From positions 1 to 51,993 of the IMG/VR virus record IMGVR_UViG_3300035071_000151: DNA of 51,993 nt; one strand, given 5' to 3'. Position numbers and translations under genes: made by a program. Below are positions 1 to 51,993 of this stretch, piece by piece. The notes under the pieces were generated by a model. The model was given only the letters and a program-made list of their open reading frames with translations, was not told the DNA's origin and did no database searches. The DNA is from a virus. The first letter of the stretch is position 1. Every line of letters begins with the position of its first letter.

Positions 1-1098
1 TCACTTCCGTCCCCTCTTCCTCGCCGCGTCCACCTGGCGCACCTTGGCGAGGTCGACCGGCGCGTAGGTTCTTTGCAGGTTTGCGTTGGTCGCGAAGTCG
101 TTGGCGAGCTTGGCGCTTATGCCCTCTGGTGTCGCGCCGCCGCGTAGGGCCTCGATCGCGCCGCTTCGGCGGAAATCGGCGAGAGTTCGGGTCTCTGTCT
201 CGCCAAAGGCGTTTCTTCGCACGTCGCGGAAGTCGTCGCCGAGCGTGTCCTTGCTGTAGGGCGCGCCGTGGCGGTGGCGGAAGATCGGGGCGCTCGGGGC
301 GATCTCGACGCCAAGGCGCGCGAGATAGGCGTCCAGCACGAAGCTCGCGCGTCGCGTCAGCGTCGCGGCGGCGGCGCGGCCGGTCTTGGCCCGGGCGAGG
401 ATGAACACGTCGCCTTGCCCGTCCCTGGCGCGCTGCGCCGGCGTCAGTCGGCGGGCGTCGACCGGCGATAGGCTCGAATCCCACGCCAGCGCGACCAGCG
501 CTGCGAGGCCGTGGTAGCCCTCGCGCCAGGCGGTCTTGACCAGCTTCCTCGCCTCGGCGTCGGTCCAGACGGCCTGGCGGCGCGGCGGCTCCTTGTTGCG
601 CACGCCCTGCGATGGGTCGGCGCCGGCCTCGCAATAGCCCTGCGCGGCGGCGACGCGCCACAGCGCCCGCCAGATTTTGAGGCAGCGATGCGCCTCGCGG
701 GTCGATACGTCGCGCTCCACGCGGGCGCGAAAGGCGCTCATATGCTCCAGCCGCACGGCTGGCGGCGGGAGGTCGCCGAAGGTCGGGCCGATGCGCGACC
801 ATGCTCGCTCCCATTCCTCGCGGGTGCGCGGGGCCTTGGCGGTCCATTCCCCAGTTTTGCGATAGCGCAGGAAGGCTTCCTTCAGCGAGCCGGGCGGGGC
901 TTGCTGCTCCGCGGCCGGTTTCGCGCCGCGCGCGCGGGCACGCCAGAGGTCGAGCTGTTCGCGCGCCTTGGTCCAGGCGGCGGGGCCGTCCGGGCCGCAG
1001 GCCAGCGCCAGCGCGCCGATCGCGCGCCAGCCGGCGGGCGGCTCCCAGAAGCCGTTGCCCCGCTTAATGCGGTAGTAAGGGATTTTCACGCGCGCCAT
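1..1098 (-). CDS. int: Phage tyrosine-recombinase integrase
   Basis: Site-specific recombinase expected to insert and excise the phage genome. The 365-residue length suits a phage integrase. The N-terminal half (about residues 70-170) looks like the helical core-binding domain. The catalytic domain shows Arg216/217 in DARRLTP, Lys238 in ARAKTGR, the box-II arginines in ADFRRSG (Arg310-311) and the nucleophile Tyr345 in QRTYAPVD. The usual first His of box II (HxxR) is Ala or Asp here, a substitution I believe occurs in related integrases. It is the last gene of the leftward operon and overlaps the gene before it by about 35 bp. Its stop codon is the first base of the window, so attP or attL must lie at or beyond the edge. 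Assignment to the superfamily is secure; the subfamily is not. Confidence 0.95.
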   Translation of the reverse strand: MARVKIPYYRIKRGNGFWEPPAGWRAIGALALACGPDGPAAWTKAREQLDLWRARARGAKPAAEQQAPPGSLKEAFLRYRKTGEWTAKAPRTREEWERAWSRIGPTFGDLPPPAVRLEHMSAFRARVERDVSTREAHRCLKIWRALWRVAAAQGYCEAGADPSQGVRNKEPPRRQAVWTDAEARKLVKTAWREGYHGLAALVALAWDSSLSPVDARRLTPAQRARDGQGDVFILARAKTGRAAAATLTRRASFVLDAYLARLGVEIAPSAPIFRHRHGAPYSKDTLGDDFRDVRRNAFGETETRTLADFRRSGAIEALRGGATPEGISAKLANDFATNANLQRTYAPVDLAKVRQVDAARKRGRK

Positions 1099-1300
1099 CC
1101 CGGTCGATCCCCAAGCGCCTGTCCAGTTCGGCGCTCGCGGCCTCTAAATCGCGCACCGCCGGCTCCGTCGGCAGAGCAGTCAAGACCGTGACGCCGGCGC
1201 CGTCAAGCCGCACGCCACACACTGGCAGGCCGGCCGCCTGCGCCCCGCGAATTAGACGGGTGACTTCGGCTTGCGTGCATCTGGAAGCGCGGCGAGTCAT
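1064..1300 (-). CDS. Small conserved phage protein upstream of int
   Basis: A 78-residue protein of unknown function. An open frame continues upstream, but the start chosen is the ATG at 1300: it overlaps the stop of the preceding gene as ATGA and has GGAGG eight bases upstream. The N-terminal part (TQAEVTRLIRGAQAAG) reads as a short helix followed by a beta hairpin (VCGVRLDGAGVTVL). I recall proteins with this pattern directly upstream of integrases in alphaproteobacterial prophages, so a role linked to recombination such as a directionality factor is possible but not shown. Confidence 0.7.
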   Translation of the reverse strand: MTRRASRCTQAEVTRLIRGAQAAGLPVCGVRLDGAGVTVLTALPTEPAVRDLEAASAELDRRLGIDRDGARENPLLPH

Positions 1301-1848
1301 TCTGACAACCTCCGGCATCCAGGGACAAGCTGGCTCGGACTGTAGCGCTTCGGCATTGGGCAGCCGGCGGAAATCCACTTCCCAATGGCGCCGCGCTTGC
1401 GGAACCACTCGCCCTCAAGCCGATAAGCCTTGAAGCGATCATGCAAGTAAGCCTCTAGGTGGCGATCCCCCAATAACTCGCCGTAATCGATTAGTTTCAT
1501 GGGTGATCCCGTCTGAAGCGTTTTCAGCCGCTCGCCGCGCGGAGCCGAACTCCAACCGATCTTTATATAGTTGTCGTATCCAACAACATAGATATGGTTT
1601 TTCGTGTCGGTATTCTTTGGCGGCGCGAACATCTGGCGGCATTCATCATTGACGGCGGCTAGTTCTACGCTGTCTCTCATTTCAGCAAATCGCTTCAACT
1701 TCTTCACATCAAACGTCCATAGCGTGCAGATTTTCGCCGCCCCTGGCAAGGCGCCGCGCGCCGCCAGCGCCTGCAGCCCGCGCAGCGTGACGCCAAGCAT
1801 CGCGGCGGCCTCGGGGGCGCGGATGCGTGGGGCGGCGGGGCGGGTCAT
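1297..1848 (-). CDS. Helix-turn-helix plus MUG113/T5orf172 GIY-YIG-like protein
   Basis: 183 residues. Residues 8-55 look like an excisionase or MerR-type winged helix (EAAAMLGVTLRGLQALAARG). Residues 85-150 match the T5orf172/MUG113 branch of the GIY-YIG superfamily: IYVVGYDNYIKIG (Tyr87, Gly90, Tyr94, Gly98), an Arg near 104, then LEAYLHDRF with Glu132 and His136, and a closing EWF. The known GIY-YIG activity is metal-dependent DNA cleavage, but many MUG113 proteins have never been tested. The HTH domain would supply DNA targeting. Its start is one base beyond the stop of the next gene in the list (TAA at 1849). It could be a small homing-type nuclease or a DNA-binding regulator. Confidence 0.75.
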   Translation of the reverse strand: MTRPAAPRIRAPEAAAMLGVTLRGLQALAARGALPGAAKICTLWTFDVKKLKRFAEMRDSVELAAVNDECRQMFAPPKNTDTKNHIYVVGYDNYIKIGWSSAPRGERLKTLQTGSPMKLIDYGELLGDRHLEAYLHDRFKAYRLEGEWFRKRGAIGKWISAGCPMPKRYSPSQLVPGCRRLSE

Positions 1849-2109
1849 TTACGCGTCCTCCCCGCTGACGGGGCGAACATGCGTCACCGCGCCCAAGAGG
1901 CCATGCCAAACCCATCCGCCTCCGTTGAAATCTGTCCATGTCGCCGGAAACCATCCACGCCAACGCGCAAGCTCGTCAGCCGTTTTGGCGTATGCCGCGT
2001 TTGGATGCACGACGAAGATTTCGACTGGCTCGTCTATCTCGCGAAGCCATTCGGGTTCTGGCGTCCCTACGCCAAGGAGATCGTTGTCATTGTGCGCGGG
2101 TCCGGTCAT
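1849..2109 (-). CDS. Hypothetical protein
   Basis: 86 residues, function not recognised. It is acidic and rich in Trp and Pro (WRGWFPATWTDFNGGGWVWHG), with no signal peptide or membrane segment. The ATG at 2109 overlaps the previous stop as ATGA, which supports it as a translated member of the operon. Confidence 0.6.
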   Translation of the reverse strand: MTGPAHNDNDLLGVGTPEPEWLREIDEPVEIFVVHPNAAYAKTADELARWRGWFPATWTDFNGGGWVWHGLLGAVTHVRPVSGEDA

Positions 2110-2435
2110 TTAGGCGGCTCCGCGCACAAACCATTGTCTTGTGCGATTTTCGCGTTCCCTGAAAGGCGATATGCGCGGATCGCCTCCTTGATCCGATCGC
2201 ACGCCCAATCGGCTCCGCTATGCCAAAGCGGCTCATTGACATCAATTTTCGAGCGATGACGCTCGGCGATTGCTTCCGCATCGATGAGCGCCCGCGTCGC
2301 CGCGCCTTGATCCTCCGCGTGCGCCAAATAGAGCGCATAAAGCGCCTTTCCCTCTTTGCTCTCATAGCCATAATCGCCGGGGGCACCGAAGGCGTTGCGG
2401 ATCGCGCGCACGGCGTTGGTCATGTTGTCGGTCAT
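2106..2435 (-). CDS. Hypothetical protein
   Basis: 109 residues, predicted soluble and largely helical. A stretch YESKEGKALYALYLAHAED is followed by an acidic helix. No family recognised. The start overlaps the stop of the DUF5131 gene (ATGA) and has GGAGG about five bases upstream, so translation looks efficient. Confidence 0.65.
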   Translation of the reverse strand: MTDNMTNAVRAIRNAFGAPGDYGYESKEGKALYALYLAHAEDQGAATRALIDAEAIAERHRSKIDVNEPLWHSGADWACDRIKEAIRAYRLSGNAKIAQDNGLCAEPPK

Positions 2436-3529
2436 CGCGCCTCCGGGAAATCGTTGTGCTCTACGCCGTCGAGCAGGCGGCCGGCGCGGTGCTTGCCGAC
2501 CTTGCGGACAAAGTGCACGCGCTCTCCATGGAAGCCGTGGCCGCCAGCGAGGTTCAGATATCGCTCGTTATTATCCTCGGCCTTTGGCGGCTTTCTCCAA
2601 TCCGGGTCGTCGGCATCGCGATCATAAACGTAGGCCCACTCGCCCCATTGCTTGAAGAAGAACGGCGTGCCGGCCGCCGCGCATTGATCGCGCAGCGATC
2701 GCGCCCAATCGGGGTGCATCGGCCGCGCGCCGGGGCCGCTCTCGCCGCCGACGATCACCCAGTCGAGGCGCGGGCCTTCGTTGTCGTAATCGCCATGGCA
2801 CGAGATTGTTTCGCCCGAAAGCGCATTGACGTGCGCCTGCGATTGAGAGAACGGCAAATTATGAAGGGCTATCTTGCCGAGCATCGGCTCGCAGCTCACA
2901 AAGCGCACGGCGGCCGGGGTCGCCAGAAGATCGGGGATGCGCTCGTCGGCGCGGGGTTGGTCCTCGGCCGTGACGCCGGCCCATATGCCCGGCGGCGGAT
3001 TGCTGGCGTCGTAATCGTCGCACGTCGCGCGGGCATCGTCGCGACGCCTATTATTCGGGTCCACGCGCTCGAAGATGTGATTCTCGGCGAAGGAATTGGC
3101 CGTGTCCCAAAATTCCTCTCGATTGAGAACGTCTCGCGCGCGGGCGCTGCGTTTCGTCAGCCATTGGAATATATGGCCATGCAGATGATGCGCTGCGATC
3201 ATGACGCCGTAAATCGAAGCGATGTCTAATTGATCTACTTTCTCGTGGAACAGATCGCTCATGCTGTTGACGAAGATTTTGCGCGGCTTCTTCCAGCGCA
3301 GCGGCGCGAGCAGGGTTTTTTCGCTCGCTAGCGCGACCTTGCCGGTCCAGACGGGCTTGCCCTTGACCATTTCGGTGAGGCCGACATAATGGTCCGCGCC
3401 GCCCATGCGCTCGATCCGCGCGGCCATCGCCATCGCATAGCAATTCGTGCATCCGGGCGAGACGATGGAACAGCCGGCGAGCGGGTTCCAGGTCGCGTCG
3501 GTCCATTGGATCTTGCTCTTGCCGGTCAC
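2432..3529 (-). CDS. Phage Gp37/Gp68-family protein (DUF5131)
   Basis: Matches the DUF5131 (phage Gp37/Gp68) family, a cysteine-containing group often described as distantly radical-SAM-like; no reaction is established. The family signature is clear near the N terminus: IQWTDATWNPLAGC followed by SPGCTNCYA, giving three closely spaced cysteines. Further hallmarks are FVNSMSDLFHE, WLTKR, VSCEPMLG and WVIVGGESGPGARPM. I place the start at GTG 3529, which overlaps the thyX stop as GTGA with an AGAGGG upstream. An ATG 36 bases earlier would add a basic tail lying inside thyX. Length (365 residues) is typical or slightly long. It sits among nucleotide-metabolism genes. Confidence 0.88.
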   Translation of the reverse strand: MTGKSKIQWTDATWNPLAGCSIVSPGCTNCYAMAMAARIERMGGADHYVGLTEMVKGKPVWTGKVALASEKTLLAPLRWKKPRKIFVNSMSDLFHEKVDQLDIASIYGVMIAAHHLHGHIFQWLTKRSARARDVLNREEFWDTANSFAENHIFERVDPNNRRRDDARATCDDYDASNPPPGIWAGVTAEDQPRADERIPDLLATPAAVRFVSCEPMLGKIALHNLPFSQSQAHVNALSGETISCHGDYDNEGPRLDWVIVGGESGPGARPMHPDWARSLRDQCAAAGTPFFFKQWGEWAYVYDRDADDPDWRKPPKAEDNNERYLNLAGGHGFHGERVHFVRKVGKHRAGRLLDGVEHNDFPEAR

Positions 3530-4248
3530 AGCGCGCCGCCCTCTAATGATCGGCCGTCTTCCCACGCCGCGACGGCGACCGGAACGACGCCCCGGATCAA
3601 TTCGAGCATTGCCTCGGCATAGACGCGGATTTCATATTGCGCGTGAGCGTGCAGCCGCAGCCCGAGGAAGTGGAAAAGATTGTGTAGGTCCACCTTCGCG
3701 AACATATGGCTGTAGGTCGCGACCGGAAGCACCGAGCGGGCAAGCTCGCGCGGCCATCCAGAATCGAGCAGCGCGCGATATTGTTCGAACGCGGCGGAGC
3801 AAGTGTGGCGGAAAAACTCAACTTCCGTCTCCCGCAAACCTAACATCGGATCATCTTCGTCACAGCACATCAGATCGGCCACAATCCGAGCTTGTTTATT
3901 CGACGTGGACTGCTTGCCAACCAGTTCCGGCTTCGGAACGTAGAATTCTTCCGGCAATTCCGTGTAGCGCGCCGAGACCTCGTTATAGGTCCAGGTGCGA
4001 TGACGGTGCCATTGGCGGAACACGAAGATCGGCGCCTTGATCTCGAATTGAAACTCGACCGCCTCGAACGGCGTGGTGTGCCGGTTACGCCAAAGATAAC
4101 GGATCAGTCGCTCGTCGCCGCCTTCATCTTCGCCCGCGCGCCATGCGGCGTCATGAGACACGCGCGCGGCGCGCACGATGGAAAGGTCGGAGCCCATGCT
4201 CTCGACTAGACGAACGAAACCATGGTCGAGAACGTCAATTTTTTGCAT
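3526..4248 (-). CDS. thyX: Flavin-dependent thymidylate synthase ThyX
   Basis: ThyX makes dTMP from dUMP using methylene-tetrahydrofolate, FAD and NADPH, supplying thymidine for phage replication. The diagnostic ThyX motif RHR-x7-S is present exactly (Arg82-His83-Arg84, Ser92, in RHRTWTYNEVS followed by ARY). Other family landmarks are SIVRAARVSH at 23-32, RHTTPFEAVEFQFEIKAP at 56-73, and LHNLFHFLGLR near the C terminus, which normally contributes to dUMP binding. The length of 240 residues is normal. The gene overlaps the MazG-like gene upstream by 14 bp and DUF5131 downstream by GTGA, forming a small nucleotide-metabolism cassette. Confidence 0.96.
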   Translation of the reverse strand: MQKIDVLDHGFVRLVESMGSDLSIVRAARVSHDAAWRAGEDEGGDERLIRYLWRNRHTTPFEAVEFQFEIKAPIFVFRQWHRHRTWTYNEVSARYTELPEEFYVPKPELVGKQSTSNKQARIVADLMCCDEDDPMLGLRETEVEFFRHTCSAAFEQYRALLDSGWPRELARSVLPVATYSHMFAKVDLHNLFHFLGLRLHAHAQYEIRVYAEAMLELIRGVVPVAVAAWEDGRSLEGGAL

Positions 4249-4561
4249 TATCGATCTCCACGATCGCGCGCTTCAAATAATTCGCCTGGTCCAGCGTCTC
4301 TTCGTAAGCGTGCTGAAGCCAGTCGCGCAGGCTCAGGTCCGTTCGGTCAAGCGTGACGCCATATTTGGCGATCCCGATCTCGGATCGGCGCAGCAAATCG
4401 GCGCGCACGGCCGCGACGACGTGATCAACTTTCTCGGCTTTGGCCAGCTTACTCGCCGGCGTCTTTTCCCATCGCTCGATATATCCATCGAGACTGGCGT
4501 AGCCGGCGTCCACGGCGGCGCGGTGCGCGGCGCGCTCGGATTCGGCGTCTGGCCCGGTCAT
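4235..4561 (-). CDS. MazG-like putative nucleotide pyrophosphohydrolase
   Basis: 108 residues. The C-terminal half carries IAKYGVTL followed by SLRDWLQHAYEETLDQANYL, which resembles phage dNTP pyrophosphohydrolase (MazG/DUF5664-like) proteins. The EExxD set is placed like the metal-binding acidic cluster of that fold. Members hydrolyse (d)NTPs to monophosphates, which would fit a gene translated directly before thyX, for example by keeping dUTP or non-canonical dNTPs low. Only one of the two metal-binding helices is obvious, so activity is inferred. Confidence 0.6.
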   Translation of the reverse strand: MTGPDAESERAAHRAAVDAGYASLDGYIERWEKTPASKLAKAEKVDHVVAAVRADLLRRSEIGIAKYGVTLDRTDLSLRDWLQHAYEETLDQANYLKRAIVEIDNAKN

Positions 4562-4902
4562 TCCGCCGCCTCGCGTGATTTCTGCGGCGCGCGCCGCTCA
4601 AAGATCCGCGCGAGCTTTTCGCGCGCCTGTTCTTCGTCGCGGGCCGTCACCTCGCCGGCGGGCTCGCCGTAGAGACCCCAGCGCGGCGCGCCGGCGCGGA
4701 GCAATTCGAGATAGGTCACGCCGCCGACATATTGGCCGAGCGCGTGGCGCAGCGGGTCGTAGCCGAGCTCGGGCGCCGCCGCCCATAGGTCTTGGAATAT
4801 CTCGCGCTTGAGCGGGCGCTTGCCCTCGGCTGCAAGCGCGAAGGTCTTGGGGAAGCGGCGCGACAGCTCGCACAGCGTGTCGCCGATCTTGGGGCGGGTC
4901 AT
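4558..4902 (-). CDS. ProQ/FinO-domain RNA-binding protein
   Basis: ProQ/FinO proteins bind structured small RNAs and mRNA 3' ends and act as RNA chaperones. The domain fills most of the 114 residues. FPKTFAL opens it, followed by RPLKREIFQDL, then LRHALGQYVGGVTYLELL, GAPRWGLYGEPAGEVT and a helical tail (DEEQAREKLARIF). These correspond in order to the FinO-domain blocks, including the conserved Tyr-Leu and Gly-x-x-Arg positions. I use ATG 4902, which overlaps the previous stop as ATGA; the ATG at 4917 has no ribosome-binding site. It is translated directly after a CsrA-like gene, so two putative RNA regulators are coupled. Confidence 0.8.
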   Translation of the reverse strand: MTRPKIGDTLCELSRRFPKTFALAAEGKRPLKREIFQDLWAAAPELGYDPLRHALGQYVGGVTYLELLRAGAPRWGLYGEPAGEVTARDEEQAREKLARIFERRAPQKSREAAE

Positions 4903-5174
4903 CGCAGACGGTCCCATATTTTTGTCGGCAGGAAGCCGTAGTAGCTTCCGACTTTCAGCAAAACTGTTTCGACGTTTTTACGCGTTTCTCCGTCCCTATC
5001 GAGTTCGGGCGATCCGAAGATCGAGATGAACGATTTATTCGGGCTTTCGCAGCCAACATCTACGAACCATGTCCCGGGGAAATATTCGAAGCAGTCGATC
5101 GGTTTCGCCGCCGCGATGGTCATCCCCAGGGCGACGCGATCAAGAGTTCTGGAAAGCACAAGCATCATCGCCAT
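4899..5174 (-). CDS. Divergent CsrA-like small protein (tentative)
   Basis: 91 residues. The N terminus reads MLVLSRTLDRVALGMTI, closely resembling the first beta strands of CsrA, the dimeric mRNA-binding translational regulator (consensus MLVLSRKxGExIxIG). Later VDVGCESPNKSFI echoes the CsrA strand VRLGIEAPKEVSI. However, an insertion separates the two parts, the conserved HREE that carries the key RNA-binding Arg is not recognisable, and the protein exceeds the usual 60-70 residues. The start at 5174 is supported by GGAGG eight bases upstream and by TAATG overlap with the gene before. It may be a real but diverged CsrA, or an unrelated protein with a chance match. Confidence 0.5.
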   Translation of the reverse strand: MAMMLVLSRTLDRVALGMTIAAAKPIDCFEYFPGTWFVDVGCESPNKSFISIFGSPELDRDGETRKNVETVLLKVGSYYGFLPTKIWDRLR

Positions 5175-6076
5175 TAATCATCCCTCCCACTGGCCTCTTC
5201 GGCGCTCGGGTCGACCACCTCCGCCGTGCTCAAATCCGGGTTTTCGTTCTGCCAATCCGGGTCGCTGGCCATCGCCGCGGATATGGCGGCGTCGGACTCG
5301 CCTTGCTCTCGCGGCGTCTTCGCTGGCTCAGCGGCGAAGAGCGGCAGGGGCGGCGGCGTGAAGGGCGTCATGCCAATGACGACGCCGACGAAATCGGGGA
5401 AGCCGTCGATGAAGACTCGGATGACCATGTTTTCGCGCGGCTCCAGCGCCAGCGCGAGAGGCTTGTCGGCGTCGCGGCAGGCTTGCTCGAAGATCGGCTG
5501 GAAGGTCGCGAAAACGGACGGCTGCAGATAAAACCGTTCACCCGGCGCTGGCGCGGCTTCGAGCGGCCGACGCCATGAAAATGTCTCGCGAGGCTCCTCG
5601 ACCCGGTAGTCGGTTTCGCGCCAATGGTTCCCGGTCTCGATCGGCAGGTTCGCCAGCACCGGCGCGTATTTCAGGTCTTCGAATTTCGGGTGGTTCATCT
5701 GGCTAAACAGCATCGCGGCGATCTCATAGAGATAGACTTCTCCGGGCTGCGCCCATTCCGGGAGTTCGATCTCGTCGGGGCCTTCGCAAAATACCGCGAC
5801 CGGCGCGGGCGGCGCGCAGCGGTCGACGAAGGCCTTGGGCAGATGGACCTTGAACGGCTTGTTGACCTCGCCGTCGGGATCGCGCAGCGCGGCCAGCGCA
5901 TGGCCGTCGGTCGCGATGATCAGGACGCCGCCCTGCTCGCAGGGTTCGAGGTAGAGGCCGGCGGGGCCGCAAAAGCTCCGCCCCCTGGAGTTCGCGATGA
6001 TTTCGCGCAGCGCGTGGAGATGCTTCGCCTTGAAGCGGGCGCGGATTTTCGGAAGATCGTCGGAAGAAGATTTCAC
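5174..6076 (-). CDS. Putative sliding-clamp (DnaN)-like phage protein
   Basis: 300 residues. The segment IIATDGHALAALRDPDG resembles the ATDGHRLA signature of bacterial DNA polymerase III beta subunits. A following VHLPKAFVDRC parallels the clamp's lysine/helix region, and a C-terminal piece (ALALEPRENMVIRVF) looks like another clamp strand pair. Clamps encircle DNA and tether polymerases. At 300 residues it is shorter than host DnaN and ends in an acidic, Pro/Glu-rich tail (about 260-300) that could be a partner-binding arm. The start is GTG 6076, overlapping the ParB-like stop as GTGA; the open frame continues upstream only inside that gene. Family membership is tentative. Confidence 0.5.
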   Translation of the reverse strand: MKSSSDDLPKIRARFKAKHLHALREIIANSRGRSFCGPAGLYLEPCEQGGVLIIATDGHALAALRDPDGEVNKPFKVHLPKAFVDRCAPPAPVAVFCEGPDEIELPEWAQPGEVYLYEIAAMLFSQMNHPKFEDLKYAPVLANLPIETGNHWRETDYRVEEPRETFSWRRPLEAAPAPGERFYLQPSVFATFQPIFEQACRDADKPLALALEPRENMVIRVFIDGFPDFVGVVIGMTPFTPPPLPLFAAEPAKTPREQGESDAAISAAMASDPDWQNENPDLSTAEVVDPSAEEASGRDD

Positions 6077-8172
6077 TGCGCGGCATCCGCCTTTTGGGGT
6101 CCGAGATAATGCACGCCGGTGTTGCCGCGTTTCTTGGCGACGCCGTTGGCCTGCATCGCGGTCGCGAAGGCGATCACGCTCATTGGGGCGATGTTTTCGC
6201 GCTCCGCCCAGGCGACGAAATCTCCGTAAAGCAGGCTCGCCTTGAGCCCCTCGGGCGGGAAGTCGCGGGTCGCGACGTAGCGGGCGACGGCCTGTTTGCG
6301 GGCCTCGTCGTCGTCGATCGCCTCGCCCATCGCCTGCGCGGTCGAGCGCTTGTCCTTTTTCTTGGCCGGCTCCGGCGGCTTCGGCTTGCCGATCGCCGCC
6401 AGTAGTTCGTCGGGGAGCCATTCGCGATGCGCCGCCAGCGTCGCGACCAGGGCGGCGAGGTCGGTTTTCTTGAGCCGCTGCGCTTCGATCGCGGCGGTTT
6501 CGCCGTCGAGTTCGCGGATCACCGCGAGCGACGCCTCCTTGCCGGCCGAGAGGAAATATTCGCGATAGTCGAAGGTGTCGCTGAGCAGTTGCGGCATGTC
6601 GGCCTTGCGCGCGGCGGTGGCGAGCAGCGGTAGGGCGGCGGGCCAGTCGCTCTCGGTCGTGTCGATTGACCCAGCGACCAGCTCGGCGAAGGCGTTGGCG
6701 AGCGCCGCATATTCGGTGGCGAGGCAAGTCGCCAGCGCGCGGTCGAATTTTTGCGCGGCGATCGCCTGGAGCAGGCCGCTGCGATGGTGCGAGCCGCGCG
6801 GGACTCTGGTGATCTCGCCGGTGAGATTGACGCATTCGCGGCCATATTGGCAGCCGAGCGCCGCCACCGCGAACGTCAGCGCCAGAGTTGGGCTGGCGAG
6901 CGTCGCCTCTTGCAGCGCGGCCGTCACGCCGGCGTCGAGCACGGCGCGGGCCTGCTTGCCGATCGTCTCCGACGGCGCGGGCGGCGGCGGGGTTTCGGGC
7001 TGGCGTTGCGCCGGCTCGCGGGGCGGCGGGGCGTCTTCTTCGCGATGATCGTCGCCGGCCGCGCCTTGCATCGGCACGGCGCGGACGAAGTAGAGGTTGC
7101 CGAGCCCGTCGATCTCGGCGCGCACGGCTAGATTTTTGCGCTCGGATTCGCGGACGGTGCGCAGGATCGCGCGGGTGTTGATCGCGTCTTCCTCGGCTTC
7201 GAGCGCCGCCCGCGTCTCTTCGCTCGCGCCAAAGCGCTCCTTGTCCATCTGGTCGAGCCGCTCTTGCTCGGCCGGGGTTACGTCCGGGTCTTGGACGATC
7301 GTATCGGGGTCGTCATCGTCGTTGGCGATGGCCGCGCCGCCCCAGCCCTCGGCTTCCATCACCTTTTCGGCCTCGGTCAGCAGCAGCCGATCGGCGATGC
7401 TTTCGGCCAGCGGGCCGTCGAGCAAGGTTTCGCCGTCTTCGATCTCGAACAGGTTGCTCTCGATCCTGCCGTCGGCCTCGAGATAGGCGCGGATGCGGGC
7501 CGGATCGGCGCGCAGGAATTTGGCGACGGCGCTGTGCGCTTCGAGCGCGGTCGAGCGCAGCGCCTTGCGGATCGAATAGGCCTGGCGAAGGCCGGTCTTC
7601 GCGCAACTGTCGGAATCGAGCACGGCCTCTTGAGCCGGGATGCCGCCGAGCGTGAAAGCCTGCGCCTGTTCGCGGTCGATCTCGCCTTCGCGCCACAGCG
7701 CCAGCACGCGCGGCGAGAGCCGTCCCAGCGCCAGCCGCTGGTTGACCTGCTTCTCGCTCTGCGCGAAGTCGCGGGCGATGTCGGCAATCGTCATGCCGCC
7801 GGCCTCCAGCGCGGCGAAGGCCTCGTATTCGTCGACCGGATGCAGCGGCTTTTGCGTGACCGAGACGGCGATCGCCGCCTCGCGCGCCTCGCTATCGCTG
7901 CCCTCGAACAGCCGCGCGGTGACGACGGGCAATACGTCACCGTCGTCCGCATGCAGCATGCGCAGCGCGCGCCAGCGGCGCCCGCCGTCGAGCACCTCGT
8001 AAAGGCCGGCCTCGCCCTCGATCTCGCGCACGAGGATGGGTTGAAGCAGGCCGCGCGCGCTGATCGTCGCGGCGAGGCTGGCGACGTCGCTCTCCGTGTC
8101 CTGGCGCGGATTGAGCGGCGAAAGGCGCGCGATGCTGGCGAGCGGAATATCGATGTCGTGGAAATTGGACAT
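6073..8172 (-). CDS. ParB-like N-terminal domain protein
   Basis: 699 residues. The N-terminal 100 or so residues form a ParB/Srx-type domain: LASIARLSPLNPRQ, GLLQPILVREI, and the nucleotide-binding GGRRWRA that corresponds to the GxRRxxA CTP motif of ParB. A helix-turn-helix follows (about 125-165, MTIADIARDFAQSEKQVNQR), as in ParB/Spo0J. The middle is acidic and Pro-rich (around 370-400). The C-terminal part ends in a small domain (SVIAFATAMQANGVAKKRGN) that looks like a phage-type winged helix. Proteins of this size occur on plasmids and temperate phages and may act in DNA partition, replication or nuclease roles; no partner ParA is visible. An AAGG lies six bases before the ATG. Confidence 0.8.
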   Translation of the reverse strand: MSNFHDIDIPLASIARLSPLNPRQDTESDVASLAATISARGLLQPILVREIEGEAGLYEVLDGGRRWRALRMLHADDGDVLPVVTARLFEGSDSEAREAAIAVSVTQKPLHPVDEYEAFAALEAGGMTIADIARDFAQSEKQVNQRLALGRLSPRVLALWREGEIDREQAQAFTLGGIPAQEAVLDSDSCAKTGLRQAYSIRKALRSTALEAHSAVAKFLRADPARIRAYLEADGRIESNLFEIEDGETLLDGPLAESIADRLLLTEAEKVMEAEGWGGAAIANDDDDPDTIVQDPDVTPAEQERLDQMDKERFGASEETRAALEAEEDAINTRAILRTVRESERKNLAVRAEIDGLGNLYFVRAVPMQGAAGDDHREEDAPPPREPAQRQPETPPPPAPSETIGKQARAVLDAGVTAALQEATLASPTLALTFAVAALGCQYGRECVNLTGEITRVPRGSHHRSGLLQAIAAQKFDRALATCLATEYAALANAFAELVAGSIDTTESDWPAALPLLATAARKADMPQLLSDTFDYREYFLSAGKEASLAVIRELDGETAAIEAQRLKKTDLAALVATLAAHREWLPDELLAAIGKPKPPEPAKKKDKRSTAQAMGEAIDDDEARKQAVARYVATRDFPPEGLKASLLYGDFVAWAERENIAPMSVIAFATAMQANGVAKKRGNTGVHYLGPQKADAAQ

Positions 8173-8180
8173 AGCGGGCC

Positions 8181-8492
8181 TTAGTTGGAGGGGCGGATCG
8201 CCGGGGCGTTGGCGGGGTCGGTGGCGTAATCGATCAGATCGAGCATCAACATGCGGCGCTCGTTGTTCAGCCGCCCGGGGGCCTGATCGGAAATCTGGAA
8301 CGACGCCAACAGGCAGAGCTGATGGGTGAATTCGGCCATGTCGCCCTCGTCGATCGCGTCGCGCGCCGCCGTCTCGCAGCGCCCGAAAAACTCGCAGGTT
8401 TCCAGCGCCGCGCGGGCGCTGTCGATCCGCGTGACGCGCTGGCCGGGATTTAGGCGGGGGATTTTCGGGAAGGGGATGATTTGGCCGTTCAT
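8181..8492 (-). CDS. Hypothetical protein
   Basis: 103 residues of unknown function, soluble and helical, with two cysteines in ETCEFFGRCETAARDAI. The start at ATG 8492 has GGGGAG eight bases upstream; an upstream TTG would also be open. It lies between a tiny membrane gene and the ParB-like gene. Confidence 0.65.
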   Translation of the reverse strand: MNGQIIPFPKIPRLNPGQRVTRIDSARAALETCEFFGRCETAARDAIDEGDMAEFTHQLCLLASFQISDQAPGRLNNERRMLMLDLIDYATDPANAPAIRPSN

Positions 8493-8497
8493 GGCCG

Positions 8498-8578
8498 TCA
8501 CTCCCCCCAAATCGCGAAGCCGGCCGCCATGAAGGCGCAGAAGAGGAAAAGCGGGATCACGGGAATTAGATTTTGCAT
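8498..8578 (-). CDS. Tiny 26-residue membrane protein
   Basis: Not recognised in any family. The frame reads MQNLIPVIPLFLFCAFMAAG and six more residues, i.e. one hydrophobic helix. It is supported by a GAGG five to six bases before the ATG, by overlap of its ribosome-binding site with the end of the previous gene, and by a gap of only five bases to the next gene. Leaving it out would create the largest gap in this part of an otherwise seamless operon. Confidence 0.5.
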   Translation of the reverse strand: MQNLIPVIPLFLFCAFMAAGFAIWGE

Positions 8579-8585
8579 CTTGGCC

Positions 8586-8771
8586 TCACGCCGCGAGTTT
8601 GAGTTGATGAACGTGCTTGGCGACGCGCCAAGCGATCTTCATGGCCTCCGACCATGACACCGGGCGGTCGAGCGCCTTGCGCTGCCGGTATTCGCGCCGC
8701 GCGCGGAGCATGATCGCGCGGCGGTCGTAGCGGGCTGGGCGCGAGGCGGGTTTTCGCCGCGTGGCGCTCAT
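8586..8771 (-). CDS. Small basic phage protein
   Basis: 61 residues, strongly basic. RRKPASRPARYDRR is followed by a helical region ending SWSEAMKIAWRVAKHVHQ. Short proteins of this form (a basic stretch, then a 'SxxEAxxxAWxxAK' helix) are frequent in alphaproteobacterial phages; the function is unknown and nucleic-acid binding is plausible. It starts with an ATGA overlap at 8771. Confidence 0.6.
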   Translation of the reverse strand: MSATRRKPASRPARYDRRAIMLRARREYRQRKALDRPVSWSEAMKIAWRVAKHVHQLKLAA

Positions 8772-9286
8772 GGCCTGTCTTCCCGGTCGCGACGCGCCGC
8801 ATATGCGTCCCTGGCGCGGCGGACGCAGCGGCGATTGAGCGCGCGCACATATTCGGCGTCGTCGAAATCCCATTGGGATTTTTGGCGCAGGATGTCGGCT
8901 CCGACCGCGAAGGCTCGGGCGATGAACACGCCGAACAGCCCGACGGCGGCGGCGACCAGCACGGCCGCGACCGTGACCCAAACCACGTCGTAATCGGGCT
9001 GGATGATCGCCGCGGCAAGCGAGGCGTTGTGCGCCGCCGCCGGGGTCGCGGCGGCGAGTGGCGGAAGCGCGGCGAGGGCGAGGCGGCGCTCGCTGGCGGC
9101 GCGCAGGATCGCGTCGCGGCCGAGCCGCGCCACGTCGCCCGCGGGAAAGCGCAGCCGATGCAGCGCGAGAAGGGCCGAGGCCTCGCCCTGGCAAAGCGCG
9201 GGGTCGGGGAGCAGCGCCGCCATCAAGGTAATTTGCGCGGCGTCGTCGGGGGAATGTTGGGGGTTGGGGAATGAGGCGGGAGGCAT
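8768..9286 (-). CDS. Predicted single-span membrane protein, first gene of the leftward operon
   Basis: 172 residues. The N-terminal hundred residues are Ala/Leu-rich helices with no recognised domain. A clear membrane segment lies at about 103-128 (VTVAAVLVAAAVGLFGVF), followed by a basic cytoplasmic-type tail with RRCVRRARDAYAARRDR. As the first gene after the leftward promoter it would be expressed early. A membrane location suggests interaction with the host envelope or replication machinery, but this is inference. Confidence 0.6.
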   Translation of the reverse strand: MPPASFPNPQHSPDDAAQITLMAALLPDPALCQGEASALLALHRLRFPAGDVARLGRDAILRAASERRLALAALPPLAAATPAAAHNASLAAAIIQPDYDVVWVTVAAVLVAAAVGLFGVFIARAFAVGADILRQKSQWDFDDAEYVRALNRRCVRRARDAYAARRDREDRP

Positions 9287-9317
9287 GGCGCGGTCTCGTC
9301 GGGTGGGTGACGAGACT

Positions 9318-9346
9318 ATGAAAGCATGGCTTTCATTTCAGCGCAA
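9318..9346 (-). promoter_or_regulatory. Candidate leftward early promoter (PL)
   Basis: On the minus strand TTGCGC (9346-9341) is followed after exactly 17 bases by TTTCAT (9323-9318). The predicted start is near 9311, leaving about 25 bases of leader before the ATG at 9286. The same spacing and nearly the same hexamers occur at the cro promoter. The -10 and spacer are covered by an operator palindrome. Confidence 0.5.
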
Positions 9347-9368
9347 GCGAAAAGAAAGACACACTTTC
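9320..9368. promoter_or_regulatory. Left operator region: two 15-bp palindromes
   Basis: GAAAGCATGGCTTTC at 9320-9334 and GAAAGACACACTTTC at 9354-9368 both fit GAAAG-N5-CTTTC. The first covers the -10 and spacer of the leftward promoter. The same palindrome recurs beside cI and cro, so these are the likely binding sites of the CI and/or Cro proteins. Centre-to-centre distance is 34 bp. Confidence 0.7.
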
Positions 9369-9602
9369 ATTCCGCGAACGCCCCGCGCGGACGGCCGCGC
9401 CGGCATGGCGAATGGAGGATCGGATGCGAGAGGAAGTGACTATTCTGCGCGGCAAGGAATGGCGCAATTTTTACGCCGATGTCGTGGTTCGCTGCGACGG
9501 CTCCGTTCCGCATGGGCCGCATCGGCGGTCGCCATCCTCTTCGCCAAGCGATAGGGCGAGGCGGGCGGCGACCAGGAGGATCCATTGCGTGGCGCGAATC
9601 CC
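9369..9602. other. Intergenic stretch between the left operator and the moron gene
   Basis: No convincing gene. A rightward frame opens at ATG 9424 with a GGAGG five bases upstream (MREEVTILRGKEWRNFYADV...), but it turns into Arg/Ser-rich low-complexity sequence and then runs antisense to the membrane protein at 9603-10007. I treat it as unproven. Confidence 0.4.
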
Positions 9603-10007
9603 TTATTTGCCGCGTAGTTTGGCCAATAAGCGATTGCCGATGAGATCGGAATCATTTCTAGGCGCGCTCGGCTCATTTATGTCGAGAACAGGGCGAGCGA
9701 CTTCACGCCTTGAAACGCGGGCGTTCCTAACGGTTAGATCGCCATGTGAAATTATCGCGAGAGCGGCTGAAATACATGCTAGCGCGATCGGCCTTGTATA
9801 GAGGACGGTCGCATAAGCGGATGTCCCCATGCCAATCATGCCGTCCTTTGCGGATGTAAGTTGCCACTGTAATTCGGCGTAAACAAACGAGATCACAGCT
9901 AAGGTTAAAAATACCACGGAGAAAACTCGAGACACTTTCCAGCCACTTGGCGTTATCTCAAATTCTTCCGTTTCCCATTCTGAATGCCGTTCGTTGCCAG
10001 TTGTCAT
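9603..10007 (-). CDS. Two-helix membrane protein moron next to cI
   Basis: 134 residues, not recognised. An acidic N terminus (SEWETEEFEITPSGW) leads into a hydrophobic helix at about 29-45 (VFSVVFLTLAVISFVYAE) and a second at about 68-88 (ALACISAALAIIS), then a polar tail. AAGGGA lies seven bases before the ATG. Base composition is visibly more AT-rich than the flanking genes, and it lies in the slot downstream of a repressor where lysogeny-expressed genes such as superinfection-exclusion proteins are often found. That role is inference from position and membrane topology only. Confidence 0.65.
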   Translation of the reverse strand: MTTGNERHSEWETEEFEITPSGWKVSRVFSVVFLTLAVISFVYAELQWQLTSAKDGMIGMGTSAYATVLYTRPIALACISAALAIISHGDLTVRNARVSRREVARPVLDINEPSAPRNDSDLIGNRLLAKLRGK

Positions 10008-10061
10008 CTAATATCCCTTATTTATGCGTTGCGCGTTGGTCAGCAGACAGCAGCAAACATT

Positions 10062-10838
10062 CTACACGCCAAATAGTTCCTTCATCGTAAGAACATGATG
10101 CATGCGATATACGAATGCCTTTTTGTATTTTACCTCCCCGGCGGGATTATATTGTTGAGCGAATATCCACTCATCATTGGCGCGGATGAAGGTCTTTATA
10201 TATCCTTCGATAGGTTTGCCTTCGCCATGCTTCAGCTGAATGATGACGCTGTCGCCGCGAAGGCAGGGACGCCCCGGATGAACGAAGCATAGATCGCCTG
10301 GTTTATGAAGGGGAAGCATCGATTCGCCCTCCACATAAATGGCGTAGGCTTGATCTATTCCTGACAACGCGGGCGGCCGAAGCACGTAGTCTATCACGTC
10401 ATTTCCTATAATGAACCCATTGGCGATGGCGCCGCAGGCCGTTCCCACGACGGGAAGGTCGCGCCGAAGATGCGTCTCGCCGAGCCCGACCTTCGCGGGG
10501 CGAATCTCGCCCGCGATGGCCTTCGCTCCCGTCTTGGTCTCCACTTCGGGCGGCGCGGGTAGGTATGCGACGCGAGGATGATCCCGGGCCACGACCTCTA
10601 TCGCTATTCGCTCGGGCGCGGGGCCTTCCGCCCTGACGATCCATTCGACCTTGGCCCTCGCGAGTTCGGCGAGCGCGACAAGCCATTCGCGGCTGATCGG
10701 TTCGCCGCGCTCCCAATTGCCAACCGCGCCGCGCGTGACCCCGAGCGCGTCGGCCAGTTCCTGCTGCGAGCGAAAACCAAGGATTTCCTTGCGGATGAAG
10801 CGGATTCGTTCGGCCATGGTGTTCATGGGCGCCATCAT
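10062..10838 (-). CDS. CI-type repressor, XRE HTH plus S24 self-cleavage domain
   Basis: Master lysogeny repressor. A DNA-binding helix-turn-helix occupies about residues 8-60 (SQQELADALGVTRGAVGNWERG). The C-terminal LexA/S24 domain has the nucleophile Ser173 in VEGESMLPL and the general base Lys215 in GYIKTF. A likely autocleavage bond is Cys135-Gly136 (VGTACGAI), a Cys-Gly site as in UmuD. RecA-stimulated cleavage after DNA damage would induce the prophage. I chose ATG 10838 (258 residues), with AGGGAG nine bases upstream; ATG 10862 is open but lacks a ribosome-binding site. The Shine-Dalgarno itself lies in an operator palindrome, suggesting autoregulation. Confidence 0.92.
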   Translation of the reverse strand: MMAPMNTMAERIRFIRKEILGFRSQQELADALGVTRGAVGNWERGEPISREWLVALAELARAKVEWIVRAEGPAPERIAIEVVARDHPRVAYLPAPPEVETKTGAKAIAGEIRPAKVGLGETHLRRDLPVVGTACGAIANGFIIGNDVIDYVLRPPALSGIDQAYAIYVEGESMLPLHKPGDLCFVHPGRPCLRGDSVIIQLKHGEGKPIEGYIKTFIRANDEWIFAQQYNPAGEVKYKKAFVYRMHHVLTMKELFGV

Positions 10839-10841
10839 GGC

Positions 10842-10926
10842 GAAAGACTCCCTTTCATTCATCGAAAGTTTTTCTTGCGGAAAAAAGAAAGCTGTGCTTT
10901 CATTCCGTAATGAAAGCAGCTCTTGA
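10842..10926. promoter_or_regulatory. Right operator array (three clear to degenerate sites plus one possible)
   Basis: Sites fitting GAAAG-N5-CTTTC: GAAAGACTCCCTTTC at 10842-10856, a degenerate GAAAGTTTTTCTTGC at 10864-10878, and GAAAGCTGTGCTTTC at 10887-10901. A weak fourth half-conserved site GAAAGCAGCTCTTGA lies at 10912-10926. Centres are 22, 23 and 25 bp apart, roughly two helical turns, as in lambdoid OR3-OR2-OR1. The first overlaps the cI ribosome-binding site, the third covers the -10 of the rightward promoter. Confidence 0.7.
10875..10903 (+). promoter_or_regulatory. Candidate rightward early promoter (PR)
   Basis: TTGCGG (10875-10880), a 17-base spacer and TTTCAT (10898-10903). 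Transcription would begin at about 10910, which is the A of the cro start codon, implying a leaderless or nearly leaderless message. The architecture copies the leftward promoter. Confidence 0.45.
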
Positions 10927-11128
10927 GACCGCTAAATCGAAGGTCGGAGGCGCATCGGGACTGGCCCGCGCGCTTGGCGACATTACCCCGCAGGCCGTTT
11001 CGCAGTGGAAACGCGTGCCGTCCGAGCGGGTGATCGATGTCGAGCGCCTTACCGGCGTCTCGCGGCAGGAGCTGCGTCCCGACCTCTATCCGCCCGAGCA
11101 GGGTTCCAACCACCAGGCCGCCGAATGA
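10910..11128 (+). CDS. Cro/YdaS-like regulator
   Basis: 72 residues. A helix-turn-helix spans about residues 8-50: GGASGLARALGDITPQAVSQWKRV, then ERVIDVERLTGVSRQELRPDLYP, the pattern of the Cro/YdaS antitoxin-like family found opposite cI in many prophages. It would bind the shared operators and favour lytic growth by repressing cI. It is divergent from cI with about 70 bp between the starts. There is no Shine-Dalgarno; the start codon lies inside an inverted repeat (GCTTTCATT-ccgt-AATGAAAGC, 10896-10917). Confidence 0.88.
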   Translation: MKAALETAKSKVGGASGLARALGDITPQAVSQWKRVPSERVIDVERLTGVSRQELRPDLYPPEQGSNHQAAE

Positions 11129-11254
11129 CCGGCGCCGCCTCCCCCTTTCGCGCCACTTTTGGCGCAACACCTCTTCGCGCGGATGGGCCGCGCGAGGTTC
11201 GCAGTGAGGTTGCCTCGCTTCGTAGCCCTCCTTGGGCGTTTCCTCCCTTGACTT
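11129..11254 (+). promoter_or_regulatory. Hairpin-rich leader after cro (possible nut/antitermination region)
   Basis: Two perfect hairpins precede the terminator: GCGCCA-cttt-TGGCGC at 11150-11165 and TCGCGCGG-atggg-CCGCGCGA at 11175-11195. The position between cro and a terminator parallels lambda nutR-tR1. No boxA-like element was convincingly identified. Confidence 0.35.
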
Positions 11255-11285
11255 CCCCGCGCGGCGCCCGTCGCGCGGGGCTTTT
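11255..11285 (+). terminator. Intrinsic terminator after cro (tR1-like)
   Basis: CCCCGCGCG (11255-11263), eight-base loop, CGCGCGGGG (11272-11280), then CTTTT and more T-rich sequence. It lies between cro and the next early gene, so the downstream operon needs read-through, antitermination or its own promoter. Confidence 0.7.
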
Positions 11286-11315
11286 CAATTTGTTCCTTTT
11301 TCCGGGATCGACATC

Positions 11316-11567
11316 ATGACCGCCCATCCCGCCCGCGCCGCCGGCTGTTCGGCGGCGGAGATTCGCGTGTTCGAACGGATCGCGCTGGGCGACACCGGCG
11401 GGCATGACGCCGGCCTGCTGGCTGGGCTTGAACTCTCCGGGCTCATTCGCAAGCAGCGCCGCGAAGGCTCGGACAATATCGGCCGCTACCATTGGTTCGA
11501 GCCCGTTCTGACGCCGCGCGCCCGCGCGGGTTACGACGACTATTTGGCGACGCCGCGTTCGGCATAA
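11316..11567 (+). CDS. Hypothetical early protein
   Basis: 83 residues, possibly a small winged-helix protein: SAAEIRVFERIALGD, a helical middle (AGLLAGLELSGLIRKQRREG) and a short beta tail (YHWFEPVLTPRAR). No family recognised. The ATG follows the tR1-like terminator by 30 bases; the ribosome-binding site is weak. Confidence 0.6.
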   Translation: MTAHPARAAGCSAAEIRVFERIALGDTGGHDAGLLAGLELSGLIRKQRREGSDNIGRYHWFEPVLTPRARAGYDDYLATPRSA

Positions 11568-11659
11568 CGAACGCGGCTTCACCCGCGCCGCCTCGGCGCG
11601 CAAATGGTTCGCGCTCGCTCGACACGGCGCGAAACTGGCGGCTTTCCCGAGCCGCCTCA

Positions 11660-11710
11660 GTGAGTGGCGAGTAAGAGTGAGTGATGAGTAAGAGTGAGTG
11701 GCGAGTAAAA
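11660..11710. repeat. Three tandem 17-bp repeats
   Basis: Units GTGAGTGGCGAGTAAGA (11660-11676), GTGAGTGATGAGTAAGA (11677-11693) and GTGAGTGGCGAGTAAAA (11694-11710) lie head to tail in an otherwise gene-free stretch (11568-11825). The copies differ from one another at one to three positions. They sit about 115 bp before the next gene and could be binding sites for a phage regulator or replication protein. Confidence 0.85.
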
Positions 11711-11825
11711 GCGTAACAAGTTGCGTGGCGTTGTTCTGCGTTGGCCGCTCCGTCCAGTCCCGCTGGCGGAGCGGCTAAGTATTTCTTCCCGACGCCCGCA
11801 ATATCCATTGTTGGAGTCATCGGAA

Positions 11826-12209
11826 ATGTCGAAAGTTTTGGACAATGGCGCGAAGCGCCGGACGGTTGACGCGCATCAGTCGCTGGCCGAGCGCGTCGCT
11901 TTTATCGAGCGGTCGTTCGCGCGGCGGCGAAACATCAAGGTCGAATATGCGCGCGAGCCGGTGGCGCGCGCGCTGGGGGTTTCGCAAGGGACGATCGAAC
12001 GGATTCGCGGCAAGCGGCGCAAGACGGTCGATCACGAGATTTACCAGCGCGTGGCGCGGCTGTTCGTCGAATGCGTCAATGAGGAAATCCGCGCGCTCGA
12101 ACATATGCGCGACCTCGCGCGGTTCCGCGGCGAGCCGCCGCACGAAACGCATGTTTGTGAAATCGAGACGCATCTGTCGATCGTTCGAAGATTGTTGGAG
12201 ACGATGTGA
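11826..12209 (+). CDS. Helix-turn-helix early regulator
   Basis: 127 residues. A HTH-like segment is visible at about 45-75 (REPVARALGVSQGTIERIRGKRRK), surrounded by basic helices, then a C-terminal amphipathic helical part (EIRALEHMRDLARF, IVRRLLETM). Probably a DNA-binding protein of the early rightward operon; target unknown. GGAG lies nine bases before the ATG. The neighbouring 17-bp repeats upstream make an autoregulatory link worth testing. Confidence 0.65.
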   Translation: MSKVLDNGAKRRTVDAHQSLAERVAFIERSFARRRNIKVEYAREPVARALGVSQGTIERIRGKRRKTVDHEIYQRVARLFVECVNEEIRALEHMRDLARFRGEPPHETHVCEIETHLSIVRRLLETM

Positions 12210-12490
12210 GCCGCAAGACCGAGGAACTGCTCAAGCAGCGCGCGCGCACGCACGGCGATTTCGCCGATGTGTCGGAGCTTGCGCAGATGTTCAGGGATGT
12301 CGCGCGCGGCTCGAAAAATTGGGCCGCGCTGCCATTTTTCCTGCGCGAGGCGATCGACGGGCTGCTCGGCAAGCTGGCGCGATTGCTGAGCGGCGACTTC
12401 GCTCACGCCGATCATCTCGACGACATGATCGGCTATCTCGCGCTCGCGCGGAAACTGCTTTTTCCGAGAAAGGGACGGAAGAAACCATGA
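12206..12490 (+). CDS. DUF6378-like phage protein
   Basis: 94 residues with the look of the DUF6378 phage family: LLKQRARTHGDF near the start, SKNWAALPFFLREAIDGLLGKLARLLSGD in the middle, then DHLDDMIGYLALARKL. Function unknown; the fold may be all-helical, similar to phage dNTP-pyrophosphatase-like proteins. It starts at GTG 12206, which overlaps the previous stop as GTGA with GGAG upstream. Confidence 0.7.
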   Translation: MSRKTEELLKQRARTHGDFADVSELAQMFRDVARGSKNWAALPFFLREAIDGLLGKLARLLSGDFAHADHLDDMIGYLALARKLLFPRKGRKKP

Positions 12491-12975
12491 CGCTGATTCC
12501 GCGTGACGAGGGCGAGCGCGCTTATGCGCTCGCGCATGAGATGGCGTTAAAACTTTCGACGCGGCGGCAGGCGCGCGCTGCGGAAATTTCTCGCGCGCGG
12601 CATCTGGCCTATGGCGTGTTGCGGCGGCTTTATCCGGCCGTCGCCGCCGCCGACGTGGCGCGGGCGGTCGGCTATGAGGAATGCGAGGTCGACCGCGCCG
12701 CGACGCGCTATGTCGCGATGCGATGCCAGCAGCGCAAGGCGGCGAGCGAGCTGCGCGGCTATTGGCATGATGACGAACTGGAAGCCGCGCTGATGCGCCG
12801 GCTGGACGGCGACGCGCCGCGAGAGATCGAAGCGCGGATCGAGCCGCCGCTCCCGGCGTTTCGGCTGGCGCCGCGCCCCGATGTCACGGCGCAGCGGACC
12901 TTTGGCCGGCGGCGCGTCGTTGTCGAGATTTTCGGCCTGCCGCGCGTGCCGGCGGTTTCGGGGATGCGCGAATGA
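12487..12975 (+). CDS. Putative DNA-binding protein with a DnaA-C-like helix pattern
   Basis: 162 residues. The central part (about 30-75: ISRARHLAYGVLRRLYPAVAAADVARAVGYEE) resembles the domain IV/GcrA-like helix-turn-helix in which a 'RARHLA..VLRR' helix precedes the recognition helices. The C terminus is Pro/Arg-rich. It starts at ATG 12487 in an ATGA overlap. A larger open frame reaching back to 11845 is the wrong frame of the two upstream genes. The assignment to a named family is weak. Confidence 0.55.
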   Translation: MTLIPRDEGERAYALAHEMALKLSTRRQARAAEISRARHLAYGVLRRLYPAVAAADVARAVGYEECEVDRAATRYVAMRCQQRKAASELRGYWHDDELEAALMRRLDGDAPREIEARIEPPLPAFRLAPRPDVTAQRTFGRRRVVVEIFGLPRVPAVSGMRE

Positions 12976-13268
12976 GCAACCGGCTCTCGAAAGCGGCGCG
13001 GCGCAAGTTTAGCGAGGCCATGCGCGCGAATTGGGCCGATCCCGAATGGCGCGAGAAGCGATGCGCGCGTTTGAAGGAAGGAAGCGCGGCGCGATACGCG
13101 CGCGAGGCGGGGCTGGCGGTTCCGCTCGTGGACCGCGAGGTCTATTCGCCCGTGCCGAAATGGGTTCCGCCGGAACTGCGCGACGACTATCGCGACTTCA
13201 CGCGGCTCTATGGCGAGGAAATCGCCGCGCGGGAAGTGCGCGCGATGAAGGCGGAGGCGAGGGCGTGA
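12972..13268 (+). CDS. Small protein with NUMOD-like helix
   Basis: 98 residues, basic. The N-terminal SEAMRANWADPEWREK resembles NUMOD3-type helices (consensus SEAxKxxWxDPExR) that contact DNA in homing endonucleases, but no nuclease domain follows. The second half (VYSPVPKWVPPELRDDYRDF) is of a type seen in other phage early proteins. ATGA overlap with the preceding gene. Confidence 0.6.
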   Translation: MSNRLSKAARRKFSEAMRANWADPEWREKRCARLKEGSAARYAREAGLAVPLVDREVYSPVPKWVPPELRDDYRDFTRLYGEEIAAREVRAMKAEARA

Positions 13269-13942
13269 GCGAGCTAACATTCTATTTTTCCGCCAAAAAA
13301 GCGATCGCCCAAGCGCTGCGCGTCGACGAAGCGAAGGAGATACGTGACAAGGCGATCGCGCTGAAGGCATACGCGCTGCAAGCGAATGACAGCGACCTCA
13401 TCGACAAGGCGACCGAAATCAGATTGCGCGCGGAGCGGCGTTGCGGCGAGCTGTTGCGCGAAATGGCGCAGAATGGCGAACGCCATCCCGGCGGCGGTGA
13501 CCAGAGATCGGAGGCGCGATCCGCAGTTCGAACACTCGCTGATCTCGGCATCTCCAATATGCAGTCCTCACGCTGGAAAAAACTCGCCGATGTCCGCGAG
13601 GAATATTTCGAGCAAAAAATCGAAGAGGCGAAGAAATCCGCGAGACCGGCTCGTCCACGATTTAACAACGCGGATAAGCCGAGGAGAAAAGAAGCCGCGG
13701 TAAAAACGTCGCTTGATGTCGTGAAAGTAAGAGATGGCGCTCCGATCGGCGATCTTCGGTGGTCGATGCTCGATCGGATGATCGTTGAAAATTTGCGCGA
13801 GGCCGCTCTTCTCCGCTCAATTCGTCCACGCGCGCCAGCGGACGCGAATGAGAGAATCCGGGATTTCATGTGCGCGGATGAAATCGACCGCTTGATCGCG
13901 GCGCTCCCGCCGGAATTGCGCGAGGCCTCGGGCCATGGCTGA
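13265..13942 (+). CDS. Stand-alone paralog of the methyltransferase N-terminal module
   Basis: 225 residues from GTG 13265 (GTGA overlap). Residues 1-120 are a close copy of the N terminus of the MT-A70 protein encoded next: RVDEAKEIRDKAIALKAYA against RVDEAKHIRDKAVALQAYA, both followed by EIRLRAERRCGELL / DIRLRAERKAGELL and then DLGI/DLGV...QSSRW. After that it has its own tail (about 150-225) with no methyltransferase motif. It may act as a specificity or assembly partner of the methyltransferase, or as a separate regulator. It overlaps the next gene by 8 bp. Confidence 0.8.
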   Translation: MSELTFYFSAKKAIAQALRVDEAKEIRDKAIALKAYALQANDSDLIDKATEIRLRAERRCGELLREMAQNGERHPGGGDQRSEARSAVRTLADLGISNMQSSRWKKLADVREEYFEQKIEEAKKSARPARPRFNNADKPRRKEAAVKTSLDVVKVRDGAPIGDLRWSMLDRMIVENLREAALLRSIRPRAPADANERIRDFMCADEIDRLIAALPPELREASGHG

Positions 13943-14930
13943 TCTCGTCCGATACGATGCCGCGCGCAAGGCGCTCGAGGAAGTCCATCGCGTCGATGAA
14001 GCTAAACACATTCGCGACAAGGCGGTCGCGCTGCAGGCCTATGCGCGGCAAGCCAAGGATCGCGACATGATCGGTATGGCGACCGACATCCGCTTGCGCG
14101 CGGAGCGCAAGGCCGGCGAGCTATTGCGCTTGATGGCCGAAAATGGCGAACGCGAGACGCGCGGCGGCGACCGGAGGGCTAAGTCGCAAGACGAAACTTT
14201 GCGGCTCGGTGATCTCGGTGTGACAAAAACGCAATCTTCGCGCTGGCAACATCTCGCGCTGCTCGACCAAGAGGAATTCGAGGCGCGCGCGGAAAACGCT
14301 AAGCGCGAGGCGGTTCGCTCGGTCGAGGCGCCGGCGGCGGAACGCACGCGCGAAAAACAGGAAAAGCGCGAGACGCGCGAGCGCGAATTGGCGGTCAATC
14401 AGCGCGCGTTGCCCGAGCGGCGCTATGGCGTGATTCTCGCCGATCCAGAATGGCGGTTCGAGCCCTATTCGCGGGTCTCCGGCATGGATCGCGCGCCGGA
14501 AAATCATTATCCGACGACGGAGACCACGGGGATCGCCGAGCGCGATGTCGCGTCGATCGCCGCCGATGATTGCGCGCTGTTCCTATGGGCGACGGCGCCG
14601 ATGCTGGGCGATGGACTGCGCGTCATGAGCGCCTGGGGCTTTTTCTATAAATCGCATTTCATCTGGAACAAGAACCGCATCGGCATGGGCTATTGGAACC
14701 GCAACAAGCATGAGTTGTTGCTGGTCGGCGTTCGCGGCGAGATTCCAGCGCCGGCCCCTGGAACGCAGTGGGATTCGGTGATCGACGCGGCGATCGGCGA
14801 ACATTCGGCCAAGCCCGAAGTGTTTCTCGAATTGATCGAAAGCTATTTCCCGAATTTGGCGAAGATCGAACTCAATCGGCGCGGGCCGGCGCGGCCGGGG
14901 TGGGATGCGTGGGGGCTGGAGGCGGCATGA
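13935..14930 (+). CDS. MT-A70-family adenine N6-methyltransferase
   Basis: 331 residues. The N-terminal 120 residues are helical and shared with the preceding gene; residues 155-331 are an MT-A70 (Ime4-like) methyltransferase domain that methylates adenine N6 using SAM. The catalytic motif reads ADPEWRF, where the family consensus is DPPW; I recall DPEW in related phage enzymes, so it may remain active. Other landmarks are MDRAPENHYPT, ALFLWATAPML, WGFFYKSHFIWNKN, GMGYWNRNKHELLLVG and HSAKPEVFLELIESYFP. DNA methylation could protect phage DNA from host restriction or alter regulation. Confidence 0.9.
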   Translation: MADLVRYDAARKALEEVHRVDEAKHIRDKAVALQAYARQAKDRDMIGMATDIRLRAERKAGELLRLMAENGERETRGGDRRAKSQDETLRLGDLGVTKTQSSRWQHLALLDQEEFEARAENAKREAVRSVEAPAAERTREKQEKRETRERELAVNQRALPERRYGVILADPEWRFEPYSRVSGMDRAPENHYPTTETTGIAERDVASIAADDCALFLWATAPMLGDGLRVMSAWGFFYKSHFIWNKNRIGMGYWNRNKHELLLVGVRGEIPAPAPGTQWDSVIDAAIGEHSAKPEVFLELIESYFPNLAKIELNRRGPARPGWDAWGLEAA

Positions 14931-15478
14931 GCGTCAGCGTTCGCCATGTTTCGCTGGCCGAACAAGTCGGCGCTGTCGATCGCGCTCGGCGCGTGGTCAG
15001 CGGCGTCGCGCGGGTTTCGCCGCGCGCGATCGAGCGCGATTATGATTGCGAGGCGCTGGACGCCGCGCTGCGCACGCTCAACTGGCTGCGCGCGCATGAA
15101 GGCGAGATTCGCGCGGCGATCGCGAGGCCGCGCCGGCCCTCGGACGAAGCGGCGCCCGAGCGCGATCAAGATTTGCCGGAGCGTGAGGAAAAGCGCCGGT
15201 TCGACGAAATGCCGCTCGGAACGCAATCGGCGCTGCGGTGTCGCGGCGCGGCATTTCAAAAGTTCATCGGCGCGGGCGATTCGCAAACGGCGGCGGCGGC
15301 GGTTCGGCGCGAATGCGGCGTCGACAGCCGCGCGGAATTCGATCGCGACAATGAGGCCGCCAAGCGCTGGCGCGCGTTGGACGGACGGTTTCGCGCATGG
15401 CTGGATTGCGTGGGTGACGCGACGGACGTGCTCGCAGGAGCGGCGCGAAGCGTTTTTGCGAAGTCGGCGGCGTCGTGA
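14927..15478 (+). CDS. Hypothetical phage protein
   Basis: 183 residues, helical and charged. It opens SLAEQVGAVDRARRVVSG and continues with a long helix containing LNWLRAHEGEIRAAI, a linker, then RCRGAAFQKFIG. The N-terminal pattern recurs in early regions of alphaproteobacterial phages as far as I recall, with no known function. Start ATG 14927 overlaps the methyltransferase stop (ATGA). Confidence 0.65.
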   Translation: MSVSVRHVSLAEQVGAVDRARRVVSGVARVSPRAIERDYDCEALDAALRTLNWLRAHEGEIRAAIARPRRPSDEAAPERDQDLPEREEKRRFDEMPLGTQSALRCRGAAFQKFIGAGDSQTAAAAVRRECGVDSRAEFDRDNEAAKRWRALDGRFRAWLDCVGDATDVLAGAARSVFAKSAAS

Positions 15479-15741
15479 GTTGGGCCGCGCCGATGCGGTG
15501 GGACGCGGAAGATTATCTGTTGTCGTGGACGTTCGAGGGTGACGCCTGCCGCATATTCGTCGACGAAGCGACCACGCCGCACGCCCAGGCGCCGCGCGTC
15601 GCCGCGCTGATCGGCTTTTTGCTGACGTTCATTCAATTACGCGGCGGCTATTCCTTCGCGCGGCTTTGCGAGAAACCGCCCGGCGCGTTCGCCGCGCATA
15701 TTTGCGCCGAAATCACGAAACACATGCGGAGCGCGGGATGA
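15475..15741 (+). CDS. Hypothetical protein
   Basis: 88 residues from GTG 15475 (GTGA overlap). Mixed alpha/beta with a mildly hydrophobic helix in the middle (VAALIGFLLTFIQLRGGY) that is probably buried rather than a membrane span. Not recognised. Directly precedes the replication gene with ATGA coupling. Confidence 0.6.
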   Translation: MSWAAPMRWDAEDYLLSWTFEGDACRIFVDEATTPHAQAPRVAALIGFLLTFIQLRGGYSFARLCEKPPGAFAAHICAEITKHMRSAG

Positions 15742-16787
15742 GCATCGAAGCGCTCAATTGGGCTTTTTCGCGCAAGGAAATATCGCCGTCGGCGAAGATC
15801 GTGCTGCTGTCGCTGGCCAATTTCGCCAATGAACTCGGCGAGAGTTTTCCGTCGCAACGGGTGCTCGGCGAGCAAAGCTGCCAGTCCGAGGACAGCGTGC
15901 AGCGGCGAATAAGGGATCTTTCCGACCAAGACTATCTTTTCCGCGTCAAGCGTAAAACCCCGCAAGGGACAAGATTAACCGACCTCTATATTTTGCTGTT
16001 CGACGCCAAGTCGCGCGCCCATGCAATCGCGCATGGCTGGCAATCAGGCGCGGTCGCCGACTGTTCGTTAGAAAGAACGGATGGCGAGAACACCCAGGTT
16101 GGCGAGAACAGCCATGCCGCAGATTGCGGTATGGCTGGCGAGAAAACCGAGGTTGGCGAAAAAAACCATACCGCAACGGCGACGAAACCATGCCGCAAGG
16201 GCGACGAAACCATACCGCAACTGTGCGGTGTAGAACCAACACTTAACCATCAAAGATCCTTTTCTCCCCTACCCCTCAAGCCATCGGAGCCCGATCGCGT
16301 CCTTGAGGGGGGCGCTTCGCTCGAATCGGAGAAGCGCGCCGAATCGGCGCTCGCCGCCTGGGAACGGTTTAGGCGGGTGTGGACGTTCGACCCGACCGAA
16401 CTCCCCGAAGCGGCGCGTCGCGAGTTCTTTCGGCTCTCCAGCGAGGATCGCGACAAGGCGGTCGCCAAGGCCGGCGACTATCTCGGCGAGTGCCGCAGGC
16501 GGCTCCGCAAGGTGGCGCACGCCAAGACATGGCTCGCCAATAAGGGCTGGCAGGCGTTCGAGGTCGGGATCGGGCCTAGCGTCGTCGCCAAGGTGACGGG
16601 AAGCCAGCGGCGCCCGGACGGGGCCTGGTCGATTTACGAGGGAGGTCCGCAAGCGGCGGCTTGGGCCGATCACCTCGCGAGGATGGGCATGCCGCCGCTG
16701 AAATTCATTCGGGGCAACAGCGGGCCGGGGTTCTGTTCGCGTCCGAGCGAATGGCCGCCGCCGGCGGCGCGGGAAAAGGCGGGTTAG
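15738..16787 (+). CDS. Lambda O-like replication initiator (HTH_36 domain)
   Basis: 349 residues. The N-terminal winged helix (about 1-90) is typical of phage replication initiators: NWAFSRKEISPSAKIVLLSLAN, SFPSQRVLGEQSCQSEDSVQRRIRDL, then a beta wing. Residues 105-165 are a low-complexity linker (GENTQVGEN, GEKTEVGEKN) whose DNA encodes repeats described separately as a putative origin. The C-terminal part (about 205-349) is helical and Trp-rich and may bind a host helicase or loader. No phage helicase or DnaC-like loader follows, so host DnaB would have to be recruited directly. Initiator function is inferred from fold and position. Confidence 0.75.
   Translation: MSIEALNWAFSRKEISPSAKIVLLSLANFANELGESFPSQRVLGEQSCQSEDSVQRRIRDLSDQDYLFRVKRKTPQGTRLTDLYILLFDAKSRAHAIAHGWQSGAVADCSLERTDGENTQVGENSHAADCGMAGEKTEVGEKNHTATATKPCRKGDETIPQLCGVEPTLNHQRSFSPLPLKPSEPDRVLEGGASLESEKRAESALAAWERFRRVWTFDPTELPEAARREFFRLSSEDRDKAVAKAGDYLGECRRRLRKVAHAKTWLANKGWQAFEVGIGPSVVAKVTGSQRRPDGAWSIYEGGPQAAAWADHLARMGMPPLKFIRGNSGPGFCSRPSEWPPPAAREKAG
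16083..16232. repeat. Putative replication origin: iterons inside the initiator gene
   Basis: Three direct copies of CCAT(A/G)CCGCAA start at 16166, 16188 and 16210, exactly 22 bp apart, within longer similar units that include GGCGACGAAA. Just upstream, AGCCATGCCGCA-gat-TGCGGTATGGCT (16110-16136) is an inverted pair of the same core, and a partial inverted copy lies near 16223. A second repeat family, GGCGAGAA followed by GGTTGGCGA, occurs at 16083 and 16137. AT-richer sequence follows (16232-16260). The arrangement mirrors the lambda origin within gene O. Confidence 0.7.
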
Positions 16788-16833
16788 GCGTATGGGTGGC
16801 TGCGTTTTTCCAAGGGGTTTCGAGGGGCGCAAG

Positions 16834-17484
16834 ATGCGGAAAAATGGCAATCGTGAGAATTGGAAGTGGTTTGTGATCGAGACGTTTCCCGGCAAGGACG
16901 AGCTGTTCGATCAGCGGGCGCATGTGATCGGCCTCGTCTCGTTTCGGCCGGTCGAGGTGATTCGCGTCAGGCGCAACGGGGCTTCGTGCCGCGACATCGA
17001 TCCCGCGACCGGGATGCAGCGCGGCGAGAAGCGGCGCGAGCGCGTCGTGCCGCTGTTCGGCAGATATGTGTTCCTCAACCTTGAAATGACGGAGGAAACG
17101 CGCCGCGCGGTGTTGCGGCTTAGCGTCAATGACGTGCGGTTGGCGCGGCGCTGGCTGTGCTACGCCGGAACCGACGAACCGGCGCAAGTGCCGACGGATA
17201 TTATCGAAATGCTCGATGCGCCAATCTCGCGGGAGCAGGCGGAGGCTGGCGCGGCGTTTTCCTATCTGACCGGGCAGCGCGTTGTAATCGTTATGGGAAG
17301 CTTCACGGGCATCGAGGGCGTGGTGAAGGAGTTTGACAAGCGCGGAAATCTGGTCGTAGAAATCATGCTGCTAGGTCGCGCTACACCACTGCCCCTCAAA
17401 GTAGCGCATGTGCGTCCCCGTTCGTCAGAGGCCGAGCCTTCGGCGGGTCGCGCATCGGACAGCCTCCTGAGCCAGACGGCTTAA
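16834..17484 (+). CDS. NusG/RfaH-like transcription antiterminator
   Basis: 216 residues. NusG-family proteins bind RNA polymerase through an NGN domain and keep it elongating. Here the NGN domain spans about 9-125 (WKWFVIETFPGKDELFDQR, then PLFGRYVFLNL, the counterpart of the PxFPGYxFV signature). A KOW domain follows at about 143-190 (LTGQRVVIVMGSFTGIEGVV). The start is ATG 16834 with GAGGGG six bases upstream; ATG 16792 is open but poorly spaced. It is the last early gene, immediately before a strong terminator and the packaging genes, the position of a late antiterminator such as lambda Q. Confidence 0.85.
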   Translation: MRKNGNRENWKWFVIETFPGKDELFDQRAHVIGLVSFRPVEVIRVRRNGASCRDIDPATGMQRGEKRRERVVPLFGRYVFLNLEMTEETRRAVLRLSVNDVRLARRWLCYAGTDEPAQVPTDIIEMLDAPISREQAEAGAAFSYLTGQRVVIVMGSFTGIEGVVKEFDKRGNLVVEIMLLGRATPLPLKVAHVRPRSSEAEPSAGRASDSLLSQTA

Positions 17485-17525
17485 GCGGGCGGGTGCGAAG
17501 CTATTCAGGTTTGCCATCGGGATGA

Positions 17526-17557
17526 CCCGGGCGCGTTTGGTGACGCGCCCGGGTTTT
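17526..17557 (+). terminator. Strong intrinsic terminator before the late genes
   Basis: A perfect 10-bp stem, CCCGGGCGCG (17526-17535) and CGCGCCCGGG (17544-17553), with an eight-base loop and TTTT following. It separates the NusG-like gene from the HNH/terminase operon, so late expression would need read-through or a promoter further on. Confidence 0.85.
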
Positions 17558-17588
17558 CGTTTGTCGCGGGGCGCGTGGGGCGGCGGTG

Positions 17589-17906
17589 ATGGCTCTCAAG
17601 ACGCTTGGGCCAAGGCTCGCGGCCGCTCCCCGCTCGCGCATCGCGCGGCTGCCGTCGGAAGGCGGCAAGAACGCGGCGGTCTACCAGTCGCCGGAATGGC
17701 GCGCCTTCGTCGGCGAGATCAAGCGCGAACGCGGATGCCGCTGCGAGGATTGCGGCGAGACCGAGGGCCGCATCCAAGGCGACCACATCATCGAAATTGA
17801 AGACGGCGGGGCGGTGTTCGACAAGGCCAACGTCCGCCTGCGCTGCACCCCCTGCGGCAACGCCAAGACGGCGCGAGAGCGCCGCGCAAGAATGGAACAT
17901 GGGTAA
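17589..17906 (+). CDS. HNH endonuclease-like protein
   Basis: 105 residues. A zinc-ribbon pair CRCEDC and CTPC flanks the core GDHIIEIEDGGAVFDKANVRLRC, giving the first His and the Asn of an HNH (beta-beta-alpha-metal) nuclease. The final His, normally in CHxxKT, is replaced (CGNAKTARERR), so catalysis may use another residue or be reduced. HNH proteins beside terminase genes are required for packaging cleavage in several cos phages (established for HK97 gp74). A GTG lies three bases before the ATG used. Confidence 0.85.
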   Translation: MALKTLGPRLAAAPRSRIARLPSEGGKNAAVYQSPEWRAFVGEIKRERGCRCEDCGETEGRIQGDHIIEIEDGGAVFDKANVRLRCTPCGNAKTARERRARMEHG

Positions 17907-18070
17907 CGCCTGTAATCGGCTGACCTCGTGGCGGCCGGAGCGTTGATTTATGTCAACGGGGGTATGGGGTTAGATTTAGCAAATCGCCAAATTGCTGCAA
18001 TCGGGCACACACCAAGCCAGAGATTTTTTGGCTTTGAAATCCTTGAGAAACTTTTTTGCCGGAGGGGCGG
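17907..18070. other. Non-coding region upstream of terS, candidate cos site
   Basis: No gene fits. It holds short symmetric elements: CGTTGA-tttatg-TCAACG (17941-17958) and GATTT-agc-AAATC (17973-17985), and an A/T-rich tail before the terS ribosome-binding site. A gene-free gap between HNH and the small terminase is where cos lies in HK97-type phages. This is a positional guess. Confidence 0.35.
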
Positions 18071-18547
18071 ATGGCCAGAGGGGCGCGTAAATCACCGAGC
18101 ATCTCGCCCGACTTGCTGCAGTCGCGGGAGGCCCGCGACTTGTGGGCGAAGCTTCATGCGGATCTCGACTCCGCGCGGTTTCTCGCGCGCACGGATCACG
18201 CCGCGCTGGCCCGCTATTGCACGTATCTCGCCGACTGGATCAAATTCACCAAAGTCCTCGAAAAGGAGGGCATGACTTACGTGACCTCCTCGGAGCATGT
18301 GAAGGACATGGTTCGCGCCCGCCCCGAGGTCCGCTTCCGCCGCGAGTGCGAGGCCAACCTCCAGTCCCTTGAGAACGTGCTCGGCCTCAACCCGCGCTTT
18401 CGCTTCGCGCTGACGACCGCGCTGTTGTCGCAACAGGCCGGCCTCGCCCCGCCTCCCGCCGAGCTGCCGCTCGACGCGCCGGCCCAGCCGGGCGACGCCG
18501 CGTCGGAGTGGGAGCGCCTGCTCGCCGGCTCCGCGACCGCGCAATGA
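18071..18547 (+). CDS. Small terminase subunit (P27-like)
   Basis: 158 residues. The small subunit recognises phage DNA and recruits TerL. The helical core ARDLWAKLHADLDSARFLARTDHAALARYC, then LADWIKFTKVLEKEGMTYVT and LNPRFRFALTTALL, matches the P27-family small-terminase pattern. The tail is Ala/Pro-rich. Start ATG 18071 follows GGAGGGG. The methylase gene overlaps its stop as ATGA. Confidence 0.85.
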   Translation: MARGARKSPSISPDLLQSREARDLWAKLHADLDSARFLARTDHAALARYCTYLADWIKFTKVLEKEGMTYVTSSEHVKDMVRARPEVRFRRECEANLQSLENVLGLNPRFRFALTTALLSQQAGLAPPPAELPLDAPAQPGDAASEWERLLAGSATAQ

Positions 18548-19271
18548 CGCCGCCGCGACGGATCGAGCGGCTCTCCGACGGCGTGACGCTCCACCTCGGC
18601 GATTGCCGCGAGATCATCGCCGAACTGCCGCCTTGCGCGGCGGTGATAAGCGACCCGCCCTATGGGATTAACTTCGCGCACTCGGGGGGGGGGGGCGAGG
18701 AATCGCCGGCGGAAAATACAAGACAGCGTTCGCGGGTGAATTCATCATAGGTGACGACGCGCCCTTTGACCCTCGCCCCTTCCTCGATCTCGCGCCGCAT
18801 TTGATCCTTTGGGGCGGCAATCACTTCGCCAATCAGCTGCCGGCGTCTCCCTGCTGGTTCGTTTGGGACAAGCGCGCCAAGAGCGAGCATTCCAATAGCT
18901 TCGCCGACTGCGAGATCGCCTGGACAAACCTCGGAACGCCCGCGCGAGTCTTTCGCCACCATTGGGACGGCATGATGCGCGACTCGGAAAAGGGAATCGC
19001 GCGCGATCACCCGACGCAAAAGCCGATCGCCCTTATGCGCTGGTGCATCGAAAAAGCCGGCGTCGAAATTGGCCGCACCATCCTCGACCCCTTCATGGGC
19101 TCCGGCACGACCGGCGTCGCCGCCGTGTCGCTCGGTCGCAAATTCATCGGGATCGAGATCGAGGAAAAATACTTCGACATCGCTTGCCGCCGGATCGAGG
19201 CCGAACTCGCCCGCCCGCGGCTCGACCTCGAACCGCCCGCCGCGCCGCCGCGACAAATCGCGCTGCTGTGA
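18544..19271 (+). pseudogene. DNA methyltransferase interrupted at a G12 tract (frameshifted or phase-variable)
   Basis: Reads as an adenine/cytosine-N4 DNA methylase split into two frames. The first frame, from ATG 18544, has LHLGDCREIIAELP and the catalytic SDPPYGIN, then stops at 18750. The second frame supplies [40 protein letters not shown] and the SAM-binding [18 protein letters not shown]. They join at a run of 12 Gs (18684-18695): one extra G, loss of two, or a -1 ribosomal slip gives HSGGGGRGIAGGKYK and an uninterrupted protein of about 240 residues. Either a sequencing error, a decayed gene, programmed slippage, or a phase-variable switch. Confidence 0.85.
18684..18695 (+). repeat. 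Homopolymer of twelve Gs
   Basis: Located in the coding sequence of the methylase where the protein needs a glycine run. With 12 Gs the frame is off; 10 or 13 would restore it. Such tracts slip readily during replication and are also error-prone in sequencing. Confidence 0.95.
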
Positions 19272-19294
19272 CGAACCCGCCCCGGAGCCAGCCC

Positions 19295-19534
19295 ATGACA
19301 AGCGCCACGGTCGACGGCGGCCACCTAAAATCCTTCATCGAGCGAATCGAAAAACTCGAAGAGGAAAAAGGCGCCATCGCCGACGACATCAAGCATGTCT
19401 ACGGCGAGGCCAAGGGCAATGGCTTCGACCCCAAGATCATGCGCAAGATCGTTTCGCTGCGCCGCCAGGACAAGGCCGAGCGCGAGGAAGAGGCCGAACT
19501 CCTCGACCTCTATCTCGCGGCGCTCGGCATATGA
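19295..19534 (+). CDS. gapR: GapR-like nucleoid protein (DUF2312/UPF0335)
   Basis: 79 residues, nearly the whole family length. [46 protein letters not shown] followed by [11 protein letters not shown] is the textbook DUF2312 pattern. GapR of Caulobacter forms a ring around overtwisted, AT-rich DNA ahead of replication forks and stimulates topoisomerases. The family is characteristic of alphaproteobacteria. GGAG lies seven bases before ATG 19295. A phage copy in the packaging operon could organise phage DNA or replace host GapR during replication. Confidence 0.9.
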
Positions 19535-19553
19535 GCGCGGCCAGCTCGCCGCC

Positions 19554-19706
19554 ATGACCTACCGATGGTTCGCCTACGTCCTCCATTCGCTGCGCGCCGA
19601 TTACGAGCGCGCCGGCTGGACCTTCTCCGCCGAACTCCGTCTGCCGCACGCGCGCTATTCCGTCCTGATGGAATGGACCGGCGAAGGCGACCCGCCCCGC
19701 CCGTGA
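19554..19706 (+). CDS. Small conserved phage protein
   Basis: 50 residues: MTYRWFAYVLHSLRADYERAG then a beta-like segment ending RYSVLMEWTGEGDPPRP. The final 'SVLMEW' block is one I associate with small proteins near terminase genes in alphaproteobacterial prophages. Function unknown. Confidence 0.55.
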   Translation: MTYRWFAYVLHSLRADYERAGWTFSAELRLPHARYSVLMEWTGEGDPPRP

Positions 19707-19915
19707 GCCAGGCGCTTGACGAATCCCGAAGCGAAACGAACCACGGGCAAAGCCGCGCCAACCCACGATGCGGCGCGCGGACACGGTTCGGATTAGGCGC
19801 GCGCCGCGCGGATCGGCGCCTGCTCGCGGCGAATGGGCGGCGAGCCAAGTTTCGAATTCCGCCAGCGCCTATGGCTAGACGACGGGGCCGCAACGCGATC
19901 CGACCCCTATCGTGA
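19703..19915 (+). CDS. Possible small basic protein (weak)
   Basis: 70 residues from GTG 19703, which overlaps the previous stop as GTGA, the coupling used throughout this genome. The product is Arg-rich (RADRRLLAANGRRAKFRIPPAP) and resembles no known family. It fills the gap precisely up to the next ATG at 19923. The alternative is that the next gene starts at 19833 in another frame and this one is not translated. Confidence 0.35.
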   Translation: MSQALDESRSETNHGQSRANPRCGARTRFGLGARRADRRLLAANGRRAKFRIPPAPMARRRGRNAIRPLS

Positions 19916-19922
19916 CTGGCGG

Positions 19923-20201
19923 ATGCGTCGCCGTGCCAACCCCGGCTTCCCCATGATCATCGACTCCCTCTGGCGCGCCTTCGCCGCCGAATTCGTCCCG
20001 GCCGACATGCCCGACGACGCCCGCGAGTCCGCCAAAACCTGTTTCTACGCCGGCGCTGACGCGCTGTTCGCCGAACTCACCACGACGCTCGAACCCGGCG
20101 AACAACCGACCGAGGCCGACATGGCGACGATGGGCTCCATCCAGCAGGAGCTGACGGCCTTCTTCGGCGAAGACGCCCCCGCCCCCGCCACCCCGCACTA
20201 A
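19923..20201 (+). CDS. Conserved phage protein before terL
   Basis: 92 residues. The core (IIDSLWRAFAAEFVPADMPDDARESAKTCFYAGADALFAEL...) has the WxxF-x-VPADxP-x-FYAGA arrangement of an uncharacterised phage family that I associate with genes beside terminase. ATG 19833 in the same frame would add 30 residues (MGGEPSFEFRQ...), without a ribosome-binding site. Its stop directly abuts the terL ATG (TAAATG). Confidence 0.6.
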   Translation: MRRRANPGFPMIIDSLWRAFAAEFVPADMPDDARESAKTCFYAGADALFAELTTTLEPGEQPTEADMATMGSIQQELTAFFGEDAPAPATPH

Positions 20202-21944
20202 ATGCCCCCCTGGTCGTTCGCCGTCCCCGATTGGGAATCCCGCATCCGGCAGGGAAAGCCCCTCCTCCCGGACCTCCCGCTCTTTCCCGACCAGGTGGAG
20301 CAAGCCCGCGGCGTCTTCAACCGCCTGCGCCTCGGCGACGTGCCGGGCAAGCCGACGATGGAGCAGGCCTGCGGCGAATGGTTCCGCGATTTCGCCCTCG
20401 CCGTGCTCGCCAGCGTCGATCCCGCCACCGGCCGCCGCATGGTTCCCGAGGCCTTCCTCGTCGTCCCGAAGAAAAACAGCAAGACCACCGGCGGCGCGCT
20501 GCTGATGCTGACCGCGCTGCTCGCCAACCGCCGCCCCAACGCCGAATTCCAGCTCATCGCGCCGACCCAGCTCATCGCGGAGCTGGCCTTCAGCCAAGTG
20601 CTCGGCGCGATCTCCGCCGACGCCTATCTCGCCAAAATGCTGCATGTGCAAACACACAAGAAGCAGATCACCGATCCGCGCACGCTGGCCTATCTGCGCA
20701 TTAAGAGCTTCGACCCCAAGATCCTCACCGGCACGCGCTCCGCCGGCACGCTGCTCGACGAAGTGCATCTGCTCGGCAATGAGCACGAGGCCGATCGCGT
20801 CGTCCGCCAGCTTCGCGGCGGCATGATCAGCCAGCCCGAGGCCTTCTTCGTGATGATCACCACGCAAAGCGAGCGGCCGCCCGCCGGCGTGTTCAAATCC
20901 GAGCTGGCCCGCGCCCGCGACGTGCGCGACGGCAAGCGCGACGAGGCCATGCTGGCCGTGCTCTACGAATTTCCCGACGCGATCCGCGCGGCCCGCAAGG
21001 ATCGTGATGGCGTCTACGCCTGGGAAGACCCAAAACTGTGGCCGATGGTCACGCCAAACCTCAACCGCTCGATCTCGATCGGCGCGCTGATCTCGCTCTA
21101 CAAGAAGGCCAAGGGCGACGGCGAAAGCGAACTGATCGGCTGGGCCTCGCAGCATCTCAACATCGAGGTCGGCCAGCAGCTCCGCGCCGACCGCTGGGCC
21201 GGCGCCGATCTCTGGCAAGGCGCGATCGACAAGAAGCTCGCCAGCCTCGACGATCTGCTGGAGCGCTGCGAGGTCGTCACGGTCGGCATGGACGGCGGCG
21301 GCCTCAACGATCTGCTCTCGCTCGCCGTGATCGGCCGCGAGCGCGGTGACGGCGACGTGTTCCGCCGCCGCTGGCTCTGTTGGACGCATAGCTGGGCCTA
21401 TACTTCCGTGCTCGAGCAAAACAAGCAGGAAGAGCCCAAGCTCCGCGACTTCGAAAAGGCCGGCGAACTGACCATCTTCGACCAGATGGGCGACGACATC
21501 GACGAACTGACGCAAATCGTCGTGAAAATCCACGAAACCGGCCTGCTCTCCCAGGTCGGCGCCGACGCCGCCGGGGTCGGCTCCTTCGTCGACTCGATCT
21601 ACGCGGCGATCTTCGGCGGCGACCAGCCGCCGGAGGACGAAGACGCGCTGGTCGTCGCGGTGCCGCAAGGCTACCCGCTCCAGCAGGCCAGCAAGACCTG
21701 CGAGCGCCGCCTCGCCGATCGCCGCCTGCTGCACGGCGGCCAGGGCATAATGACCTGGGCGGTCGGCAACGCCAAAACCGAAATGCGGGGCAACGCCATG
21801 TATATCACCAAGGCGGTTTCGGGCTCCGCCAAGATCGATCCGCTGATGGCGCTGTTCGACGCGGCCTTCCTAATGGCCCGCAACCCGCAGACGCGCGACC
21901 TGAGCATTTATACCGCCGATCGCGGCCTGGCGGTGTTCGGTTGA
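20202..21944 (+). CDS. Large terminase subunit (HK97-like TerL)
   Basis: 580 residues. The packaging motor and nuclease. The ATPase half has Walker A VPKKNSKT (88-95) and Walker B TLLDE (183-187) preceding the coupling motif ITTQ. The nuclease half begins near 360 with VGMDGGGLNDLLSLAV, continues with GADAAGVG, and ends with DPLMALFDAAFLM, matching the RNase H-like fold. The protein has the full length and order of PF03354-type terminases. The portal begins inside its stop codon. Confidence 0.95.
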   Translation: MPPWSFAVPDWESRIRQGKPLLPDLPLFPDQVEQARGVFNRLRLGDVPGKPTMEQACGEWFRDFALAVLASVDPATGRRMVPEAFLVVPKKNSKTTGGALLMLTALLANRRPNAEFQLIAPTQLIAELAFSQVLGAISADAYLAKMLHVQTHKKQITDPRTLAYLRIKSFDPKILTGTRSAGTLLDEVHLLGNEHEADRVVRQLRGGMISQPEAFFVMITTQSERPPAGVFKSELARARDVRDGKRDEAMLAVLYEFPDAIRAARKDRDGVYAWEDPKLWPMVTPNLNRSISIGALISLYKKAKGDGESELIGWASQHLNIEVGQQLRADRWAGADLWQGAIDKKLASLDDLLERCEVVTVGMDGGGLNDLLSLAVIGRERGDGDVFRRRWLCWTHSWAYTSVLEQNKQEEPKLRDFEKAGELTIFDQMGDDIDELTQIVVKIHETGLLSQVGADAAGVGSFVDSIYAAIFGGDQPPEDEDALVVAVPQGYPLQQASKTCERRLADRRLLHGGQGIMTWAVGNAKTEMRGNAMYITKAVSGSAKIDPLMALFDAAFLMARNPQTRDLSIYTADRGLAVFG

Positions 21945-23239
21945 GCGGCCCCTTGACCGGGCGCCGCGCCGATATCGAGCGCTCGCAATCGTTCCTGCGC
22001 TCGATGGACTCCAACACCGACGAACAGCTCTGGTCCGCGACCTATATGGTCTCGCAGACCAATTCCGGCATGAACGTCAGCCAGGTCACGGCGCTCTCCT
22101 GCGCCGCGATCTTCGCCTGCGTCTCGATGCTGGCGGAAGACGTCGCCAAGCTCCGCCCACTGTTCTTCAAGCGCCGCGACGATGGCGGACGTGATCTCGT
22201 CACCAATCACTGGCTGCCCACGCTGTTTCGCCGCCCCAACGACTTCCAGAGCGGCTTCGAATTTCGCGAAATGCTGATGGTTCAGCTTTGCCTGCGCTCC
22301 AACGCCTTCTCGGTCATCATCCGCAACCGCGCCGGCCGGCCGATCAAGCTGATCCCGGTCAATTCCGACCGCGTGGCGATCTGGGAAGCGCCGACCGGCG
22401 ATCTGTTCTACCGCGTCACGCCGCTCGGCTTGCACGAGCGCGCCGAGCTGATCAATGAGCCCTTCCTGATCCCGGCGGAAGACATCCTCCACATTCGCGG
22501 CCTGTCGATCAACGGCCTGCTCGGCGCCGCCCGCATCGTGCTCGGCAAGGAGGCCATCGGCCTGTCGCTGGCCTATGAGAACCAGGCGGCGCGCTGGATG
22601 GGCGGCGGCTCCAAGCCCTCGGGCATTCTGACGACCGACAAGAAGCTGACGCCCGAAGCCGCCAAGCGCATGTCGGCCGACTGGCGCGAACAGCAGGGCG
22701 GCCCGCAAAATGTCGGCAAGGTCGCCGTGCTGGAGCAAGGCCTCAAATATCAGACGATCGCCTTCGACGCGGTGCAGATGGATTTCATCAAGTCGCGGCA
22801 ATATCAGCTCGAGGAAGTCGCGCGGCTGCTGCGCATCCCGCTCTACATGGTCGGCGGCGCGCAGGGCGGCAAAGGCGCGAGCGGTTCGATCGAACAGCAG
22901 GCGACCGAATATCTCAACTACACGCTGACCGGCTACACCTCGCGCTTTCGCGAGAAATATGACCTCGCCTTCGACATCGAGGGCGAGGGCCTCGAGCTCG
23001 ATTTCGACTACGGCGTGCTGACCCGGGCCGACCAATCGACCCGCTACACCAATTATTCCAAGGGCATCGCCGGCGGCTATCTGACGCCCAACCAATGCCG
23101 GATCGACGACGGCCAAAACCCGCTCCCCGGCGGCGACAAGCTATGGATGCCGAGCAACGTCGCTTACGCGGGCAGCCACGCGAGCGGCCTGTTGCCGGAC
23201 GGCGGCGGAAGGCCAGCGGGAAGCGAGAATGTCGAATGA
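21941..23239 (+). CDS. Portal protein (HK97 family)
   Basis: 432 residues. Forms the dodecameric ring at the capsid vertex through which DNA passes. Recognisable portal blocks: NVSQVTALSCAAIFACVSMLAEDVAKL, RNRAGRPIKLIPVN, LHIRGLSINGLLGA, RQYQLEEVARLLRIPLYMVGG, and a Gly/Pro-rich C terminus ending GDKLWMPSNV. It starts at TTG 21941, overlapping the TerL stop as TTGA; no better start is seen before the conserved region. Confidence 0.95.
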   Translation: MSGPLTGRRADIERSQSFLRSMDSNTDEQLWSATYMVSQTNSGMNVSQVTALSCAAIFACVSMLAEDVAKLRPLFFKRRDDGGRDLVTNHWLPTLFRRPNDFQSGFEFREMLMVQLCLRSNAFSVIIRNRAGRPIKLIPVNSDRVAIWEAPTGDLFYRVTPLGLHERAELINEPFLIPAEDILHIRGLSINGLLGAARIVLGKEAIGLSLAYENQAARWMGGGSKPSGILTTDKKLTPEAAKRMSADWREQQGGPQNVGKVAVLEQGLKYQTIAFDAVQMDFIKSRQYQLEEVARLLRIPLYMVGGAQGGKGASGSIEQQATEYLNYTLTGYTSRFREKYDLAFDIEGEGLELDFDYGVLTRADQSTRYTNYSKGIAGGYLTPNQCRIDDGQNPLPGGDKLWMPSNVAYAGSHASGLLPDGGGRPAGSENVE

Positions 23240-23272
23240 TCCCCCTCGGGAAGCTGAAGAATTGAGGAAAAA

Positions 23273-23785
23273 ATGGAAGCTACCATTGGCGAAGGCGGGG
23301 CGAAGTTGAGCGCCGAACTTATGTGCAATGATGACGGGATTCTTGAGATCATAGTCGTCACCGAAGCCGGAACGGTCTGCTTTCCTCTTAATGAGATGAT
23401 TGAGGAATTTTACCAGTCTCTCTCCGATCGCACTGATATTGAAGATCCCATCGATCCGGAGGACATTCGCGCAGCTGCTTACGAAAAAGCCAAACCCGCG
23501 CTTAGGCGCGCGGCCGAGAGGCTTTGCCCGAAGTTGATTTATCCGCAGCAGAACGAAGCGCGGCTCGATCAAACCGTAATGTTCGATGTCGGCGATTGGT
23601 ATCTGTCGACCGAAGTCACCGCCGACATTCTCGCAAGATCGCGGAAAGGTCTGTCCGAGGCAATCGAACGTGGCGCCGCGCGCCGCGTCGCCCGTTTCGC
23701 CGAATTCCGCGCCGTGATGGCGGAACAAGGCGTCGATGCGCCAACTATCGATAGCGTGATAGCGCGCCTCGCGCCGGACCTGTAG
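23273..23785 (+). CDS. Accessory protein of unknown function between portal and protease
   Basis: 170 residues, acidic, no signal peptide or membrane span. It opens with a beta-rich stretch (LSAELMCNDDGILEIIVVTEAG) and continues in helices; a Pro-Ile-Asp rich block lies at about 60-70. GAGG lies five bases before the ATG. It is not part of the usual HK97 order (portal, protease, capsid), so it is probably a moron. Function not recognised. Confidence 0.65.
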   Translation: MEATIGEGGAKLSAELMCNDDGILEIIVVTEAGTVCFPLNEMIEEFYQSLSDRTDIEDPIDPEDIRAAAYEKAKPALRRAAERLCPKLIYPQQNEARLDQTVMFDVGDWYLSTEVTADILARSRKGLSEAIERGAARRVARFAEFRAVMAEQGVDAPTIDSVIARLAPDL

Positions 23786-23821
23786 AATCGCATTTCCTCG
23801 CAGCCATGAGGATCAAGCGCG

Positions 23822-24403
23822 ATGAAGTTTCAGGCCTTCATCGTCCCCGGAGGAGCGAAAGCTCCCCTTGCATTCGCGCCGGGCGTGGCTGTCCGGGCGA
23901 CGATGGAGATGAAAATGCAAAAGTCCCAGAAAACCGCGGCGCAATTTGATCGGGACGCGGATGAACTCATTGGAGTAATTATCGACATAGAAAAGTCATT
24001 AGAAAAAATACAATTTGTTTGGCCAATTCACGCGAAAATGACCATTGATGAAATGATTGACACGTTGTTTATCGTAGAGCAATCAGAGCTTTGGCTGTCA
24101 ATGTGGCGTGATAACGGGAGCGATATCGACGACGACTTATTCGTCGAGTATAATTCAACAGTAAGCCTATGCGCCGGCAAATTTAGATTGCAGAGAGTTA
24201 AGCTAATAGACTTGATAAATAAGGAGATTTACTCATACGTGGCCGATTCGGCAGAGGCGGGCGAGCTGATTAAGGCAGCAGAAGCTGACGAGACCATGAC
24301 GACTAAGGAGACCGACATGCTTCGATTGTTGCTTCGGCTGCGCGATACATATTCCGAATGGAAGAAAGAAATCGCGCAGCGCGGACCCGCCGTTGAGCTT
24401 TAG
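23822..24403 (+). CDS. Accessory alpha-helical protein, unknown function
   Basis: 193 residues; AGGA lies about nine bases before ATG 23822. After an Ala/Pro-rich N terminus the protein is helical and acidic (AQFDRDADELIGVIIDIEKSLEKI, LFIVEQSELWLSMWRDNGSDIDDD) with a Lys/Arg-rich end (TYSEWKKEIAQRG). The DNA from about 23930 to 24300 is markedly richer in A and T than the structural genes, suggesting recent acquisition. An internal ATG (23903) could be an alternative start. Confidence 0.6.
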   Translation: MKFQAFIVPGGAKAPLAFAPGVAVRATMEMKMQKSQKTAAQFDRDADELIGVIIDIEKSLEKIQFVWPIHAKMTIDEMIDTLFIVEQSELWLSMWRDNGSDIDDDLFVEYNSTVSLCAGKFRLQRVKLIDLINKEIYSYVADSAEAGELIKAAEADETMTTKETDMLRLLLRLRDTYSEWKKEIAQRGPAVEL

Positions 24404-24412
24404 GTCGTTGTG

Positions 24413-24463
24413 TTAGCGCGCCACTACAACCTTGCGTCGGCGCCCGCATCTTTCCGAAGGCTT
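24413..24463 (-). pseudogene. Remnant C-terminal tail of a regulator gene
   Basis: Out of frame just beyond the stop of the 24478-24720 gene, the minus strand encodes KPSERCGRRRKVVVAR, closely resembling the tail SSERRGRPRKTAEG of the regulator at 24848-25123. The DNA match extends over roughly 40 bases. It looks like a lost basic, AT-hook-like tail. Confidence 0.45.
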
Positions 24464-24477
24464 CGTCGCCAGGACGA

Positions 24478-24720
24478 TTAAGCCATCGCTGCGTTAGAGA
24501 TCTTATGTCGCGAGCCGGGAATATAATCTTTGGCGATCGGCCCGGCTACGCGTGTATAGCGCCCATGCTTTTCGATCCTGAGAGCGCCAGCCTTAATGTC
24601 AGCGTAAATCGTCGTCATTCCGCAGCACTTAGCGACGGCGAGCTGCTGAAGCGACCAATAATGTCCCTGTTGAAAACGCTCGGCATCCATAGCGGCCGTT
24701 TCGTTGGTCATAGCTTGCAT
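24478..24720 (-). CDS. Small HTH DNA-binding protein (AlpA/excisionase-like)
   Basis: 80 residues from ATG 24720, preceded by AGGGAG eight bases upstream (the open frame reaches 24813). The fold reads YWSLQQLAVAKCCGMTTIYADIKAGALRIEKHGRYTRV, a winged-helix pattern of AlpA/MerR-type proteins. It is transcribed against the head genes. Its promoter side carries a perfect 14-bp inverted repeat, a plausible autoregulatory operator. Confidence 0.6.
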   Translation of the reverse strand: MQAMTNETAAMDAERFQQGHYWSLQQLAVAKCCGMTTIYADIKAGALRIEKHGRYTRVAGPIAKDYIPGSRHKISNAAMA

Positions 24721-24799
24721 TGCTTTTTCTCCCTGTGTGCGATGGCGAACACGCGAGAGAATTTCAACGAACGGAATCCATAAATCAATGGGCGAGACC

Positions 24800-24839
24800 G
24801 CAATTAGCGTCACGTCTTATAAGCGGTGACGCTAATTGC
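24800..24839. promoter_or_regulatory. Perfect 14-bp inverted repeat, candidate operator
   Basis: GCAATTAGCGTCAC (24800-24813), a 12-base spacer, and GTGACGCTAATTGC (24826-24839). The spacer contains CTTATAAG, which could serve as a -10 element. It lies between the two leftward HTH genes, about 80 bp upstream of the start at 24720. There is no T-run, so an operator is more likely than a terminator. Confidence 0.65.
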
Positions 24840-24847
24840 ATCACATC

Positions 24848-25123
24848 TCATCCTTCCGCCGTCTTGCGCGGCCGCCCGCGTCTTTCCGAAGACTTCGCGT
24901 CGGGGGCGAGAGGGGTGGCGCGCAGCGGGCCGGAAATCTTAGAAAGCGCATATTCGTCGAGGTCTTCTTGCCTGTAGAGGACAATCGGGCCGCGCTTGAA
25001 GAATATGGGGCCAGCTCCCGTGACCACGCCTTTGGCGAGCAAGCTCACGCTGCCGAACCCGAACGTCTCCTTCAGGTAACGCGCCGCCGCGTCGCGGCGC
25101 ATGTATCGAGGCGAGTTATTCAT
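24848..25123 (-). CDS. HTH regulator with AT-hook-like tail
   Basis: 91 residues. A winged-helix-like part (RRDAAARYLKETFGFGSVSLLAKGVV, then GPIFFKRGPIVLYRQEDLDEYALSK) matches small excisionase/AlpA-type proteins. The C terminus ends with ERRGRPRK, the core of an AT-hook that grips the minor groove. It is encoded leftward, in tandem with the other HTH gene. Together they may silence the accessory genes beside them or regulate the prophage. Confidence 0.65.
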   Translation of the reverse strand: MNNSPRYMRRDAAARYLKETFGFGSVSLLAKGVVTGAGPIFFKRGPIVLYRQEDLDEYALSKISGPLRATPLAPDAKSSERRGRPRKTAEG

Positions 25124-25410
25124 TTTATGCCATCCCCGTGAAACGCCGGGTCGCGTCCCGGAATAGCAATGAAACTGGCATATGCGACTTCAAAAGTAAG
25201 GTGCAAAACGCCCCGACTTAGATTTTCCCACCCTTCCGCGCCCCTCGACTCCCCGCTGTTCTGGACGGCCGCGAAAGCCCGTCGAAAGACGCGCGTCTAA
25301 AGACGCCCTTGCGGCAAACGCGGTCCGATCGAAGAGGGGCAGGCGCCGCCCGCCGCCCGAGTGCGGAGCAATCGGACAAGACGCCGTTTTTTCAGAGGGA
25401 ACATAAAGCG
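25124..25410. other. Non-coding border of the accessory segment
   Basis: No gene found. It contains a self-complementary AGACGCGCGTCT (25287-25298) and the upstream region of the leftward regulator. The usual GC-rich structural-gene composition resumes about here. Confidence 0.5.
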
Positions 25411-25530
25411 ATGATCGTCATTCGCCGCCGGCCGTTCCTGGTCCGGTTCATCAACTCCTATCGCGCCTGGCGCGTGTTCGGGATGATCCGGCGCGACGCG
25501 CTGGCAGCGGCATGGATCATCAGCACATGA
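25411..25530 (+). CDS. Small phage protein preceding the protease
   Basis: 39 residues: a basic N terminus (MIVIRRRPFLVRFINSYRAWR), then MIRRDALAAAWIIST. Proteins of this type (a short helix with 'SYR...DALxxAW') occur between portal and protease in related prophages as far as I recall. AGAGGGA lies about 11 bases upstream. Its stop overlaps the protease ATG as ATGA, which fixes the protease start. Confidence 0.6.
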   Translation: MIVIRRRPFLVRFINSYRAWRVFGMIRRDALAAAWIIST

Positions 25531-27137
25531 CCGAGACCGTCCGCTATCTCGCCACCGGCGCGGTCGACGCCGCCGCCGGGGAAGACGACGCCGCGCGAAA
25601 AATTTCGTGGATCTTCTCCAACGAAGACGTTTGCCTCGACCAGCACACGATCAGCGCCGCCGGCTGGGAATTGGACGATTATCTCCGCAACCCCGTGCTG
25701 CTGTTCGCCCATGACCAGAACGCCCCGCCGGTCGGCCGCGTGACGCGGATCGAAAAGCGCGGCGCGCTGCTGGTCGGCGACACCGTGTTCGCCGACGCCG
25801 AAACCTTCCCCTTCGCCGATACGATCTACCGGCTGGTCAAGGGCCGCTTCCTCAACGCGACCTCGGTCTCGTGGTTCCCGCTCGAATTCAAGCCGGCGCG
25901 CGACCGCTCGCGGCCGGAGGGAATCGACTTCCTGAAGCAAAAGCTGCTCGAAATCTCGGTCGTGCCCGTGCCGGCCAACCCGGCCGCGCTGGCCACGGCG
26001 CGCAATTTGGGAATCGACACCTCGCCCTTGCGCGAGTGGGCCGAGCGCATCCTCGACGGCGCGTCGCTCGCCATCCCGCGCGCCGCCGCCGCGACCATCT
26101 ACCGGGAGACGCAAATGCCGGTTCGCGCGACGAAAGAGTCCAACTGGAAATGCGGCGCGTCGCGCAATCTGCCGCTCGACGAAGACTCCGATTGGGACGG
26201 CCCCGCCGCGCAAAAAGCGGTGTTCGAGGCCTGCGGTTTCGACGGCGACAAGCCCGATCTCGCCAAGGCGCGCAAGGCCTTCCTGGTCTACGACGCCGCC
26301 AACCCCAAGCTGAAGGGCTCCTACAAGCTCCCCTTCGCGACGACCAAGGGCGGCCGCCTGACGGCGGTCGCCGCCGGCCTGCGCGCCGCCGCCTCGCGGC
26401 TCCCCCAAACCGACATCCCCGACGACGTGCGAGATTCCGCGCGCGCCGTGATCGACCATTACGAGGGCAAGATGACCAAGGAAAAGGATAGCCGCGCTCT
26501 CGTGACCAAGCGCGGGCTCTACGCGGTGAGCAATCTCGCCTATCTGCTGGCGATGGCCGGCTCGATCAAATCGGATGTCGATTACGAGGAAGCCGCCGAG
26601 GGCGACGCCGACAGCCCCAACCCCGCGAACATGCTCGCCGTGCTCCACGCGCTCGGCAAGGCGATGATCGACATGGCCGCCGAGGAAGTCGCCGAGCTGC
26701 TCGCCAGCTTCGATCCGGTCGACGCCGCCGGCGCGGAGCGCGCGCTCGCGGCGATGGCGTTCACCCGCGCCGGGAAGCGGCTCGCAAGGGGCGACAAGGA
26801 AGAACTCGAAGATATCCAGGGCCGCTGCGCGCGCGGGACGCGGATGCTCCGCGCGCTGATCGACGACTATTCCGGCGGCGACGAAGACCTTTCCGACGAC
26901 GATACGCGCGCCGCGATGTTCGACCGCGCCGAGGCGGTCCACGACCAGTGCGCCCGCGCCGCCGACCAGTTGCGCGCCCATATCGACGGCCGCGCCCCGC
27001 CGGAAGATGGCGACGGCGCCGGCAATCCTCCGGCGAACCCGCCCGATGATGACGCCCGCTCCGCCGCCGCCAGCGCCGAGGAGCGCCGCCGCAAGGCCGC
27101 CGCGTTGCGCGCCAAGGACATGATCTACGGCGACTGA
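25527..27137 (+). CDS. HK97-type prohead protease with scaffold-like extension
   Basis: 536 residues. The S78 serine protease domain fills the first 180: the catalytic His is in LLFAHDQNAPPVGRV, the Ser in LNATSVSWFPLEF, then LLEISVVPVPANP. Residues 205-320 form an extra domain (WKCGASRNLPLDE, AFLVYDAANPKLKGSYKLPFA) that I associate with some phage proteases. The remainder is acidic and helical, ending in a charged coiled region, and probably acts as a fused scaffold, as no separate scaffold gene is seen. ATG 25527 is preferred over ATG 25512. Confidence 0.92.
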   Translation: MTETVRYLATGAVDAAAGEDDAARKISWIFSNEDVCLDQHTISAAGWELDDYLRNPVLLFAHDQNAPPVGRVTRIEKRGALLVGDTVFADAETFPFADTIYRLVKGRFLNATSVSWFPLEFKPARDRSRPEGIDFLKQKLLEISVVPVPANPAALATARNLGIDTSPLREWAERILDGASLAIPRAAAATIYRETQMPVRATKESNWKCGASRNLPLDEDSDWDGPAAQKAVFEACGFDGDKPDLAKARKAFLVYDAANPKLKGSYKLPFATTKGGRLTAVAAGLRAAASRLPQTDIPDDVRDSARAVIDHYEGKMTKEKDSRALVTKRGLYAVSNLAYLLAMAGSIKSDVDYEEAAEGDADSPNPANMLAVLHALGKAMIDMAAEEVAELLASFDPVDAAGAERALAAMAFTRAGKRLARGDKEELEDIQGRCARGTRMLRALIDDYSGGDEDLSDDDTRAAMFDRAEAVHDQCARAADQLRAHIDGRAPPEDGDGAGNPPANPPDDDARSAAASAEERRRKAAALRAKDMIYGD

Positions 27138-27249
27138 CCAGTTTCCCGCGACAGGCGGCCCTGCTTCGCGCTTCAAAGGCGCGGACGGCGCGAACGCGCG
27201 CCGGGTGAGGGGCAAGTTTCACCCAAGACCTCGTTCAAAGGAAAATCAG

Positions 27250-28692
27250 ATGTCTCTCATCCTTGATCTCAAGAAGACGCGATCCAACGCTCTCAAAAAG
27301 CTTGGCTCCGACGAAGCCGTTCACGATTCGACTCTCTACGCGTCGCTCGAAGCCGAAATCGCCGAACTCGACGCCAAGATCGGCCGCGCCGTCAAGGCGC
27401 GCGACCTCGCCGCGGCCGACGCCCGCCCGGCCAACGGCCACGCCGACGAAGAGGGCCAGGAAGGCGTCGAAGGCTATGACAACGACGCGCCGGTGGCGCG
27501 CGATGTCGAGCAACTGGCGTTCGAGCGCGGCGCGCAGCGCGGCGCCGCGACGCGCGATCTGGCTTATGGCTCCGCCGCGCAATCCTTCGCCAGCAAATTC
27601 GAGCGCAAGGTTTCGATGGCGCGCGCCGCCAGCGGGATGCGCCTCAACAAGGGCAAGCATTTCCGCTCGCTCGGCGAGCAGCTGCAGGCGATCAAGACCT
27701 ATTACGAAAGCCGCGGCTCCAACACCGACGCGCGCCTTGTCCGCGCGCCGACCGGCGCGGGCGAAGTCGATCCGACCGGCGGCGGCTTCCTGGTCCAGAC
27801 CGATTTCGCGACCGCCATCTTCGAGATCGCCCACGACATGGGCGAAATCCTCGGCATGGTGAACAAGATTCCGATCGGCGACAAATTCAACGGCATCAAA
27901 ATCCCCGGCGTCGACGAAACCAGCCGCGCCACCGGATCGCGCTGGGGCGGCGTCCAGTCCTACTGGACCGACGAAGGCACGAACCCCGGAGCCTCGAAGC
28001 CGAAGTTCAAGATGATCGAATTCAGCCTGCATAAGCTGATGTCGATCATGTATACGACCGACGAATTGCTGCAGGATTCCGTCGCCCTGACCGCGATCGC
28101 CTCTCAGGCGTTCTCGGAAGAAGTCATGTTCATGACCGAGGACGCGATCTACGAGGGCACGGGCGCGGGCATGCCGAAGGGCATTTTGGGATGCTCCGCC
28201 CAAGTGACCCATGCGGCGGAGACCGGCCAGAAGACGCAGACCATCGTCAAGGAAAACATCGACAAGATGTGGTCGCGGCTTTGGGTGCGCAGCCGCAAGA
28301 ACGCGGTCTGGCTGATCAGCCAGGACATCTTGCCGCAACTGTTCGCGCTCAACCAGGCGGTCGGCACCGGCGGCCAGCTCGTGTTCATGCCGCCCGGCGG
28401 CCAGTCCAGCGCGCCCTACGCGACGCTGTTCGGGCGTCCGGTGATCGAGAACGAATATTCGCCGACGCTCGGCACGTCCGGCGACATCATGCTCGCCGAT
28501 CTGTCGCAATACACGCTGGTCGACAAGGGCGGCGTCCAGGCGGCGACCTCGATGCACGTGGCGTTCCTGACCGATCAGCAGGTATTCCGCATCACCTATC
28601 GCGTCGACGGCAAACCGATGTGGACCGCGCCGATGACGCCGTTCAAGGGCACGAACACCCGTTCGCCCTTCGTCGCGCTGGCGACGCGCTAA
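27250..28692 (+). CDS. Major capsid protein (HK97 fold)
   Basis: 480 residues. The N-terminal delta domain (about 1-120) is helical and charged and would be removed by the protease. The capsid fold follows, with GGFLVQTDFATAIFEIAHDM, FSLHKLMSIMYTTDELLQDSVAL, GTGAGMPKGILGC, FGRPVIENEYSPTLGTSGDIMLADLSQYTLVDKGG and RVDGKPMWTAPMTPFKG, all typical of HK97-like capsids. ATG 27250 has AAGGA seven bases upstream. Confidence 0.95.
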   Translation: MSLILDLKKTRSNALKKLGSDEAVHDSTLYASLEAEIAELDAKIGRAVKARDLAAADARPANGHADEEGQEGVEGYDNDAPVARDVEQLAFERGAQRGAATRDLAYGSAAQSFASKFERKVSMARAASGMRLNKGKHFRSLGEQLQAIKTYYESRGSNTDARLVRAPTGAGEVDPTGGGFLVQTDFATAIFEIAHDMGEILGMVNKIPIGDKFNGIKIPGVDETSRATGSRWGGVQSYWTDEGTNPGASKPKFKMIEFSLHKLMSIMYTTDELLQDSVALTAIASQAFSEEVMFMTEDAIYEGTGAGMPKGILGCSAQVTHAAETGQKTQTIVKENIDKMWSRLWVRSRKNAVWLISQDILPQLFALNQAVGTGGQLVFMPPGGQSSAPYATLFGRPVIENEYSPTLGTSGDIMLADLSQYTLVDKGGVQAATSMHVAFLTDQQVFRITYRVDGKPMWTAPMTPFKGTNTRSPFVALATR

Positions 28693-28756
28693 CCCGATCA
28701 ATCGCGGCCGGGCGCGCCCGGCCGTTTCCCTGTCCCAAAATCCATAGGAGCCCCCG

Positions 28757-29251
28757 ATGTCGGGTAGGTCTTTCTCGTTGCCGGCCGAAATTCCGCCGAC
28801 GCAACTGCTCAATCCGGCCGCTGATTCCGGCGGACGAACGAGCGCATATGTGACGCTGAAAAACGCCATCAAGGCTTATATCGTCGTCCACATCACGCAG
28901 GGCGCCGCCAATACGGTCGCTCTCACGCCGCTGCAAGCTCAGAACGTCGCCGGGCTCAATTCGAAGGCGATCAACGCGGTCCCGATCTTCACGAATCTCG
29001 ATACTTCGCTCACATCGGCTCTCACCCAGCAGACCGCGGCCGCCAATTATACGACGGACGCCGGAACGAAGAACAAGATCGTCATCTTCGAAATCCTGCC
29101 CGAAGCCGCGCTCGATTTGGCGAATGGATTTACGACGATCGCCATTCAGACCGGGGCGTCGAGCGCGTCGAACATCACGTTCGCCGTTGTCGAAACCCTC
29201 GCGCAGGTCAAGGCGCTCGGCGCGTCGCAGCCAAACATCCTCGTCAACTAA
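28757..29251 (+). CDS. Putative head decoration or minor structural protein
   Basis: 164 residues, Ala/Thr/Asn-rich and beta-prone (AYIVVHITQGAANTVALTPLQAQ; KNKIVIFEILPEAAL). No catalytic motif or signal peptide. Its place directly after the capsid gene is where head decoration proteins usually lie. Identity is from position only. Confidence 0.6.
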   Translation: MSGRSFSLPAEIPPTQLLNPAADSGGRTSAYVTLKNAIKAYIVVHITQGAANTVALTPLQAQNVAGLNSKAINAVPIFTNLDTSLTSALTQQTAAANYTTDAGTKNKIVIFEILPEAALDLANGFTTIAIQTGASSASNITFAVVETLAQVKALGASQPNILVN

Positions 29252-29347
29252 TCAGGCGGGCAATCAAGCGGGGCGTTCGCGCCCCGTCTTTCCTCACCTC
29301 GGATCGCCGCAAGGCGGGCCATAAGGCTCGGTCCAAAGGACAGAATC

Positions 29348-30121
29348 ATGACAACGCGCGCTCGATATGACAGCGGGACTCAGGTCTTTTACGAAGACAT
29401 CGCCTTTGAGCAAGTGCTCCCGATGTCGCCGGTTCGTTTCAGAGACGATTTCATCGGCGCTCAATATGGCGTCGCGCTTCCCGCTGCGGGATCTCCGGCT
29501 TGGGGCTGCCCCTGGGTCTCGAAAATTGTCGCCGCGGCCGGCGCCCCGACGGCGGCTCTTGTCGCCAATTCCGTCGGCGGTCAAATCGCGTTGACCCTCG
29601 CGGCGACCTCCGAGAAGGAAGAGGCGAGCCTCTACTTCAACGACAATCTCGCGTTCGACGTGACCAAGCGCCTCAACGGCCAGTTCAACGCGACGCTGAG
29701 CGTCCCTCCGAGCGCTTCGGGCGTCCAGGCGGTTTGGGGCTTCTCGCAGGCTTGGGCCGATGGCCCGAACAACGGAACGCGCTATCTCGAATTCTGCTGC
29801 ACGGCGAACAATACGCTCCTTTGCCGGTCCAAGGATGGCGTCAACACTTATTCGATCACCGCCGCGTTGCTCGCAACGCCCTCGACCGCGATCACCGTCG
29901 ACACCAATCCGCATGTGTTCCGGATCGACGCGTCAAATCCCGCCGATGTCATCTTCACGATGGACGGGAATCGGGTGAACGCCTTCGGCTCCGTGACGTG
30001 GGGCGCGACGGCTGGAGCGAATTCCGTGATGCAGCCTTACGCGTCGGTTTACAAGCCGAGCGGGACCGGCCTCGCGACATTGACCCTCGACAAGGTTCAG
30101 GTTTGGTCGAACCGCGTCTAA
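29348..30121 (+). CDS. Putative virion surface protein with lectin-like features
   Basis: 257 residues, almost all beta. It has the look of a concanavalin/LamG-type jellyroll (ASLYFNDNLAFDVTKRLNGQFNATLSV; VFRIDASNPADVIFTMDGNRV), domains that often bind sugars and decorate capsids. Between the capsid and connector genes it is most likely a head-attached protein. The fold is inferred by eye. Confidence 0.6.
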   Translation: MTTRARYDSGTQVFYEDIAFEQVLPMSPVRFRDDFIGAQYGVALPAAGSPAWGCPWVSKIVAAAGAPTAALVANSVGGQIALTLAATSEKEEASLYFNDNLAFDVTKRLNGQFNATLSVPPSASGVQAVWGFSQAWADGPNNGTRYLEFCCTANNTLLCRSKDGVNTYSITAALLATPSTAITVDTNPHVFRIDASNPADVIFTMDGNRVNAFGSVTWGATAGANSVMQPYASVYKPSGTGLATLTLDKVQVWSNRV

Positions 30122-30148
30122 CGGCCACTCTGACAGGGAGACGCCGAA

Positions 30149-30511
30149 ATGGCTCTGATGATGGGGTTCGAAAGCGCCATGGGCACGATCGCCTTGGGCA
30201 CAAGCCTTTCCGGCGCGATCAATCTTGGCGCGGCGCGCGTGCGCGGCATCCTCATGCCGTCGGCATGGACGACCGCCGCGCTGTCGTTCCTCGTCTCGAT
30301 CGACGGCGTGAATTTCGCCGAACTGATCGACGCCCGCGTGAACGGCTATTCGTTCGGGGCCGGCTATCCCGTCGCCGCCTCGCAATATCTGCTGATTGAC
30401 CCGGTGATCTTCGACGGCATTCCGATCATCAAGGTTCGCTCGGGGACGGCGGCGAGTCCGGTCAATCAGGCCGCGTCCGCGCTGATCACGCTCATTCAGC
30501 GGGAATATTGA
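30149..30511 (+). CDS. Putative structural protein
   Basis: 120 residues, beta-rich and uncharged (GTIALGTSLSGAINLGAARVRGILM; SFLVSIDGVNFAELIDA). Possibly a small decoration protein. Two open genes of similar composition precede it, suggesting a head-surface cassette. Confidence 0.6.
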   Translation: MALMMGFESAMGTIALGTSLSGAINLGAARVRGILMPSAWTTAALSFLVSIDGVNFAELIDARVNGYSFGAGYPVAASQYLLIDPVIFDGIPIIKVRSGTAASPVNQAASALITLIQREY

Positions 30512-30513
30512 TC

Positions 30514-30654
30514 ATGGCGGAGAAGAAGCGAGCCGAACAAAAGCCGCTCGCGCCCAAGAAAAACCCGCCGGCGCCAAACCGCAGCGCCGCCGGCCTGCGC
30601 ACGGTGTTTGTCGGCGGCGCCAAGACGCGGGTTCCGACCAAGAAGGGCGGCTGA
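30514..30654 (+). CDS. Small Lys/Pro-rich protein
   Basis: 46 residues, strongly basic: MAEKKRAEQKPLAPKKNPPA, then GLRTVFVGGAKTRVPTKKGG. The ATG is three bases after the previous stop and the TGA is one base before the next ATG, so it fills the gap exactly. Similar short basic proteins lie next to head-tail connector genes. May bind DNA or capsid. Confidence 0.6.
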   Translation: MAEKKRAEQKPLAPKKNPPAPNRSAAGLRTVFVGGAKTRVPTKKGG

Positions 30655-30655
30655 A

Positions 30656-31342
30656 ATGTATGTCGGCCGCTCGTCGCAATTTCACATCGTCTCGACCATC
30701 ACGAAGGCGGCGGCCAGCGAGCTTTTGACCGACCTCGCGACCGTCAAGGCGGAACTCAATCTGGTCAGCGTCGACGCCAATCGCGACGCGGTGCTGACCC
30801 GCTATATCGCCGCCTGCTCGCAGGCCATTCAAACCTATTGCAACCGAATCTTCGCGGTCCAGACGATAGAGGACCAGTTCTTCCCGCAACGCGACGCGCC
30901 GATTTCGCCGGTGATCCAGGGCGTCGACCCGATACAGCTATCGCGCTGGCCGATCGTCGCGCTGCTCTCCGTCGTCGAATGGCCGTCGTCCGCGAACCCG
31001 GTCACGCTGACGAGCGGAACGGACTTTCTCGAGGACGACGACGCCGGCCAGCTTATCCGGCTCGACAAATTCGGCGCTCCCAAGCTGTGGTCGACCGCGC
31101 CGCTCACCGTCCAATACAGCGCCGGCTACGCGACCCTCCCGGCCGATGTGGTCGACGCCTGCATCGACTTCGTGAAGTTCCGCTATTTCGCGCGGATGCG
31201 CGATCCCTCGCTCAAGAGCGAGAACGTCGTCGGCGTCTACGAGGCCAGCTACCTTTGGGGGACAGGCCCCGGTGGTCCCGACGACATGCCGGCGACCGTC
31301 GCCGGCAAGATCGACCGCTATCGCGTCCCGGTCATTGGCTGA
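30656..31342 (+). CDS. Head-tail connector protein (gp6-like)
   Basis: 228 residues. Features of the gp6/DUF head-tail adaptor: AASELLTDLATVKAELNLVSVDANRDAVLTRYIAACSQAIQTYCNR (the helical start), a beta hairpin part (PVTLTSGTDFLEDD), APLTVQYSAGYATLPADVVDACIDFVKFRYF and a helical C terminus. In HK97-like phages this ring sits beneath the portal. An upstream ATG at 30608 lies inside the preceding gene. Confidence 0.85.
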   Translation: MYVGRSSQFHIVSTITKAAASELLTDLATVKAELNLVSVDANRDAVLTRYIAACSQAIQTYCNRIFAVQTIEDQFFPQRDAPISPVIQGVDPIQLSRWPIVALLSVVEWPSSANPVTLTSGTDFLEDDDAGQLIRLDKFGAPKLWSTAPLTVQYSAGYATLPADVVDACIDFVKFRYFARMRDPSLKSENVVGVYEASYLWGTGPGGPDDMPATVAGKIDRYRVPVIG

Positions 31343-31362
31343 GAAGTTTTTGGGGTGAGATC

Positions 31363-31785
31363 ATGAACAGTCCAGGGGCGATCCAGCTCACCTATCAGGG
31401 CAAGGCCTTCAGCATCGTCGGCCCCGGAACATTCGTCGGCGATTGGATCGAGAACCTCGCCGGCATGCTGTCCGCCAGCCTGCAGGCGCAATTCCAATAT
31501 GGCTCCGGCGGCGTCTCGGTCATGGTCTACTTCCAAACGAGCTTCGACCAGGGCCAAACCCCGGTCGATATCGCGGCGTTCGAATTCACCAACGCGAGCG
31601 GGACGGATGTCGTCAACCTCTCCGCTTTGACGCCGCGCGCAACGCCGCTCGCGCCGACGCAGCAGGCGCTTGCCGCAGGTTCATCCAACGACGGGCTGCT
31701 TGGCGACCGGCTGCGCGTCGTCGTCGTCGTGACCGGAACCTATGGCAATTCGACGCTGCTCAACGCCACGGCCTGCGTCCGTTGA
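31363..31785 (+). CDS. Putative minor structural protein
   Basis: 140 residues, beta-rich (LTYQGKAFSIVGPGTFVGDWIENLAG; VVVVVTGTYGNSTLLNATACVR). GGTGAG lies five bases before the ATG. Position between the connector and head-closure genes suggests a virion component. Not recognised further. Confidence 0.6.
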   Translation: MNSPGAIQLTYQGKAFSIVGPGTFVGDWIENLAGMLSASLQAQFQYGSGGVSVMVYFQTSFDQGQTPVDIAAFEFTNASGTDVVNLSALTPRATPLAPTQQALAAGSSNDGLLGDRLRVVVVVTGTYGNSTLLNATACVR

Positions 31786-32168
31786 CCGACTCCAATATGC
31801 AATTCGCCTACCGCCGCGCGATCCAGCGCACCGGCGAGCTGGTGACGCTCCGCCGCATCTCCGGCGCGGCGCCGCGCACGGTCGGCTTTTCGGTCGATGT
31901 CTACGCCAACGTCCAGACCTACGCGCCGGATACGGTCGAACCGTCCGAGGCCGGCTATCCCGCCTCGCAGCTCGGCGGCATCACGCAAAACGACCGCAAG
32001 GTGATCGTCGTCGCGCAGGATCTCGCCGACGCGCGCTTTCCGCTGCCGGTGCAAAAGAACGACAAAATCGTGCTGGCCAACGGCGACGTGCTGAACGTGA
32101 CCGGGGTCGACGAACACAAGCGCCAGCTCGCCGGCGCGATCGAACTGACGGCGGCGGGGATAAAATGA
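31782..32168 (+). CDS. Head-tail joining (head closure) protein
   Basis: 128 residues. The pattern RRAIQRTGELVTLRRISGA, VDVYANVQTY, KVIVVAQDLADARFPLPVQKNDKIVLANGDVLNVTGVDEHK fits the SPP1 gp16/PF05521 head-tail joining family. The start is taken as TTG 31782 (TTGA overlap, the same arrangement as at the portal); ATG 31797 is an alternative that removes five residues. Confidence 0.8.
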   Translation: MTDSNMQFAYRRAIQRTGELVTLRRISGAAPRTVGFSVDVYANVQTYAPDTVEPSEAGYPASQLGGITQNDRKVIVVAQDLADARFPLPVQKNDKIVLANGDVLNVTGVDEHKRQLAGAIELTAAGIK

Positions 32169-32653
32169 CCACCATCACGATCGAATCCAACAACGACAAC
32201 GCGGTCGCGCGGCTCGGCGAGATCACGCCGCGCGTGCGCGCCGCCGTCTCCGATGTCGTCGGCGTGCTGCAAGCCGAGCTGGTCGACATCGTGCGGGCGC
32301 GGGCACCGGTTCGCACCGGGGCTTATCGCGACAGCATCAAGGGCAGCCTCGCCGACAGCGCCACCGGCTCCATCGCCCGCGTCGCGGCGGAACCGGGCGG
32401 CGCGGGGTCCGCCGGCTCGCGCAAGACCTTTTACGCGCCGTGGATCGAATATGGCGCGACCATCCCGGCGCACGACATCGCCCCCGCCGGCAAGATCATG
32501 AAGTTCGACGGCGGCGCCGGCGACGTATTCCGCCGGGTCATTCATTCGCCCGGCGGCAAGATCAAAGCGCAGGAAATCATTCACGGCGCGTTCGAAGAGA
32601 AACGCGGCGATATCGTCGCGCGGATCAAGGCCGCCGCGTTGGAGCATGTTTGA
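32165..32653 (+). CDS. HK97 gp10-like neck/tail component
   Basis: 162 residues. Typical gp10-like landmarks are a helix ending VQAELVDIVRARAPVRTGAYRDSIKG (the APVRTGxLxxS motif) and FYAPWIEYGATIPAHDI. Members link head-closure rings to the tail. ATGA overlap with the preceding gene and TGATG with the next. Confidence 0.88.
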   Translation: MTTITIESNNDNAVARLGEITPRVRAAVSDVVGVLQAELVDIVRARAPVRTGAYRDSIKGSLADSATGSIARVAAEPGGAGSAGSRKTFYAPWIEYGATIPAHDIAPAGKIMKFDGGAGDVFRRVIHSPGGKIKAQEIIHGAFEEKRGDIVARIKAAALEHV

Positions 32654-33090
32654 TGGCGGCGTCGCGCGAAACGATCATCAATGCGCTGTTTACGAAGCTC
32701 GTAACGTCCGGGCAATTCAACACGACGGGCCGTCGCAACCGCGATCCCGAGTCGATTGCGCCCGAACAGACGCCGGCGCTGCTGCTGGTCGAACATACCG
32801 AAAAATATGCCATTCCGTCGCCAAGCCTGCCGGCCAAGCGTATGATCAATCTGCGCGCGATCCTCTATACCGATGTCGGCGACGACGACAATGCGATCCC
32901 GGCGACGGTGATCAACAATCTGCTGGATGGCGTCGACGCGGCGCTTGTCCCGGACGATCCGACCTCGCAGCGCTGCACGCTCGGCGGCCTGGTCTATTCG
33001 GTCAAGATCGACGGCGATGTCATCAAGGCCCCCGGCGACGTGACCGGCAAGGGCCTGGCGATCGTGCCGCTGCAAATCCTGATTCCCTAA
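32653..33090 (+). CDS. Tail terminator/completion protein (DUF3168-like)
   Basis: 145 residues: RETIINALFTKLV at the N terminus, PALLLVEHTEKYA, INLRAILYTDVGDDD, and the end IVPLQILIP, consistent with a tail-terminator protein that caps the tube. It starts at ATG 32653 (TGATG). Assigned mainly from position and composition. Confidence 0.7.
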   Translation: MAASRETIINALFTKLVTSGQFNTTGRRNRDPESIAPEQTPALLLVEHTEKYAIPSPSLPAKRMINLRAILYTDVGDDDNAIPATVINNLLDGVDAALVPDDPTSQRCTLGGLVYSVKIDGDVIKAPGDVTGKGLAIVPLQILIP

Positions 33091-33154
33091 GCAAGCTTTG
33101 CCCTAACCCCCGAATGTCGCGGCGGCGGAGATTAGTCCTCCCCGCATCCGCGAC

Positions 33155-33187
33155 CGGGGCGGCGTTCCTAAGCCGCTCGCCGCCCCG
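33155..33187 (+). other. Hairpin upstream of the tail-tube gene
   Basis: CGGGGCGGCG (33155-33164) pairs with CGCCGCCCCG (33178-33187) around a 13-base loop. No T-run follows, so it is more likely an mRNA-stabilising or partial attenuator structure than a full terminator. The 150-bp gap contains no gene. Confidence 0.5.
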
Positions 33188-33241
33188 ACCCCTTCCCGCC
33201 CCGCCGCCGCCCTCGAACCGCTCATCAAGGAGCCCTAGACC

Positions 33242-33988
33242 ATGGCAAGCCCCAATTCCCTCGCTTTCGGCTCCGGCGTCCTCGTCGGCACGCCCTCCGG
33301 CGGCGCGCCGGTCCAGTTCGGCACGTTGCAGGAATGCTCGGTCGATTTTTCGTTCTCGACCAAACCGCTGATGGGGCAATATCAGTTCCCGGTCGCGGTG
33401 GCGCGCGGCGCCGGCAAGATCACCGGAACCGCGAAATTCGCCAATATCGACGGGGCCGCGTTCAACGAGATTTTCTTCGGCCTGACCGGATCGGTGGGAC
33501 AAAAGCTCTGGTCTTATAACGAGGCCGGAACGATTCCCTCCTCGAGCACCTATGTCGTCACCGTCGCGCAATCGGCGCATTTCGACGAAGATCTTGGCGT
33601 GCAATACGCCTCCTCCGGCCTGCGGCTGCTTCAGGTCGCGAGCGGCCCGACCGTCGGGCAATATTCGGTCAGCGCGGGCGTTTACACCTTCGCCGCTGCC
33701 GACGCCGGCAAGGCGGTGCTGATCAGCTATTCCTACACCTCGACGGCGAGCGGCCTGAATACGGTCATCACCAACAAGCTGATGGGCATCTCGCCGAATT
33801 TCCAGGTCGATTTCTATAATTCGAACCCCAACATCGCCGGCGCGCAATGGTCGCTGCGGCTCTACGCCTGTATGTCGTCGAAGCTGACGTTGGCGAGCAA
33901 GCTCGAAGACTTCACGATACCCGATATGGGCTTCGAGGCCTTCACCAACGCCGCGAACAATCTCGGCGAAATCAACACGGCGTATTAA
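33242..33988 (+). CDS. Major tail tube protein
   Basis: 248 residues forming the tail tube. Beta-rich, with FGTLQECSVDFSFSTKPLMGQYQFPVAVARGAGKITGTAKFANIDG near the N terminus and ISPNFQVDFYNSNPNIAGAQWSLRLYAC, MSSKLTLASKLEDFTIPDMGFEAFTN near the C terminus, as in siphovirus tube proteins. AAGGAG lies seven to eight bases before the ATG, a strong site that suits a highly expressed gene. Confidence 0.88.
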   Translation: MASPNSLAFGSGVLVGTPSGGAPVQFGTLQECSVDFSFSTKPLMGQYQFPVAVARGAGKITGTAKFANIDGAAFNEIFFGLTGSVGQKLWSYNEAGTIPSSSTYVVTVAQSAHFDEDLGVQYASSGLRLLQVASGPTVGQYSVSAGVYTFAAADAGKAVLISYSYTSTASGLNTVITNKLMGISPNFQVDFYNSNPNIAGAQWSLRLYACMSSKLTLASKLEDFTIPDMGFEAFTNAANNLGEINTAY

Positions 33989-34016
33989 GCCGCCCGCAAC
34001 GCCATAAGGAGCCTCC

Positions 34017-34457
34017 ATGGCGCAAAAAACCTATACGGCGGACCCGTCGCTCGATTACGCCGGCTGTCCCGTCGTCATGCTGGCCGGGCGCGAATGGTTC
34101 GTGCCCACGCTGGCGATGCGCCAGTCGCGCGTCGTCGTGCCGGCGCTGATGCGGCTCATGCCCGTGCTGTCGGAAATGCGGGGCGGCGACGCTTCCGCGA
34201 TGGCGCGGATGTCGGAGGAGGATTTCGAGAACATCATCGCCATCGTCCACGCCGCGCTGACGCGGGCCTATCCGGCGCTGACGCGCGACGAATTTCTCGA
34301 CCTGCCGGCCTCGACGACCGAGTTGGTCGCGGCGATCGCCGTCGTCATGCGCCAGACCGGCTTCTTCAAGCCGGCGGAGGACGCCGCGCCGGGGGAACAG
34401 ACGGGGGAGACGACGAACCGTTCGACGGCTCCCCAGCCGCTTTCGACCGAATCATAG
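34017..34457 (+). CDS. Tail assembly chaperone G
   Basis: 146 residues. Lambda gpG-like chaperone that coats the tape measure protein before tube assembly. Helical: GREWFVPTLAMRQSRVVVPALMRLM, DFENIIAIVHAALTRAYPALTRDEFLDLPASTTELVAAI. It is followed in the -1 frame by a T-type extension. AAGGAG precedes the ATG. Confidence 0.8.
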   Translation: MAQKTYTADPSLDYAGCPVVMLAGREWFVPTLAMRQSRVVVPALMRLMPVLSEMRGGDASAMARMSEEDFENIIAIVHAALTRAYPALTRDEFLDLPASTTELVAAIAVVMRQTGFFKPAEDAAPGEQTGETTNRSTAPQPLSTES

Positions 34458-34699
34458 CCCATTATTGCCAGTCGTCGGGCGAGGCGTGGACGGACGGCCT
34501 TGAAGCCTCGTTGACCTTCCCCAGGATGCTCGCGCGCATGGCCTATTGGCGCGAGTTTCCGCCGACGCATCTGCTGGTCCGCAACATCGCGATCTGGGCC
34601 GGCGCGTTCAAGCCGGCGAGCCGCGCGGCCGATCCGAAAATAGCCCAAGCCGAAAACGACGCGAAGCTGCGAGCGATGTTCCCAACGGGGAAGATTTAG
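34017..34699 (+). CDS. Tail assembly chaperone GT (-1 frameshift product)
   Basis: The reading frame overlapping the end of G in the -1 register encodes IIAHYCQSSGEAWTDGLEASLTFPRMLARMAYWREFPPTH, a typical T domain, without a usable start of its own before the conserved part. In lambda and most siphophages it is fused to G by ribosomal slippage; the T domain recruits the tube protein. No perfect X-XXY-YYZ heptamer was found, but G5 runs at 34391-34395 and 34403-34407 are candidate slip sites. The exact junction is unknown. Confidence 0.7.
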
Positions 34700-34719
34700 C
34701 CGCGCGGAAAGGGTGATGA

Positions 34720-37035
34720 ATGTCCGATTCCGCTGTTTCCGTTCGCTTTGGCGGCGACGTCACCGGCCTCGACGCCGCCGTGGCCGTCGCCAAGGCGCAG
34801 CTCAACGCCTTCAACACCGAGGTGCGCAAGCTCGCCAAGGAAGCGGCGGCGTCGGGCGGATCGGTCAACGACAATCTGTCGAAGGCGCTGCGCGAGGCGT
34901 CGGCCGGCGCGGCCGGCATGCAGAAAGAGTTGAAGTCGCTTTCGGCGAAGCCGATTAACGAGGTCGAAGGCGCCGCGAAGAATTTCAACAAACAACTCGA
35001 CAAGATTGGCGAGTTCGCGTGGAACAACACGAGCCTTTCCGGCGACACGATCGAACGAGTCGTCAACCCGCTCAAGGGTTTGACCAACGCAATCGGCGTC
35101 GTGCCAACGGTCGCTCTCGCCGCGGCGGCGGCTATCGCGGCGCTCGCCGTGGTCACGGGAAATTTCGCTCAAGATCAGCTCGCCGAGCTGGGCAAGATCG
35201 CCAAGGAAACCGGCGTCGGCGCCAATCAGATCCAGGGCGCGAAGCTTGTCGGCGCGGGCGCCGGGCTCGATTCCGACGCAATGGTCGCCGGGCTCAAGAA
35301 CGCCTCGCAGCAGTTCGAGCAATTCAAGCGCAACGCTGGCGAGGTCAAGGACTCGCTCGAAAAGGTCGACGAAGCCTTTTTGAAGGTCGCCGACAAGGCG
35401 AAGACCTCCGGCCAATTCATCGACATCGTTGGCCAGAAAATCCGCAATCTTCCGCGCGAGGAAGGCATCGATCTCGCCAAGGCGCTGTTTGGCAGTGACG
35501 CCGGCGAAAAGCTCTATGAGCCTATCATTCGCGGCCAGCTTGAGATGCAGAAGCTCGGCGCGACGGCGAGCGCGGCGGGCGTCGCGCTGGACGATGGCGT
35601 CGTCAAGGCCGCGGCGGAGGCGCAACGCCAGATCGACGAAGCCTCGGCCAAGGCTAGCGGCAAATTCCTCGCCGCGCTGCAGGGCCTCGCGCCGCCGGTC
35701 GCCGCGCTGAAAGTGCAATTCTATGGCGTCGTCGAAGCGATAGCCGACGCGACGGCGGGGGCCACCAAATTCGTCGGAGAGTTGAACAAGGCGCTCGACG
35801 ATTCTAAGCAGCTCGCCAAGGAACGCTCTGGACATCAAACCGGCGGCGTGCCGTTCGAGGAAGCGTTCGCCAAGGAGCGGCGCGGCTATGGCGTGCATCC
35901 CGACTACGTCGAAGGCCCTCAACAGCAGACCGCCGGCGAATCGCGCGCCCGCTACGCCGCGCGTGACGAAGACGCCGACAAAGCGAAGAAGGGCAAGGGC
36001 GCGAAGGGCGACAGCGACGCGCTCAACGAGGCGCGCAAGGAGATCGACGGCCAGATCGAGGCGGTCAAGCAACAGACCGAGATCAACAAGCAGCAATACG
36101 AACTCGACGCCGCGAACAAGAAGATCAGCGAGGAGCAGAAGAAGGCCCTCGTCAGCCAAGCCGACGACCAAGAGCTGGCGTCGATTAAGGCGCTTTACGA
36201 GCAAGAGAAGCAGCTCGCCGGGCAAAAGCCCGCGCAAATCGCCGAGATCAACAACAAGCTCGAAGCGCTGGAATCGCAGCACACGCTGAAGATGCTGCAG
36301 GAGCAGACCAGGGCGGCGCAGGAATCGGCCAAGGTTTGGCAGCAAGAGTCCCAGCAGATGGCGGGCACGCTGACCTCCTCGCTGTCGCAGGCGATCGAGG
36401 GCATTGTCGAGCACACCAAGCCCAAGGACGCCGGCAAGAAGCTGGCGCAATCGCTGATGAACGAACTCATCAGCGATCTCGTCAAGAACACGCTGACCAA
36501 GCCGCTGGAAGCCGCGCTCGCGCCGCTGTTCCAAGGTCTGTCCGGCGCGATCTCGCAGCCGCTGCAACAGGGATTCTCGGCCGCCGTGACAGCGATGACC
36601 AGCATGATTCAGCCGTTCATCAGTTCGATCACCAGCGCGCTGAGCGGCGTGTTCAGCGGGCTTTCCGGCGCGCTGGGCGGCGCGGCGGGAAGCTCGGTCG
36701 GACTCGGCGGCCTGTTCGCCGGGCTGCTCGCGTTCGATGTCGGCTCGTGGGAAGTCCCCTCGCTCGGCAATTTCGACGGCAAGGGCGGCTTTCCCGCGCT
36801 GATCCATCCCGGCGAGATGATCCTTCCCGCGGGCCCGGCCGGGAATATGCGCCAGGCGCTCGCGGGCGGCGGCGGCTTGGGCGCGGGGCGTTCCTCGACC
36901 CAGGTGTCGCAAAACGTGCATTTCAACATCAACGCGAATGACGGCCAGGACGTGCATCGCTGGCTCACCGGCAATCAGCGTCAGGTCATGAAGGCGATAA
37001 CCAAGATGACGCGCAACGGCGCTGGACTGCGCTGA
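34720..37035 (+). CDS. Tail tape measure protein
   Basis: 771 residues. Determines tail length and is ejected ahead of the DNA. N-terminal SVRFGGDVTGLDAAVAVAKAQLNAF, a hydrophobic segment near 128-146 (VALAAAAAIAALAVVTG), a long charged coiled coil at about 440-540, then TMxSSLSQAIEG and a hydrophobic repetitive stretch around 600-680. The C terminus (GGFPALIHPGEMILP) is the conserved end of many phage tape measures. Confidence 0.92.
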   Translation: MSDSAVSVRFGGDVTGLDAAVAVAKAQLNAFNTEVRKLAKEAAASGGSVNDNLSKALREASAGAAGMQKELKSLSAKPINEVEGAAKNFNKQLDKIGEFAWNNTSLSGDTIERVVNPLKGLTNAIGVVPTVALAAAAAIAALAVVTGNFAQDQLAELGKIAKETGVGANQIQGAKLVGAGAGLDSDAMVAGLKNASQQFEQFKRNAGEVKDSLEKVDEAFLKVADKAKTSGQFIDIVGQKIRNLPREEGIDLAKALFGSDAGEKLYEPIIRGQLEMQKLGATASAAGVALDDGVVKAAAEAQRQIDEASAKASGKFLAALQGLAPPVAALKVQFYGVVEAIADATAGATKFVGELNKALDDSKQLAKERSGHQTGGVPFEEAFAKERRGYGVHPDYVEGPQQQTAGESRARYAARDEDADKAKKGKGAKGDSDALNEARKEIDGQIEAVKQQTEINKQQYELDAANKKISEEQKKALVSQADDQELASIKALYEQEKQLAGQKPAQIAEINNKLEALESQHTLKMLQEQTRAAQESAKVWQQESQQMAGTLTSSLSQAIEGIVEHTKPKDAGKKLAQSLMNELISDLVKNTLTKPLEAALAPLFQGLSGAISQPLQQGFSAAVTAMTSMIQPFISSITSALSGVFSGLSGALGGAAGSSVGLGGLFAGLLAFDVGSWEVPSLGNFDGKGGFPALIHPGEMILPAGPAGNMRQALAGGGGLGAGRSSTQVSQNVHFNINANDGQDVHRWLTGNQRQVMKAITKMTRNGAGLR

Positions 37036-37036
37036 C

Positions 37037-37672
37037 ATGGCGCTGCCTCGCTTCCCCGAGCTTCCCGGCGTCACCTGGCCGATGCAGCGCACGACCATCG
37101 CCGGCGCGACGCTGGTCTTCGCCGCCGCGTCGGGGCGCACGGCCAGGGGCCGAAGGTGGCAGCGGCCGCTCTACAAATGGACCTTGCCTTACGAGGCGCT
37201 GGCGTCGGACGAGGACTTTCCCGGCCTCTACGCCCATTCCAAGCAGATTCTCGAAGGCTTCTTTCTCCAACAGGGTGGCCGCGACTTGCCCTTCATCTAT
37301 CGCGACCCGACCGACTGTTACGAACAGGGTTCGGCCATCGGCCTCGGCGATGGTGCGACGGTGACCTTCGCCGCGATGCGCACGCTTGGCGGCTACGCCG
37401 AGCCGGTCGACGCGATCCTCAACATCGGCGCGGTCTATCTCAGCGGCGTCGCGCAAACCGCGCCGGGCGCGTGGAACGTCACGGCGCCGAATGGGGTCGA
37501 CGCCAACGCGATAACCTTCGCCACGCCGCCCGCGTCGGGCGCGGTGATCACGACCGACGTCTGGTATGGGTTCAAGTGCAACTTCTCGACCGACGACATC
37601 GTGCTCAAGAACTTCGCGAAGGGCCTGCATTCGCTCGACGCGCTTGAATTTGAGCGGGTGAGAACGTCATGA
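37037..37672 (+). CDS. DUF2460 tail tip protein (GTA gp12-like)
   Basis: 211 residues. Matches the DUF2460 family: FPELPGVTWPMQRTT, a middle LPFIYRDPTDC, and a C terminus GVDANAITFATPPASGAVITTDVWYGFKCNFSTDDI. In alphaproteobacterial gene transfer agents the homolog is a distal tail protein attached to the tube. ATG lies one base after the tape measure stop. Confidence 0.88.
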   Translation: MALPRFPELPGVTWPMQRTTIAGATLVFAAASGRTARGRRWQRPLYKWTLPYEALASDEDFPGLYAHSKQILEGFFLQQGGRDLPFIYRDPTDCYEQGSAIGLGDGATVTFAAMRTLGGYAEPVDAILNIGAVYLSGVAQTAPGAWNVTAPNGVDANAITFATPPASGAVITTDVWYGFKCNFSTDDIVLKNFAKGLHSLDALEFERVRTS

Positions 37673-38538
37673 AGCCGGTCTCCCCGGCGCTCAAAGCCTA
37701 TCTCGCGGCGCAAATCGCCAGCCCAAGCCCGTCATTCGCTTTCGCCGAATGTTTCACGATCACGCTGGCCAACGGCCAGACGCTCTATTCGACCAGCGCA
37801 GACGCCCCGATCACCTATAACGGCAACACTTTCGTCGCCAACGGGCTGATCGTCCAGGGGCTCAAATATCGCGCCAGCGTCGGGCTCGACATCGACCAGC
37901 AAGACATCAAGCTCGCCGCGCCGTCCGGTTGGACCCTCGACGGCGCGCCGCTGATGTTCGCGATCCTCAATGGCGCGTTCGACAACGCGACGATCCAGCG
38001 CGACCGCGCGTTCTTCTCCGATTACGTCGGCGGAACATTGGTCGGCGGCGTCACGATGTTCAAGGGCCGGTTTCTCGGCATCAACGCCGGGGCCATCGTC
38101 GCCGACGCGACCGTCGCCAATGATCTCGTCTTGCTCAACCAAAACATGCCGCGCAACGTGTTCATCGCGAACTGCTACCACACGCTTTATGATTCCGGTT
38201 GCACCCTCAACAAGGCCAGCTACGCCACATCCGGCGTGGTCGGGGTCGGATCGACGCCAAGCATCATCGTGTCGAGCGCGGCGGCGCTGAAGCACATCAA
38301 GGGGACGATCGTCTTCACCTCCGGCGTTAACGACGGCTTGGCGGCCGGCGTGAAAGACATCCAAGCCGGGCTGACCATCGTGCTGTCGTTCCCGCTGATC
38401 GACCCGCCCGCGGCGGGCGACACGTTCACGATCTATCAGGGCTGCGACCACACCTGGACGACATGCAAGGCGACGTTCAACAACCTCGCGAACTTCGGCG
38501 GCTGCCCGTTCATCCCGCCGCCGCAAACCGCGCTGTGA
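37669..38538 (+). CDS. DUF2163 hub-like tail protein (GTA gp13-like)
   Basis: 289 residues. The C-terminal signature is unmistakable: QGCDHTWTTCKATFNNLANF, then GGCPFIP, the cysteine-rich end of DUF2163/BR0599 proteins. In GTA structures the homolog contributes to the baseplate hub, where cysteines may bind iron or a cluster. The N terminus (AECFTITLANGQTLYSTSAD) is also typical. ATGA overlap with DUF2460. Confidence 0.92.
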   Translation: MKPVSPALKAYLAAQIASPSPSFAFAECFTITLANGQTLYSTSADAPITYNGNTFVANGLIVQGLKYRASVGLDIDQQDIKLAAPSGWTLDGAPLMFAILNGAFDNATIQRDRAFFSDYVGGTLVGGVTMFKGRFLGINAGAIVADATVANDLVLLNQNMPRNVFIANCYHTLYDSGCTLNKASYATSGVVGVGSTPSIIVSSAAALKHIKGTIVFTSGVNDGLAAGVKDIQAGLTIVLSFPLIDPPAAGDTFTIYQGCDHTWTTCKATFNNLANFGGCPFIPPPQTAL

Positions 38539-38546
38539 GGTCTCCC

Positions 38547-38996
38547 GTGGATCATGCCGAGACCCGCGCGCGCATCGTCGCCGAGGCCAGGACATGGCTG
38601 CGCACGCCCTATCACCACATGGCGGAGTTGAAAGGCGTCGGGGTGGATTGCGGCAAGCTGGTCCTGTGCATCCTGAGCAACGCCGGCGCGATCGACCACG
38701 CCGATTTCGGCTCCTATTCCAAGGATTGGATGGTCGCGCGCGAAAACCCGTTTCTGGAAGACCTGTTCCGCGCGCATTTCATCATCGTCGACGCGCCGGA
38801 GCCGGGCGACGCGATGCTATTTCGGGTCGGGCGCACCTATTGCCACCTCGCGCTGGTCACGCTCGCCAAGCCGCTCACCCTGATCCACGCCACGCCGGAC
38901 TATGGCTTCGTGGTCGAGGAGCCGGCGGCGAGCGCGACGCGGGTCACGCGGCACATGAGCGACGCGCTGATCGGCCGCGTCAAGGCGCTGGCGTGA
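38547..38996 (+). CDS. NlpC/P60 tail-associated cell-wall peptidase (GTA gp14-like)
   Basis: 149 residues. NlpC/P60 enzymes cleave peptidoglycan stem peptides. The catalytic Cys is in GVDCGKL (about residue 34) and the His in YCHLALV. The motif RTWLRTPYHHMAELKG before Cys is a phage-subfamily hallmark. Its position in the tail-tip cassette suggests it acts locally during DNA entry. Start GTG 38547 with GAGG six bases upstream. Confidence 0.92.
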   Translation: MDHAETRARIVAEARTWLRTPYHHMAELKGVGVDCGKLVLCILSNAGAIDHADFGSYSKDWMVARENPFLEDLFRAHFIIVDAPEPGDAMLFRVGRTYCHLALVTLAKPLTLIHATPDYGFVVEEPAASATRVTRHMSDALIGRVKALA

Positions 38997-39006
38997 GGGC
39001 GCTCGC

Positions 39007-41544
39007 ATGAGCTTCGGCGGAGGCGGGTCTCAAGGCGGCCAGACGCAATCGCTCGCGGCGTTAGTGCCGGCCTATACCGGCCTGCAACTGATGACATCAG
39101 CGGAGTCGTTGCCCCGCCCAATCATCTATGGACTGGCGCCGCTCGCGCCGAACATCATCTATTATAACAATTTCCAATCCCATCCGGTCCTCGCCTGGAC
39201 TGGGCAAACTTGGATCATCACCAGTTGGTATTATACCGCCGACCTCGCCTTCGCGCTGTGCGAGGGGCAGATCGCGAATATCGGCCAGGTCTGGCAAAAC
39301 AATTCGACCTATCTGTTCCACTCGGGCTCGCCAAACCCTGAAGGGTGGAGCCTATCGGTCTGGCAGTCCGAGAACAACGGCAAGGGGCCGGCGGGCGCCC
39401 TTTCACTGTTCACCGGCGCGTCGGGCCAGATGCCTTGGAGCTATCTGGCCGGGACGGGATACGACCTCGCCTATAAGGGCCTCGCCTATATCGGCGCGGC
39501 CGGCTTCAATCTCGGTTCATCGGCGGCGGTCGGCTCGCTGCGGTTTGAAATCGCCGGGCCGTTCTATGGCAGCGGCGCCAACGGGATCGACGCCGACCCC
39601 GCGCTCGTCATTCAGGACTTCTTGACCAATCCGAGCTACGGCGTTCCGTCCTTCATGTCTGGATCGCTCGATGCCTCGACCCTGCTGGGCGCCTCCGGCG
39701 ATTCATCGTGTCAGTCCTATTGGCAGGCGCTGGGTCTATGCTTCTCGCCCGCGCTGGTCCAACAGGAGACGGCGGCCAGCATCCTGACGCGCTGGTGCAA
39801 GCTGCTCAACGTCGCCCCGGTGTGGACTGGGGGCAAGCTCAAATTCGTGCCCTACGGCGATCTGTCGATCCATGGCGTGCTCGTCAATTGGACCGCGCAA
39901 GTCACGCCGGTCTACGTCCTGACCTACGACCATTTCATGGCGCCGTCGGGCGGCGACATGACCGGAGCGCAGGGCTCGCCGGTCGTGGTCGAGCGCAACG
40001 ATCCGCTGGCCCTGTTCAACGTCCAGCGGCTCGAAGCGCAGAACCGCGCCGGGGTTAACGTCGACGCAGGGCTGGTCACGTCGCAGATCAGCGCCAACTT
40101 CGTCCAGGCGCTGACCATCGCCGCCAAGGGCGTATCGCCCGGCTCGATCACCCTGCCGCAGCCCAATGGCCAGCCGCAATATCAGGCGACGCCGATCGAG
40201 GCGCGCGATCTTTACGACGCCGAGATCAACGGGCTGCGTCTCGCGCCGACCATGACCGCGCATGAAATCTGCGATCTCTCCGTCGCGGCGACCGTCGCGC
40301 AAATCCTGCTTCAGCGCGGGCTCTATATCCGCAACACGTTCCGCTTCACCGTGTCGTGGGAATTCTCGCTGCTCGATCCGATGGACGTGGTTTCGATCAC
40401 CGATCCGCTGCTTGGATTGAGCGCCAAAACCGTGCGCATCCTCGAGATCGAGGAGAACGACGACGGCTCGTTCGTGGTCATCGCCGAGGATTTGACGATC
40501 GGCGTGTCGACGCCGGGGCCGAACATCGTTTCGGGCTCCGCGCCGCAAACCATCGACGTGACGGTCACCGCCGATCCGGTCGACCTCAGCCTGGTCTATG
40601 AACCGCCCGCCGCGGCGTCGAATGGCGTGGCGCAAATCTGGTTCGGCGCCTCTGGCGGTTCTGGCGGCGTCCCCGATCCGAACTGGGGCGGCTGCAACGT
40701 CTGGGTGTCGATCGATGGCGGCAGCACCTATACGCAAATCGGCGTGGTCGCGCGCGCCGCGCCGATGGGCTCGCTCACGGCGTCCTACCCATCGGCGAGC
40801 GGGTTCGACACGACCGACACGCTTTCGGTAAATCTAGCGGCCAGCGGCGGCGAGCTGGCCTCGACCACGGCGGCCAACGCGCAAGCCGGGGCAGTCAATC
40901 TGTCGCTGATCGATTCCGAGCTGGTCGCGTTCGAAACAGCGACGCTGACCGGCGCCAACGCCTATAACCTGACCAACGTCCAGCGCGGCGCGTTCGGCAC
41001 GACGCCCGCGGCGCATTCCAGCGGCGCGCAGTTCGCGCAGCTCTCCAACATCCTGCAATACAACCTGCCGGCGGCATGGGTCGGCGTGTGGCTGTATTTC
41101 AAGTTCCAGAGCTTCAATGTTTACAACAACGGGCTCCAATCGCTGTCAGCGTGCACGCCGGTCCCCTACACGCCGCGCGGCGCGGGCTACGGCGCGTCGC
41201 AGATCAACACGCTCTCCGAGACAGTCGCGCTTTCTGGCGCCAGCACCCTGACGACGACGGCGAAGGTCCCAGCAGGCGCCTATCTGCTCGAGGTCTCGGT
41301 CACGATCGCAACCCCAGTGACGGGACCAAGCTCGATCAACATCGATCCGCAATATCTGGCCAGCGGCGCTGCCGGCGGTTCATCCGGGGCGTTCGGCTCG
41401 GTCGGCGTCTCGACCGGCGCCAATCACAATTATTCGACAGGCGGCTTCATCTGGGGCGTCGCGTCTGAAATCGTGCTGACGGGCGTCGGCGGCTCCTTCG
41501 CCAGCGGCTCGGCGACGGTCAGCGTCACCTATCTCGTCGTCTAA
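39007..41544 (+). CDS. Tail tip / host specificity protein
   Basis: 845 residues. The N-terminal 120 (SLAALVPAYTGLQLMTSAESLPRPIIYG, WYYTADLAFALCEG) and the middle (LTRWCKLLNVAPVWTGGKLKFVPYGD) correspond to the phage tail-tip J/GTA gp15 family. Further on, SWEFSLLDPMDVVSITDPLL is characteristic. Residues 520-845 are beta-rich and contain fibronectin-like and carbohydrate-type modules (WFGASGGSGGVPDPN, VNIxTxQRGAFGT). Expected to close the tail and hold the fibre. Confidence 0.88.
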   Translation: MSFGGGGSQGGQTQSLAALVPAYTGLQLMTSAESLPRPIIYGLAPLAPNIIYYNNFQSHPVLAWTGQTWIITSWYYTADLAFALCEGQIANIGQVWQNNSTYLFHSGSPNPEGWSLSVWQSENNGKGPAGALSLFTGASGQMPWSYLAGTGYDLAYKGLAYIGAAGFNLGSSAAVGSLRFEIAGPFYGSGANGIDADPALVIQDFLTNPSYGVPSFMSGSLDASTLLGASGDSSCQSYWQALGLCFSPALVQQETAASILTRWCKLLNVAPVWTGGKLKFVPYGDLSIHGVLVNWTAQVTPVYVLTYDHFMAPSGGDMTGAQGSPVVVERNDPLALFNVQRLEAQNRAGVNVDAGLVTSQISANFVQALTIAAKGVSPGSITLPQPNGQPQYQATPIEARDLYDAEINGLRLAPTMTAHEICDLSVAATVAQILLQRGLYIRNTFRFTVSWEFSLLDPMDVVSITDPLLGLSAKTVRILEIEENDDGSFVVIAEDLTIGVSTPGPNIVSGSAPQTIDVTVTADPVDLSLVYEPPAAASNGVAQIWFGASGGSGGVPDPNWGGCNVWVSIDGGSTYTQIGVVARAAPMGSLTASYPSASGFDTTDTLSVNLAASGGELASTTAANAQAGAVNLSLIDSELVAFETATLTGANAYNLTNVQRGAFGTTPAAHSSGAQFAQLSNILQYNLPAAWVGVWLYFKFQSFNVYNNGLQSLSACTPVPYTPRGAGYGASQINTLSETVALSGASTLTTTAKVPAGAYLLEVSVTIATPVTGPSSINIDPQYLASGAAGGSSGAFGSVGVSTGANHNYSTGGFIWGVASEIVLTGVGGSFASGSATVSVTYLVV

Positions 41545-41668
41545 TAATGATTGGCCATCGCCGCCGCCAATCCAAGTGCGACAACCGCAGGGAATCTCGC
41601 GATCCTCAACGCGACAATGGCGGCGGGCCCGAACTCGAATTTAAGCTCCATGCCGAGAGGTCCAGTTT

Positions 41669-44600
41669 ATGAGCCTGATCCAAATCAATTTAACTGTGAC
41701 AAACCTCCAAACAAACGTCGCCCTTCCCGGCGCCGTAGTGACGGTATACCGGACCGGCACGACGGCCAAGGCGGCCGTCTATGATCTCAGCGGGAGCCCG
41801 ATCTCCAATCCGTTGACCGCCGATTCGACTGGGCTTGCGCAATTTCAGTTAACCGCTGGCGCCGTCTACGACTTGGTTTGGTCGAGCGGGCTCTACGTTT
41901 CGCCACGCTACGCGGTTGGCGTCGAGACCGCGGGAGTAATCAACTATCTGGAGAATTCTCCGACTTTTCTCGCCCTAGAGTCGACGGTGGCGACACAGGG
42001 CGATGAAATTAGTGCAAACGCGACGACACAGGGCAATGAAATTAGTGCAAACGCGGCGGCAATTGCAGTATTGCAATCTATCGCCGGCTCGGGCGCGATG
42101 ATCTATGCGACGCTCGCCGCCGCCAATGCGGACCTCGCCCATGCAGCCGGGACTCCGGCTTGGGTCGTCGCCGATTCAACGCCGTCTAACAACGGCATTT
42201 ACGCAAAGGTCGGCTCAAGCGGCTCCGGTTCGTGGACATATGAACTTCCTTTGCCGCCGAGCATGGCTTACGTCGACCAATCGGTTCTCGCGAGCGTGGC
42301 ATATGCCAAGCAGGCGGACGCTGCCGCCGCCAATAACGCGCTCCCCTCGGGCCTCCCCGGTGCACCTGCTCTTCTTTCCAGTTACGTATCGGGATTCGCG
42401 ATTGACGCTACAGTGTCAAAGTGCGCCACGGCGCAAGAGATCATCGATCTCGTCACGCCCGCGAATAATTTTCTCGGCGGTCTTGACGCCGGCAATGGCG
42501 TCTTTCCGGCAGCGCAATGGGCGCAGGCAAAGCTTTGCGTGCAAAGCGACGGCTCGCTCAAATACGCCAAGCACAATCTCTTTCGCTATTCGGAGGACCT
42601 GACGCAGGCTTATTGGACCGCGACCTCGGCGACCGTTACCGGTTCGCAAACTGGTCCCGATGGCGTGACGACGAACGGCAATTTGCTGGCCGCGACCTCG
42701 ACGACCGCAATTATTACAGAGGGCTCTAGCACCGAGGTAGGCTACTGGAACTATGTCGAGTTTGTCGTCAAAGCCGGCACGGCGAACAAGGCGTATCTCC
42801 ACGTGAGCGATGGCACGGTTCGCAACTGTTGGTTCGACATGGCGATGAAAGCCGTCGGGACCCAGGGCAGTGGTCTGACGGGCTATGTGTTTACGGCCGA
42901 TGCGAGTGGCAATCCCTACGCGCCAGGATGGTTCGCTATCGGTATAACTTTCAAAGCCGCCAGCGCGACGCCGACCGTTGGCCTCGGCGTGTCGGACGCC
43001 GATAATTCGACGAGCATTACGAGCGGCAAGACGATTTACGCTTCGCGCGCCAAAAACCATTGGGGCGTCAAGCGACTTTCCTATCTCAAGACCGCAACTT
43101 TGGCGCTGAATGGCGCACCCTACGATTGGACACATGGCTCGCAGGCATTGTTGATAGAGGGGACGGCCTGCACCTATAATTCGCTATGGTCCGATGATCT
43201 CACGCAAAGCGCTTGGACAAAAACCAATGCGACCGCTGCGCTCGATTCGACGGGCCCGCATGGCGAGCCTTGCTCATCGGTTACCGCGACTGCCTCCAGC
43301 GCCACGGCCCTACAGGCGATTACCTCCGCGACCGCTGCGCAGACGTTCTCCGTGTGGTTGCGCAGGCGCACCGGAACGGGCCAGGTGCAAATCACCGTCG
43401 ACGGCGGCACGACCAATCTCGACGTGACATCGAGCATCTCGTCGAAATGGCGGCAGTTCCAGATTTACAAGGCCGCGGCCAATCCGACGGTGGGCGTGAT
43501 GCTTGCGACGTCCGGCGACGTCGTGGAGGTGGCGCTCGCTCTGTGCTCTCCCTTTGGCTTTGCGTCGTCACCGATCCCGGTCTATGGCACGGCGCTAAAT
43601 CGCACCGCGGACGGCGGGTCTCCCGTTGCAAATTTCCAGACCAGTTCGATAAATTCAATGTTTTTTGACGGCTGGGTAACTTCGGACCTGACCGGGGCGC
43701 AGCGCATCATATGCGGACTGTTGGGAACCGGTGGACCGTCATATGTTATCGCCAAGAGCAAGTATTTCGTCTCCGACGACTACCCAGACTTGGCGGCGGG
43801 CAAGGCCGGAAGAACGGCCGTAGTGTCGCCATTCGGCGGCCAAAATTTGATGGATTTTACTGGCAAAAATCCACGAGTGCAAATCTCCGCCAGATTTCAA
43901 AATGTTTCCAATGCTATTAGCGTCAACGGCGGACCCGCGCAATATGACGCATCGGCGAATGGCCTAACAACGGTAACAAACATAGATTTGGCAGAGGCCC
44001 CGGTATGGATGCGCCAATTCGTAGTTCTTCCAATCGGTCTCGATGAAGCTACATTGACGGGGTGGAATTTGGACAAGAGTTTGCGAGATCCGCAACTCTT
44101 GGCGGCCGGGTTTGTGCAACGGTATGGGCTGTCGCCGGATTCTCATCCTCAAGCAAATTGCTTCGGAAGCATGAGCGCCTGCAAGCTTTACGAAACCGAT
44201 GCGGCCGTTGGCTATGCGACACTCGCGGGTCCGTGTTCAACCGTGGAAGCGGGAACCTACGAATATCCCAATCGTATCGTCTACCAGACCTGGGAATTCA
44301 ATAAGAGCACCTATGCGGTGACGACGAGCAGCCCGCAGCAAGTGCTGGCGCAACCGACGAATTACGGCATTTCTGCTGTCGGAGAGATGACCGGTCTTTT
44401 GCTGAAGGTGCAGAAGGGGCCGCACGCCGGCAGGGTCTACCTTGTCTATATATGGAATGACACAAAACCGGCGACGAATAATGTTTACTCCGTCTATGAG
44501 ATACATTCCGACCAAAACGGCCTCGCCGGCACTTGGTCGTCTCCGCGCCTGCTGTTCGGAGTTTCCGACGTAGGAGGCGTCGCGGGTGCGAGCAGCGGAC

Positions 44601-45256
44601 CCGTGCTCGGATTCAATTCGGCGCAAGTCGCGGCTGGCGTGAATGGCTGGCGCTTGGCTACGTCGGTTTGGGCGATTGGCCCGCTCTGGTTGAGCCTGAT
44701 GTATAGCGACGACGGCGGCGACACCTGGACGCTCGGGGCGAACGCCGCCTCGCAACAGCCCGGTGGATCGTCTTGGGATGAAAATTCCATCGCCGCACGG
44801 CCTGATGGCTCCATCGTCATGATTGTCCGCGACGACGGTCCGAGCCCCAATCAAGAGGGATGGTTGCTCGCGGCGGCAGGAAGCACGTCTCTTGTTTACC
44901 AGGGCTTGCTCCCCGGAAGTTACGGAGCAGGTGTTCAAAATAACGGCCAGTGCATCACTTCTACCGATCCTTCAGTAGGCTTGGGCGGAGTTTACGGACG
45001 AAATGTAGTCTCCATGACGGGACGAGGAAATACTGGGCGCGTAAACATGACCATAGCCGACGCCACGGACAGCGCGTCTACGTTTGGAAGTATAACCCCT
45101 GAATGGTATCCAGTCGGAAGCGGACGTTATGTTGGGTATCAACACATCTCTTGGCTTTATGGTAACGTGTATTTACTACTGTTTAACACCGGGCTAGGAG
45201 CATACGGCGGAGATAAATTTAACGACAGCTTGAGCTATATTGTGGCGCGCTTCTAA
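41669..45256 (+). CDS. Large tail fibre with sialidase-like C-terminal propeller
   Basis: 1195 residues. The N-terminal 100 form a beta-sandwich adaptor (INLTVTNLQTNVALPGAVVTVYRTG). A short repeat-coiled neck follows at about 108-135. Two similar beta modules start at about 302 (LFRYSEDLTQAYWT) and 505 (SLWSDDLTQSAWTK), carbohydrate-binding-like, then a lectin-like part (650-810). Residues 850-1195 look like a BNR propeller: an exact Asp-box SDDGGDTW at 1013-1020 and a variant near 947 (SDQNGLAGTW). Such ends recognise or cut acidic sugars. A receptor-binding or depolymerising role is inferred; catalytic residues were not all identified. Confidence 0.85.
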   Translation: MSLIQINLTVTNLQTNVALPGAVVTVYRTGTTAKAAVYDLSGSPISNPLTADSTGLAQFQLTAGAVYDLVWSSGLYVSPRYAVGVETAGVINYLENSPTFLALESTVATQGDEISANATTQGNEISANAAAIAVLQSIAGSGAMIYATLAAANADLAHAAGTPAWVVADSTPSNNGIYAKVGSSGSGSWTYELPLPPSMAYVDQSVLASVAYAKQADAAAANNALPSGLPGAPALLSSYVSGFAIDATVSKCATAQEIIDLVTPANNFLGGLDAGNGVFPAAQWAQAKLCVQSDGSLKYAKHNLFRYSEDLTQAYWTATSATVTGSQTGPDGVTTNGNLLAATSTTAIITEGSSTEVGYWNYVEFVVKAGTANKAYLHVSDGTVRNCWFDMAMKAVGTQGSGLTGYVFTADASGNPYAPGWFAIGITFKAASATPTVGLGVSDADNSTSITSGKTIYASRAKNHWGVKRLSYLKTATLALNGAPYDWTHGSQALLIEGTACTYNSLWSDDLTQSAWTKTNATAALDSTGPHGEPCSSVTATASSATALQAITSATAAQTFSVWLRRRTGTGQVQITVDGGTTNLDVTSSISSKWRQFQIYKAAANPTVGVMLATSGDVVEVALALCSPFGFASSPIPVYGTALNRTADGGSPVANFQTSSINSMFFDGWVTSDLTGAQRIICGLLGTGGPSYVIAKSKYFVSDDYPDLAAGKAGRTAVVSPFGGQNLMDFTGKNPRVQISARFQNVSNAISVNGGPAQYDASANGLTTVTNIDLAEAPVWMRQFVVLPIGLDEATLTGWNLDKSLRDPQLLAAGFVQRYGLSPDSHPQANCFGSMSACKLYETDAAVGYATLAGPCSTVEAGTYEYPNRIVYQTWEFNKSTYAVTTSSPQQVLAQPTNYGISAVGEMTGLLLKVQKGPHAGRVYLVYIWNDTKPATNNVYSVYEIHSDQNGLAGTWSSPRLLFGVSDVGGVAGASSGPVLGFNSAQVAAGVNGWRLATSVWAIGPLWLSLMYSDDGGDTWTLGANAASQQPGGSSWDENSIAARPDGSIVMIVRDDGPSPNQEGWLLAAAGSTSLVYQGLLPGSYGAGVQNNGQCITSTDPSVGLGGVYGRNVVSMTGRGNTGRVNMTIADATDSASTFGSITPEWYPVGSGRYVGYQHISWLYGNVYLLLFNTGLGAYGGDKFNDSLSYIVARF
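41991..42056 (+). repeat. 33-bp tandem duplication in the fibre neck
   Basis: Starts at 41991 and 42024; the two copies differ at few positions and encode TQGDEISANAT and TQGNEISANAA. In-frame and probably a recent extension of a trimeric coiled segment. Confidence 0.8.
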
Positions 45257-45350
45257 AAGCGGCGCAATCCCATCCACAGGTTCTACCTTTTCCGCGAGCG
45301 TGACGGTCTACGGCAGAAAGTAAGGGCCACTCCCTAACCTGGAGAAACCG

Positions 45351-45857
45351 ATGAAAATAATTCACGCCCTCGCGGTCGCGGCGGCGCTGCTGCGCGCGCC
45401 GCTGGCGCGCGCCGCCAACGACACCTTCTCGGTCAATGGCCTGCCGTTCTACACGGCCGTCCCCGGCGGCTATCTCCCAGCGGTCGCGGCCTATTTTCCG
45501 AATGGGCTGGGCTCGCCCGCTGCTCCGCTATCAGTGGCCGGGACGGCTCTAACGCCAGTTGTCTCGGCGGCCGCTGAGTCAAGCCATGTGCTCAAGGCGT
45601 CTGCTGGAAATTTGCTGTCGCTCACCGTCTCATCAAGCCTAAGCGGCGGATGGTTGATGATCTTCGACGCGACAAGCGCCCCGGCTGACGGAACGGTGAC
45701 GCCAAAATATGTTTGGCAAATCAGCGGTCAATCGGCGAGCGTGGCGTGGCCGAACCCAGCGGCATTCGCGACAGGCATCGTCGTTGTGTTCTCGTCAACC
45801 GGCCCTTTCACCAAAACCACTTCATCGACGGCGTTCTTTAGCGGACAGGTGCAATAA
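45351..45857 (+). CDS. Putative exported beta-rich protein 1
   Basis: 168 residues. A signal peptide is likely at residues 1-21 (MKIIHALAVAAALLRAPLARA before ANDTF). The mature part is beta-rich and Ser/Ala/Thr-rich (SLTVSSSLSGGWLMIFDA; FATGIVVVFSSTGPFTK), similar in style to phage fibre proteins. Virion proteins normally lack signal peptides, so this may be periplasmic, a lysogenic factor, or a fibre-like domain with a host-derived leader. Confidence 0.65.
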   Translation: MKIIHALAVAAALLRAPLARAANDTFSVNGLPFYTAVPGGYLPAVAAYFPNGLGSPAAPLSVAGTALTPVVSAAAESSHVLKASAGNLLSLTVSSSLSGGWLMIFDATSAPADGTVTPKYVWQISGQSASVAWPNPAAFATGIVVVFSSTGPFTKTTSSTAFFSGQVQ

Positions 45858-46939
45858 TGCGGGCAATCATTTCTCGTCTAATCGCACTTAGCGTCGCTCT
45901 TCTTTTTTGCGCCGAACCCGTCCAATCCCAATACTTTTCTGGGCAAGCCGGTTCTGGCGGCGCTGTTATCCCGAACTATATCACCGGCGGCCAAATCTCC
46001 GCCAATTCAATCGCCACAGCGCAAGGCACGTCGTCAACAACGACGATGACCATCAATTCATCTCCAACGCCGACCGGGACGTTCGCGGCCGGCCAAATCT
46101 GCACTGGCATCAACTCCATTGCGGGAGAAACCATCAGTTCACTGGGGACCGGCACGGGCGGCGCGGGAACCTACAATATGAGCGCGTCGTGGACGCAAGC
46201 CGCTGTCTTCGGCGTCGTCTGCTACGACGGAACGTCTCTCAAAATATCCGCCGGCTATGCAACCGATAGAACCAATGCTGTCGGCATCAACTTTCTATCG
46301 ATTGGCGCGTCTTACACAAAGCTTGTCGGTTCGGCGTGGTCCGCTGGCTCTGGCGGCGGCGGCCTCGGCAACGGCGTCACGCTCGGGGCGTCGTCGACGT
46401 ATTTCATGTGCGCCGTCAGCTACAACTCCGGGGCTAATGTCGATTTCTTCATCGACAACGTGTTGGCTTGCTCCGACGTGCCAAGTGGAATAAGCGGAAC
46501 AACTTATGTTCGCGCGATTAACACCTTAATCACAGATGCTAATTCGCGTTACATTCCAATAGCTTGCTATTCTGATAGATGTTTGTTCGTTGGAGCGAGC
46601 GCGATCACTGGTCGCATAGTCGATTTAAATACGGCCACGTCAGCAACGAGCGTAACAGCGGTCACGGTAACAGCTCCGCACGGCTTGAATAATGTTTTCT
46701 ATATATCCGATATGTTTTCGGGAAATTCAAGTTGTTCTTATTTCGGGCCGGCCGACATGCTGTCGACATATAACAGTTCATCCGCCTTCCCATTTGGGAC
46801 GATGATGGGAACGGCGGCCGGTCGCGCAAGAGCGGAATATCTAATCACAAGCAGCGCGGTGCTAAGTTATCAATGCGCAGCAAGTTCAACAATGGTTATG
46901 TATACTTATGGTTGGGATTGGAAGGGGAGGGTAAACTGA
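45857..46939 (+). CDS. Putative exported lectin-like protein 2
   Basis: 360 residues with a probable signal peptide (MRAIISRLIALSVALLFCAE, cleaved before QYFSG). The mature region has repeated Thr/Ser/Gly blocks (TMTINSSPTPTGTFAAGQICTG; GTGTGGAGTYN) and a jellyroll-like section (YFMCAVSYNSGANVDFFIDN). Its ATG overlaps the previous stop as TAATG. The downstream half is AT-richer. No family recognised. Confidence 0.65.
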   Translation: MRAIISRLIALSVALLFCAEPVQSQYFSGQAGSGGAVIPNYITGGQISANSIATAQGTSSTTTMTINSSPTPTGTFAAGQICTGINSIAGETISSLGTGTGGAGTYNMSASWTQAAVFGVVCYDGTSLKISAGYATDRTNAVGINFLSIGASYTKLVGSAWSAGSGGGGLGNGVTLGASSTYFMCAVSYNSGANVDFFIDNVLACSDVPSGISGTTYVRAINTLITDANSRYIPIACYSDRCLFVGASAITGRIVDLNTATSATSVTAVTVTAPHGLNNVFYISDMFSGNSSCSYFGPADMLSTYNSSSAFPFGTMMGTAAGRARAEYLITSSAVLSYQCAASSTMVMYTYGWDWKGRVN

Positions 46940-47445
46940 TGCTCGCGCTATTCTCAATCATCATTTCTCTCATCGCGTCCCCCGTCGCGGCGACGCCGAT
47001 ATGGGCGCAAATATCCGGCGGTCAAATCGTCGCCCTCTACCGCGTTCCGCAAACCTTTCCGGTGACGCAGAAGGACGACAGCGCCGCCGACGTGCTGGCG
47101 TTCCAAGCCGCGCTCGCCGCCGCGTCAAACCCCACAGTGTCAATTTCCTCGACGTCCTTTGGCTCCGCCTTGAATGGGGCCTACTCTATCTCGCAACCCC
47201 AACTCGCCAATATGAACGCCGAGGCGTCCTACCTCATGGCCAACGGCTCGGGGGGTGCGCTCTCGTCAACATTTTCCAACGGCGCACCCACGCTGGCCTG
47301 GATTGATCCCAACGGTAATCACACGTTCCCAAGTCCTGTTGAGTTCATAGCGTTTTCATCGGCTGTCGCTCGATATGTCACCGCCACGCAGTTGTATCAA
47401 GCGGGTCAGGGATCGCAACCAAGCAACTCCATAACAATCCCCTGA
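46939..47445 (+). CDS. Putative exported tail-accessory-like protein 3
   Basis: 168 residues with a signal-peptide-like N terminus (MLALFSIIISLIASPVAA). The mature part resembles a phage protein family found after tail fibres (DUF4376-like): SALNGAYSISQPQLANMNAEA, YLMANGSG, LAWIDPNGNHTFPSPVEFIAF, and the end PSNSITIP. GGGGAGGG lies eight bases before ATG 46939 (TGATG overlap). The leader on such a family is unusual. Possibly an adhesin-type component. Confidence 0.65.
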   Translation: MLALFSIIISLIASPVAATPIWAQISGGQIVALYRVPQTFPVTQKDDSAADVLAFQAALAAASNPTVSISSTSFGSALNGAYSISQPQLANMNAEASYLMANGSGGALSSTFSNGAPTLAWIDPNGNHTFPSPVEFIAFSSAVARYVTATQLYQAGQGSQPSNSITIP

Positions 47446-47473
47446 AATTCCCACAGCGTCATGGAGATAAACT

Positions 47474-47554
47474 ATGGGCACGATCCCGCTAAATCAGTGG
47501 CTCGCTCCATCTAAACCGTTCCCCGGCGAAGGCATTAAAACGTCGACGATCTAG
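47474..47554 (+). CDS. Possible 26-residue peptide
   Basis: MGTIPLNQWLAPSKPFPGEG and six further residues, preceded by GGAG seven bases upstream. Pro-rich with no membrane segment. It is the only frame with a good ribosome-binding site in the 270-bp gap before the RlpA-like gene; the rest of that gap holds nothing identifiable. Confidence 0.35.
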   Translation: MGTIPLNQWLAPSKPFPGEGIKTSTI

Positions 47555-47718
47555 GCGCCGCCGCCGATCTTCAAGCATTAAGCGCTCTTCCCCGAAAACT
47601 CTTCAAACTCGAACACTCGCTCCCGCGAGCGCGCCGTCGCGCGCCCGCTTCCCCACGGCCGTCGCGAGAAAGGAGCCCAAGGCAGGCCTGCAACCTCCCA
47701 ACAACAAAGGATCGATAC

Positions 47719-48162
47719 ATGAGACGACTGCTTATCATCGCCGCGCTCGGGTTCGCCGCGTTGCCGGCGCGGGCGGACTTCCAGGCCCATCCAGTTCGCA
47801 AGGAATCCTTGCACGCCGTCCGCCCGCATCCGCCGAAGCGGATCACTCACAGGCGCGTCGCGGCGTCGCTGGGCGCCGGCGGCTTTACCGTGCTGGCGAG
47901 CTACTACGGCGGCGGCGAATATTTGAACGCGCGCACGGCGACCGGAGAGCGGTTCCGCGCGTCGGGACTCACCGCCGCGCATCGCACATTGCCGTTCGGG
48001 ACGCGGCTCAATGTCTGTTTCGCGCGCTGCGTCGTCGTGCGCGTCAACGATCGCGGCCCGGCGCGCTGGACCGGCCGCGACCTCGATCTCTCGCGCGGCG
48101 CGGCGGGAGCGAGCGGCCTGCTCAAGGCTGGCGTCGGCCGCGTGAGCGTCACGCGGCTGTGA
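47719..48162 (+). CDS. RlpA-like double-psi beta-barrel protein, exported
   Basis: 147 residues. A signal peptide (MRRLLIIAALGFAALPARA) precedes a RlpA-like domain: VLASYYGGGEYLNARTATGERF, LTAAHRTLPFGTRLNVCF, VVVRVNDRGPARWTGRDLDLSRGAA. Some RlpA proteins are lytic transglycosylases acting on denuded glycan strands, with the Asp in NDRGP. As the first gene of the lysis region it could act on the wall or in virion release. Confidence 0.88.
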   Translation: MRRLLIIAALGFAALPARADFQAHPVRKESLHAVRPHPPKRITHRRVAASLGAGGFTVLASYYGGGEYLNARTATGERFRASGLTAAHRTLPFGTRLNVCFARCVVVRVNDRGPARWTGRDLDLSRGAAGASGLLKAGVGRVSVTRL

Positions 48163-48236
48163 TCGACGCCCTCGCCGCCGCGCTCGCGATCTACGGCGGC
48201 GCGTGGGCGGTTTGGCGGCTTCTGGCGAGGGGATGA
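48159..48236 (+). CDS. Tiny membrane protein (25 residues)
   Basis: GTG 48159 overlaps the RlpA stop (GTGA) and gives MIDALAAALAIYGGAWAVWR and five more residues, a single hydrophobic helix ending in arginines. Such mini-proteins beside endolysins can be holin-like; too short to assign. Confidence 0.4.
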   Translation: MIDALAAALAIYGGAWAVWRLLARG

Positions 48237-48237
48237 C

Positions 48238-48333
48238 ATGCGCGCGCCGCTCTCGTTTCGCGCGGCGTTCGCCCTGGCGCTGTTCGCGATTTTCGCGCGG
48301 ACCATGCTCACGAAACCACATAGGAGGCTTTGA
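48238..48333 (+). CDS. Tiny membrane protein (31 residues)
   Basis: One hydrophobic helix (SFRAAFALALFAIFART) between basic ends. Starts one base after the previous stop and its stop overlaps the next ATG (TGATG). Holin-like candidate, unproven. Its final codons include the AGGAGG that serves the next gene. Confidence 0.4.
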   Translation: MRAPLSFRAAFALALFAIFARTMLTKPHRRL

Positions 48334-48641
48334 TGATCAATCCCGACCAATGGCGCATTCTCATGCTGATCATCAACGCGGGCGGGATGTCTGGTCTCGG
48401 CGATCTTCGTCTCGCGGATCATCGCCGCCCTTTGGTCGGCGCTGTGAAAGGCGCTATCGCCATCACCAACAGGCTCATCGATTGGGCGCTCGCGACGCCT
48501 GCGGTGGAAAGGCCATGGCGATGGGGCGATCCTCCACGAGGGCGCGGCCCGTCATGCGAAGCCATCGCGACCTATATCGCTGGCGTCGGCTTCTTCCTCG
48601 GCTGCCTCGTCTTCGCGGCGCGGGCAGCCGGGCTCGAATAG
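48333..48641 (+). CDS. Membrane protein with an apparent double frameshift
   Basis: 102 residues from ATG 48333 with AGGAGG five bases upstream. The N terminus (QWRILMLIINA) and C terminus (ATYIAGVGFFLGCLVFAARAAG) are hydrophobic, but residues 17-38 (GGMSGLGDLRLADHRRPLVG) are polar. In the neighbouring frame the same DNA reads AGCLVSAIFVSRIIAALWSAL, a good membrane helix. One extra G near 48380 and two extra bases near 48440 would explain it. Likely a two-span holin-type protein in its ancestral form. Confidence 0.55.
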   Translation: MINPDQWRILMLIINAGGMSGLGDLRLADHRRPLVGAVKGAIAITNRLIDWALATPAVERPWRWGDPPRGRGPSCEAIATYIAGVGFFLGCLVFAARAAGLE

Positions 48642-48652
48642 ACCGCGCGCCG

Positions 48653-48847
48653 ATGGACCCGCGCGAGATCGGTGAAAAGATCATCGGTTATTGGATGATC
48701 GGCTTCACCTGTCGAAACATCGCCATCCTCATGATTTGCTCGAATGTCCCGCTGACCAAAGCGGAAGTCGGGATCGTCGTCCGCCGATTGTGTGACGAGA
48801 AAACCGAGAACAACAACCCGAAGCCGAGAAAGATAATTTGGCGATGA
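48653..48847 (+). CDS. Small possible regulator
   Basis: 64 residues: MDPREIGEKIIGYWMIGFTC, then ILMICSNVPLTKAEVGIVVRRL and a polar tail. The C-terminal part resembles a helix-turn-helix (PLTKAEVGIVVRRLCDE). Without a clear ribosome-binding site. Not recognised. Confidence 0.4.
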   Translation: MDPREIGEKIIGYWMIGFTCRNIAILMICSNVPLTKAEVGIVVRRLCDEKTENNNPKPRKIIWR

Positions 48848-48909
48848 TCGCAACCGACAGGCGCGCTCACGCCAACGTGATCAACGCAATGGCGAAACAG
48901 GAGACCAAG

Positions 48910-49434
48910 ATGACGTCGTTCTACGCCGACGTGCTGACGAAATCGCCGGCATTCCATTCGACCGACATTCAAAAATCGACCGAGCTGTTGGAGCCCGGCA
49001 CGCGCGCGGCGGTCGCGGCCTTGATCGCCGAGGCCGCGGGCCACGACCATCACCTGGTCGTGCTCGAAACCTTCCGCTCGGCGCGCCGTCAGCAACAGCT
49101 GTTCAATCAGCACGCGACCGAGCTGCGCAACGTCGGTTGCCACGGTTATGGCGTCGCCTGCGATCTCGGCATCGCCGGGCCGTCGGGCGCGGTGAACTGG
49201 AAGGCCGATTACACGCTGCTGCGCGCCCTCGCCAAGAAGCACGGGCTGATCTGGGGCGGCGATTGGGGAACGCCGAAGTGTCGGCATTCCTTTCATGACA
49301 ACGATCACGTGCAGCGCGTGCCGGTGTTTCGTCAAGCGGAACTCTTCGCCGGGAATTTCTATCCGGCGACAAATTACGACCCCTATTTCGACATGCAGCA
49401 GCATGGCGTCGCCGGCATGGGAGTTGAAGCCTGA
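48910..49434 (+). CDS. M15-family peptidoglycan endopeptidase (endolysin)
   Basis: 174 residues. VanY/M15_4-type zinc peptidase that cuts peptide cross-links. Zinc ligands in GCHGYGVACDLGI (His and Asp) and HDNDHVQRVP (His), with FETxRS-like ETFRSARRQQQLFNQ before. The start is ATG 48910, with AGGAG six bases upstream; the sequence MTSFYADVLTKSPAFHST matches the usual beginning of the family. Upstream starts (TTG 48838, ATG 48844) are rejected. No signal peptide, so release needs a holin. Confidence 0.92.
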   Translation: MTSFYADVLTKSPAFHSTDIQKSTELLEPGTRAAVAALIAEAAGHDHHLVVLETFRSARRQQQLFNQHATELRNVGCHGYGVACDLGIAGPSGAVNWKADYTLLRALAKKHGLIWGGDWGTPKCRHSFHDNDHVQRVPVFRQAELFAGNFYPATNYDPYFDMQQHGVAGMGVEA

Positions 49435-49904
49435 TGGCCATCACCCAAGCGCAATATTACGCCAACGCGCGCGAGATCCACGCCTTTTGGCTAGACAAGG
49501 CACAAACGCCGATCTTCGCTAGCGCGATGCTGGCGCAAGCCGACGCGGAATCGACGCTCGATCCGAGCGCGATCGGCGACAACCACGAGGCGTTTGGCCT
49601 GCATCAGCTTCACTTGGATCGCATCAGGCTGATCCGCGACGGCAATGGAACGTGGCCCGGCTGCGGCATCGATGTGTCGAAGCTGCCGCCGGTCGCCAAG
49701 CAGCTCGCGGCGGTATGGTGGGAGCTTCAACACTCCGAGATGCACGCGCTCAAAATGATCCGCGAGGCGACGACCGTCTATGACGCCGGCTTCGCAGCGA
49801 GCGCGTTCTATGAGCGGCCCGCGTCGGCGACGCAGCACGTCAAGCGTGGCAAGCGCGCGATGTTCTGGGCGGATTATTTCCAGCAGCGAATCGGAGGCAA
49901 CTGA
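49434..49904 (+). CDS. Lysozyme-like muralytic protein
   Basis: 156 residues. The core ASAMLAQADAESTLDPSAIGDNHEAFGLHQLHLDRI looks like the active-site helix (Glu in ADAES) and beta hairpin of the lysozyme superfamily. AAVWWELQHSEMHALKMIREA and AFYERPASATQHVKRGKRA continue the helical lobe of phage tail-tip/lysozyme-like proteins. It starts in a TGATG overlap with the endopeptidase gene, so two wall hydrolases of different specificity are made together. Confidence 0.8.
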   Translation: MAITQAQYYANAREIHAFWLDKAQTPIFASAMLAQADAESTLDPSAIGDNHEAFGLHQLHLDRIRLIRDGNGTWPGCGIDVSKLPPVAKQLAAVWWELQHSEMHALKMIREATTVYDAGFAASAFYERPASATQHVKRGKRAMFWADYFQQRIGGN

Positions 49905-49906
49905 CG

Positions 49907-50023
49907 ATGCGCAGCGTTCTCTTCGCCATCCTCATGATCGCCGGCATGGCCTACGCGATCTGCGCGACGCAAACGCCCGCCGGGCCGATGGAAGGTCCGG
50001 GGCCGGGCGGCATTCGCGTTTAA
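49907..50023 (+). CDS. Short exported or membrane-anchored peptide
   Basis: 38 residues: a hydrophobic N terminus (MRSVLFAILMIAGMAYAIC) then a Pro/Gly-rich end. GGAGG lies nine bases before the ATG. It might be a spanin-like or holin-like lysis factor; no canonical lipobox is seen. Confidence 0.5.
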   Translation: MRSVLFAILMIAGMAYAICATQTPAGPMEGPGPGGIRV

Positions 50024-50064
50024 CTAACCCGCGTGCGGCGGTTCCCGCAACATAGGAGAAGGCC

Positions 50065-50322
50065 ATGTCCGAAGACAGAAAAATGCGCGCCAAGGTCCGC
50101 GTCGGCGCGATCATTCCGAACGGTGGCGAGACCGAAGTGTTGAAGTTTTTCGGCGTCGCCAAAGACGGGGCTTATCCCGAAGATGGCAGCGACGAGAATA
50201 ACAGCTTCGCCCGCTGGTCGCCGAGCGTGAGCATGGATCTACACGTCGCCAACCCCGCGCTCGTTGGCACGTTCGAAGTTGGCGACACATTTTACGTCGA
50301 TTTCATCCCAGCGCCGAAGTAG
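50065..50322 (+). CDS. Conserved hypothetical phage protein
   Basis: 85 residues. AKVRVGAII then ETEVLKFFGVA, SFARWSPSVSMDLHVANPALVGTFEVGDTFYVDF: a small beta-barrel-like pattern that I recall in the late regions of several alphaproteobacterial phages ('GSDENxxFxxxTP'). Function unknown. Confidence 0.65.
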   Translation: MSEDRKMRAKVRVGAIIPNGGETEVLKFFGVAKDGAYPEDGSDENNSFARWSPSVSMDLHVANPALVGTFEVGDTFYVDFIPAPK

Positions 50323-50454
50323 CGCGCTCGCGGTCTGAGGCCGCGCTCGGCCCGGCCGCCCACGTCGACTGACTCACCAATTGCCGCGCTAGGTTTCGGC
50401 CAGGCGTCCCGCGCGGCCCTCATGCAACGCCAGGCCATCGCAAAAGGAAAACCC

Positions 50455-50772
50455 ATGACGATCCTCGACGACATCGCGGCCCAGAAAGCCGCGATTACTT
50501 CGACCGCCGACGGTTATATCTCGGCCGCCAAGCAAACCGACGCCGCGCACCTGACCGAGATGCAGGCGCTCGACGCCGCGCTGGCTGATCTGGAGACAGC
50601 GGGCGCCGCCAAGCAAACCGACGCCGCGCACCTGACCGAGATGCAGGCGCTCGACGCCGCGCTGGCTGATCTGGAGACAGCGGGCGCCGCCGAGCGGGCC
50701 AAGCTCGCCCTGGCGATCGCCGCGCTAGGCGGCCTCAATCTCGGCCCGACGCCCGCCGCGCCGGCCGCCTGA
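50455..50772 (+). CDS. Small coiled-coil protein with duplicated segment
   Basis: 105 residues. Starting at ATG 50455 (AAGGA seven bases upstream), it is helical and Ala-rich. Two identical 27-residue units (TDAAHLTEMQALDAALADLE is most of one) follow each other, then a Pro/Ala-rich tail. The identical DNA points to a recent duplication. Similar short helical proteins lie in phage lysis regions; role unknown. Confidence 0.6.
   Translation: MTILDDIAAQKAAITSTADGYISAAKQTDAAHLTEMQALDAALADLETAGAAKQTDAAHLTEMQALDAALADLETAGAAERAKLALAIAALGGLNLGPTPAAPAA
50524..50685 (+). repeat. Perfect 81-bp tandem duplication
   Basis: Copies at 50524-50604 and 50605-50685 are identical as far as I can compare them; the duplication is in frame (27 codons) and a further six bases repeat afterwards. 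Confidence 0.9.
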
Positions 50773-50841
50773 CGCCTTCCACCAAGCCGCCCCCATCGCG
50801 CCGGTTCATTCGAGCCGGCGTTTCCATAGGAGACGACCATC

Positions 50842-51123
50842 ATGTTCGCTAAACTCGCCGCCGTTGCCCTTTGCATGTTCTGCCTCGCCGAGCCCGTGCT
50901 GGCGCAGGCCGTCGCCACCCCCGCGCCGGACGCGACCTCGCTGCTGGCGTCGCTTTGGGCCGCCATCTCCCCCGCGATCTCGTGGACCTTGATCATCAAC
51001 GGCCTCGCCTCCTGGCTGGCGATGTCTTTCCCGCATCCCGCGCCGGGCACGTTTTGGTGGGCAGCGCGCTGGGGTCTCGACGCGCTCGCGCTCAACTTCC
51101 GCAACGCCAAGAACGCCGCGTAA
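50842..51123 (+). CDS. Putative holin-like membrane protein
   Basis: 93 residues. A signal-anchor at 1-22 (MFAKLAAVALCMFCLAEPVLA) and a second hydrophobic segment at about 42-62 (AISWTLIINGLASWLAMSF) give a compact two-helix topology, with a charged C terminus (NFRNAKNAA). The position after the wall hydrolases supports a holin or antiholin; no family was identified. Confidence 0.55.
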   Translation: MFAKLAAVALCMFCLAEPVLAQAVATPAPDATSLLASLWAAISPAISWTLIINGLASWLAMSFPHPAPGTFWWAARWGLDALALNFRNAKNAA

Positions 51124-51193
51124 AGGCGCTTCCCCGCTTCACGCGTCGTCGGCGGTCCGCGATCACCGGCGGCGCTCCTCGAGGAGAGCAATC

Positions 51194-51292
51194 ATGATCG
51201 TGAACATCATTTGCGCGCTCGGCGGCGTCGCGGTCGGCTTCATCGCCGGCTGGCTCGCCTGCTGGGCGCTTAATTGCGGGGTTGGCCTATGA
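51194..51292 (+). CDS. Tiny single-span membrane protein (32 residues)
   Basis: MIVNIICALGGVAVGFIAGW and twelve more residues, hydrophobic over almost the entire length, with GAGGAG upstream. Its stop overlaps the next ATG (ATGA). It could act as an antiholin or as a pinholin. Confidence 0.5.
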   Translation: MIVNIICALGGVAVGFIAGWLACWALNCGVGL

Positions 51293-51993
51293 CCCCCGCC
51301 GTCGCGACCGTTTCCGTCACCAACATCCTCAATCTGCCCTCGCTCGCCGTTGTCCTCAATCTGCCGGCGACCATTGGCGGCGTCGCGACCGGCACGCTGG
51401 CGAGCGTGTTCTCGCGCGCCGCGACGGACATTCAGCGCCTGATCATCGACGTGCAGGCGCATCATTGGCGCGACGCGGCGGAGCTGACCGTCGACGACGG
51501 GCTTTATATCGCCGGTCTCGCCGGCGTGCCCGGCGCCAGCATCGCCGCGACGCTCGTCCCCTATATCTTCGACCTCGCCAACGCGGAGATCGACGGCCGG
51601 GGGCATGTAAGCGTCGCGCAATTCGTCAAGCAGATCGCCTATGCGCAAACCAATCTCGGCGCGATCTTCGCCGATATTCGAAAACGCGATTGGTCCGACG
51701 CCACGCATCTCGAACTCGACGATCTTGCCGATGTCGCCAGCGCGTTCGGCGCCGGCCCCGCGGCGGCGATCGCCAAGGCGGCCGTCAATATCGGTTTCGC
51801 GATCGGCAAGTCAGGCGGCGATCCGGCGGCTTTCCGCGCGATCTTCGCGGGGCTGGAGCAGATGTTCAAGGACGCCGCGCATCTGCCGAGCGTGGTGATC
51901 AACGAAATCAACGGCCAATACGAGCGCGACGCGACTGGGAAGTGGGAATACAACCCATTTCGCGGCTGGGTGCTCGTCGCGGCGCAACATTGA
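51289..51993 (+). CDS. Hypothetical late protein at the end of the phage
   Basis: 234 residues from ATG 51289, ending at the last base of the window. It is mostly helical and acidic, with two repeat-like units (VQAHHWRDAAELTVDDGLYIAGLAG and IRKRDWSDATHLELDDLADVASAFG). The likeness 'WRDAAELTVDD' / 'WSDATHLELDD' suggests an internal duplication. No signal peptide. Not recognised; may be a structural or lysogenic-conversion protein. Confidence 0.7.
   Translation: MTPAVATVSVTNILNLPSLAVVLNLPATIGGVATGTLASVFSRAATDIQRLIIDVQAHHWRDAAELTVDDGLYIAGLAGVPGASIAATLVPYIFDLANAEIDGRGHVSVAQFVKQIAYAQTNLGAIFADIRKRDWSDATHLELDDLADVASAFGAGPAAAIAKAAVNIGFAIGKSGGDPAAFRAIFAGLEQMFKDAAHLPSVVINEINGQYERDATGKWEYNPFRGWVLVAAQH

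Follow-up and report, generated by a model that had tools for sequence, protein, structure and literature searches.

The window, which is the whole 51,993-nt stretch of DNA analysed here (IMG/VR record IMGVR_UViG_3300035071_000151), represents a temperate siphophage with an integrase at its left edge, a rightward early region, and then a long late operon. The final gene of the early operon, nusG, encodes a NusG-family protein and lies directly in front of an intrinsic terminator. Beyond the terminator come genes for an HNH endonuclease, the small and large terminase subunits, the portal, and the capsid, all on one strand. The features relevant to our analysis were as follows:

10062-10862, minus strand: CI-like repressor
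11218-11294, plus strand: homologue of the MmgR/suhB sRNA (Rfam RF00519, 47 bits against a gathering threshold of 41)
15666-16787, plus strand: HTH_36 or O-like replication initiation protein (Pfam HTH_36, 1.5e-11; PHROG 1032, 5e-16), the upstream neighbour of nusG here and in relatives
16834-17484, plus strand: NusG-family gene (NGN + KOW), 216 amino acids, identified from Pfam, PHROG 6386, NusG matches in the PDB, and a KOW barrel in the AF2 model
17468-17483, plus strand: candidate hairpin A (TGAGCC-AGAC-GGCTTA), 6 pairs, overlapping the nusG stop codon; relatives have equivalent hairpins of other sequence before GCGNAGC
17495-17501, plus strand: GCGAAGC mini-hairpin motif, a candidate loading element (P = 0.006 for the window alone)
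17524-17555, plus strand: intrinsic terminator with a 14-pair stem and the tail TTTTCGTTT
17586-17906, plus strand: HNH endonuclease, the first gene past the terminator (Pfam HNH, 3e-6; PHROG 589, 2e-20)
18056-18547, plus strand: terminase small subunit (Pfam Terminase_4, 2e-16)
20202-21944, plus strand: terminase large subunit (PHROG 9, 1e-91)
21941-23239, plus strand: portal protein (Pfam Phage_portal, 3e-81)
27205-28692, plus strand: major capsid protein (Pfam Phage_capsid, 7e-47)
28705-28724, plus strand: a further terminator-like hairpin, downstream of the capsid gene and within the late operon

An earlier note on this DNA had called an NGN plus KOW gene starting at 16834, followed by a strong terminator and then by the packaging and structural genes, and each of these elements was borne out. 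The open reading frame also has an alternative start at 16792 (16792-17484, plus strand, 230 amino acids), and the ATG at 16834 is as good a start, with a GAGG-type ribosome site. The Pfam NusG model matched the protein at 27.6 bits against a curated cut-off of 22.2 (E = 4e-6), which accounts for the NGN domain, and PHROG 6386, annotated as 'transcription antiterminator', matched at 2e-16. The KOW domain by itself scored under its Pfam threshold (13.4 vs 22.3). The AF2 model was poor as a whole (pLDDT 57), and within it residues 161-210 formed a beta-barrel with a local pLDDT of 77-86 that superposed on the C-terminal domain (CTD) of E. coli NusG (2jvv) at 1.5 Å. The KOW domain keeps the stretch LGRATP, of which the counterpart in housekeeping NusG is FGRATP. 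When compared with solved structures, the protein alone matched NusG at 3e-5 and RfaH at 0.08, and the family profile matched NusG in the PDB at 4e-21. In a phylogenetic tree, housekeeping NusG was separate. Judged by its sequence, the window protein is a diverged member of the NusG family, and homology suggests that it binds the clamp helices of RNA polymerase. We also observed that the NusG proteins of four relatives (L049, L051, L052, and L053) extend past the KOW domain in a basic, RRQKRKRSERH-like tail, which perhaps binds nucleic acid.

The terminator behind nusG ranked first among the candidates on both strands of the 52 kb, with a score of 28.9 as compared to 22.1 for the next, and the hairpin after the capsid gene ranked third (21.6). 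Relative to the window, the stem in sister contig L002 has the compensatory changes G17529C and C17550G at paired positions, and also A17525G, which retains a G-T pair. Because these changes preserve pairing, the terminator hairpin is very probably under selection. The 39-nt leader in front of it is identical in the two contigs. Only 30 nt separate the terminator from the HNH start codon, and in relatives the last terminator usually ends ~5-15 nt before that codon, leaving no room for a promoter, so the HNH gene would need read-through. Farther downstream, a run of ~12 G at 18684-18696 breaks a DNA-methyltransferase-like frame; L002 differs at this spot, and the run reflects either phase variation or a sequencing error.

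With the window protein as the sole query, we obtained one near copy and otherwise almost no matches, and profile A1 was too diverged for scanning. Relatives were instead reached through gene order in named Bradyrhizobium phages. Unrecognised NusG proteins occupied the same slot in ppBeUSDA76-1, where the gene is annotated 'ABC transporter substrate-binding protein', and in ppBdUSDA122-1 ('hypothetical'). We then searched 266 genomes from the genus to which Bradyrhizobium viridifuturi belongs with a profile, and this added many prophages. Nearly all Bradyrhizobium phage and prophage loci had the order replication protein, NusG, HNH, small terminase, large terminase, portal; the exceptions were L228 and L229, which had no detectable late genes. 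The arrangement extended to ppBjS10J-1, in which NusG precedes packaging genes of another terminase and portal family, to Labrenzia phage vB_LagS-V1, in which it lies upstream of the packaging genes, and to phage yong2 (deposited as a Microcystis phage), in which it precedes packaging genes accompanied by gpW-type head genes. The NusG proteins of different lineages are ~20-30% identical. The recurring layout consisted of a replication gene, NusG, one or more terminators, HNH or the small terminase, the large terminase, and the portal. NusG was found at the early/late junction in at least five diverged lineages without exception, and in most of them the strongest terminators were found there as well.

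At 23 of 25 loci, the gap between NusG and HNH held the top-scoring terminator of the surrounding region (6 kb to each side), a count that includes several close relatives as well as L018-L020, where the gap exceeds 1 kb. Up to four terminators stand in tandem in this gap in L003. Our scorer takes loops of ≤ 8 nt and missed longer ones in L022 and yong2, resulting in an undercount there. Paracoccus phage Pthi1 has the same neighbours without NusG, and with this scorer its gap held no strong terminator. The protein that fills the NusG slot of Pthi1 is not NusG, and neither is the product of a gene considered in a Pseudomonas phage. Another observation concerns a Pseudomonas phage (L009:4339-5303) in which a PHROG 3412 protein, with no assigned function, is followed by two strong terminators; this protein is perhaps an unrelated antiterminator.

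We next consider the leader between the nusG stop codon and the terminator. Of 15 lineages, 9 have GCGAAGC close to the stop codon, as compared to an expected 0.47 (P = 1e-10, which overstates independence given that the loci are related). A hairpin scoring ≥ 12 lay ahead of the motif in all 16 of 16 leaders, as compared to 30% of control sites. An extended leader pattern matched four times in 342 genomes, three of them in phage NusG leaders, and the reversed pattern had no match. The stretch read around the fourth match, in G190, contained no NusG gene, and this match was counted as chance. Across leaders the motif takes the form GCGNAGC, where N is A, C, or G, and in Bradyrhizobium phages it is flanked by pairs. 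In Bradyrhizobium phages the leader is more strongly conserved than nusG itself: between L006 and L035 the leader is 90% identical and the NusG protein 60%, with the terminator sequence exchanged. GCGNAGC was absent from L018-L020, L056-L057, L021-L024, and the Labrenzia phage.

In the window, the motif stands in the context GGGTGCGAAGC(T)ATTC, shared with L052, and the element is imperfect, having T-T at the flanking pair of GCGAAGC and an RNA that prefers another fold. Covariation in the alignable leaders was thin, with one pair changed on both sides and 79 of 500 shuffles doing equally well; support for the hairpin comes mainly from diverged leaders that cannot be aligned. On this comparative evidence, the hairpin together with GCGNAGC is the best candidate for a loading site, common to most lineages and weaker in the window. 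The element could be read either as nascent RNA or as non-template DNA. As DNA, the heptamer d(GCGNAGC) folds into a mini-hairpin of unusual stability. Two further details were observed in relatives: the leader element of L049 falls within coding sequence, and L051 and L052 carry the palindrome GTTTCACGTGAAA, which is near the bacterial parS centromere site, ~20 nt past GCGAAGC and just ahead of the first terminator.

Several known antitermination systems offer points of comparison. Lambda Q loads at the promoter PR', between the -35 and -10 elements and with a sigma-dependent pause, and the tR' terminator precedes the late genes. The phage locus shares with Q its place at the early/late junction, a terminator straight before the late genes, and, by analogy, late genes that would depend on passing it. 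In contrast, Q belongs to a separate protein family, as only NusG-type families were matched in Pfam and PHROGs, and Q loads at a promoter of a kind that our sigma-70 consensus scan did not find at 14000-22000. The earlier note had likened the architecture to lambda Q and its terminator, which fits in position only, as Q loads at a promoter and the phage terminator shares a transcription unit with nusG. In having the terminator just past nusG in the same unit, the window is more like lambda N or the LoaP leader. In the Caulobacter gene transfer agent, GafZ binds between -10 and -35 and draws on the NusG of its host (PMC11150451). The system offers a parallel as an alphaproteobacterial, phage-derived late cluster under antitermination with NusG in the complex, although GafZ itself is not NusG-like. 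PHROG 6386 is annotated 'transcription antiterminator' and also matches housekeeping NusG, with no late-gene role or leader element described.

By analogy, the phage layout most resembles that of LoaP, a NusG paralog of Bacillus velezensis that binds an RNA hairpin in a leader followed by an intrinsic terminator in antibiotic operons (PMC12691694). Both combine a NusG paralog with a short leader in which a small hairpin and then an intrinsic terminator precede a long operon, with the hairpin weak in the window. However, the LoaP hairpin has a UNCG loop, whereas the phage leader loops are ATTC, TTGATC, TCCG, GNA, and others, none of them UNCG. Moreover, LoaP serves antibiotic operons, whereas here a hairpin with GCGNAGC stands before phage late genes. 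RfaH is likewise a specialised NusG paralog of long operons, and it is recruited by ops, a mini-hairpin in non-template-strand DNA with a closing C-G pair (PMC5995543), which GCGNAGC could mimic. Nevertheless, the CTD of RfaH is a helical hairpin, whereas that of the window protein was modelled as a beta-barrel with good local confidence, though it may still switch folds, and the window sequence is closer to NusG; the RfaH label given earlier is therefore not upheld. No ops sequence GGCGGTAGCGTG (≤ 2 mismatches) was present closer than 7 kb, and its count in the window was the same as in shuffles. A loading site had been predicted upstream of 17526, and the hairpin element at 17468-17501 lies where it was placed, but no ops-like site does.

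Starting from the gene, its terminator, the gene order and its recurrence in diverged phages, and the leader element conserved in relatives, we consider it likely that the phage has a specialised NusG of its own, the window protein, working as a late-gene antiterminator loaded at the leader. Since unrelated viruses repeat the layout of NusG, terminator, and packaging genes, the protein probably serves as the switch by which polymerase enters the late genes. The earlier note had proposed a late-gene antiterminator, and this is the best reading of the recurrent junction position and terminators once its RfaH and ops parts are set aside. RNA polymerase from a rightward early promoter would transcribe the replication genes and then nusG, and without the NusG-like protein it would halt at the terminator right behind nusG. 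Once the protein had reached a sufficient level, its NGN domain would bind polymerase transcribing the leader, with the leader hairpin and GCGNAGC as guides in the form of either non-template DNA or nascent RNA. Polymerase modified in this way would then pass the terminator at 17524-17555, and others in the late operon, to reach the HNH, terminase, and structural genes. In this scheme we infer three steps: polymerase binding, terminator read-through, and use of the leader as the loading site.

An alternative is that the terminator merely closes the early operon, with a late promoter elsewhere and the phage NusG acting elsewhere. Terminators are normal at operon ends, and any early operon could have one. 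The gap between HNH and the small terminase (17907-18055, 149 nt) is AT-rich and promoter-sized, and a late promoter inside HNH is also conceivable. Yet such a promoter would leave HNH itself without one except by read-through, and a scan restricted to the sigma-70 consensus among promoter types found no sigma-70-like promoter at 14000-22000. This alternative also leaves unexplained both the fixed placement of nusG and terminator in many lineages and a leader that is conserved beyond the gene. We regard it as unlikely. Under the same alternative, the phage NusG might shield phage transcripts from Rho or host NusG, and LGRATP in its KOW domain makes ribosome or Rho contacts possible; we find this version similarly improbable.

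The protein could also bind the hairpin of the leader or of the terminator and so exert feedback control over its own early operon, instead of acting as a processive antiterminator. The element and terminator sit right behind nusG, and RNA-hairpin binding is known for NusG paralogs (LoaP, PMC12691694). However, a downstream site can hardly limit transcription of nusG itself, and the strong terminators separate nusG from essential packaging genes, making this explanation very improbable. Least credible is a horizontally acquired passenger without a dedicated target: the window lineage does stand alone on its own long branch, but nusG differs from that of L002 by 6 synonymous and 4 amino-acid changes (proteins 98% identical), reading frames are intact in all NusG relatives, and the same slot is kept across unrelated packaging types.

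A late switch built from NusG would, if true, constitute a viral role for specialised NusG. Reviews of NusG paralogs cover surface, toxin, antibiotic, and plasmid operons (PMC7819879, PMC6391919), and we found no description in the open-access literature of a phage NusG as a late antiterminator or regulator. More broadly, alphaproteobacterial phages may have repeatedly recruited NusG paralogs loaded by an undescribed leader element, constituting a third class besides ops and the LoaP hairpin. This reading draws on a covarying hairpin with a GCGNAGC mini-hairpin just before tandem terminators, possibly acting as non-template DNA like ops, and we hold it tentatively. Temperate rhizobial phages would offer a ready genetic system for studying such a switch. 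As nusG, its target terminator, and the candidate loading site lie within ~800 bp, a single small reporter could accommodate the circuit, and swaps among the many naturally diverged pairs of protein and leader would reveal what the protein recognises.

The pattern GCGGTAGCG...GTTTCCTCCCTAGACT between the terminators of Bradyrhizobium phages was considered as an ops-like site and rejected. Rfam identified it as the MmgR/suhB sRNA (RF00519), and it is also present in many unrelated phage contigs, so it is not a NusG site. The homologue in the window is intergenic, with the CI-like repressor on one side and the early operon on the other, and its terminator is outscored in the window only by the one behind nusG. 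In several Bradyrhizobium phages and prophages, an sRNA of this family lies between the NusG terminator and HNH (L045:2321-2401, L048:2529-2609, L051:2268-2346, L058:2252-2332, and others), and the sRNA terminator ends a few nt ahead of the HNH start codon. This arrangement resembles PR', 6S RNA, and tR' of lambda, and by this analogy the late leader could double as a trans-acting sRNA. The MmgR core GTTTCCTCCCTWGACT was found in at least 120 IMG/VR contigs (L103-L182 among them), some by chance, often with a terminator-like hairpin immediately after it, and the MmgR sRNA family seems to be widespread in phages.
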